From contig JANQQI010000059.1 in the NCBI GenBank assembly GCA_028285085.1, forward strand, positions 1 to 37,735: 37,735 nucleotides of DNA, read 5' to 3'. Both the position numbers and the translations under genes were made by a program. The stretch comes from Saprospiraceae bacterium. Its GTDB lineage: Bacteria > Bacteroidota > Bacteroidia > Chitinophagales > Saprospiraceae. Positions 1 through 37,735 of this stretch are shown here, piece after piece (the first letter of the stretch is position 1; every line of letters starts with the position of its first letter). The notes beneath the pieces were generated by a model that did no database searches, had not been told where the DNA came from, and saw only the letters and a program-made list of their open reading frames with translations.

Positions 1-1
1 G

Positions 2-952
2 GTGGATGAACGCAATGCTAAGCTCAGTTTGCGGGCAGAAGTGGCCAATAATCTTGAGGATATCACCAATGCTGATCTCAATTTTGTGGTTGGGGTGCCA
101 AATTTCCGCTTTACGGAAAGGCTCAGCTCACTTGTGGATTTATTTGGTGGTATTAAGAATATTCCCGCCCAGGATCGTGTAATGCTTTCTAATGCCTTAG
201 TGAGTCAAACCGTTGGTTATGCTGTGGACGGTGTCGCCCCAATGCCTTCGTTCCCAAGTTCCGATGCTGAAGGTTCAGAGCAAGAAGACCTCTTCTTTTA
301 CACCATCAAAAACTTTAGTTTGCCTAAAGGAGGGCGCGGTTATTTTGACATTCTTGAAGCAGATATTCCCATTCGGCATATTTACGAAGCCAGCATAAAC
401 GGCAATAATTCGAATCAGCGTTTTTTCCAGCAAGAATTCTTATTTACACCCAACGATCAAAACCCAGTTTATCATTCTATCCGGGTTGATAATAAAGGAA
501 AATCACCCTGGACAACGGGTAGCGCCATGGTGGTTAAAAAAGGCGAACGCAGTAAACCTATCAGTCAGGACATGCTAACTTATACCGCAGCTGGTGGGCA
601 TTCCTTTATCAAGCTTACCGAAGCGCCTGATGTACGGATAAAACACGCCGAGAAAGAAATTGCACGCAAAGATCGTATCATCAAGAACCCTCAAAACAAA
701 GGTTATTATTTAGATTTGGTAACCGTGGAGGGTCAAATTAAGATCCGCAACTACAAATCCAAAAGCATCGATTTGAATCTACGACGTACCATTACCGGAT
801 TGCTGCAAGATAGCAGTATCAAGTGGTTAAAGGCCGAGCGTGTACAGCGCTCTGGCCAAAACCCAATCATTGACGTTTGTTGGGAAACGACTATTGGAGC
901 CGGCGAAAGCCTCGAAATCAGTTACACGTATCAAGTGTATGTCCCAGACTAG
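2..952 (+). CDS. DUF4139-type conserved protein, 5' end cut by the window
   Basis: The reading frame is already open at the window edge, so the GTG at position 2 is probably an internal Val codon and only the C-terminal 316 residues are seen. The visible part begins with a stretch rich in beta-strand pattern (AELRAEV-like ASLRAEVANN, then LNFVVGVPNFRF) and ends with an immunoglobulin-like run around VEGQIKIRNYKSK and GAGESLEISYTYQVYV. This is the layout I associate with the C-terminal half of DUF4139 (mucoidy inhibitor A-like) proteins, which are usually exported and have an N-terminal DUF4140 plus coiled coil. No enzymatic motif is seen, and the cellular role of the family is not established. 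The gene is followed after 147 bases by the VIT/vWA gene on the same strand, with no clear terminator between them. Family assignment is by resemblance only. Confidence 0.6.
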   Translation: MDERNAKLSLRAEVANNLEDITNADLNFVVGVPNFRFTERLSSLVDLFGGIKNIPAQDRVMLSNALVSQTVGYAVDGVAPMPSFPSSDAEGSEQEDLFFYTIKNFSLPKGGRGYFDILEADIPIRHIYEASINGNNSNQRFFQQEFLFTPNDQNPVYHSIRVDNKGKSPWTTGSAMVVKKGERSKPISQDMLTYTAAGGHSFIKLTEAPDVRIKHAEKEIARKDRIIKNPQNKGYYLDLVTVEGQIKIRNYKSKSIDLNLRRTITGLLQDSSIKWLKAERVQRSGQNPIIDVCWETTIGAGESLEISYTYQVYVPD

Positions 953-1099
953 ACGATTGATCAGGGCGTAATCAAAGCTTAATCCGACTGAATTCTAACC
1001 AAAATTTACATTTCTACTGTCGCTGGGAGTGGTGGGTGGCAACCGATATGGTCCCCCATCCCTTCCCTGCCCTTTAATGATCATTTTAAACCAATTCAC

Positions 1100-3778
1100 A
1101 TGAAAAATAAAATACTTTTACTCTTCGTAATGCTCATTAGCACTAGCGTATTTGCCAGCGCCCCCGTGATTTGGATCAATGCTGACGCAGGCGTCAACGC
1201 CGTTATCGGTGATGAAAGCTTCCACGCCCTTTATCATCGCCAGCCAAGTATCTACGATGATGAAGTGATGCGTATTCAGACACATTTAGCGTATGTGGAG
1301 CAACGGCTGCGGCAAGCAGATGCTGGTCATCTAACCGAAGCACAGCTTTGTCGGCGACTACAAATGCTCGATATTTTACACGACTATTGGCAAGCAGGAT
1401 GCTTTCCGCAAAACTTCGAAACTCCGGGACGACGCCCCATTTTTATTGATAGCGAAGGGACGCATTGCGCCGTTGGGCAGTTGATCAAGGAAAGCGGATA
1501 TCCACAATTGGCCAAACAAATTGATCGCGATTTTCATTTGAGTTATGTCCCGGACATCAATACTCCGGCTCTAGCCACTTGGGTGGATCAAGCGGGCCTG
1601 ACCGTAGAAGAATGTGCAATGATCCAACCGGCTTATATGCCCGTCGATCCACCACGCCGAGTACGCGCCAACAACTGGAATTTGTTTTCGTTGGAATTAC
1701 GCCGTAATCACGTAGAAACTAAGATTAAAGGCCAGTCCGCAACGACCAGTATGGATCAAGTGTTTTACAACCCAACACAGCATCAGCTTCAAGGTTATTT
1801 TATTTTTCCCATTCCGCAAGGTGCCAGTATTGATCATTTCAGTATGTTCATCAATGGCAAAGAAACACAGGGCGAGTTGCTTTCAGCCGATAAAGCGCGA
1901 AAGATTTATGAGGATATTTTGAGAAAAATGAAGGATCCGGCTCTTTTGGAGTACTATGGTAATGCTCTTTTTCGTGTCCGTATTTTCCCTATTCAGCCCC
2001 GTTCTGAGCAGCGAGTGAAATTAACTTACACTCAGTCCTTGAAAAAAGAGAACGGAACCATTGAATATATTTTCCCTTTCAAACATGCATCTAATCTGCA
2101 AAAAGCAGTTGGAGAGGTGAGTTTTAAAATAAATATTGAGGGAGAGGATAAGTTGAAAACAATTTACTGCCCGACCCATCAAGTAGAAATCAACCGCAAA
2201 GGAGATCGAAACGCTACCATTGGCTTTGAAGGACAAAATGTAGCCTCGGCTCACGATTTCAAATTATATTATAATACAGATCGTTCAAAAATCGGTCTTT
2301 CATTATTGAACTATAATGATGGAACGGAGGACGGTTATTTCTTTCTCAACGCGAGTCCCGGTTTTGTAAAAAATAACGAAATCGCAGAAAAAGACATCAC
2401 ATTCGTGCTAGATTGCTCGGGTAGTATGTCCGGCGAAAAGATGGAACAAGCCAAAAAGGCACTTGGCTTTTGTGTAAATAACCTCAATGGTGGCGACCGT
2501 TTCAACATCATTCGTTTTTCTACCGAAGCGGAAGCCTTATTTGATCAAATTGCGCCGGCACAAAAGGCCCAACGTGCTAAAGCCCATAAATACATCGATC
2601 AGCTTCGCGCCATTGGCGGCACAAATATCGACGAAGCATTAGGCTTGGCTTTACGACATCGGGCGGAGAATAATCGCCCTCATTTTGTGGTCTTTCTCAC
2701 CGACGGTAAGCCTACGATTGGTGAAACGGGCACCGCAGCCTTGCTGAAGAAAGTGGAGGGTTATAATTCCGAAAACACGCGCATTTTCACTTTCGGTATT
2801 GGCCATAAGCTCAATACGCATCTACTGGATCAATTGACACAAATGACGAAGGCTTATAGGACGTACGTCAACCCAGAAGAAGATATTGAAATCAAAGTAT
2901 CGGACTTTTATACCAAAGTGGCCTCTCCCGTTTTGACCAATATCAAAGTAGAATTTTCTGGAAAAGTAAAAGCCAATCAGATCTATCCAAAACAAATCCC
3001 TGACCTCTTCGCGGGATCTACGCTGAGTCTATTTGGCCGCTACCAAGGTAATGGAAAAGGCAAAGTGATCGTCAGCGGCCAAGTCAATGGTAAACAAGAA
3101 CACTTTAGTTACACCGTTGATTTCCCAGCTCAGGCAGAGGAAAACAGCTTCATCCCACCTTTGTGGGGGGCTCGTGCAGTCAGTTATCTGCTTGATCAAA
3201 TCCGCCTAAACGGGGAGACCGCCGAATTAAAAGATGAAGTGGTCCGTATCGCCAAAAAACACGGCATTATCACCCCCTACACCAGCTACCTCATCATTGA
3301 GGACGAACAACAGCTCATTGGTATGAATCGCCTTCGCCGTGAGAATGCCACGCTGAGTAATCGGGTCCGCCCGGGTAGTAATGCGCCAAAAATGCGTTCG
3401 CAGGAACGTTTCAAAGATAGTGGCGCCGAAAGTACCATTGCCAGTGAAGAAATCCAGGAGCTCAATCAGGTTGACAATCTGGCCATCCAATCAGAAGCAG
3501 TGGACAATGTGTACGAAGATGCTGAAGGTGAGCCTCTAGATTTGGCTAGTGATATAGTACACGTGCATGGCCGAGCCATTTATCTGAACCAACGGCAATG
3601 GACGGATTCAAACGTTCAGCTTGAGCAATACAGCCAATTGCCCACGCGGCGTATTCAGTTTAATTCGACGGACTATTTTGAGTTGCTGAAGGAAGAACCG
3701 GAAAGCCGCAATTTCCTAGTCCTAGGGCGAAATGTGCGCTTCCAATTGAATAACGAAATCATTGAAGTTTACGAATAA
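1100..3778 (+). CDS. secreted VIT domain plus von Willebrand factor A protein with extra N-terminal module
   Basis: The protein has 892 residues and starts with a cleavable signal peptide (MKNKILLLFVMLISTSVFAS). Residues about 30-180 form a separate module with a Cys-His motif (IDSEGTHCAVGQLI near 114-128) and a closing LTVEECAMIQPAY. Residues about 193-310 are a VIT domain (vault/inter-alpha-trypsin type). Residues about 430-620 are a vWA domain with a complete metal-ion-dependent adhesion site: D438-C-S440-G-S442, T508 in GGTN and D535 in LTDGKPT. The C-terminal 200 residues are low in known motifs, and I see no T9SS tail. VIT-vWA proteins are thought to bind ligands through a divalent cation and are not enzymes; the target here is unknown. 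A weak promoter-like TACATTTC lies at 1007-1014. Tandem terminators follow the stop. Confidence 0.88.
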   Translation: MKNKILLLFVMLISTSVFASAPVIWINADAGVNAVIGDESFHALYHRQPSIYDDEVMRIQTHLAYVEQRLRQADAGHLTEAQLCRRLQMLDILHDYWQAGCFPQNFETPGRRPIFIDSEGTHCAVGQLIKESGYPQLAKQIDRDFHLSYVPDINTPALATWVDQAGLTVEECAMIQPAYMPVDPPRRVRANNWNLFSLELRRNHVETKIKGQSATTSMDQVFYNPTQHQLQGYFIFPIPQGASIDHFSMFINGKETQGELLSADKARKIYEDILRKMKDPALLEYYGNALFRVRIFPIQPRSEQRVKLTYTQSLKKENGTIEYIFPFKHASNLQKAVGEVSFKINIEGEDKLKTIYCPTHQVEINRKGDRNATIGFEGQNVASAHDFKLYYNTDRSKIGLSLLNYNDGTEDGYFFLNASPGFVKNNEIAEKDITFVLDCSGSMSGEKMEQAKKALGFCVNNLNGGDRFNIIRFSTEAEALFDQIAPAQKAQRAKAHKYIDQLRAIGGTNIDEALGLALRHRAENNRPHFVVFLTDGKPTIGETGTAALLKKVEGYNSENTRIFTFGIGHKLNTHLLDQLTQMTKAYRTYVNPEEDIEIKVSDFYTKVASPVLTNIKVEFSGKVKANQIYPKQIPDLFAGSTLSLFGRYQGNGKGKVIVSGQVNGKQEHFSYTVDFPAQAEENSFIPPLWGARAVSYLLDQIRLNGETAELKDEVVRIAKKHGIITPYTSYLIIEDEQQLIGMNRLRRENATLSNRVRPGSNAPKMRSQERFKDSGAESTIASEEIQELNQVDNLAIQSEAVDNVYEDAEGEPLDLASDIVHVHGRAIYLNQRQWTDSNVQLEQYSQLPTRRIQFNSTDYFELLKEEPESRNFLVLGRNVRFQLNNEIIEVYE

Positions 3779-3801
3779 GCAGACTTGCACCATCTGCACT
3801 T

Positions 3802-3834
3802 AAAGCTCGTGGGCATTTGTCTCACGGGCTTTTT
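3802..3834 (+). terminator. rho-independent terminator 1 of the VIT/vWA gene
   Basis: A stem of ten pairs, AAAGCTCGTG (3802-3811) against CACGGGCTTT (3823-3832) with one G-T pair, is followed by more T residues. It begins 23 bases after the stop codon at 3778. Confidence 0.75.
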
Positions 3835-3843
3835 GTTTCGTAT

Positions 3844-3865
3844 ACAGGCAAAAATGCCTGTTTTT
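3844..3865 (+). terminator. rho-independent terminator 2, tandem with the first
   Basis: A perfect seven-pair stem ACAGGCA/TGCCTGT (3844-3850 and 3855-3861) encloses an AAAA loop and is followed by TTTT. It lies nine bases after the first terminator, so the transcript from the VIT/vWA gene has a double stop. Confidence 0.7.
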
Positions 3866-4348
3866 CATATTCTTACCGCCTGTCATCCTTTCTTTTGGCA
3901 ATAATTCCTATTTTTCAGCTATAAAGTGTGTTTAGCTCGTAGGCATCATCTATGAATGACTTATTGGCTAAATTTTGAGGGGAGGGTGTATTTGGGGCTT
4001 TGGGGTGGGACCCACCCGCTGTCCGCCGCCGCCGACCAGCTTGGTCGCAAGTTGAGGTAGACACATAGTTCACCAGTCTTTACCGATGACATTTATGGTA
4101 AGTTGCGACGTTTATTCTGTTTTGGCCAAAAGACAATAATTGCGTCAATATCTGTAGATTCCGGAGAAGGCCAAATTCCATAAATCGGATAGAAAAAATA
4201 CGCAGAAAGCTAAATTTTGTCTCTAAAACGACATTTCACGCCCTATGGTATTCCAACTATGTCTAATCACGTTGTGGCCTCTCTTCCATTTGCACGAATA
4301 ATCAATACTTCATCTAGATAACTCAATACTAATCCAAACACCCCCAAA
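3866..4348. other. intergenic region with a GC-rich palindromic patch
   Basis: No convincing gene is seen here. The region is mostly AT-rich, but about 3978-4060 is a G/C-rich patch holding two hairpins side by side: GGGTGGG-A-CCCACCC (4003-4017) and CGACCA-GCT-TGGTCG (4033-4047). The stretch CCCACCCGCTGTCCGC joining them resembles, from memory, repeated non-coding elements of Bacteroidota genomes. I found no second copy in this window. The rest holds nothing recognisable, and no TAnnTTTG box was found just before the gene at 4349. Confidence 0.5.
4003..4047. repeat. paired GC-rich hairpins, possible dispersed intergenic repeat
   Basis: Two adjacent inverted repeats, GGGTGGG/CCCACCC around one A and CGACCA/TGGTCG around GCT, stand out in composition from the AT-rich flanks. 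Neither is followed by a T-run, so they are unlikely to be terminators. A dispersed palindromic element is the best guess; its copy number in the genome decides this. Confidence 0.35.
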
Positions 4349-6109
4349 ATGCCAGAAATACCAACCACCACTTTTGCCAGTGCCTTGGCTTTACATCAAC
4401 AAGGACAATTTCAAGCTGCGGAGCAGCAATATTGTGAATTAATCAATACTTCCGAACCCGAATCTCGTGTTTATACGCATTTGATCAATGTTTTGCTGCA
4501 GCAACAAAAGGTAGAAAAAGCCATGCATTGGCTTAAGCAAGGATTACAAGATTTTCCGGTGGATCCCGATTTATTGCTTACCTCAAGTGCAATTGCTTTC
4601 AATACCGGCCAGATTGCAGAATCTATGGCGCAGGCGCGTAAGGTGTTGGACTTGGCCCCCCACCGACTCGAAGCATGGGTGCATTTGGGTAACTTATTGA
4701 TGCAACAACAAGCCTCGACGGAAGCATTGCAGTTGTATCAGCGTGCCATTCAGGTGCACCCGATGCAACCAGATTTCCATTTTAATTTGGGCTATCTCTA
4801 CGCCATGCAAGGGCAAACCGATGCCGCCATACAGGCTTATGAAAAGACTATTGAGCTGGCACCAGATTCTTTTGGCGCATTACAACAGCTCGGGTATATT
4901 TCGCTACAGTTGAATCGCTACGAAGACGCCATCAAATACTATCGGCAAGCATTAGCTATTAAACCTGATTTGCCAGAGGTGAAAAAACAATTGGGGATGG
5001 CGCTACATTTTGTAGGGCAAATCGAAGCGGCCCAATCGCTCTACAAAGAACTACTCCAACAGGATGAAAATAATGTCGAGCTGCTCACCTTACTAGCGAA
5101 TGCACATCGCGACCTCGACGAAGGCGAGCTGGCCATGGAAAATTACCAAAAAGTACTCTCGCTGGATCCTCAAAATGTGACGGCTAAGCATAATGTAGAT
5201 CGCATGCAGAGCTTGCGCATTCCGCAGTGGCACTTTGATATGCTCGCGGACCAGGCCCGGAATGATGCCTACGACGCAGCAATTCGTAAGTCAGCTCCCG
5301 GTCGAAGCGTTCTGGATATCGGAACCGGTTCTGGTTTACTCGCCATGATGGCGGCGCGCGCTGGCGCCACATCCGTGACGGCTTGTGAAATGTCGGCACC
5401 GATTGCCCAAGCGGCACAACAAATTTTGGACGCCAACAATATGGCCGACAAGGTACAGCTTCATAATAAAAAATCGACCAAGCTAAAAGTGGGTGAGGAA
5501 ATGTCGGCACCAGCAGATTTGCTTGTTTCGGAGATTCTTGATGTTGGCTTATTGGGTGAAGGGGTTATTCCTTCTCTGAGGCACGCAAGAGAAAATCTCT
5601 TGTCGCCAGATGCAAAACTCATCCCTGCCGCCGCTCAGGTCAAAGGTTATTTATTTCACTCCGAACACCATAGCAAAATCAATCCCATAAAGCATATTTC
5701 AGGTTTTGACCTTAGCTCGTTCAACCAATTTCGTGATCAAGGCGTCTACATCCACGCCTACACGCGCTTGTTGCCACACGAATCGATGAGTGATGTTATC
5801 CCGATTTGGTCTATCGATTTTTATCAGCTGCCTCCGGCTGCTGCCGAAACACAACCCAATCTTCATCAGATTCCTTTGACCGCTACTCAGGATGGTATTA
5901 TCCACGGGATTTTCTTCTGGTTTGATTTGGATCTAGACGAAGAGATTAAGCTCTCAACTGGCCCAGAGGGCGAAATGATCCATTGGGGGCAGGCGGCCTT
6001 CTTTTTTGATGAGCCACTGGAGGTGAAGGCCGGAGAAGCCTTGACTTTAATCCTGGCTCAGTCGGATATGCGCTTATTATTCAGCATAAAAAAAGCCGAC
6101 CAAAATTGA
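4349..6109 (+). CDS. TPR protein fused to a PRMT-like (protein arginine methyltransferase) domain
   Basis: This is a 586-residue protein without signal peptide or membrane segment, so it is probably cytoplasmic. Residues about 5-285 are a row of tetratricopeptide repeats (for example PDFHFNLGYLYAMQGQTDAAIQ). Residues about 300-586 are a class I methyltransferase: SAM-binding motif I VLDIGTGSG at 320-328, acidic post-I position in TACEMS, then SEILDVGLLGEG. In that last motif E395 and E404 are nine residues apart, as in the double-E loop of PRMTs that grips the substrate guanidinium. A PRMT-type THW loop is present as I544-H545-W546, followed by GQAAFFF. The order TPR then PRMT, and the DVGLLGEG wording, are closest to PRMT7/PRMT9. 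The enzyme is inferred to methylate protein arginines; the substrate is unknown. The alternative is a methyltransferase with another substrate. Confidence 0.8.
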   Translation: MPEIPTTTFASALALHQQGQFQAAEQQYCELINTSEPESRVYTHLINVLLQQQKVEKAMHWLKQGLQDFPVDPDLLLTSSAIAFNTGQIAESMAQARKVLDLAPHRLEAWVHLGNLLMQQQASTEALQLYQRAIQVHPMQPDFHFNLGYLYAMQGQTDAAIQAYEKTIELAPDSFGALQQLGYISLQLNRYEDAIKYYRQALAIKPDLPEVKKQLGMALHFVGQIEAAQSLYKELLQQDENNVELLTLLANAHRDLDEGELAMENYQKVLSLDPQNVTAKHNVDRMQSLRIPQWHFDMLADQARNDAYDAAIRKSAPGRSVLDIGTGSGLLAMMAARAGATSVTACEMSAPIAQAAQQILDANNMADKVQLHNKKSTKLKVGEEMSAPADLLVSEILDVGLLGEGVIPSLRHARENLLSPDAKLIPAAAQVKGYLFHSEHHSKINPIKHISGFDLSSFNQFRDQGVYIHAYTRLLPHESMSDVIPIWSIDFYQLPPAAAETQPNLHQIPLTATQDGIIHGIFFWFDLDLDEEIKLSTGPEGEMIHWGQAAFFFDEPLEVKAGEALTLILAQSDMRLLFSIKKADQN

Positions 6110-6114
6110 TCGGC
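6088..6114 (-). terminator. minus-strand terminator overlapping the 3' end of the TPR-PRMT gene
   Basis: Read on the minus strand, the stem GCCGATCA...TGGTCGGC (6114 to 6095, one mismatch) is followed by seven T residues (6094-6088). On the plus strand no T-run follows. It therefore serves transcription coming leftward from the 6.1-6.7 kb region, and it lies partly inside the last codons of the convergent gene. Confidence 0.6.
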
Positions 6115-6243
6115 GGGTGTTAATCCTAAAAAACAATGATGTTTAAAACACTTGTTCGATTAAATAGCACTTTGAGTTTTGCAGCATGGCCAATGGCCAA
6201 ACTTTTTAATACATATTGGATTTTCAAATGGCAAATCCTGTGG

Positions 6244-6522
6244 TTAAACCTGCGTAAAATTACTTAACAAAAAAATAGAAAGTATACTCAGGCCTATCAC
6301 GATATAATTTGCTTTTTTCATAATGAGAGACGGTTGTTTTTCAAATACAATAAATCGTTGATTTCGACATTTTTCAATGTCACATTTAAGACACCATTTT
6401 AATAATTGTAACGAGCGGAGGTTTGTGACGCCATAAATGCTATACTTCTCAATTAGGCAAGTACTGTGCCAGCAGGCCAAAACGTATTTTATTTTTATTA
6501 AAATATCTCGAAAATACCGCAA
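6244..6522 (-). CDS. possible small membrane protein (doubtful ORF)
   Basis: A 92-codon ATG-initiated frame encodes a Cys-containing middle (WCLKCDIEKC) and a hydrophobic C-terminal segment (ANYIVIGLSILSIFLLSN) that could be one membrane helix. A shorter 25-residue version starting at MKKANYIV (6321) is also possible. Two things favour expression: a minus-strand terminator lies 130 bases downstream (6088-6114), and the upstream PorP/SprF gene has its own separate terminator. Against it, there is no recognisable family, no clear ribosome binding site, and the composition is AT-rich like non-coding DNA. Treat it as a hypothesis. Confidence 0.25.
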   Translation of the reverse strand: MRYFRDILIKIKYVLACWHSTCLIEKYSIYGVTNLRSLQLLKWCLKCDIEKCRNQRFIVFEKQPSLIMKKANYIVIGLSILSIFLLSNFTQV

Positions 6523-6638
6523 ACAGGGTAAGATTCACAGTAAGTAAATTTCTAATGTGAACTTTAGATAAAAAATTACTTTCTCTTTCAAATAGCTAAA
6601 ATCCCAAAGGTCCAATTCTAAACAGCTGGTATAAACGT

Positions 6639-6668
6639 AAAAGCCCTGAGCCATTAAGGACTCAGGGC
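6639..6668 (-). terminator. terminator of the PorP/SprF gene
   Basis: On the minus strand the perfect eight-pair stem GCCCTGAG/CTCAGGGC (6668-6661 and 6650-6643) is followed by TTTT (6642-6639). It lies about 75 bases after the stop of the gene ending at 6744. Confidence 0.75.
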
Positions 6669-6743
6669 CAGGAAAATATATCGTTTCTGATGCAAATTAC
6701 TTCGAGACGACGCTCAAGATCATTTGTATTTGCTCAGTCTAAT

Positions 6744-7808
6744 TTAAAATTTCGGACAATTCACTTTCTCTCGGGTATAAGCCGGATGGAAGTAGATGAG
6801 TGAAACTTCGAAGGCGCCTCTGGCATTATTGGCTTCGGTCAGTGAAGAAGTCGTAATATCATAACTCAATCCTAAGTTCCAGCGCTCCATTTCAAGAATA
6901 GCAGCAACGATCAACGCGTCAAAGTGCTTTCCGCCAACGGTATTGGTCATTCGGGTCCACAAACCAGCACGAATAGCCACCTCATACCAATCGTGATTGG
7001 AGTAGCGGAAATTTGCACCAAGTGTCGTTTCAAATGATCCCAATTGTTGCATCACTTGAGCGGCCGGTAACAAGCTTAGTTCGGAGGTAAAGGGAATTTC
7101 ACCGCCTGCGTGAGCAATCCAGCGGCGACCAAGTTTTTCATCACCACCCAAAAGCGAAATATTAGGCTCATTCAGATGATTAAAAGCTCCACCAACGTAA
7201 AAACTGGCATTGTCTCCAAATAATGCATAGTACATAAGACCAGCACTAAAATCTAAATAAAGGTCAGTCGTCAAATCGCCATCACCTATTCCGGGTTCCT
7301 GAGAAGGTAATCCTGTATCTGGGAAACCTGTGCCCTGATTATACTGTGATGAAAACCACAAGCGATTACTCACGCGATGCTGTCCAAAACCCAATTGCGC
7401 TCCCGCAATCAGAAATTGGTCATCATTCCGGTAGCGGCCATCGTTCATTTGCTTCAGGTAAGCAAAGGAGAGCTGCCCACGGTTGATCGTAAAGTCAGCA
7501 TCACCACCTTGATCATACATGCCACTGACACCAAAGGCCAGATAATCATTTGCCACAATATTGTAACGCATATCAAAACCTGCGGCTACCGTGCGGAAAG
7601 GCTTCGAGCCCAATACGCTTGACCACTGATCGCGATAGTTGGCGTGAAAGCGCCAACGCCCCTCAAAGACACCCGTCATCGCCGGGTTCAGAGTAGATGG
7701 ACTGGCATAAAATTGAGAAAAACGCGGGTCTTGAGCTTGCGCATCTGTAGGCCATAGCAAGACAGCCAAAATAAACAAGCTAAAATAGGTAGTAAACGTT
7801 TGTTTCAT
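6744..7808 (-). CDS. PorP/SprF family type IX secretion outer-membrane protein
   Basis: A protein of 354 residues from the chosen start. It has a signal peptide (MKQTFTTYFSLFILAVLLWPTDAQAQ) and then the family hallmark DPRFSQFYASPSTLNPAMTG. The rest alternates like a beta-barrel (FGVSGMYDQGGDADFTINRGQLSFAY; LGLSYDI) and ends near YFHPAYTREK. PorP/SprF proteins are outer-membrane barrels that associate with the T9SS and receive particular clients, typically those with a type B (gliding-type) C-terminal domain. The gene starts 66 bases after the stop of the giant SprB-repeat gene on the same strand, so it is probably its dedicated partner. An in-frame ATG at 7832 lies inside a -7 box (7830-7837), so the ATG at 7808 is preferred. 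A terminator follows at 6639-6668. Confidence 0.9.
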   Translation of the reverse strand: MKQTFTTYFSLFILAVLLWPTDAQAQDPRFSQFYASPSTLNPAMTGVFEGRWRFHANYRDQWSSVLGSKPFRTVAAGFDMRYNIVANDYLAFGVSGMYDQGGDADFTINRGQLSFAYLKQMNDGRYRNDDQFLIAGAQLGFGQHRVSNRLWFSSQYNQGTGFPDTGLPSQEPGIGDGDLTTDLYLDFSAGLMYYALFGDNASFYVGGAFNHLNEPNISLLGGDEKLGRRWIAHAGGEIPFTSELSLLPAAQVMQQLGSFETTLGANFRYSNHDWYEVAIRAGLWTRMTNTVGGKHFDALIVAAILEMERWNLGLSYDITTSSLTEANNARGAFEVSLIYFHPAYTREKVNCPKF

Positions 7809-7829
7809 ATTATTGAATTGACGATATTT

Positions 7830-7837
7830 CAAATATA
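7830..7837 (-). promoter_or_regulatory. candidate -7 box TATATTTG before the PorP/SprF gene
   Basis: Read on the minus strand this is TATATTTG, an exact match to the Bacteroidota -7 consensus TAnnTTTG. A TTGACA lies about 23 bases upstream inside an inverted repeat (TGTCAA-AA-TTGACA, 7861-7874), which could be the -33 element. It would let the PorP/SprF gene be transcribed separately from the adhesin gene upstream, and it argues for the ATG at 7808 as start. Confidence 0.45.
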
Positions 7838-7874
7838 GGCATTTCTACGCTTTGTGCCCATGTCAATTTTGACA

Positions 7875-10800
7875 TCAACGTAACAAAGTTGTATTTCCTT
7901 TAAAAGTTTCTGTAAATCCATCGATGTATTCGGCTTCGACATACCAGACATAAACCCCTGGATTCATTTCTTTGCCGCGGAAGGTACCATCCCAGCCTAC
8001 GGTCTCATCGTTGACTAGAAAATCTCCAGTTTCGAAAACCAAATTCCCCCATCGATCATATATGCGGAAGAGGTTAACGACAGTGCCTTCTTTTCCGTGC
8101 ACGAGTAATAGATCGTTGGTTCCATCATCATTCGGTGTGAAGCCTGTAGGTACAAGTACTCGACGGTCTTTATTTACGCGAACAATGATCTCATCGGTGC
8201 CTTCACACCCATTTTCATCGATACCATATAATTCGTATGTAATCGTATTCGAAGGAATCGCCCATGGATCCGAGCAATCAAAATCATTAGCCTGACAGAA
8301 TAAAGTCCCTTCGTAAGGTGCTGACCAGCTGTATTGCACTGAACCTACCGTATTAGTAGATGATGGTCCAAGACGAATACTATCTCCCAGTTCAATCGTT
8401 ACTTCTTCTGGCCCAGCATCAACTTCAATTGCTGGTGGTGTGTCTACCTCAAAACTGGTGGACCAATCACAATCTTCATTATCCAAAACATAAAGGGTAT
8501 AATTTCCTGCGATTAAGCCTACTTGTACACTAGAGCCATTGTATTCTTCGCCATTAAGGCTGTAACGATACGGTGGCGTACCTCCTTCCAGCATCACTTC
8601 CACTCGGCCATCTCGATCACCGAAGCAAGTCACATCCGTTACAGTTAGCGTAGCTGAAAGCGGTGGTGGCCCTCCAACGACGGCCTGCTCGATTAATATA
8701 CAATCGTTAGCATCCGTAATGGTCACTTCGTATTGGCCGGAAACCAGTTCACTGAGGTCAGCTTCTTCGGCTCCGGTATCCCAGGCGAAAGTATAACCGG
8801 GTGTACCTCCCGTTACTTGCGTACTGATCCGTCCTTCACCATTGCCGCTACAGAGATTATTCTCGATGGCAAAATCAGCTTGAATGGCTGTGGGTTGGGT
8901 CACTTCAACCGATGTCGTGGTTGTACAACCTTCGCCGTCAGTAATCAGAACTGTGTAAACACCAGCATTAAGGTCGATAGCTTCCGCCGTTATTTGATTA
9001 TTAGCAGCATTATCCCACTGATAAGTATAGTTTCCATTTTCACCTTGTACATCAACCACGGTAGCAGCACCGTCCGTTCCACCGAAGCAACTGACGGCCT
9101 CCGTAGCCGTACTGGCTTGTAACTCAGCAGGCTGATCGAGGGTCACAGTATTGGTACCGGTACAGCCCTGAGCATCGGTAATGATAACGGTATAGACAAA
9201 TTCTGCCAATAGGCCGCTTACGGCGTTATTATTAGCTTGACCACCACTCCAATTGTAGTCGTAATCATTGATTTGCCCCGTTCCGATACCTCCATTTACG
9301 GTAATCACTTCTGCCGTACCATCAGAATCGCCAAAACAGGTTGGATCCTCGGTCACTACAGCAGCTTGTATTGGTGGTAATTCATCGATTTGCAAGGCCG
9401 TAGTAAATTCACAATCGTTAGCATCGGTCACCGTCACTTCATAGGTGATAGCATCCAAACTGCTCGTCACGCTAGTTAGATCACCATTACTCCATTCGTA
9501 AGTATAATTTCCAACACCACCGGCAGGGATAACTTCCGCCGCCCCGGTTCCACTATCAAAACAGCCCACAAAGGTTTGACTAACCTGGGCACTGACCGCC
9601 GTAGCTGGCTGATCGATACTCGCCTGGGCGGTAGCCGTACAACCGTTAAGATCAGTTACCGTTACCATCACATTACCGGCAATTAAGTCCATTGCCGTTT
9701 GTGTATCCTGATTGTCTACATCATTCCAACTATAAGTATAAGGCATTGTTCCTCCACTGGGCACTACCGTTGCCGTTCCGTCCGCACCGTTAAAACAAGA
9801 CACCTCAGTGAAAGTCGTAATGGCAGTTAAGGTATCCGGCTGGGCAATAACCGCCGTAGCCACTACTGTACAACCATTACCATCCGTCACCGTCACTTCA
9901 TAATTACCAGCGGTTAAGCTAACTGCCGGATTTGTAAACTGGTTATTATCATCATTCCACATGTAGCTGTAGCTACCGGGTCCAGTACCACCACTGGTCA
10001 TAACCATTACACTACCATCATTGAACCCGAAGCAAGAGGCCTCACTAGGACTAACCGCAGTGACCTCAAGTGGAGCAGGAGTAGTGACGTCGATACAGGC
10101 CGTGGCCGTACAACCATTAGCATCGGTTGCGACTACACAATATTGTCCGGTAGCCAGCCCTGCAATAATACTTGTGCTTTGTGTGCCCGGGTCATCCCAG
10201 AGGAAAGTAAAATTACCAGCGCCACCACTAGCAATTACGGAAGCAGTTCCGTCCAGGGTCGTGCTACAACTGGTTTGAGTACTGGAAATTTGTAAATCTA
10301 TTGCAGGTGCTTGTGGCACCATAACTTGAGCAATTTCGGAGCAACCATTCGCATCCGTCACGGTTACAAAGTGCATTCCCGGTGTCAATAAGTCAGCATC
10401 GGGAGTGATATCATTATTATCCCAGAGATAGGTATAACCTCCGGCACCACCTGAAGCGATGACGTTGGCCGTACCATCGTTAGAATCTGAGCATAAGGTG
10501 GCAGTAGCTGAGGTTACCAGGTTGATTGCCGAAGGTTCATTGACCGTAATACAATCTGAAATAGTACAATTATTCACATCAGTTACCGTCACACAATAGG
10601 TTTGGGCAATCACACTGGAGACAATAGGACCATTTCCTCCACCATTGTCCCAATTGTAAGTATAACCTCCATTACCGCCGACAACAGCCGCTACGACTTG
10701 TCCATTCATTCCACCATTACAACTTACATCGGTAGCATCCAAAGTAAGCGCTAAGACTGGCGGTTCGGTGATATCAAAAAGTTGTGTTATAACACAGCCG

Positions 10801-13800
10801 TTTGCGTCGGTGATAATCACAGAGTGCGGGCCAGCCTCATAACTTACTGCATTATCTCCCATTTCACCGTTATCCCATTGAATGGTATAAGGCGCAACTC
10901 CTCCACTCGGTAAGGCCGTCGCGGCACCATCAACTGCTCCAAAACAACTCGCCGGTGAAGGCGTAACTACCGCGGAGAGCACCTCAGGTTCAAATACATC
11001 AACGGTTTCACTGGCACTACAACCATTGACGTCAGTAGCAACGACCGTGTACCCCCCAATACAGAGGTTACTTGCGGTATTGTCAAATATCGCTGGTACT
11101 GTATTCCAAACGTACGTTATACCACCATTACCACCGGTAGCTAAAGCAACAGCGCTTCCGTCACAATCGCCATTACAATTGACCGAGTCGACGGTGGTTT
11201 GTAAAATAATGCTATCGGGCGCATTGATGGTAAAAGCAATGGAATCCGTACATCCAATGGCATCAACCGCAATGACATAGTGAAATCCCGCCGAAACGTC
11301 GGAAATATTTGGACCCTGTGGCAGTCCACCATCCAAAGCATAGGTGACTGGTGATTGGGCACTAGTAGCAGAAAGAAAGACCAAACCATCTGTGGTATTC
11401 CAACAACTTGGTGAAACCGTAGACGTAGTATCAATGGTCATCGAACAAGCCAGATAAGTACACTGTATATTAGCTTCTTCGGCCGGGCAATTTAAAGTAA
11501 CCGATACCGCACGCACCAAAATATCAACAATATCGCCATTGACTAAGCCACTCACCGTATGCGATAGCAGACCATTCGAAGGAATCCAAGTAGCACCGCC
11601 ATCCAGGCTTACTTCGTAACTTGAAGCACCAGGAACGCTCCCCCACTCTACGGTCAAATTACCGCTATCTTGAGGACCACAGGCCAACACTGGTGCAGCT
11701 AAGGCGTTGAGTACAGTTACCTCTAAGGTCTCCGTATCGGTACACCCAAAAGCATCGACCGCATTAAGCGTATAAACAGTGGTCACATCAGGCGAGGCCA
11801 CAGGATCAGGACAGTTTGTACAGGATAAACCCGTTGACGGGGTCCAGAAATAAGTGAGTTCATTTTCGTTATTAAAAGTAATCGACCAATCCACGATATT
11901 CCCGCCGAAACCATTTTGATCATCGGCTACAGCCAAGGTCCAAGCGCCATTAATGGGGCTACCATTGAAATCGGCCCAGTTGCCTTCCGGCAAAAAGTCA
12001 CCAGTAAAGGGTGAGGTTCCACTATTGATAGGGATAGTAGCAGTTGGGGTGAAACAGGTACCAAGGTAGCCATCGCCGCCGCCACCGTTATCGGTGGACA
12101 GCTCAATGACGGCGCCATTGGGTGCAATTAAGCGAAGTTCGATGTCCGCATTGAAAGTATGCTCGATGTTCACGCAAACCGAAGCGATTTGACTATTTGC
12201 ATCCGTCAACGTTAATGGATTGATAGAATTGATGTCTAGTACAGAGTTGAAAGGATTACCGGGTGGATAGATATCATTATCGAACTCTACGCCGATAAAA
12301 CTTTCAAAAGTAATTTGCTGCTCTTCCAGCGGCGTTGAGGGTTCACCGTCGAGGCTCGCCGCGTCGCCAACACAAAGGCTGGTATCTTGCAGCGGTGTCA
12401 GGTTTTCATTACACTCGTAGCAATCAGGATGGGTCGGTGGTAAAACGTTGACAACAACCGTCGTATCATTAGAACAGCCAAAATCATCCGTCACGCTGAA
12501 CGTATAGCTAGGTGATCCGGCGTTCTCCAATACCGCTACAATAGAATCCGGCTCGTAGAACACGATGGAAGGATTATTATCCCAGGCAAAGTCCACAATT
12601 TCCGGGGTAAAGGTTTCTACATTAGGGTATAACGAAGGGTCAAAGCCAATACTCCATTCGAAAATCCAACCATTATCAATTCCCCAAAGGTCTTGCACCG
12701 TCAAGGTCCATTCTCCATTGAGCGGGCATCCAAGAAAATTATCTAAAGTTTCAAAAGCATTATAATCTCCCGGAGGGAGTGTTTGTACCCCGGTATTTTG
12801 CCAATATTGAGTCCAGTTGCCCGTAGTGGCATCCGGTGTCCAGCAATAATCGTAGCCTACACCTTGCAGTGGTGGGTCCATACCCTCATCTGCCTCATTG
12901 GGTTCTCCGAGGAAAACTTCGCCCTGGAATACTTGATCTTGCAGCACTACAGTCGTTCCATTTGGACAGCTCAAAGTAATTTCGAGATCGTGCATCCAGG
13001 AGTGTTCCATATTCACACAAATGCCGATCAAATCCGAAATATTGGTGAGCACCTGTCCGGGTGAAAAGTCGGCAAAGGCAATAGATGTTTGATAAGTTGC
13101 ACCAGTACCATCCGGTAGAGGCAAGGAATCCGAACGAACCCCCTGGGTTTGGAAAGACCCTTCGGTGGGGGTCACAGAGACCTCGTAAGTCGAATCAAGG
13201 TTGGCCACCAAGGCATGCAAACTCAAAGTATCCCCCGCACAAACTTGCTCGGGAATATCTCCAGCCAATTCAAAATCAGGATAAGTCGAAACCCGTACAC
13301 GTTGACTAATAAAGTTGGTGTTTTTACAACCGAATTGATCTTCGATCGTTAATTGGACGATGTAGCCACCCGGTTCTTGGTAAACATGGGAAGTATTTGG
13401 TCCGACGGCCATGTTACCATCTCCAAAATCCCAGGTAAAAGAAGAGGTGAGATCCGAGTGATTGTAAATAACGCCATCTTGCGGATAGCTACCGGCGGCA
13501 TTAAGGTAAACTCGATCGCCGGGGCAAATATCAATGTAGCCAGTATCCACTGGTTCAACGACTGGATCTGTACTGGTTAAATTCGCTAAAATCGTTTGGC
13601 AAGCCGCAATACAATTGATATCTGCACTCCAACCTGCCGTTTCATCCGTAGCATCGGAAGTAAAAGTGACCGTCAAACAACCAGAGGTATTGGCGGCAGT
13701 AGCTTGGATAATAAAAGGCGCACCGGGCGTAAAATCATCCGAACAACTCAACTGCGTCGCACTTACATCTGTCCCATCGTAGAAGCAGAGCAGATCGCCA

Positions 13801-14033
13801 GCGCCCAAGGTCACACCGGAAAAGACTAACTGGATATGCGTACCCGTCGAATTATCCGAACAAATGGTCGTAGTGAGATCCTCATTAGGTCCATAATCAC
13901 TATTGCCACCACCACTGTCCGAGAAAAAGCCGCTACAGTCCGTAATCGGACTACCATCCATAGGATAGGTTTGCGCATTCGTCAACAGGGGGCAAAAGGC
14001 AGTGAGAAAAAGACAAATTGTAAAGATTCGCAT
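7875..14033 (-). CDS. giant T9SS-exported adhesin-like protein with SprB repeats and gliding-type C-terminal domain
   Basis: A 2052-residue protein with a signal peptide (MRIFTICLFLTAFCPLLTNAQ). Modules in order, with approximate residues: CUB-like (25-140); PKD domain with TWDFGDG (170-250); two proprotein-convertase P-domain-like modules (290-460 and 575-725), each with the CVNxEHxxxxDxExxLxxPNG pattern; an FN3-like domain (780-855); 13 SprB repeats (865-1865); an Ig-like segment; and a gliding-motility-associated C-terminal domain (1960-2052) with FTPNDDGTNDLL, YDRWGNLVF and WDGTFRG. The C-terminal domain marks it as a type B client of T9SS. SprB-type proteins are surface adhesins moved in gliding or used for attachment. 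There is no catalytic motif. The PorP/SprF gene follows directly. Whether this cell glides cannot be told from the window. Confidence 0.9.
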   Translation of the reverse strand: MRIFTICLFLTAFCPLLTNAQTYPMDGSPITDCSGFFSDSGGGNSDYGPNEDLTTTICSDNSTGTHIQLVFSGVTLGAGDLLCFYDGTDVSATQLSCSDDFTPGAPFIIQATAANTSGCLTVTFTSDATDETAGWSADINCIAACQTILANLTSTDPVVEPVDTGYIDICPGDRVYLNAAGSYPQDGVIYNHSDLTSSFTWDFGDGNMAVGPNTSHVYQEPGGYIVQLTIEDQFGCKNTNFISQRVRVSTYPDFELAGDIPEQVCAGDTLSLHALVANLDSTYEVSVTPTEGSFQTQGVRSDSLPLPDGTGATYQTSIAFADFSPGQVLTNISDLIGICVNMEHSWMHDLEITLSCPNGTTVVLQDQVFQGEVFLGEPNEADEGMDPPLQGVGYDYCWTPDATTGNWTQYWQNTGVQTLPPGDYNAFETLDNFLGCPLNGEWTLTVQDLWGIDNGWIFEWSIGFDPSLYPNVETFTPEIVDFAWDNNPSIVFYEPDSIVAVLENAGSPSYTFSVTDDFGCSNDTTVVVNVLPPTHPDCYECNENLTPLQDTSLCVGDAASLDGEPSTPLEEQQITFESFIGVEFDNDIYPPGNPFNSVLDINSINPLTLTDANSQIASVCVNIEHTFNADIELRLIAPNGAVIELSTDNGGGGDGYLGTCFTPTATIPINSGTSPFTGDFLPEGNWADFNGSPINGAWTLAVADDQNGFGGNIVDWSITFNNENELTYFWTPSTGLSCTNCPDPVASPDVTTVYTLNAVDAFGCTDTETLEVTVLNALAAPVLACGPQDSGNLTVEWGSVPGASSYEVSLDGGATWIPSNGLLSHTVSGLVNGDIVDILVRAVSVTLNCPAEEANIQCTYLACSMTIDTTSTVSPSCWNTTDGLVFLSATSAQSPVTYALDGGLPQGPNISDVSAGFHYVIAVDAIGCTDSIAFTINAPDSIILQTTVDSVNCNGDCDGSAVALATGGNGGITYVWNTVPAIFDNTASNLCIGGYTVVATDVNGCSASETVDVFEPEVLSAVVTPSPASCFGAVDGAATALPSGGVAPYTIQWDNGEMGDNAVSYEAGPHSVIITDANGCVITQLFDITEPPVLALTLDATDVSCNGGMNGQVVAAVVGGNGGYTYNWDNGGGNGPIVSSVIAQTYCVTVTDVNNCTISDCITVNEPSAINLVTSATATLCSDSNDGTANVIASGGAGGYTYLWDNNDITPDADLLTPGMHFVTVTDANGCSEIAQVMVPQAPAIDLQISSTQTSCSTTLDGTASVIASGGAGNFTFLWDDPGTQSTSIIAGLATGQYCVVATDANGCTATACIDVTTPAPLEVTAVSPSEASCFGFNDGSVMVMTSGGTGPGSYSYMWNDDNNQFTNPAVSLTAGNYEVTVTDGNGCTVVATAVIAQPDTLTAITTFTEVSCFNGADGTATVVPSGGTMPYTYSWNDVDNQDTQTAMDLIAGNVMVTVTDLNGCTATAQASIDQPATAVSAQVSQTFVGCFDSGTGAAEVIPAGGVGNYTYEWSNGDLTSVTSSLDAITYEVTVTDANDCEFTTALQIDELPPIQAAVVTEDPTCFGDSDGTAEVITVNGGIGTGQINDYDYNWSGGQANNNAVSGLLAEFVYTVIITDAQGCTGTNTVTLDQPAELQASTATEAVSCFGGTDGAATVVDVQGENGNYTYQWDNAANNQITAEAIDLNAGVYTVLITDGEGCTTTTSVEVTQPTAIQADFAIENNLCSGNGEGRISTQVTGGTPGYTFAWDTGAEEADLSELVSGQYEVTITDANDCILIEQAVVGGPPPLSATLTVTDVTCFGDRDGRVEVMLEGGTPPYRYSLNGEEYNGSSVQVGLIAGNYTLYVLDNEDCDWSTSFEVDTPPAIEVDAGPEEVTIELGDSIRLGPSSTNTVGSVQYSWSAPYEGTLFCQANDFDCSDPWAIPSNTITYELYGIDENGCEGTDEIIVRVNKDRRVLVPTGFTPNDDGTNDLLLVHGKEGTVVNLFRIYDRWGNLVFETGDFLVNDETVGWDGTFRGKEMNPGVYVWYVEAEYIDGFTETFKGNTTLLR
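8438..11438 (-). repeat. 13 tandem SprB repeats within the adhesin gene
   Basis: About 3.0 kb encode 13 consecutive copies of a unit averaging 77 residues (about 231 bases). Typical wording is SCFGxxDGTAxVxxxGGxxPYTYxW, then LxAGxYxVTVTDANGCT, and a closing P that starts the next unit. The copies are clearly diverged at the DNA level, so this is an old protein-level repeat array and not a recent expansion. Units 1, 12 and 13 at the two ends differ most from the consensus. Confidence 0.85.
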
Positions 14034-14420
14034 ATCGTGGTTTTGGTTTTAACTTCTTATTTTTCACTAATACTCAATGCAAGTTGCGATCAACTGAACA
14101 AAAATTGGTTTCGTGTTGGTTGGTTGTTTTATGACCAATCTCTATAATCAACTCGCAAAAAAGCTTATAGGCAATACGTCACAGGAGGAAGTACGACATA
14201 CCTAGACGAAATTGTCAGGTACACATAAGACAATAAATCAGGAAAAGTTAAATGAGGGTGTCTTTTCTAGGAAGCTGCATAAAATTAAACGATATTCCGC
14301 GAAAACACAAGTTTTGTCCGTCACAACTCTTCATATTTTGCATTTGCAAATTAAATTATTTTTCTAAAGCGGGATAGAAAGTGTTATTTAGAGTGTACGG
14401 GAAGTCAGTTATCTGGCAAA
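14034..14420. other. divergent intergenic region, adhesin gene and alpha/beta hydrolase gene
   Basis: Both promoters of the divergent genes must lie here unless expression comes from further away. The region is AT-rich. I found no exact TAnnTTTG box in either direction. A TTTGCATTTGCAAATT run around 14336-14352 contains the palindrome ATTTGCAAAT. No small gene or structured RNA is apparent. Confidence 0.4.
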
Positions 14421-15248
14421 ATGCATTCATCTACGACCATAAAATTGTCCAGTATTTTGAAAATTCTACTTTACAGTTCTTGTACCCTACTCCTCATTTA
14501 TCTACTCATTTGCACCTATTTGTACTGGCAGCAGGATAAATTCATTTTCTTTCCCACTAAGTTACCTCAGGATCATCAATTTCCTTTTCATCGTTTCGAA
14601 GAGGTGTATTTGAATAATGGAAACGCTCGTTTACACGCGCTGCATTTCCAACTAGACCATCCCAAAGGCATTGTTTTATACTTTCACGGTAATGCAGGAG
14701 CTTTGGAAAAATGGGGCTACCAGGCCCAGCCTTTCCGGGAATTGGGTTACGAAGTAGTAATGCCAGATTATCGAACTTACGGTAAGAGTACCGGCCAATT
14801 GAGTGAAAGTGCGCTGATTCAAGATGCGCAATTGTGGTATAATTACGCGCGGGAGCACTTCCCGGCCAGCTCCATTATTTTATATGGTCGATCACTGGGA
14901 AGTGGGATTGCCTGTCATTTAGCTAGCCTGCAAGAGGCACGCTTACTTGTGCTAGAGACCCCCTACCGAAGTATCCCGGATGTTGCGGCTAAGGTTATTC
15001 CAGGGATTATCCCCGTGCGCCAACTGCTAAAATTTCGCTTTGAAAATTATCAATACATCCAGCATTTGAAGTGTCCTGTCCATATTTTTCACGGCACTGC
15101 AGATACCCTGATTCCCTACGCTCAGGCCTTACAACTCGCTGAGGTCTATGGGGACCAAAAAATACTAACAACCATCCCGGGAGGTGGGCACAACAATCTT
15201 CCATCCAGCCCTATTTATCAAGCGAAGCTGAGCAGCCTTTTATTGTAG
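14421..15248 (+). CDS. membrane-anchored alpha/beta hydrolase (BEM46/ABHD13-like)
   Basis: A protein of 275 residues with an N-terminal hydrophobic helix (ILLYSSCTLLLIYLLICTYLYW) that probably anchors it in the inner membrane. It is followed by the BEM46-type opening FFPTKLPQD. The fold shows FHGNAGALEKW (oxyanion region), nucleophile elbow GRSLGSG with S158, acid D228 in HGTADTLIPY and H257 in GGGHNNL, so the Ser-Asp-His triad is complete. The family is annotated as serine hydrolases of mostly unknown substrate, and nothing in the neighbourhood narrows it. The gene is divergent from the adhesin gene and convergent with the metalloprotease gene, with a strong shared hairpin between. Confidence 0.85.
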   Translation: MHSSTTIKLSSILKILLYSSCTLLLIYLLICTYLYWQQDKFIFFPTKLPQDHQFPFHRFEEVYLNNGNARLHALHFQLDHPKGIVLYFHGNAGALEKWGYQAQPFRELGYEVVMPDYRTYGKSTGQLSESALIQDAQLWYNYAREHFPASSIILYGRSLGSGIACHLASLQEARLLVLETPYRSIPDVAAKVIPGIIPVRQLLKFRFENYQYIQHLKCPVHIFHGTADTLIPYAQALQLAEVYGDQKILTTIPGGGHNNLPSSPIYQAKLSSLLL

Positions 15249-15259
15249 CATACGATTAA

Positions 15260-15302
15260 GAGCTGTGTTTCAGGCCGAATGGAGCAACCTGAAACACAAC
15301 TC
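15260..15302. terminator. bidirectional hairpin between convergent genes
   Basis: A perfect eleven-pair stem TGTGTTTCAGG/CCTGAAACACA (15264-15274 and 15288-15298), extended by GAG/CTC past a mismatch, sits between the stops of the hydrolase (15248) and metalloprotease (15324) genes. No long T-run flanks it, so termination efficiency is uncertain. Confidence 0.55.
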
Positions 15303-15323
15303 CTAAACACAATCGATCACTTG

Positions 15324-17132
15324 CTATTTCGTCTTGACAAATCGCATGCTTTTAGTGGTCGCGTTTTGAGTCGCTTCGATGATGTATACCCCAGTGGATA
15401 ATCGCCCCAGATCCAAATCGTAAACATTGCGAGCCGCCGCCGCAGAGAGCTGCATACTTTGTATCACTTGCCCGGCGGTGTTAAAAATATTGAGCTGGAG
15501 TGGGCCATTTTGATGGGTTTCAAAAATAAGCTGTGCCTGAGCACCTTGTACAGGATTAGGTTGAATAAGCAAGCCTTCTTCTCCCTCGTAATCAATGGTG
15601 ATAATCTTTTCTAAGATCGTCCGTGTACCATCTAAGTCCGTTTGGATTAAGCGATAGTAATTCGTGCCTTGTCGTGGGCTATTATCCCAGAAATCATAAT
15701 TTTGTTCGTGGTGCGCATCTCCTTGCCCGGAAACTTTACCGATTTCTTCAAATTGATAACCATCCACCGAGCGTTCGATAGTAAAAAAGTCATTCTTGGT
15801 CTCCGAGGCGGTCTGCCAGGTCAATTCCACACGTGCAGCAACTTGTCGGCCATTGAATCCACTTAATTCTACCGGTAGAGGAGCAGGTTCCAAATACATG
15901 TAATCCAGACAATCAATATCAAGTTGTTGTATGGCTGTGCAGCAATTAGGATTCATATTAGCGGTATTACTTCCACTGATATGCCCAACGTTCAGACTGT
16001 GCGTCATTTCATGAGTGATCATAACATCGTAATCCGTAGAACCACACTGACAAGCACCAGTTCCGTTATTAACGATCACATAGCCGTATAAAGCCGTCTG
16101 CCAATCCTGACCGCACCAACTATGGGTCGCACTCGACCAGTACAAGCCACCAATAGCCAGCGTACCGTTGCAACCAGATAGATCAGCAATTTCACTACAC
16201 GGATCATCAAACTGGATCACCAAACTTCGAGACCCCAGATTTGATCCCACCCAGCTAGTGAATTCTCCATCCGTAGCACCTTGCATATTACAAGTCGGCA
16301 CAAAAGCGTGGGTTCCCCCATCCGACAGATTGATACCGGTATATTGATTGTTCATATCTGTGATTGCACCCTGAATTTTGGTAGCCGCAGTAGCACAACC
16401 ACTATCCCCTCCTTGAGCGTAATAAACCGGGAGGTCATCGGTGTCGAAATCTCGCCAGCGAGCCGTAGGTGTTCCAGACAAATGGGTACAATGTCCAGGA
16501 TTCACCCCATCGCGAGCAACTGCGTCCGCAAAATAATCCAAAGGTAAATTGGTAATAATCTCTCTTTGACTCCAGTCTCCTGCATGATTGAGTACTTCGC
16601 TCAATCGATCCAACAATGCCGTTTCTTTATAGATTTTCATTGGCTCAGCGGCTTCTCCGTTGCTACTTGGTAGAATATGTACTTCCTGGCTTAGTCCCAA
16701 AGGAACCAGTACTTTTTGATTGTCCCATTCCATTTCCTCAAAAGCAGCGTAAGACAGCATTTTGGGTTGCCAATAACCGGAAGGATTAAAATCTAAAAAC
16801 AAAAAGTATTTATGGCCTGCCTCCAATTCCAAATCTCCCCACACGGTTCGTTCTACCTCCCCCATTCTCAAATGCAGGTTTTGGATTGAAAAAAGGTCAC
16901 CGACTTGCAGAGGACCTTTAACGTTATTCAATACTTTCAACTGTGTTCTGAATCTGGTCATCGTCCCTTGTTGATACTCATAATTATTAATGGCTTCGAC
17001 GAGCACTACCGCTTCGCTGGCCATGGCCATTTCACTAAGATTAGGAAATGGGACAATGGTGGTAGCCGAAAGTTGAAGATGGCAGCAGAACAGAACTACC
17101 ATTAGAAATAAGATGATTTTTACGTTTTTCAT
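15324..17132 (-). CDS. secreted metzincin-like zinc metalloprotease with type A T9SS tail
   Basis: A 602-residue protein with a signal peptide (MKNVKIILFLMVVLFCCHLQLSA). Residues about 25-170 are a propeptide-like beta-rich domain, and about 200-415 the catalytic domain. The zinc site reads HEMTHSLNVGH: H374, E375, H378 and H384 in metzincin spacing, with N381 where the family nearly always has Gly. A candidate Met-turn is M393 (ANMNPNCC), and LDIDCLDYMY resembles the closing matrixin helix. Several Cys suggest disulfides, fitting an exported enzyme. Residues about 420-515 form the domain PVELSGFNGR...TNYYRLIQTDLDGT that often precedes a T9SS tail, and about 525-602 the type A sorting domain (IQPNPVQG, LSTGVYIIEA). 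It is probably released or anchored at the surface after T9SS export. Substrate unknown. Confidence 0.85.
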   Translation of the reverse strand: MKNVKIILFLMVVLFCCHLQLSATTIVPFPNLSEMAMASEAVVLVEAINNYEYQQGTMTRFRTQLKVLNNVKGPLQVGDLFSIQNLHLRMGEVERTVWGDLELEAGHKYFLFLDFNPSGYWQPKMLSYAAFEEMEWDNQKVLVPLGLSQEVHILPSSNGEAAEPMKIYKETALLDRLSEVLNHAGDWSQREIITNLPLDYFADAVARDGVNPGHCTHLSGTPTARWRDFDTDDLPVYYAQGGDSGCATAATKIQGAITDMNNQYTGINLSDGGTHAFVPTCNMQGATDGEFTSWVGSNLGSRSLVIQFDDPCSEIADLSGCNGTLAIGGLYWSSATHSWCGQDWQTALYGYVIVNNGTGACQCGSTDYDVMITHEMTHSLNVGHISGSNTANMNPNCCTAIQQLDIDCLDYMYLEPAPLPVELSGFNGRQVAARVELTWQTASETKNDFFTIERSVDGYQFEEIGKVSGQGDAHHEQNYDFWDNSPRQGTNYYRLIQTDLDGTRTILEKIITIDYEGEEGLLIQPNPVQGAQAQLIFETHQNGPLQLNIFNTAGQVIQSMQLSAAAARNVYDLDLGRLSTGVYIIEATQNATTKSMRFVKTK

Positions 17133-17656
17133 AATCCGTGATTGATGCCAATTGGCGTTGAACTTTGGTTAAAATGGTCTGGTCTCAGCTGATATAGTTC
17201 TGCTGAGCGCCTGATTTAAGGTTCTATGGGGATAATAACTTGTGAGAGAGATACCTTCAGAGATCTAAAAATCTCCTGAATTAAGTCATGACAATTCTTT
17301 TCTAGTGTACTATTTAGATAGGGAACTATCCCAAAATGTTATCTGCTAGAGAGCAACCTATTCTTGGATAAAGATGCTTTGGAGCGATGAAGATAGCAAA
17401 ACCTGCAGTGATTGGAAAAAGAGGTTAAAGGATATCTGAAATAAGATAATAGCATTGCGGGTAGTGTATTTTGATTACATCCATCCATATAACGACAAAA
17501 ATTATATTACACTTCTATCTTCAACTACAAAATAATTGCAAAATTTAACGCCCTCTCACTTTGATAAAAGTCTATTTTTTTCTATTTTTCCAAAATAAAG
17601 TGATAGTCAAATCATTCCTTCTAACGTATTTCCTAATCAACTAAATCTTTCCGATT
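17133..17656. other. intergenic region before the small DNA-binding gene
   Basis: The region lies upstream of both the metalloprotease gene (leftward) and the small HTH gene (rightward). It holds a probable rightward promoter (17560-17590, listed separately) and a short hairpin GAGAT/ATCTC at 17260-17275 without a T-run. No ORF or structured RNA is recognised. Confidence 0.4.
17560..17590 (+). promoter_or_regulatory. candidate promoter of the small HTH gene
   Basis: TTTG (17560-17563) and TATTTTTC (17583-17590) are 19 bases apart, matching the Bacteroidota -33/-7 layout TTTG and TAnnTTTG with one mismatch in the last base. The start would fall near 17597, giving a leader of about 60 bases before the ATG at 17657. 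Confidence 0.4.
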
Positions 17657-17920
17657 ATGAATATTACCTTTAGAGAATTACGCCAAATCAAACACAGTCT
17701 TCCTACAGGTAGCGTCGAACGCATTGCCAATGAGCTGAACCTTAAGCCTCAGACCGTTCGCAATTACTTTGGAGCGAAGAAGTATGTTGACGGGCAATTC
17801 ACAGGTAAGCACATCCAACCTGGCCCAAATGGCGGTATTGTAAATCTAAAGGATACGTCCATTCTCGACCTGGCACGAAAAATCATTTCTGAGTCTACAA
17901 CTCAAGTTGGTCTGGAATAG
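17657..17920 (+). CDS. small helix-turn-helix DNA-binding protein, unassigned
   Basis: An 87-residue soluble protein. Residues about 18-40 (GSVERIANELNLKPQTVRNYF) form a clear helix-turn-helix: one helix, a turn at LNLKP, then a recognition helix. It is followed by a basic, Gly-rich stretch (GAKKYVDGQFTGKHIQPGPNGG) and a C-terminal helix (SILDLARKIISE). I do not recognise a named family. The gene stands alone, with a promoter-like pair upstream and two terminators in a row downstream, which suggests independent, perhaps high, expression. Possible roles are a local regulator or a small chromosome-associated protein; the sequence does not decide. DNA binding is inferred from the HTH. Confidence 0.7.
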   Translation: MNITFRELRQIKHSLPTGSVERIANELNLKPQTVRNYFGAKKYVDGQFTGKHIQPGPNGGIVNLKDTSILDLARKIISESTTQVGLE

Positions 17921-17925
17921 GCTTG

Positions 17926-17959
17926 AAAAGGGAGATTGCATCTGCGATTTCCCTTTTTT
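17926..17959 (+). terminator. strong terminator of the small HTH gene
   Basis: A fourteen-pair stem AAAAGGGAGATTGC/GCGATTTCCCTTTT (17926-17939 and 17944-17957, two G-T pairs) with loop ATCT ends in a run of T. It begins six bases after the stop codon. Confidence 0.85.
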
Positions 17960-17977
17960 AGTGTCCTGTAAAAAACG

Positions 17978-18014
17978 AAAGGCGTTTTTCTCTTGGAGGA
18001 GAAAGACGCCTTTT
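17978..18014. terminator. bidirectional terminator between the HTH gene and trmN6
   Basis: A long stem AAAGGCGTTTTTCTC (17978-17992) against GAGAAAGACGCCTTT (17999-18013) has one mismatch and runs into T on the plus strand and into T (plus-strand A) on the minus strand. It can end the HTH transcript a second time and the minus-strand trmN6 transcript. Confidence 0.7.
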
Positions 18015-18034
18015 GTTTTAAGGTATTTCGTGAA

Positions 18035-18772
18035 CTAGATATTTAGATAGAACGCATCGGTCAAGTGGCGATAAGCCTCCGACGGATCCTGAGTATCTTC
18101 GATGTAAAGTACCAAATGATCGCGTTTGGGCACGCTAGGTATCTTTTCAAATTGTAGCAGCAAACGCTCGGGTGCTTTATGGGTACGACTACGAACTTCA
18201 GTGCAACGCGTGCAATATAGACGGTAGCGCTGGGCCATTTCTTCAAATCGTAAGCCCTCCAAAAAAGGCAATATAACACAAAACTTACCAGTATCTGCCA
18301 GCAAGGTTCGCGCCGCTTGCAATAAATCACCGTTAGGCAGCTTGATGGTATGGCGAACATTATTGCGGAGATGATTATGAGAGAACGTTCCTCCCGAGAA
18401 AAAGGGAGGGTTACTCACAATCAGATCATAGATTTCCGAGCTTTGACGAGCGTAGTTTTGAATTGGTTCGTTGATCGCTTGCAGACGCGACGCCCAGACG
18501 GATTGATCCATGTTCTCCCGAGCTTGCTCACAGGCTTGCGCATCAATTTCGACAGCATGAATTCGAGCGGCATTACTACGTTGTGCCAGCATCAGTGCAA
18601 TAAGCCCCGTACCCGTTCCAATATCTAAAATAGAATGGGCTTGCTGTACATCGGCCCAAGCGCCAAGAAGTACGCCATCCGTTCCGACCTTCATGGCGCA
18701 GCGATCCTGGGCCACTTCAAATTGTTTGAACCGAAATGGTTCTATCTCTTTTTTTTCCTTATTTTCCAACAT
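18035..18772 (-). CDS. trmN6: tRNA1(Val) (adenine37-N6)-methyltransferase
   Basis: From the ATG at 18772 the protein has 245 residues, the usual size for the YfiC/TrmN6 family. An upstream in-frame TTG at 18811 would add 13 residues but almost touches the divergent gene, so ATG is preferred. Residues 4-35 carry the family opening FRFKQFEVAQDRCAMKVGTDGVLLGAW. The SAM-binding motif DIGTGTG is at 50-56, and the catalytic NPPF at 121-124 (DLIVSNPPFF) is typical of N6-adenine methyltransferases. The known enzyme uses SAM to methylate A37 in the anticodon loop of tRNA-Val. The gene is divergent from the M50/TPR gene with only 45 bases between the starts. Confidence 0.88.
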   Translation of the reverse strand: MLENKEKKEIEPFRFKQFEVAQDRCAMKVGTDGVLLGAWADVQQAHSILDIGTGTGLIALMLAQRSNAARIHAVEIDAQACEQARENMDQSVWASRLQAINEPIQNYARQSSEIYDLIVSNPPFFSGGTFSHNHLRNNVRHTIKLPNGDLLQAARTLLADTGKFCVILPFLEGLRFEEMAQRYRLYCTRCTEVRSRTHKAPERLLLQFEKIPSVPKRDHLVLYIEDTQDPSEAYRHLTDAFYLNI

Positions 18773-18817
18773 TTCCACTAGTTTCAGCGCAAATTTAGTG
18801 AATTCGAGCAAATTCAG

Positions 18818-20014
18818 ATGTATCTAAAGCTCATCTTCTGGGAAGCGGCCACCTGGCTCGGCTTATTTTATGGCCTCCTGTCCATCCTGACGATCCTGCT
18901 GGTGCGATCGCTAACAACTTTTGTCCACGAAATGGGACACGCACTACCTGCACTTTTATTTTCGAAAGATAAGGTCACCGTATACGTAGGCTCCTACGGC
19001 GACCCCGAAGGAAGTTGGCGTTGGCAGTGGGGTCGCCTGTCATTGTTTTTGAAATTTCGGGTTTGGGCTTGGGATTTGGGGGTGTGTATGCACCAACCGG
19101 TGGCTTCGCGTTGGCAAACAGCACTGATTATTCTGGGAGGACCTTTGAGCAGTGTTTTGCTAGCGATGCCCATGATAATCTATTTATCCAATTATAGTGA
19201 ATTAACGTACTACCAATTTATTCCGGCCATCTTTGTCGTTTCGGCCTTCCTGGATTTAATCGTTAATCTAAATCCCGTCTCCAGTGGTAATATGATCAAT
19301 GGTATCCGCAGTGTGGGAACTGATGGTTCACAGTTATTACAACTTATCCGCGAGCGCAATTATCCCTCGGAGTACTTTTCAGCGCTCAAAACATGGCAGG
19401 AGAATGGCGCCGAGAAAGCATTGCCTCTATTCCTGGATAGCCTAGCGCAGAAACAAGATCGCTATCTCTACCGAAGAGCAATTGATTGTGCCCTGGAAGC
19501 AAACGATCAAGAAGAGGCTATTACACTTTTCAATAACTTTCGTAGCCGATATCAACTCAAAACGGCTGACCAAGCCCGTCTTGGTGCCCTTTACCTCCAG
19601 CTTAAACGGCCGCACGACGCCATCGAATCACTTTCACGCGCGATTTATGAAGACTACCGCAATGTGGACTATCTGCACGACCGGGCAAAGGCTTATTTTG
19701 AATTAGCGGATTACGATCGGGCGCTCGACGATTTGCGCGCCGCTCTAAACTACGGTCCGGGCAGCGTAGACTTGTACCTCCTGCGAGCGGTTACTTATGC
19801 ACGCAATAGTCAATTAGCCGAAGCGGAAGCAGATCTGCAATTATTGCAACAGGTGATCCCCGAATCACCGCATCTCTTTGTGGCTTGGGCTTGGTATCAT
19901 CGGGAAATGAATTCGCCAAAAAAGGCGTTAGAGTATTTAGATCGTCTACCCAAAACTTTTGACATCCCTCATCAATTACAATATTGGCGGGATCAACAAT
20001 TAAATGTAGAATAA
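18818..20014 (+). CDS. M50-like membrane metallopeptidase domain fused to TPR repeats
   Basis: A protein of 398 residues. The first 190 hold several membrane helices, with the zinc motif H37-E-M-G-H41 in the second helix (LTTFVHEMGHALPALLF), as in M50 site-2 proteases and M50B-like proteins. A later helix (LDLIVNLNPVSSGNMING, 146-162) matches the NPDG-type motif, but the position expected to carry the third zinc ligand Asp is Asn (N158 or N161). Residues about 190-395 are TPR repeats that would sit in the cytoplasm (LYLQLKRPHDAIESLSRAI; DYLHDRAKAYFELADYDRAL). It may cleave a membrane protein with the TPR part recruiting a partner, or be inactive. The rhomboid gene follows after 37 bases on the same strand, probably in one operon. 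Confidence 0.75.
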   Translation: MYLKLIFWEAATWLGLFYGLLSILTILLVRSLTTFVHEMGHALPALLFSKDKVTVYVGSYGDPEGSWRWQWGRLSLFLKFRVWAWDLGVCMHQPVASRWQTALIILGGPLSSVLLAMPMIIYLSNYSELTYYQFIPAIFVVSAFLDLIVNLNPVSSGNMINGIRSVGTDGSQLLQLIRERNYPSEYFSALKTWQENGAEKALPLFLDSLAQKQDRYLYRRAIDCALEANDQEEAITLFNNFRSRYQLKTADQARLGALYLQLKRPHDAIESLSRAIYEDYRNVDYLHDRAKAYFELADYDRALDDLRAALNYGPGSVDLYLLRAVTYARNSQLAEAEADLQLLQQVIPESPHLFVAWAWYHREMNSPKKALEYLDRLPKTFDIPHQLQYWRDQQLNVE

Positions 20015-20051
20015 AGTCAATTCGGATTTTTGACCAAAACTGTCAACGCAA

Positions 20052-20900
20052 ATGGATAATGCCAGCGCAGTCGGCACCTTAATCATGATTTTTACTGCTT
20101 TGTCGACCTATCAAGGCTTCAAAAACCGTGAATTCTTCGAGCGATATGTTTTTGATGTCGATGCTATCCTCATCGATAAGGACTACTATCGTTTGATTAG
20201 TTCGGGGTTTCTACACGCCAATTGGTGGCATTTCGGCTTCAATATGATTGCATTACTGTCGTTCAGTAAAACGTTGGAGTTGTTGTTTGGCTACGGCCGC
20301 TTGTCATTGATTTACTTTGTCAGTATGCTCGGCGGGAGCTTTCTGGCTTTGTATATTCATCGCAACCACGGTGACTATCGAGCAGTTGGTGCCTCCGGGG
20401 CCATCAGTGGCGTCGTCTTTTCATCTATCATTCTATTTCCCGATAGCAAGATTACTTTCTTTCTGTTACCGATTGAAATCACGAGTTGGGTCTTCGGCCT
20501 GTTTTTTATTTTGATTTCGATTTTTGGTATAAAAAGTCAAAGAGATAATATTGGTCACGAGGCGCACCTCGGTGGCGCGCTGACCGGAATTTTGGTAACG
20601 ATTTTGTTGGAGCCTGCCGTTTTACAAACACATTGGTTGATTATTATGGCGCTCGCTTTGCCGACCGTAGCGTTTCTGATTTTAATCGTTCGCAATCCAG
20701 CCGTTCTTTTGGTGGATAAATATTGGGGATTTCAAAAACCAAATTGGACATCCAATAGACCGCGCAAGCCCAAGCGCCCCTCACTCAGCAAAGAACAAGA
20801 ACTTGATCAGCTTTTAGATAAAATTCGGACTAAGGGGTTCGCCAGTTTAACTCCCAAGGAAAAACAACGACTCAACGAACTACGAGATACGCTCAAATAG
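20052..20900 (+). CDS. rhomboid family intramembrane serine protease
   Basis: A protein of 282 residues with about six membrane helices. The rhomboid marks are all present: HANWWHFGFNM (His/Asn region of helix 2), the nucleophile S115 in GASGAISG and the catalytic H172 in HEAHLGGALTG. The C-terminal 60 residues are soluble and basic, ending in the short domain LDQLLDKIRTKGFASLTPKEKQRLNEL, which is often attached to rhomboids of Bacteroidota. It cleaves membrane-anchored proteins within the bilayer; its substrates are unknown. It lies 37 bases after the M50-like gene and 84 bases before the DinB-like gene. Confidence 0.92.
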   Translation: MDNASAVGTLIMIFTALSTYQGFKNREFFERYVFDVDAILIDKDYYRLISSGFLHANWWHFGFNMIALLSFSKTLELLFGYGRLSLIYFVSMLGGSFLALYIHRNHGDYRAVGASGAISGVVFSSIILFPDSKITFFLLPIEITSWVFGLFFILISIFGIKSQRDNIGHEAHLGGALTGILVTILLEPAVLQTHWLIIMALALPTVAFLILIVRNPAVLLVDKYWGFQKPNWTSNRPRKPKRPSLSKEQELDQLLDKIRTKGFASLTPKEKQRLNELRDTLK

Positions 20901-20918
20901 TGTGGTGATGTCAAATCT

Positions 20919-20973
20919 TGATCCGGATCATGGTAGAATTGATCAAATGCCCGCACCTTTGATTCGAATCAAA
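20919..20973. promoter_or_regulatory. two matched palindromes, possible operator
   Basis: TGATCCGGATCA (20919-20930) and TGATTCGAATCA (20960-20971) are both perfect palindromes of the form TGATYCGRATCA. The second extends to the 16-base palindrome TTTGATTCGAATCAAA (20958-20973). Their centres are 41 bases apart, close to four helical turns. A smaller TTGATCAA (20939-20946) lies between them. The downstream ATG is at 20985. This looks like a double binding site for a dimeric regulator; the protein is not identified. Confidence 0.45.
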
Positions 20974-20984
20974 TCCTTATTTTA

Positions 20985-21581
20985 ATGTCAAAGCATCGCA
21001 CCGTATATCCAGAGCAACAAATCCAGCAAATCAATGAGCTAAATGATGATTTTGCTAAGCTCCAGCATCTTCCCTTATCTCTTTTAATCCAACGACCATC
21101 ACCCAAGCAGTGGGCTATTTTGGAGATTATTGAGCACCTTAATGCTACCCATGAATTGTATCGCCCGCGGCTGGCCCAAGTTATCCAGCAAGCTCAGCCG
21201 CTTGAGTCACCAAATCCACCGTTTCGCATCCGCCCACTCGTCCACTTCTTCATCAAAGGGCAAGCGCCAAAAAATGATCAGCGACGCTGGCGGCTTAGTA
21301 CCTTCAAAGCCTTAGAGCCTCAGCTTGACCTTCCTAAAGGCGATGAAGCAATGGCCGAAAGTGTCTTTCAGCGCTTTTTTGATCATCAAGCTGCGTTGCT
21401 GGAAACTTGCCGACAAAGTCGACTGCTTGATCATCAACCACATCGTGTCATTTCCGCTATCGGCCCCATGCTCAAATTCTATTTACCCGAGGCCATTAGT
21501 TTTCTCCTTGCTCACGAAGAACGCCATTTACTACAAGCCCGCGAATATTTGGCTATACTTCAAAGTTTAGCCACCTCCTAA
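20985..21581 (+). CDS. DinB-fold (four-helix, putative metal-binding) protein
   Basis: A soluble protein of 198 residues with all-helical character. The DinB/YfiT pattern is seen in PSPKQWAILEIIEHLNATHELY (H51, H56) and FLLAHEERHLLQAREYL (H177, H181), which would supply the His residues of a metal site. Family members include thiol-dependent transferases, but most have no known reaction. It probably has its own promoter region, since a pair of matched palindromes lies just upstream and the rhomboid gene is 84 bases away. A strong bidirectional terminator follows. Confidence 0.75.
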   Translation: MSKHRTVYPEQQIQQINELNDDFAKLQHLPLSLLIQRPSPKQWAILEIIEHLNATHELYRPRLAQVIQQAQPLESPNPPFRIRPLVHFFIKGQAPKNDQRRWRLSTFKALEPQLDLPKGDEAMAESVFQRFFDHQAALLETCRQSRLLDHQPHRVISAIGPMLKFYLPEAISFLLAHEERHLLQAREYLAILQSLATS

Positions 21582-21585
21582 AATA

Positions 21586-21622
21586 AATCACCCGCCGCAA
21601 AATGGACTTGCGGCGGGTGATT
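21586..21622. terminator. bidirectional terminator between DinB-like and amylase genes
   Basis: A perfect fifteen-pair stem AATCACCCGCCGCAA/TTGCGGCGGGTGATT (21586-21600 and 21608-21622) with a seven-base loop lies between the convergent stops at 21581 and 21648. Short T-runs follow on both strands. Confidence 0.8.
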
Positions 21623-21647
21623 TTCAACCTAAATGATTGAATAGTTC

Positions 21648-23069
21648 TTATCGATTCGACAGCACCAGATAATCCCAAGCATTAAGCGTCAACTCTGCAT
21701 CTTGGGTCAGCGTAGTCGTCGTACCGGCGAACACATTATTGTATTCACCTTCGTAGTCTTCACCTTCTAATTTGACGACTTGAGGTTCAGCACTGAGATT
21801 CAAAATCACTAAAACCTTATCGTCATTTTTCTGGCGAGAGAAAGCAAATACGGCGTCGTTATTTGTGGTATTTATCCGTACTGGTTCGCCGCCGTAGCTG
21901 CCATTCCAAAGCGCTTGATTCTGATGTTTCAGATTCATCAGCGTCTTGTAGAAAGCGGTGTATTCGTAGTCGTTCCAGTCAATCGGATCACGCTCAAAGA
22001 ATTCCAGACGCTTTTTTAAAGGGGCTTCCTGGCCACCATAAAGGAGTGGCATCCCATCGAAAGTAGCGGCCAATACCGCAAAAGCTTTATGACCATCTCC
22101 TAATCGTTCGAAGACGGTACCTTGCCAACTATTTTCATCGTGATTAGTCGTAAAATACATATGGAACCCAGCCTTAAACTTAGAACGATCTTCCTCCAGG
22201 TAAGCTTGTAGGTCACCCGCTTTACGATCACCGGCAGCAATTTCGTTCGTCACATCCTTGAACTTCCAGGCATAAGTCGCAATGAAAGCACCGGAATTGG
22301 CGTGATATGGCGTCTCTGATTCGGCTAGCAAGAAAAGTGGACGAATGCTGTAAAGTTCTGCCTTGACCTGATCCCAGAAATCATCTGGCACACCGTGAGC
22401 AACATCAAAACGAAATCCGTCGAGCGCCATGTCATTTACCCAGAATTTCAAATCATCCAGCATCGCGCGACGCATATCCTGATTGTCGTAATTCAAGTCC
22501 GCTACATCAGTCCAGCCCCAAGGTTCTCCGGTCTCATAATTAATGGGATCGGTGATATTACCGTCCGCATCCTTAGTATACCAATCGGGATGTTCCGTAA
22601 TCCAGGGATGATCCCAGCCGGTGTGGTTGGGTACCCAATCGATAATCACTTTCATTCCCAGGCTATGAATCTCGTCGATGGTCGCTTTAAATTCTTCTAG
22701 GGTACCATATTCTGGATTAAAGCCACGATAATCAGCTACCGCGTAAGGGCTCCCGAGTGGGCCTTTCTGCTTTGCTTTACTAATCGGATGAATAGGCATA
22801 AACCAAAGGATATCCATTCCGAGATCCTTGATGCGAGGTAAATGTGCCCGAAAGGCCGCTAATGTTCCTTCGGGCGTAAATTGTCGAAGATTCACTTCGT
22901 AGATGGTGGCATTTTTTGCCCATTCGGGAAAATTCACCGCTGCTGGCGCAGCAAGGGTAGCCTCCTCGGCTTTATCGGTGCGAGCCTCATCCTTGGTTGT
23001 TGGTTCACCACAAGCCCCCAGCCACAAAATAGTTGCAATCATTGCGAAGACTTTTCCAATTTTCATCAT
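21648..23069 (-). CDS. GH13 alpha-amylase family lipoprotein
   Basis: A protein of 473 residues with a lipoprotein signal (MKIGKVFAMIATILWLGAC, lipobox LGAC), so it is exported and lipidated, in the periplasm or on the surface. The (beta/alpha)8 barrel carries the GH13 regions: DWVPNHTG (region I), GFRFDVAH with nucleophile D222, LLAESE with acid/base E250 and TTNHDEN with D311. The C-terminal beta domain (VLVILNLSAEPQVVKLEGEDYEG) ends at LNAWDYLVLSN. It hydrolyses alpha-1,4-glucans or maltodextrins; the exact specificity is not readable. It is the last of three minus-strand genes with a GH65 phosphorylase and beta-phosphoglucomutase, about 200 bases after the GH65 gene. Confidence 0.9.
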   Translation of the reverse strand: MMKIGKVFAMIATILWLGACGEPTTKDEARTDKAEEATLAAPAAVNFPEWAKNATIYEVNLRQFTPEGTLAAFRAHLPRIKDLGMDILWFMPIHPISKAKQKGPLGSPYAVADYRGFNPEYGTLEEFKATIDEIHSLGMKVIIDWVPNHTGWDHPWITEHPDWYTKDADGNITDPINYETGEPWGWTDVADLNYDNQDMRRAMLDDLKFWVNDMALDGFRFDVAHGVPDDFWDQVKAELYSIRPLFLLAESETPYHANSGAFIATYAWKFKDVTNEIAAGDRKAGDLQAYLEEDRSKFKAGFHMYFTTNHDENSWQGTVFERLGDGHKAFAVLAATFDGMPLLYGGQEAPLKKRLEFFERDPIDWNDYEYTAFYKTLMNLKHQNQALWNGSYGGEPVRINTTNNDAVFAFSRQKNDDKVLVILNLSAEPQVVKLEGEDYEGEYNNVFAGTTTTLTQDAELTLNAWDYLVLSNR

Positions 23070-23269
23070 AATGGAGGGTCATTTTTCTTCTAAAAGGTGT
23101 TTGTGTTTCAGACATCTCGAGCGCCCGCGAAACAACCCGAAATTAGAAAATGCGTAACGCTTTTCCAAAAAATAGTGCTTTGACCAGTTTTGTGTCTACA
23201 CGACTATTGAAAAACGGAATAATACTCATTCCAGTATGATTCTTTTTCCCTTGGCCAAGGGGTCTAAAA

Positions 23270-25576
23270 CTAAACACTGACCTCTTCTGATGGCTGAATG
23301 GAACGAACTTGATCACCAATCTGAACTTCCAAAGGTTCACCCGCTTCGTGGGTAATCAAGGTACCGGATTGTTGCACCTGAACTTTGAGCAAGTTGCCGC
23401 GGAAACGAACCTTAAAATTATAGCCTTCCCAACGTTCGGGAATAATCGGATTGAAATACAAGCGATCATTTTTAATCCGCATACCTGCAAATCCTTTAAT
23501 GACAGCCATCCAGGTACCCGCCATACTGGTGATATGGCAGCCATCTTCAGTATCATTATTATAATCATCCAAATCCAATCGTGCGGTACGCAGGTACATT
23601 TCGTAAGCTTTATCGTACATCCCTAAGACGACGGCTTGCACTACGTGAACGCAAGGCGACAATGAAGATTCGTGTACGGTCCGTGGCTCGTAAAACAAGA
23701 AGTTACGACGCAAGGTCTCAACATCAAATTCGTCTTCAAAGAAATACAATCCTTGCAAAACATCCGCTTGCTTGATAAATACGGAGCGTAAAATGCGATC
23801 CCAAGACCATTTTTGGTTAATTGGTCGCTGCTCCGGTGTCAAGTCATTAATGGTTAACTCCCATTCCTTGTCGAGGAAGCCATCGTGCTGAACATAGATA
23901 TCTAATTCTTCATCGTAGGGCAAATACATCTTTTCGACGATGTCTTTCCATCGCTTCGTTTCCGTATGCTCGTAGAACTTGATTTTTTCCTCCAGCGCCT
24001 TCCAAGCCTCCGGGCTATTGGTTTGCATGTGCTCAATAGCTTCGAGCGTGTAAGACAAACACCAGCGCGCGATATAATTAGTGTACCAGTTATTATTGAC
24101 GTTGTTTTCGTATTCGTTGGGGCCAGTAACGCCGTGCATGACGTATTGTCCGCGGCGGCTTGAGAAATGAACCCGCTGGCTCCAGAAACGCGAAATCGCA
24201 ATCAATACTTCAGTACCATAATCAACCAGATAAGATTTATCCCCGGTGTAGCGGATGTAATCGTAAATCGCGTAAGCAATCGCCCCGTTACGATGAATTT
24301 CCTCAAAGGTGATTTCCCACTCATTGTGGCACTCCTCGCCGTTCATCGTCACCATAGGATAAAGCGCTGCACCATCTTTGAAGCCTAATTTCTCGGCATT
24401 CTCGATCGCACGCTGCAGATGCTTATAGCGATAGATCAATAAATTACGAGCAACTCGCTGATCCGCAGTAGAGAGATAAAATGGGAAGCAATAAGCTTCA
24501 GTATCCCAGTAGGTACTTCCACCGTACTTTTCGCCGGTAAATCCTTTAGGGCCAATATTGAGGCGCTCGTCCTCTCCGGTATAAGTTTGATACAATTGAA
24601 AGATATTGAATCGAATCCCTTGTTGGGCAGCAACATCTCCCTCAATCGTGATATCGCTTTCTTCCCATTTCGCCATCCAGGCCTCCGCTTGCTCCTGCAA
24701 TAGTTGATCGAAGCCCTTATTGACCGCCTGTGTGATCACATTTCGGCAATTAGTTATCAACTCCGCTTTGGGATGATTCTCGGATGATAAGTTCGCTGCG
24801 TATTTGTAAATCACCAGCTCTTGTCCTTCTGCAACTTCTACGGTAGTGTTGCAAGCCACATATTTCTCTCGCTTGAGGTGAGTCGTTTCAAAATCAATGG
24901 TCTCCCCTCCCCTGACAATATCCAAATGCATTCCGGTACAAACCTGAAACGCAGTCTTTTTGGTTTCTGCGGTCAGATAAGCTTCTTGATGATCCACTTC
25001 TTCTGCAATGCTTACCCAAAATTTCTCATCATAATTCGAATCCTCATTCATCACATCGGCATCGATGGAAGCGGTCAATTCAAATGGTCCGCTGAAATTC
25101 ATCGGTGTAATTGAGTAACGAATAGCACCTACCTCGTCATCCACAATACTACAAAAACGTACCGCCTTGACTTTTACAATCTTACCACTGGCCAGCGTTG
25201 CCTCAAAGCGACGTTCGAGATAGCCTTTTTGCATATCGAGCACACGGTAAAAATCATCTACCTCACACTTCGCCAAGTCCAGTTGCTCGCCGTCAATGAG
25301 AAAATCAATGCCGACCCAGTTTGCCGCGTTAAGTACCTTCGCAAAGTACTCAGGGTAGCCATTTTTCCACCAACCAACTCTAGTTTTATCGGGATAATAC
25401 ACCCCAGCGACGTAATTACCTTGCAGTGTATCTCCACTAAAGTGTTCTTCGAAATTAGCGCGTTGCCCCATCCGGCCGTTACCGATGCTAAAAATACTTT
25501 CGCTGATACGGTTATGATCACGGTGGAACCCCTCTTCAATAATTTTCCAGGGATCGTGCTTGATATAGTTTTTCAT
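23270..25576 (-). CDS. GH65 family phosphorylase, probably maltose phosphorylase
   Basis: A cytoplasmic protein of 768 residues, the usual length for GH65. It has an N-terminal beta-sandwich (about 10-270) opening with ESIFSIGNGRMGQRANFEE, an (alpha/alpha)6 barrel (about 325-700) and a small C-terminal beta domain. Family marks are YWDTEAYCFPFYL, the general acid E488 in GVTGPNEYENNVNNNWYTN and the phosphate-binding H635-E-S-S-L-S. GH65 phosphorylases split maltose, trehalose or kojibiose with phosphate to glucose and beta-glucose-1-phosphate. The linked amylase favours maltose, and the linked pgmB gene matches the beta-G1P product. The gene lies 203 bases after pgmB, so the three may be one operon or have extra promoters. 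Confidence 0.9.
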   Translation of the reverse strand: MKNYIKHDPWKIIEEGFHRDHNRISESIFSIGNGRMGQRANFEEHFSGDTLQGNYVAGVYYPDKTRVGWWKNGYPEYFAKVLNAANWVGIDFLIDGEQLDLAKCEVDDFYRVLDMQKGYLERRFEATLASGKIVKVKAVRFCSIVDDEVGAIRYSITPMNFSGPFELTASIDADVMNEDSNYDEKFWVSIAEEVDHQEAYLTAETKKTAFQVCTGMHLDIVRGGETIDFETTHLKREKYVACNTTVEVAEGQELVIYKYAANLSSENHPKAELITNCRNVITQAVNKGFDQLLQEQAEAWMAKWEESDITIEGDVAAQQGIRFNIFQLYQTYTGEDERLNIGPKGFTGEKYGGSTYWDTEAYCFPFYLSTADQRVARNLLIYRYKHLQRAIENAEKLGFKDGAALYPMVTMNGEECHNEWEITFEEIHRNGAIAYAIYDYIRYTGDKSYLVDYGTEVLIAISRFWSQRVHFSSRRGQYVMHGVTGPNEYENNVNNNWYTNYIARWCLSYTLEAIEHMQTNSPEAWKALEEKIKFYEHTETKRWKDIVEKMYLPYDEELDIYVQHDGFLDKEWELTINDLTPEQRPINQKWSWDRILRSVFIKQADVLQGLYFFEDEFDVETLRRNFLFYEPRTVHESSLSPCVHVVQAVVLGMYDKAYEMYLRTARLDLDDYNNDTEDGCHITSMAGTWMAVIKGFAGMRIKNDRLYFNPIIPERWEGYNFKVRFRGNLLKVQVQQSGTLITHEAGEPLEVQIGDQVRSIQPSEEVSV

Positions 25577-25779
25577 CTAATTTTAAAATTTGTGGTGGCT
25601 AATGGATTTGCATGTTTTGTAAATCAAACTAATAGTCATTTTGAGTGTCCAATTCTTTTATCAAACTAAGACGAAAGTGAAAAAAGACGGACTTCAAAAG
25701 ATTTAGAAACTGAGATTACAAAGTATTGAGTTCGAAAATAAACAATGATGGTAAATAAAGAGGTCTTATCTAGCAGGAA

Positions 25780-26466
25780 TTAAGAATCAGAATTCGTCAT
25801 AGTAGCTGTTTCTAACAATTGCATGACTTCGGCCAGGCGATAGTTTTCAAATGAAGGGATGACTAAGTGAGCATGTCCCAGTACTTCCGGGCTTCCGATA
25901 CCAACGGTGTAAGTCCCACAATTAAGCGCAGCGGTTACCCCCTTGGCAGCGTCCTCAAAAACAATACATTCCGAAGATAGGACACCCAATTGCTCAACAC
26001 CGAGCTGGAAAGTCAAGGGATCAGGTTTACCTTTGCCACGAGGAATCAGAGTGCCATCAACAAAGGCATCGAAATACTCCAGCAAGCCAACCTGAGTAAT
26101 AATGGTTCGCGCATTTTTACTGGCCGAGCCAAGCCCAACCCGCAAGCCGGCCCACTTCACCTCGTTGAGAAAATCAACGACACCTGGCAAAATCTCATCG
26201 GCAGTCATCTGCCTGATATGTTCGACATACCATTCGTTCTTCCGATCGGTCAAAGCCGTTTTTTCTTCTTCGGGGATCGTAATCCCACCCCATTCCAAAA
26301 TTAAATTGAGTGATTGACGGCGGCTTACGCCTTTAAGTTTTTCGTTTTCGGCTTCAGAAAAATCAAAACCCAACTCATTGGCCAGTCGTCGCCAAGCGGT
26401 GAAGTGATACCTGGCAGTATCCACAATAACACCGTCCAAGTCAAAAATGCAAGCTTTTACGTTCAT
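25780..26466 (-). CDS. pgmB: beta-phosphoglucomutase
   Basis: From the ATG at 26466 the protein has 228 residues and starts in the family way, MNVKACIFDLDGVIVDTARYH; a GTG at 26505 and an ATG at 26481 give longer, less likely forms. The HAD motifs are complete: D9 and D11 in FDLDGV (nucleophile and acid/base), S114-region GLGSASKNA, the lysine of PRGKGKPDP, and FEDAAKG for magnesium. RYHFTAWRRLA and GVSRRQSL are cap-domain residues typical of beta-PGM. It converts beta-glucose-1-phosphate to glucose-6-phosphate, consuming the product of the neighbouring GH65 phosphorylase. A good -7 box lies at 26597-26604. Confidence 0.92.
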   Translation of the reverse strand: MNVKACIFDLDGVIVDTARYHFTAWRRLANELGFDFSEAENEKLKGVSRRQSLNLILEWGGITIPEEEKTALTDRKNEWYVEHIRQMTADEILPGVVDFLNEVKWAGLRVGLGSASKNARTIITQVGLLEYFDAFVDGTLIPRGKGKPDPLTFQLGVEQLGVLSSECIVFEDAAKGVTAALNCGTYTVGIGSPEVLGHAHLVIPSFENYRLAEVMQLLETATMTNSDS

Positions 26467-26596
26467 TACACTGTCTATCATGATCAGATCTAATTTGAAC
26501 CTCACCGAAGGCTTGAAAGCAGCTCTACCTCCAGGGTATCAAATGATTTTTAGGTACGCTAAGTTACTACATTTTGGGGAGTCGCTGTATTGGCAA

Positions 26597-26619
26597 CAAA
26601 TATAAATGTAAAATTTACA
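26597..26619 (-). promoter_or_regulatory. candidate promoter and operator of the maltose cluster
   Basis: On the minus strand TATATTTG (26604-26597) matches the -7 consensus exactly. Two bases upstream lies the odd-centred palindrome TGTAAA-A-TTTACA (26607-26619), placed between the -7 and -33 positions where a repressor would block the polymerase. No clear -33 TTTG is seen. The leader to the ATG at 26466 would be about 120 bases. Confidence 0.45.
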
Positions 26620-26714
26620 CTAAGCTATAATTTACCTGATCTTTTATGTCGGAATTAGGGCATGGAACAGCGAGATCAGCTTGTATATCGTGGAAATAGG
26701 ATTAATTTTATGGC

Positions 26715-28067
26715 ATGAAGACCAAGGAATTGGTAATCGAATTTGAACAGTTTCTGCGCGGTGCGTTGGATTGCCAGCTTGAAGACCGCCTTCTAGTAGC
26801 TGTGAGTGGCGGACTCGACTCGGTAGTGCTCGCCGAGCTGTGTCATCGTTTGGGACAAGCGTTCGGGCTGGCCCATTGCAACTTTCAGCTCCGTGGAGCA
26901 GAAGCGGATGGTGATGCGCAATTCGTTGCCGCCTTAGCTCAGCGCTACGGGGTTCCGTTGCATTTGCAATCCTTTGAGACCAAAACTATTCAGCAGCAAC
27001 AAAAAGGTTCTATTCAAATGCTGGCCCGGCAGCTGCGCTACGATTGGTTCGAAGAAATTCGTGCTGACGCGGATTATGCCTACATCGCTACGGCTCATCA
27101 TCAAGATGATGCGGCCGAAACGATGCTGCTCAATCTTACCAAAGGCTGCGGCCTTCGCGGCTTGCAAGGTATTCCAGCTAAAAATGGCCACGTCATCCGC
27201 CCCTTGTTGTGCACCAACCGGGCGGCGATCGCTGCTTTTGTCCAAACGGAGGGGATCGCCTACCGGGAAGATGCCTCCAATGCCAGCGATGCTTACCAGC
27301 GTAATTTTCTGCGCCATCACGTCGTCCCTTCGCTTACCGAAATCAATCCTGCGTTTATCTCCACCATGTCGGCCAACGCTCAGCGCTTCCAAGAGAGTCA
27401 ATGGCTGCTCGAACAAGCGCTGGCTGAGATTCGACAAAAAGCAGTGGAAGAACAAGATGGTCTAATCCGTATCGATCAACAGCAGATTCCGGCAACGGCA
27501 GCCAGCACCGTCCTCTACGAACTCCTGAAGCCTTATCAGTTTAATAGCGAGCAAGTCCAGCAGATTTTATTTGATCAACATGCACAGAGTGGCGCTCAAT
27601 TTCACTCTCCTACGCATACCTTAACCATCGACCGCACACATTATTTGATCAATGCAATTGCGGCTTCAGTTGAAACAAAAACCCAGGCTTGCTCTTCACT
27701 CGATTCCAGTCTAGATTTAGGCAGTGCCCGGCTGATTTTGCAGACCAGCTCTACCCCACCCCCCAAATTGCAAGAAGGTCCGATGATTGCCTGGCTCGAT
27801 GCCGATCAACTGACTTTACCACTGACCATCAGACGTTGGCGCGCCGGCGATCGCTTTCAACCTCTCGGCATGGACGGTCAACATCAAAGTCTGCAAGACT
27901 TTTTTACTCACCAAAAATTATCGCGACCAGAAAAGGAAAAAGTGTGGCTTTTAGAAAATGCCCGGGGGGAAATCTGCTGGATTATCGGCAAACGAATTGA
28001 TGAGCGAGCAAAGATCTCGGCGACTACTCAAGTCTTTACCCGAATAGAATATCAAGCTAAAGATTAG
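26715..28067 (+). CDS. tilS: tRNA(Ile)-lysidine synthase
   Basis: A cytoplasmic protein of 450 residues. The N-terminal PP-loop domain carries the ATP motif SGGLDS at 31-36, followed by HCNFQLRGAEADGD and the substrate-site ATAHHQDDAAETMLLNLTKGCGLRGLQGI, both typical of TilS. The C-terminal domain has the TilS pattern RRWRAGDRFQPLGM and SLQDFFTHQKLSRPEK. The enzyme uses ATP and lysine to modify C34 of tRNA-Ile(CAU), which changes its decoding from Met to Ile and is generally essential. The gene is divergent from the maltose cluster and convergent with the PorE-like gene; a shared hairpin follows. Confidence 0.95.
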   Translation: MKTKELVIEFEQFLRGALDCQLEDRLLVAVSGGLDSVVLAELCHRLGQAFGLAHCNFQLRGAEADGDAQFVAALAQRYGVPLHLQSFETKTIQQQQKGSIQMLARQLRYDWFEEIRADADYAYIATAHHQDDAAETMLLNLTKGCGLRGLQGIPAKNGHVIRPLLCTNRAAIAAFVQTEGIAYREDASNASDAYQRNFLRHHVVPSLTEINPAFISTMSANAQRFQESQWLLEQALAEIRQKAVEEQDGLIRIDQQQIPATAASTVLYELLKPYQFNSEQVQQILFDQHAQSGAQFHSPTHTLTIDRTHYLINAIAASVETKTQACSSLDSSLDLGSARLILQTSSTPPPKLQEGPMIAWLDADQLTLPLTIRRWRAGDRFQPLGMDGQHQSLQDFFTHQKLSRPEKEKVWLLENARGEICWIIGKRIDERAKISATTQVFTRIEYQAKD

Positions 28068-28087
28068 AGCAAATACCGCGAAAACAC

Positions 28088-28118
28088 AACGGCTCGATTC
28101 TTATAGAACCGAGCCGTT
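28088..28118. terminator. bidirectional hairpin between tilS and the PorE-like gene
   Basis: The stem AACGGCTCG/CGAGCCGTT (28088-28096 and 28110-28118) extends inward by TTC/GAA past one mismatch. It sits between convergent stops at 28067 and 28150. Short T-rich stretches flank it but no long T-run. Confidence 0.6.
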
Positions 28119-28149
28119 ATCTTGACATTTATTAAGAACTAATAGTCTT

Positions 28150-30654
28150 TTACAAATCAATCTTTTCTAATTTTCCATCAACACTTTGCACGACATAAGC
28201 GCCTTTGAAACCAGAAGCTACTGCTTTCTGCTTCGCCGAATTAGCTTGGTCTGCGGATTTAAATCCAGCCAAAAACATAACGGTAAAGCTGCCACTACGC
28301 CGCTGCTCGATCACCCCTAGATCGCTCACCGCCGAGGCGTTAAAAAACTGTGGGTTCTTGTAAGCCGCAAGGCGAACTAAATATTCGTCTACCTCGCTAT
28401 TTGATACCGGCTGAGCGGATACAGGCGTGCTGCGAGGGGCTTGACGCTCTTCCTCCGTCACCACTGGTGTTGATTCTATGGCTGGTGAAGTGGGCGTTTT
28501 GTCCAAAACATTATAGATTTCCACCCCTTCTGTATCATCTAACTGCTCAGTGACCACGAAAGCTTTCTTATAGCCTTGCTGAGCGATTTTCCGACGCGCA
28601 GCGTCGGCCTCATCCTTGCTCTCAAAAATCCCGATGCGAAGTTTCTTAAAGCCTTTTTCAGGACGACTATAGATATTACCAATCGATTGGAGCTTAGCGT
28701 ACATTTTTGGATCAACGTTTTGATTCAATCCCATTGCCGCAATTTGTACCGAAAAACCCGATTGCACCACGTCCTCTACAACTTCCGGTGTTGCAGGATC
28801 GTCGGTCGTCTCACTTCCTTTAGGCTCTTCTTCTGGCGGCAAGTTTGAACTAATCAAACCACCATTATCAATTGAAATCGTTGAATTACCCAACGAAACA
28901 ACGCCCAGAATACTCTTATCGCGACCATCCATCGTACGAATTCGCTGATGGATATCGGTATAGCCTACTTTAGAATAACGAATCACATAAGTTGTATTCG
29001 GAGCCAGAGCCAGACGATATTTACCATTTTCATCCGTCACGGTCTCCATAATTTGACCGTTAGTTTGATTAGTTGCACGAACGAAAACCTCGCCGAGCGA
29101 ATTATTATCACCAGCGTCGATGACCTGTCCCAGATACTTATCTGCTTCGCGGGTCAAGAGGACTTCAATACGTTGCGACTTTTTACGACCATCCGAAGTA
29201 AGTGTAAAGCGATAATTGTTATATCCAGCTTTGGTCACTACCCCTTCGCAATCCAGTCCGGGTAAAGCTTGAAAGCTATATTCACCTCTAGTATTGGTAG
29301 TAAAAGTTGGTTCACCACAAGCGGAGAAATCAATCACAGCATTGGCGATCGGGCTATTATCTGTGGCATTACGGACGGTAATCACGACATTATCCGAAAG
29401 CTGAGAAAACTGATAGATATCCTCATTGCCTTTTCCTCCAGGACGATTTGAAACAAAATATCCCAGATTCATTTGGCTATCGTAAATCAACCCGTAATCA
29501 TCGTGCGATGAATTCACCGCATTACCCAAATGGAAAATACGGTCCCACTCGCCGGCATTCTTTGTTGCTCGGAAATTATCTAGTCCTCCCAATCCGGCAT
29601 GCCAGTCCGAGGCGAAATACAACGTACCATTTTCCATGTAAGGCGTCATTTCATTCCCCGGAGAGTTCACGACAGGCCCAAGATTCATAGGCACTGACCA
29701 GGAATCCCCTGTTTTGGTACAAACGTAGAGGTCATAGCCTCCGTAGCCATCCGGGCGATCTGAAGCAAAGTACAATTCTGTTCCGTCTTCATTGAGATAA
29801 GGGAATCCGTTAGAATACCCACTGCCATTGTGGGCAAAAGGCTTAGCGTCGCGCCAGTCACCATCACCACTTACCTCCGCCACATAGATGCTCATGCTAA
29901 TTCCACTCGAAGGAATCTGCCGGGTGCCATTGACAAAGTTGTTTTTAGTGTAAGCGACCCATTTACCATCTTTAGAATAAGATACCGGGCCATGGTTATA
30001 ATCGTGGCGATAATCTCCACGTAAAAACGTAGGTTGTTGCAAATAACCATTATTGTCCCGTGTCGTAATAAACAATTGGTTTTTTGCACTTCCCATCCAA
30101 TTGGATTGCGTTTTCCCGTCTTGGCGTTTCAAATCGGTACGCGCCGAAGAATACACCACTTTGTTTTGATAGAAAGCAGGACCAAAGTCTGAAGCGCCCT
30201 TATTCAGGTATTCTTTTTTAACCCGGTACTGGGCGGCCACGCCACGAAGCGATTCCGCAAAATCACAGTTTTGCGCATAATGATTACCATAGTAGGGATT
30301 CCCCTCAGCGTAAAGTGTAAACCATTTTTTGGCTTCTTCGTATTTTCCCTGATTCATCAAAGCTTTACCGTAGTTCAGTAAGGTGGTAGGATCAACCCCA
30401 TTCTGCTGGACGGCTTTGGCGTACCATTTCACGGCCTCGTCGATCTGATCGAGGTGACGATAACACTCCGCGATACGCGATAATGCGATGACGTTATTCG
30501 GTTCGGATTGAAGGACTTCGGTGTAGGATTTAATCGCCAAGTTAAAGGCGTATAATTCGAACTCCTTATTAGCTTTTTTGAGATTCTGAGCGCTGACATT
30601 CAGGCTGAAGAGCAAGCAAAAGCTGGTCAACGTTCCAATGAGTACGTGTTTCAT
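28150..30654 (-). CDS. PorE-like envelope protein: TPR, PD40 propeller, two carboxypeptidase-regulatory domains, two SPOR domains
   Basis: A protein of 834 residues with a signal peptide (MKHVLIGTLTSFCLLFSLNVSAQ). Residues about 25-150 are TPR repeats, and about 155-415 a WD40-like PD40 beta-propeller (YSSARTD, YFASDRPDGYGGYDLYVC, YFASDWHAGLGGLDNF, FVSNRPGGKGNEDIYQF). Two carboxypeptidase-regulatory-like domains follow at about 423-500 and 501-580. Two SPOR domains sit at about 631-706 (FSVQIAAMG) and 755-830 (YLVRLAAYKNP). TPR-PD40-regulatory proteins with a C-terminal OmpA domain include PorE, which ties the T9SS ring to peptidoglycan. Here SPOR, a domain that binds glycan strands lacking stem peptides, takes the OmpA place. 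The protein is inferred to be periplasmic and wall-bound. A T9SS role is likely but not shown by the sequence. Confidence 0.8.
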   Translation of the reverse strand: MKHVLIGTLTSFCLLFSLNVSAQNLKKANKEFELYAFNLAIKSYTEVLQSEPNNVIALSRIAECYRHLDQIDEAVKWYAKAVQQNGVDPTTLLNYGKALMNQGKYEEAKKWFTLYAEGNPYYGNHYAQNCDFAESLRGVAAQYRVKKEYLNKGASDFGPAFYQNKVVYSSARTDLKRQDGKTQSNWMGSAKNQLFITTRDNNGYLQQPTFLRGDYRHDYNHGPVSYSKDGKWVAYTKNNFVNGTRQIPSSGISMSIYVAEVSGDGDWRDAKPFAHNGSGYSNGFPYLNEDGTELYFASDRPDGYGGYDLYVCTKTGDSWSVPMNLGPVVNSPGNEMTPYMENGTLYFASDWHAGLGGLDNFRATKNAGEWDRIFHLGNAVNSSHDDYGLIYDSQMNLGYFVSNRPGGKGNEDIYQFSQLSDNVVITVRNATDNSPIANAVIDFSACGEPTFTTNTRGEYSFQALPGLDCEGVVTKAGYNNYRFTLTSDGRKKSQRIEVLLTREADKYLGQVIDAGDNNSLGEVFVRATNQTNGQIMETVTDENGKYRLALAPNTTYVIRYSKVGYTDIHQRIRTMDGRDKSILGVVSLGNSTISIDNGGLISSNLPPEEEPKGSETTDDPATPEVVEDVVQSGFSVQIAAMGLNQNVDPKMYAKLQSIGNIYSRPEKGFKKLRIGIFESKDEADAARRKIAQQGYKKAFVVTEQLDDTEGVEIYNVLDKTPTSPAIESTPVVTEEERQAPRSTPVSAQPVSNSEVDEYLVRLAAYKNPQFFNASAVSDLGVIEQRRSGSFTVMFLAGFKSADQANSAKQKAVASGFKGAYVVQSVDGKLEKIDL

Positions 30655-30988
30655 AAGCGGTATTTCCGGTTACCAGAAAACCACGACCGGTTGCAGACGC
30701 GGTTGTTTTCTCAAGTGTTTGAAAGATAAGAGGCTATTTTCCTAAGACAAGGTACTAAGCATTTCTTATCAAATCAATGACAAAATTACACCAAAAAGAT
30801 GGTAAAAACGGGGAATTAACGTTTTTATCCCCCAAAAAATGTGTACCATTCTAGTCTTTTGATGGGAAAAAAGAGGCTTTAGATACAAAATGAGGGTGTT
30901 TTAAGAAAAAATTAACGTCTTTTCTAACTGAAATTGATTTCCATTTTCAAAAAAGCATTTATATTTGCGGCAGTTCTTTATTTAATTT
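30655..30988. other. divergent intergenic region upstream of the riboswitch
   Basis: This AT-rich region lies between the PorE-like gene start (leftward) and the S-box leader (rightward). It holds the rightward promoter candidate at 30934-30967. No small gene is recognised, and no exact leftward TAnnTTTG box was found. Confidence 0.4.
30934..30967 (+). promoter_or_regulatory. candidate promoter of the SAM-riboswitch leader
   Basis: TATATTTG (30960-30967) matches the -7 consensus TAnnTTTG exactly, and TTGA (30934-30937) lies 22 bases before it at the -33 position. Transcription would start near 30974, about 15 bases before helix P1 of the riboswitch, as expected for a leader of this type. Confidence 0.55.
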
Positions 30989-31096
30989 ACTTATCAAGAA
31001 AGGTCGAGGGATTAGGCCCTATGACACCTTAGCAACCTCTTCGGTTAAACGAAGAAAGGTGCTACATCCTAGCTCCGAATATGGAGACAGATAAGT
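30989..31096 (+). ncRNA. SAM-I (S-box) riboswitch
   Basis: The stretch contains the S-box core in order: P1 5' strand ACTTATC (30989-30995), AAGAAAGGTCGAGGGA, GGCCCTATGACACC, AGCAACC, a variable P3 stem with loop, AAGGTGCTACATCCT, a P4 hairpin (AGCTCCGAATATGGAG) and P1 3' strand GATAAGT (31090-31096). These are the conserved elements of the SAM-I aptamer that binds S-adenosylmethionine. It is followed after 39 bases by a terminator and then by a Cys/Met-metabolism enzyme gene, so high SAM should switch the gene off by early termination. Confidence 0.93.
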
Positions 31097-31135
31097 GAGA
31101 TGAGATGTATTTAATTATCGATTTGATATAAAAAG

Positions 31136-31170
31136 AAATCTCCTCTGACTTGTCGGAGGAGATTTTTTTT
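31136..31170 (+). terminator. riboswitch expression-platform terminator
   Basis: The stem AAATCTCCTCTGAC (31136-31149) pairs with GTCGGAGGAGATTT (31152-31165) and is followed by a T-run to 31170. The 5' arm ATCTCCTCTGAC (31138-31149) can also pair, 10 of 12 bases, with GTGAGATGAGAT (31095-31106), which overlaps the end of P1. This gives a plausible antiterminator for the SAM-free state. Confidence 0.85.
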
Positions 31171-31257
31171 GTTTTAACAACAATTAATCATCTCTTTCCC
31201 GACATCTTTTTTGGTGAGTGGTTTTAAAAAATCATAAATCACAAAAGTCTGAAAAAG

Positions 31258-32433
31258 ATGCAAGAAGCGACTAAAATCATCCATTCTATTCCCGTTGATC
31301 CACAAACTGGTTCGATCTCCGTCCCCATTTATCAAACAGCTACTTTCGTCCAGGAAGCACCCGGCGTTAATAAAGGATTTGACTATGCTCGCTCCAATAA
31401 TCCGACGCGGCAGGTCCTGGAAAATCTGATTGCGAAACTGGAAAATGGCCATCGAGGTTTGGCCTTCGCTAGCGGATTAGCAGCCATTGATACGGTGCTC
31501 AAGCTATTAAAAACGGGAGACGAAATTCTCGCAGTTGACGACCTCTACGGCGGTGCTTTTCGTCTATTTACGCAGGTGTACGAAAAGTTTGGGATTAAAA
31601 TCCGTTATGTCGACACCACTGAGATTCAAAATGTCACGGAGGCCATCTCCACCCGCACCAAATTGGTTTGGCTAGAGACTCCAACGAATCCAACTTTAAA
31701 AATTTCGGATATTAAAGCGATCAGCCGTATCGCTCATCAGTATAAGGCTCTGGTGGTGGTGGACAACACCTTTGCTTCGCCGGCGCTACAACGCCCACTT
31801 GATTTGGGTGCCGACATTGTCGTTCACAGTGCTACCAAATATCTGGGTGGTCACTCAGATCTAATTGCGGGCTTATTGGTGGCCCGTGACGAAACGCTCG
31901 GTGACCGTTTAAAATTCCTCCAAAATGCAGCGGGCAACATTCTTGCGCCTTTCGATAGCTGGTTGACGATCAGAGGGATAGAAACCCTGCCACTTCGCGT
32001 TGAGAAGCAGTCCCGGAGCGGACTAAAAGTAGCGCAATTCCTTTTACAGTCTGATTTAGTAGATAAAGTACACTACCCTGGTTTGCCAAGCCACAAAAAT
32101 TACGAGCTAGCTAAAAGACAGCAAAAACACTTCGGCGGCATCATTTCCTTTTCCTTGAAAGATGACAATGCCTATTCTGCCGTCAAATTCACGCAAGCCA
32201 CCAAGCTTTTCAAATTGGCGGAAAGCCTGGGTGGCGTAAAAAGCCTGGTCTGTCATCCAGCAAGCATGACGCATAAATCAACTCCCGTGGATATTCGTCG
32301 AGCAGCGGGCATTCAGGATAGCTTAATCCGTCTGTCTTGTGGAATCGAAGATGCAGAGGATTTAATTGATGACTTGGATCAAGCGTTGCAACTTATCCAT
32401 CAGAAGAAATACGCGGTGAGTTTCGCAAATTAA
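31258..32433 (+). CDS. Cys/Met-metabolism PLP enzyme (cystathionine gamma-synthase/lyase type)
   Basis: A cytoplasmic protein of 391 residues of the trans-sulfuration family. Marks are SVPIYQTATF, YARSNNPTR (phosphate-binding Tyr/Arg), ASGLAAI, LETPTNPTLK, DNTFASP and the PLP lysine K194 in HSATKYLGGHSD. The C-terminal part has ESLGGVKSLVCHPASMTHKSTP and LIRLSCGIED. Family members act as cystathionine gamma-synthase, gamma-lyase, beta-lyase or homoserine sulfhydrylase and are hard to tell apart by sequence. Control by an upstream SAM-I riboswitch points to methionine synthesis, so a gamma-synthase or sulfhydrylase role is favoured over lyase. The gene stands alone, with its own terminator. 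Confidence 0.9.
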   Translation: MQEATKIIHSIPVDPQTGSISVPIYQTATFVQEAPGVNKGFDYARSNNPTRQVLENLIAKLENGHRGLAFASGLAAIDTVLKLLKTGDEILAVDDLYGGAFRLFTQVYEKFGIKIRYVDTTEIQNVTEAISTRTKLVWLETPTNPTLKISDIKAISRIAHQYKALVVVDNTFASPALQRPLDLGADIVVHSATKYLGGHSDLIAGLLVARDETLGDRLKFLQNAAGNILAPFDSWLTIRGIETLPLRVEKQSRSGLKVAQFLLQSDLVDKVHYPGLPSHKNYELAKRQQKHFGGIISFSLKDDNAYSAVKFTQATKLFKLAESLGGVKSLVCHPASMTHKSTPVDIRRAAGIQDSLIRLSCGIEDAEDLIDDLDQALQLIHQKKYAVSFAN

Positions 32434-32474
32434 TCATTGGCTTTGACTACCATCTTTGGAATATACAATCTCGG

Positions 32475-32506
32475 AAAAGGGCTGCCTCTCGCAGTCCTTT
32501 TCTATT
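32475..32506 (+). terminator. terminator of the trans-sulfuration gene
   Basis: An eleven-pair stem AAAAGGGCTGC/GCAGTCCTTTT (32475-32485 and 32491-32501, one G-T pair) with loop CTCTC is followed by a T-rich stretch (TCTATTTTG). Confidence 0.75.
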
Positions 32507-32566
32507 TTGTCTGTAATCAGTCATTAAACAAGCAACCGTTTTTCAGCCACGGCAGGTAAATATTAT

Positions 32567-32574
32567 TAAATTTG
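32567..32574 (+). promoter_or_regulatory. candidate -7 box before the first S8 protease gene
   Basis: TAAATTTG matches TAnnTTTG exactly. The start would fall near 32581 and give a leader of about 33 bases to the ATG at 32614. This box contains the TTG at 32572 that would otherwise extend the reading frame, so it decides for the ATG as the start. Confidence 0.5.
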
Positions 32575-32613
32575 ATACTCCTTAAACTTCCAATACTAAA
32601 ACAAATAAATGAA

Positions 32614-35600
32614 ATGAGATTTATACTCCTTCTTCTCTTAATTTCTGTTGTTTTCCCCTTACAAGCACAAGAGCTTGATCATGTTCTCGGCCAGGTCATG
32701 ATCCGCCCCAATGAAGCAACTGATATCCAAGAACTTCAGGTTGAATTGCAACGCTTTGCCGGACAGCCTACGCGTTTCCACATCAAAAAGCGATTATCAC
32801 CTCAATTAAATATTTGGTTGGCTCAATTTGACCATCGACATATCCACGAACGTCAGTTCCTGGATTTTTTGCGGCAACATCCTGCCATTGAGGTCGCTCA
32901 GTTTAATCATCTGGTTGAAAAGCGTGAAATTCCTAACGATCCCCTCTTCGATGATCAATGGCACTGGTTTAACACTGGCCAGACCGGTGGCACAAATGAT
33001 TCAGACGTCGATGCGGATTTAGCCTGGGATCTTACCACCGGTGGGACAACTCCTCTGGGACATGATATCGTGGTAGCGGTTGTCGACGATGGTATTGATC
33101 TTGATCACCCCGACTTAGTGGATAACCTCTGGTTTAATACTGCGGAAATACCTAATAACGGTATAGACGATGATGATAACGGTTATGTAGATGATTACAA
33201 TGGCTGGAATCCGAACTCAGATAATGATGATGTCGACTTTGGCTCTCACGGTGTCCAGGTATCGGGTATGATCGGTGCCAAAGGCAACAATGAGATCGGC
33301 GTAACCGGCATCAATTGGGATGTCAAAATTATGACGATCATCTTGCCAAATCTTACCGAAGATAATGTCATCGAAGCCTATACTTACGCGCTTACGCATC
33401 GCCAGAAGTGGAATGAAACCGGAGGAGAAGAAGGTGCTTTTGTCGTAGCGACGAACTCCTCGTGGGGTATCAATGCCGGTAATCCAGATGATGTGCCACT
33501 TTGGTGTGGCTTCTACGATGTACTGGGCGAAAATGGTATCCTGAATTGCGGTGCTACAGCTAACGTAGATTGGGATATTGATGAAGTTGGTGACCTTCCT
33601 ACTGCTTGCCCTAGTCCTTACATGGTTTCGGTAACGGCTACCGACGACAACGATGAGCGGACTTTCTCCGCCTTTGGTGTGATTCATGTTGATGTGGGCG
33701 CCCCCGGAGATAATGTTTTCACCACCAGTGGAGGCGGCGGTTATGGTTTCACTAGTGGTACTTCCTTTGCGTCACCACTCACCGCTGGTATAATTGCGTT
33801 GATGTACTCAGCTCCATGTAGCGATCTAGCCGGGCAGGCCTTGAGTGATCCTCAATTTGCTGCCGACCGCGTGCTGGACTATCTCTACGCTGGCGTCGAT
33901 CAAGTACCCAACCTCGACGGCGAAGTCGCTACCGGCGGCCGCGTCAATGCTTTCAATAGTATCCAACTTTTGTTGGAAAGCTGTGGCCCTTGCCCGGAAC
34001 CAGCAGCGTTGACTGCAGAAGAGTTGACGCTAAATTCTGCGAGCCTCGATTGGTTCGTCAGTGACTCTGCCACTTCAGTGACCTTGCGCTGGCGTGAAGT
34101 CGATGCACCGGATTGGATCGTCATTCCTGATGCTTCTGCACCGCTGCAGTTAAATGATCTCGAATCCTGTCAATTGTACGAATTCCAAGTACAAGCAATT
34201 TGCACCGATACAACTACGAACTTTACTGAAAGTTTCTTATTCACCACCGATGGATGCTGCGATACACCAAGTAATCTGCAATATCTGGATAATAGTACTG
34301 TATCCTGGGATCCAGTCACCGCGGCGGAAAGCTATGAGGCCCGCTACCGGGAAGTCAGTACCACGGACTGGACGATGCTCACTATCGGCGGTGCAGACAA
34401 TATGGTAACCCTAGATGATTTGCTGGAATGTACGGCCTACGAATTTCAAATTCGCACCATCTGTACCGGAGAAATCTCCGAATACAGTCCGCTGCTTACT
34501 TTTACCACAAGCTGTGGAGCCTGTGTCGATTTAGAATACTGTGAGACTCTGGATCCTTTCGCGGATTTCAACTGGATTGAAAGCGTTAGTCTCAATACGA
34601 TCAATAATATCAGCGGTAACGATAATGGCTACGGCGATTATACCTCTGTCAGTACCAATATTGAATTAGGACAGACCTACAGTTTGCAGGTCATTCAGGA
34701 TCAGGAGTTCGCTTTTGAATCTGTTTATCTGGCCTGGATTGACTTTGACCAAAGTGGCACCTTCGAGGATGATGAATTGGTAATGAATTCAGGAGACACC
34801 CCCATTTTTGATCTCAACTTTGCCACTAACGTTACTATCTTCCCGGATGCATTGCCTGGTTTCACACGTATGCGAGTAATGCTGAGTGCATTTGTCACAA
34901 GTGGCCCTTGCCAGGATTTTATCACCGGTGAGGTAGAAGACTACTGCTTAGAAATCACCGAAGGCAATGGTTGCTACGCCCCATTCGATATCGAAGTCAG
35001 TAACTTCACGGAGAATGAGGTGACTGTTGATTGGACCGACGAAAGTGGTTCCAGTTATAACATACGCTATCGTCCTGTAGGCAGTGGCACCTGGGAAAAT
35101 TTCGATAATATCATTAATAATAGCTTTGTCATTACGGGATTGCAGCCTTGTACGGACTACGAATTCCAAATTCAAACCAATTGTGATGGTGGCTTAACCT
35201 CCCCATATTCCTTCCTGGGTACCTTCAGGACCTTTGGTTGTGGTTCTTGTTTGGATTTCGATTATTGCGCTTCTCAAGGAGAAAATACGGACTTCGAATT
35301 TATCAATCGGGTTACCATTGAAGATATCGACAACATCTCCGGTGATGATTTTGGATACGGCGACTTCACTGAAGCCTTCACTACGGAGCTCGCACCGGAT
35401 AGCACCTACGAAATTTACATGGAACCTATCTATCCGTACGGCACCTTCGATGTGACCTTCAGCGTATTCATCGATTTTGATCAGGATGGCGAATTCGATC
35501 CCCTGACCGAACTCGCTTATCTTTCTCCGACGGTTCTTGGCCCAGTAACCGGAAGTATTACCGTGCCGATTGATGCCGTGACCGGAAGTACACGGATGCG

Positions 35601-36258
35601 GGTATCAATGGAAGAGTTCGGCCAAGCTGACCCTTGTGAAACCTTCTTCTTCGGCGAGGTAGAGGATTATTGTGTGGATATCGTGCCATCGATTCTGCCT
35701 TGTACCCCACCGATGAATGTTATGATGACGGATTCTACTTCTTCGACAGCATCCTTTAGCTGGGATCCTGATCAATGGGGACTAGGCATCGGATACATTT
35801 TCCGTTATCGTGAGCTGGGTACCATTGATTGGACAGAATTGAGTGATAACGACAACACGGCTACAGTGACTGGTCTGGAGAATTGTACAGCTTATGAATT
35901 CCAAGTACGTACCATTTGCCCGGCTGAGTTGAGTCCGTTTTCAGAAATGCTGGACTTTCAAACGGCATGTTTGAATGCGACCTACGATCCTGAGGGTGTG
36001 GATTTATTGGATGTGTTCCCTAATCCATTCTCAGATCAAATTAACGTTCAATTCCACCTCAAAACAGCCAGTACGGTAGATATGCAACTGTTGAGTGCAA
36101 CGGGACAGGTCCTCCAAGCCGAGACGCTTACACAAATGCAGGCAGGAGATCAGTCCTACACCTTTTATCAAACGTCGGATTTGCCGGCAGGTGTTTATCT
36201 ACTACGTATTACTACTGAACGTGGCAGTACCACCGCTAAGCTGATAAAGAGTTTGTAA
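32614..36258 (+). CDS. S8 subtilisin-like protease with FN3, GEVED and type A T9SS domains
   Basis: From the ATG at 32614 the protein has 1214 residues and a signal peptide (MRFILLLLLISVVFPLQAQ). Residues about 20-110 are a propeptide (LDHVLGQVMIRPN ... AIEVAQFNHLVEKR). The S8 domain (about 120-460) has the full triad: D158 in VVDDGID, H212 in GSHGVQVSG and S384 in GTSFASP. An acidic insert (GIDDDDNGYVDDYNGWN) probably binds calcium. Then come FN3-FN3-GEVED-FN3-GEVED-FN3, the two GEVED domains each closing with GEVEDYC. A type A sorting tail (DVFPNPFSDQINV ... LPAGVYLLRI) ends the protein. It is exported by T9SS and probably degrades proteins outside the cell. A paralogue follows 265 bases downstream. 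Confidence 0.93.
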   Translation: MRFILLLLLISVVFPLQAQELDHVLGQVMIRPNEATDIQELQVELQRFAGQPTRFHIKKRLSPQLNIWLAQFDHRHIHERQFLDFLRQHPAIEVAQFNHLVEKREIPNDPLFDDQWHWFNTGQTGGTNDSDVDADLAWDLTTGGTTPLGHDIVVAVVDDGIDLDHPDLVDNLWFNTAEIPNNGIDDDDNGYVDDYNGWNPNSDNDDVDFGSHGVQVSGMIGAKGNNEIGVTGINWDVKIMTIILPNLTEDNVIEAYTYALTHRQKWNETGGEEGAFVVATNSSWGINAGNPDDVPLWCGFYDVLGENGILNCGATANVDWDIDEVGDLPTACPSPYMVSVTATDDNDERTFSAFGVIHVDVGAPGDNVFTTSGGGGYGFTSGTSFASPLTAGIIALMYSAPCSDLAGQALSDPQFAADRVLDYLYAGVDQVPNLDGEVATGGRVNAFNSIQLLLESCGPCPEPAALTAEELTLNSASLDWFVSDSATSVTLRWREVDAPDWIVIPDASAPLQLNDLESCQLYEFQVQAICTDTTTNFTESFLFTTDGCCDTPSNLQYLDNSTVSWDPVTAAESYEARYREVSTTDWTMLTIGGADNMVTLDDLLECTAYEFQIRTICTGEISEYSPLLTFTTSCGACVDLEYCETLDPFADFNWIESVSLNTINNISGNDNGYGDYTSVSTNIELGQTYSLQVIQDQEFAFESVYLAWIDFDQSGTFEDDELVMNSGDTPIFDLNFATNVTIFPDALPGFTRMRVMLSAFVTSGPCQDFITGEVEDYCLEITEGNGCYAPFDIEVSNFTENEVTVDWTDESGSSYNIRYRPVGSGTWENFDNIINNSFVITGLQPCTDYEFQIQTNCDGGLTSPYSFLGTFRTFGCGSCLDFDYCASQGENTDFEFINRVTIEDIDNISGDDFGYGDFTEAFTTELAPDSTYEIYMEPIYPYGTFDVTFSVFIDFDQDGEFDPLTELAYLSPTVLGPVTGSITVPIDAVTGSTRMRVSMEEFGQADPCETFFFGEVEDYCVDIVPSILPCTPPMNVMMTDSTSSTASFSWDPDQWGLGIGYIFRYRELGTIDWTELSDNDNTATVTGLENCTAYEFQVRTICPAELSPFSEMLDFQTACLNATYDPEGVDLLDVFPNPFSDQINVQFHLKTASTVDMQLLSATGQVLQAETLTQMQAGDQSYTFYQTSDLPAGVYLLRITTERGSTTAKLIKSL

Positions 36259-36280
36259 AATATATTTTAAACTTCTCTAT

Positions 36281-36316
36281 AAAAAGCGAGTTCTGTATAT
36301 CAGGACTCGCTTTTTT
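36281..36316 (+). terminator. terminator of the first S8 protease gene
   Basis: A fifteen-pair stem AAAAAGCGAGTTCTG/CAGGACTCGCTTTTT (36281-36295 and 36301-36315, one G-T pair) with loop TATAT is followed by T. It shows that the two S8 genes are transcribed separately. Confidence 0.88.
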
Positions 36317-36485
36317 GTATTAAGAAAATAAGTAGGTATAGTAAATGTAGTGAAGTATAGAGGATTCATTTTTTGGGCACTTTTGACAATCGAAAAGACA
36401 ATTATCGGTCATAAGTGTATTCCAAAAAACAAAAAAATGTCTTTCCCCTTTCAACATTATCTTAATGCTGCACGTACAATTTCTT

Positions 36486-36493
36486 TACATTTG
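36486..36493 (+). promoter_or_regulatory. candidate -7 box before the second S8 protease gene
   Basis: TACATTTG matches TAnnTTTG exactly and lies 30 bases before the ATG at 36524. No clear -33 element is seen. Together with the terminator at 36281-36316 it supports a separate transcript for the second protease. Confidence 0.45.
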
Positions 36494-36523
36494 TATCAAC
36501 TCTGTAATTCTAACCAATTAACG

Positions 36524-37735
36524 ATGAAAAAAAGATTACGCATTTTTTGCTGCCTATTACTTATGGGCGGACTTACTACGATTACACAAGCACAAAGTCT
36601 CGATCACGTACTGGGGGATATCCTGGTTAAGCCAACGAATGAAACGGCGATCGAAACCTTAGTCGATGAATTTCGAACCTATCAAAATCAACCGACCAAC
36701 ATCCGATGGAAAAAATCCCCCGTTTCGGAACCCCTCAATATCTGGTTGATTCATTTCAATTATACCACTATTAACGAACTCCGTTTTCTGGAGCACGTCA
36801 AAAATCATCCTGGCGTAGAGGTCGCCCAATTCAATCACTTGATTGATATGCGGGAAACAGTACCGGATGATCCCCAATTTGGCAACCAATGGCAGTATGT
36901 CAATACTGGCCAGGGTGGCGGTTTGGTGGATGGTGATATCGACGCCGACCAAGCCTGGGACATCACTACCGGTGGATTGACGACGGATGGCGATACCATT
37001 GTAGCTGCCGTTCTCGACGATGGTGTAGATCTGGATCACGAAGATTTCGGAGATAACCTCTGGATAAACTACGATGAGATTCCCAATAACAATATCGACG
37101 ACGATGGCAATGGTTATATCGATGACTATCAAGGATGGAGTACCGTCTCTAATAGTGATGATGTCACCGGCGGTGGTCACGGTACACCTGTAGCAGGTAT
37201 TGTGGGTGCTCAAGGTAATAATGGTATCGGTGTAACCGGTGTCAACTGGGATGTCAAGGTAATGATCATCAAAAATAACTTCAACACCAACGAAGCACAG
37301 GTACTAGCCGCTTACTCGTATCCTTTGGTGATGCGCAGACGATATAATGATTCCAACGGAGCCGAAGGGGCTTTTGTCGTTTCTACGAATGCGTCTTGGG
37401 GGATCAATCAAGGGCAACCAGAGAATGCCCCACTTTGGTGTGCGTTTTATGATACGCTCGGTCAGGCTGGTATCATCAGTTGTGGTGCTACGGCCAATGC
37501 AGGTTGGGATATTGATGAGTTAGGGGATTTACCAACTGCTTGTCCCAGTGACTATATGATCGCCGTCACCAATATGAACCGTAATGATGTCAAAGTAAAC
37601 GGCGCGGGTTTCGGTGCCACAACGATTGACCTCGGAGCGCACGGGGCCGATGCTTACAATACTGCTAATAATAACGGCTATGGGGGCTTTGGGGGCACCT
37701 CCGGGGCGACGCCCCACGTGACGGGTGCCGTAGCT
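36524..37735 (+). CDS. S8 subtilisin-like protease, paralogue of the preceding gene, 3' end cut by the window
   Basis: The frame runs from ATG at 36524 to the window edge without a stop (404 codons). It begins with a signal peptide (MKKRLRIFCCLLLMGGLTTI, then TQAQ) and a propeptide that closely follows the upstream paralogue (SLDHVLGDILVKP; GVEVAQFNHLID). The triad is D165 in VLDDGVD, H219 in GGGHGTPVAG and S393 in GGTSGATPHVTG. The acidic insert NIDDDGNGYIDDYQGW is kept, as are ASWGIN, LWCAFYD and CGATANAGWDIDE. The Ser context GTSGATPH differs from GTSFASPL in the paralogue. The missing C-terminus would be expected to carry FN3/GEVED and T9SS tail domains. It looks like a tandem duplicate that has diverged. 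Confidence 0.9.
   Translation, partial: MKKRLRIFCCLLLMGGLTTITQAQSLDHVLGDILVKPTNETAIETLVDEFRTYQNQPTNIRWKKSPVSEPLNIWLIHFNYTTINELRFLEHVKNHPGVEVAQFNHLIDMRETVPDDPQFGNQWQYVNTGQGGGLVDGDIDADQAWDITTGGLTTDGDTIVAAVLDDGVDLDHEDFGDNLWINYDEIPNNNIDDDGNGYIDDYQGWSTVSNSDDVTGGGHGTPVAGIVGAQGNNGIGVTGVNWDVKVMIIKNNFNTNEAQVLAAYSYPLVMRRRYNDSNGAEGAFVVSTNASWGINQGQPENAPLWCAFYDTLGQAGIISCGATANAGWDIDELGDLPTACPSDYMIAVTNMNRNDVKVNGAGFGATTIDLGAHGADAYNTANNNGYGGFGGTSGATPHVTGAVA

Follow-up and report, generated by a model that had tools for sequence, protein, structure and literature searches.

A bacterial TPR protein with a single PRMT7/9-type methyltransferase module from Saprospiraceae, and its relatives

The analysed stretch of DNA (hereafter the window) comprises 37,735 nucleotides of a contig from a Saprospiraceae bacterium. 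It carries, at 4349-6109 of the forward strand, an intact open reading frame with an ATG start, encoding a protein of 586 amino acids in which, according to Pfam and PDB matches and the structural model, a TPR array is fused to one PRMT7/9-type methyltransferase module; all features of this protein listed below lie on the same strand. The TPR array (aa 9-290, 4373-5218) consists of eight model helix pairs and a capping helix and makes up half of the protein. It is matched by Pfam TPR families (best E value 1.1e-35, the best stretches shown falling within aa 82-276), and a TPR profile built from the repeats of this protein and of its paralogue gives eight matches. The TPR-catalytic junction (aa 273-293, 5165-5227) is co-linear with PRMT9 and has a proline 20 residues before WHF. 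The SAM-binding, Rossmann-like domain (aa 294-425, 5228-5623), delimited by model strands and helices and by alignment with PDB chains, contains motif I, VLDIGTGSG (aa 321-329, 5309-5335), and the double-E loop SEILDVGLLGEGV (aa 394-406, 5528-5566, with E395 and E404), located by the family alignment and that with PRMT7 and PRMT9. The PRMT beta-barrel with its oligomerisation subdomain (aa 426-586, 5624-6106) is recognised by fold and by the PRMT_C family PF22528, which scores 57.8 bits over aa 441-569 (cut-off 27, E 1.7e-15). Within it lie IHW (aa 544-546, 5978-5986), equivalent to the THW loop, and GFDLS (aa 452-456, 5702-5716), in which G452 is present in 84, F453 in 82 and D454 in 78 of 84 aligned loci, and which, by alignment with PRMT1, would belong to the putative dimerisation arm. 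Both Pfam and the model give one catalytic module in the 586 residues. No NCBIfam family exceeded its cut-off among the matches listed (best 25 of 84 for the whole protein, best 25 of 48 for aa 293-586).

The sequence-only reading had proposed a PRMT7/PRMT9-like catalytic domain behind the TPRs, and this proposal holds, as PRMT9 and PRMT7 come out on top both by sequence and by fold. In a phmmer search of PDB chains with aa 293-586, the best matches were PRMT9 chains (8rbk, 1.6e-45; 7rbq and 6pdm, 1.1e-44), followed by the PRMT7 chains of mouse (1.7e-41), T. brucei (1.6e-26) and C. elegans (2.1e-23), with PRMT6, CARM1 and the PRMT1 group at about 1e-21 and weaker; the best matches were not to a small-molecule methyltransferase family. 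A profile of four family members reached 8rbk at 2.3e-72, and this alignment sets in ahead of the catalytic module, where the last TPR ends. The AlphaFold2 model, computed from a 30-row family alignment (mean pLDDT 94.1, pTM 0.77), has the eight helix pairs and cap followed by the SAM-binding domain and then the barrel, with the oligomerisation subdomain present. Foldseek against the PDB ranks PRMT9 first and PRMT7 next: 8rbk is aligned over 445 columns (E 2.9e-25, TM 0.52 by query) with an rmsd of 8.0, which means that the whole protein is not rigidly superposed, and the T. brucei PRMT7 structure 4m36 gives a TM of 0.76 by target length. Since other PRMT9 entries are aligned over about 320 columns, the longer match of 8rbk probably includes the TPRs.

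The SAM motif, E395 and E404 within SEILDVGLLGEG, and IHW are all found at the residues which that reading had named. Compared with the six PRMT family motifs as set out in the available excerpt of PMC12925635, motif I (VLD/VGxGxG) is matched by VLDIGTGSG, with G325 and G327 present in all 84 aligned loci; the Post-I motif (V/I-x-G/A-x-D/E) by VTACE at aa 343-347, with E347 in 83 of 84; and the THW loop (THWxQ) by IHWGQ, with I in place of T. The double-E loop has its two glutamates nine residues apart, aligned with both glutamates of PRMT7 and PRMT9, and its inner MG is replaced, as it is in those two enzymes. Motif II (E/K/VDII) corresponds to ADLL ahead of VSE, with the aspartate and hydrophobic residues kept and the letters different, and motif III (LK/xxGxxxP) to LLSPDAKLIP, where P426 is invariant (84/84) and the glycine is absent. 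On the sequence and fold features tested the protein is thus a member of the PRMT family, with four of six motifs matched. In the profile alignment E395 and E404 are each paired with a Glu of mouse PRMT7 (chain residues 144 and 153), and judging from the alignment with PRMT7 and PRMT9, these two residues and H545 should lie near the pocket.

The likeness to PRMT9 does not stop at the catalytic module, as in the profile alignment homology extends across the TPR-catalytic junction. In 87 of the 94 bacterial rows with enough upstream sequence to be counted, the W of WHxxM follows a proline at a distance of exactly 20 residues (58 of 64 rows when the set is thinned), while the best count at any offset in any of 500 shuffles was 19 of 94 (13 of 64 in the thinned set); PRMT9 has its proline at the same distance from WH. 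An alternative spacing of 22 was found in 0 of 95 rows and was dropped, the count by offset giving 20. The seven rows lacking this proline include four of those linked to SznF-like genes (L056, L089, L092 and L101, see below), and L012 has it although it is class I-like, possibly as a chance match. A fixed connector together with a similar cap helix would be hard to obtain by two independent fusions, and we therefore read them as one shared fusion: from the aligned sequences, the joining of TPRs to the catalytic module looks common by descent to the bacterial family and PRMT9.

As to the distribution of the family, the earlier statement that PRMT-like enzymes are rare in bacteria proved too strong; patchy would be the better word. 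In the class of Azospirillum, 30 genomes out of 240 were matched in a profile search at E <= 1e-12 (counting the centre genome and a second carrier known beforehand), and a single scan of genome contigs gave 300 confirmed stretches, of which the best 80 were retained, with titles including Roseivirga, Lewinella, Azospirillum, Niveispirillum, Dongia, Oceanospirillum, Actinomadura and Acidobacteria. Single-sequence searches found the gene in 3 of 100 genomes drawn from the window's family, its own included, with no match in G310, the other genome of the same genus in that draw, and in 2 of 296 genomes of its phylum, again with its own included. The second of these, L012 (321-2457), is a stand-alone class I-like PRMT adjoining a formyltransferase-like gene; among solved chains it is best matched by 3r0q, listed as PRMT 4.2. 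Four of the eight plasmid records with a match are annotated as "50S ribosomal protein L11 methyltransferase", one as "tetratricopeptide repeat protein" and one as "methyltransferase domain-containing protein", the remaining two having no listed gene. No viral relative was confirmed among 120 pattern matches. The genome of the window itself carries a second TPR-PRMT gene (contig C83, 6873-8618, reverse strand; rows L002 and L108), whose product of 581 amino acids is 37% identical to the window protein and has eight TPR matches. The two copies lie in different branches of the tree and hence do not stem from a recent duplication.

In a tree of 73 rows the bacterial proteins together with PRMT7/9 part from the class I enzymes (PRMT2, PRMT8, plant PRMT and L012) with support 100/99, and in a second tree of 67 rows, from which six long or odd rows had been removed, this split has support 100/100, with the outgroup attached elsewhere. 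In the former the window protein belongs to a clade of 45 rows (99/91) that contains no SznF-linked and no eukaryotic row, and it lies nearest to L022, L016, L019, L021 and L035. In the latter PRMT9 and T. brucei PRMT7 form a pair (68/87) from which mouse PRMT7 stands apart, yet a single eukaryotic PRMT7/9 clade uniting the three rows is not rejected (p-AU 0.21). The two trees differ on the root and on the place of PRMT9 and give no direction of transfer.

The window gene stands alone, with a gap of 570 bases upstream and a convergent neighbour downstream. This neighbour side of the locus includes a PorP/SprF gene (6744-7832, reverse strand), adjoined by a gene (7875-14033, reverse strand) for an SprB-repeat protein of 2052 amino acids with a CHU_C type IX sorting domain. 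The neighbours were considered as partners and rejected. In G367, a genome of the same family, the flanking VIT/VWA and PorP/SprF genes have the same arrangement, as does the long repeat ORF beyond PorP/SprF (SprB-like by eye), but an unrelated ORF of 551 amino acids lies between the two flanking genes, and G367 carries its PRMT on a different contig. G310, a genome without a PRMT match, also has the PorP gene with the long repeat ORF next to it. The same flanks with a different ORF in the gap mark the window PRMT as an accessory gene without a fixed partner.

We suppose that the window protein is an arginine methyltransferase acting on a protein held by its TPR coil, and assign to this reading, which draws on sequence and a predicted model, a probability of roughly 0.62. 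Three points speak for it: the protein has a TPR array, its catalytic pair is intact, and the SznF-linked branch described below is, in contrast to it, poor in TPRs. The superhelix of eight repeats would hold the partner protein, and the single PRMT7/9-type module would use SAM to methylate an arginine of this partner at its guanidino group; the enzyme would probably be a homodimer formed through the PRMT_C arm and located in the cytoplasm. The positions of the TPR groove look only marginally less variable than the others (20 aligned rows, by eye); as evidence of peptide binding this is weak and was set aside.

Likeness to PRMTs is by itself no proof of a protein substrate, as the superfamily includes a probable free-arginine branch. 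In 7 of 97 rows (L056, L084, L089, L092, L096, L101 and L122, from Pantoea and Methylobacterium plasmids, Actinomadura and Acidobacteriota) the PRMT-type gene adjoins one for an iron-containing redox enzyme. The two of these neighbours that were tested (at L096 and L089) match Haem_oxygenas_2 above and Cupin_2 below the cut-off, a domain pair which we take to be that of SznF. According to the available text of PMC11705231, SznE/StzE is an arginine-guanidino methyltransferase acting together with SznF/StzF, and according to an excerpt of PMC12637814, another N-methylarginine pathway was discovered with the help of the SznE sequence. By analogy, the SznF-linked relatives probably make N-methylarginine from free arginine. 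On the plasmids of Pantoea dispersa (L096, 8259-13477) and Methylobacterium indicum (L101, 9932-13989) small annotated clusters combine the iron-containing redox enzyme with a Rieske protein, the PRMT-type methyltransferase and an ATP-grasp enzyme, possibly representing a pathway for an N-nitroso or related natural product outside Streptomyces. The window protein could, in the same way, methylate free L-arginine or another guanidino small molecule, with the TPRs serving for assembly or for docking to a pathway, but this appears unlikely. At most one TPR match is found in all seven SznF-linked rows vs. 11 of the 90 unlinked ones (Fisher p 2.5e-6, to be taken as a guide only, the rows being related, the flank lengths different and the TPR profile self-built), which suggests that TPRs go with contexts other than SznF. 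The five linked rows kept in the 67-row tree form a group with the unlinked L055 (96/81) to which the window protein does not belong, and neither the window nor the regions read around L002, L014 and L015 yielded an SznF-like gene.

A second alternative to methylation of protein arginine is that a protein methyltransferase of the PRMT fold now acts on a residue other than arginine, for which the variation of the double-E loop gives some grounds. E395 is kept in 80 of the 84 aligned loci and replaced by Asp in four, H545 and W546 are kept in 79 and 82, respectively, while E404 is kept in 55 and is Pro in the other 29, including all of the four with Asp. These Pro-type loops (SELINVGMLAP, for example; L043, L063 and L088 are examples of the loci) occur, by title, in Azospirillum, Niveispirillum, Dongia, Nitrospirillum, Rhodospirillaceae and unclassified Proteobacteria, and the HW and SAM motifs stay in them; the nine such loci kept in the 73-row tree form one clade (100/100), an alphaproteobacterial branch. 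The guanidinium clamp is, consequently, not constrained everywhere, and the fold is no guarantee of canonical chemistry in every member. The window protein, in turn, retains both glutamates and HW, and for it a non-arginine target is quite improbable. That it is an idle scaffold, in which the TPRs work and the PRMT part is structural, is hardly credible: although the TPR array takes up so much of the chain, few columns of the 84 aligned loci are as conserved as those of the SAM and catalytic motifs, the ORF is intact and two copies are kept in the genome.

If, as we prefer, the substrate is a partner protein, candidates for it in related loci are secreted tail-collar proteins. Phage tail-collar genes lie near the TPR-PRMT at L021, L030, L035 and L052, the nearest at 22 to about 2200 bases, and in Oceanospirillum and Roseivirga thermotolerans the adjoining collar gene is the only collar match in the genome. 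Proteins of the Asp_Arg_Hydrox family (Asp/Asn hydroxylases) are encoded at L021, L024, L035 and L052, two other 2OG-Fe(II) oxygenases at L030, a sulfotransferase at L021, and formyltransferase-like genes at L030 and L035. These five loci are a minority of the 84 and were noticed after the fact, and as the genomes were partly chosen after the linkage had been seen, no p-value is given for the enrichment. L021, L024 and L035 fall with the window protein into one clade of seven rows (93/89, 73-row tree). The window locus itself, as a counterpoint to the protein-substrate reading, is without collar or hydroxylase partner genes; its genome has a tandem collar pair (contig C85), three further collar matches (C140) and a single Asp_Arg_Hydrox gene (C125), and no PRMT gene shares a contig with any of these.

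The Oceanospirillum locus (L035, 3-15835) comprises Asp_Arg_Hydrox, a PhyH oxygenase, two methyltransferase-like genes (one with Pfam matches below the cut-off, the other recognised by eye), a formyltransferase-like gene, the TPR-PRMT and the tail-collar gene, followed by long ORFs that are repeat-like by eye; its make-up suggests an island of genes for modifying a surface protein. One more methyltransferase-like protein near a TPR-PRMT is encoded at L121 (9285-10226); it has no Pfam match and by eye is similar to that at L035 (3419-4714). In several Dongia-type loci small flagellar-looking genes stand directly upstream of the TPR-PRMT (for example, L043, 6344-6955); of two tested, one had a sub-cut-off match to a flagellar rod C-terminal family and the other none.

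Tentatively, and with more doubt than confidence, these observations may be drawn together as follows: a large unnamed bacterial TPR-PRMT family would modify proteins and share one TPR-catalytic fusion with animal PRMT9; PRMT9, perhaps also PRMT7, would owe its origin to gene transfer between bacteria and eukaryotes; and in some bacteria the family would work within islands, together with Asp/Asn hydroxylases, a sulfotransferase and formyltransferase-like enzymes, that decorate secreted tail-collar surface proteins. Bacteria may then carry an uncharted protein-modifying system with ancestry common to animal PRMT9. Arginine methylation by true PRMTs would be an overlooked bacterial modification, with a family built like PRMT9 in roughly one in eight of the genomes sampled from the Azospirillum class; this family would also supply simple single-module enzymes for work on PRMT7/9, and with it the origin of PRMT9 would become testable.

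Among the matches listed from the open-access literature, we found no title or opening of an abstract that deals with a bacterial TPR-PRMT or with a kinship between PRMT9 and bacteria. The available parts of PRMT reviews (PMC12925635 among them) present PRMT-catalysed arginine methylation as belonging to eukaryotes, and that of PMC10418467 mentions PRMT1 in prokaryotes in a passing remark. A bacterial review (PMC10117894, likewise in excerpt) describes Rv1988, which is secreted and host-directed, and two predicted PRMTs of a Legionella strain, of unknown function. Compared by description only, these resemble the window protein in reported or predicted arginine methylation. The relatives of SznE/StzE type, whose kinship to SznE we infer from gene context, are PRMT-like, lie beside SznF-like genes and match the same profile, but differ in having at most one TPR match, a separate branch and biosynthetic neighbours. 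By context the window protein, with eight TPRs and no SznF-like gene found in the window, is not SznE-like. With the type III enzyme PRMT7 it shares the double-E and HW loops, as seen in the mouse protein; the T. brucei PRMT7 chain is matched as one module, as is the window protein, and mouse PRMT7 as two. PRMT7 is not known to have TPRs. Like the window protein, the animal type II enzyme PRMT9 has TPRs ahead of the catalytic module, the start WHFxMLxDxxRN of this module, an ETVDAGLFGEG-like double-E loop and the same junction length, and it is the best fold match. It has, in the available description (PMC10984984), three TPRs and two tandem modules, whereas the window protein has eight TPRs and one module, and HW in place of the CW of PRMT9 module 1. 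Lacking the second tandem module, the protein is not filed as PRMT9; it is a single-module, TPR-fused enzyme of the PRMT7/9 type.
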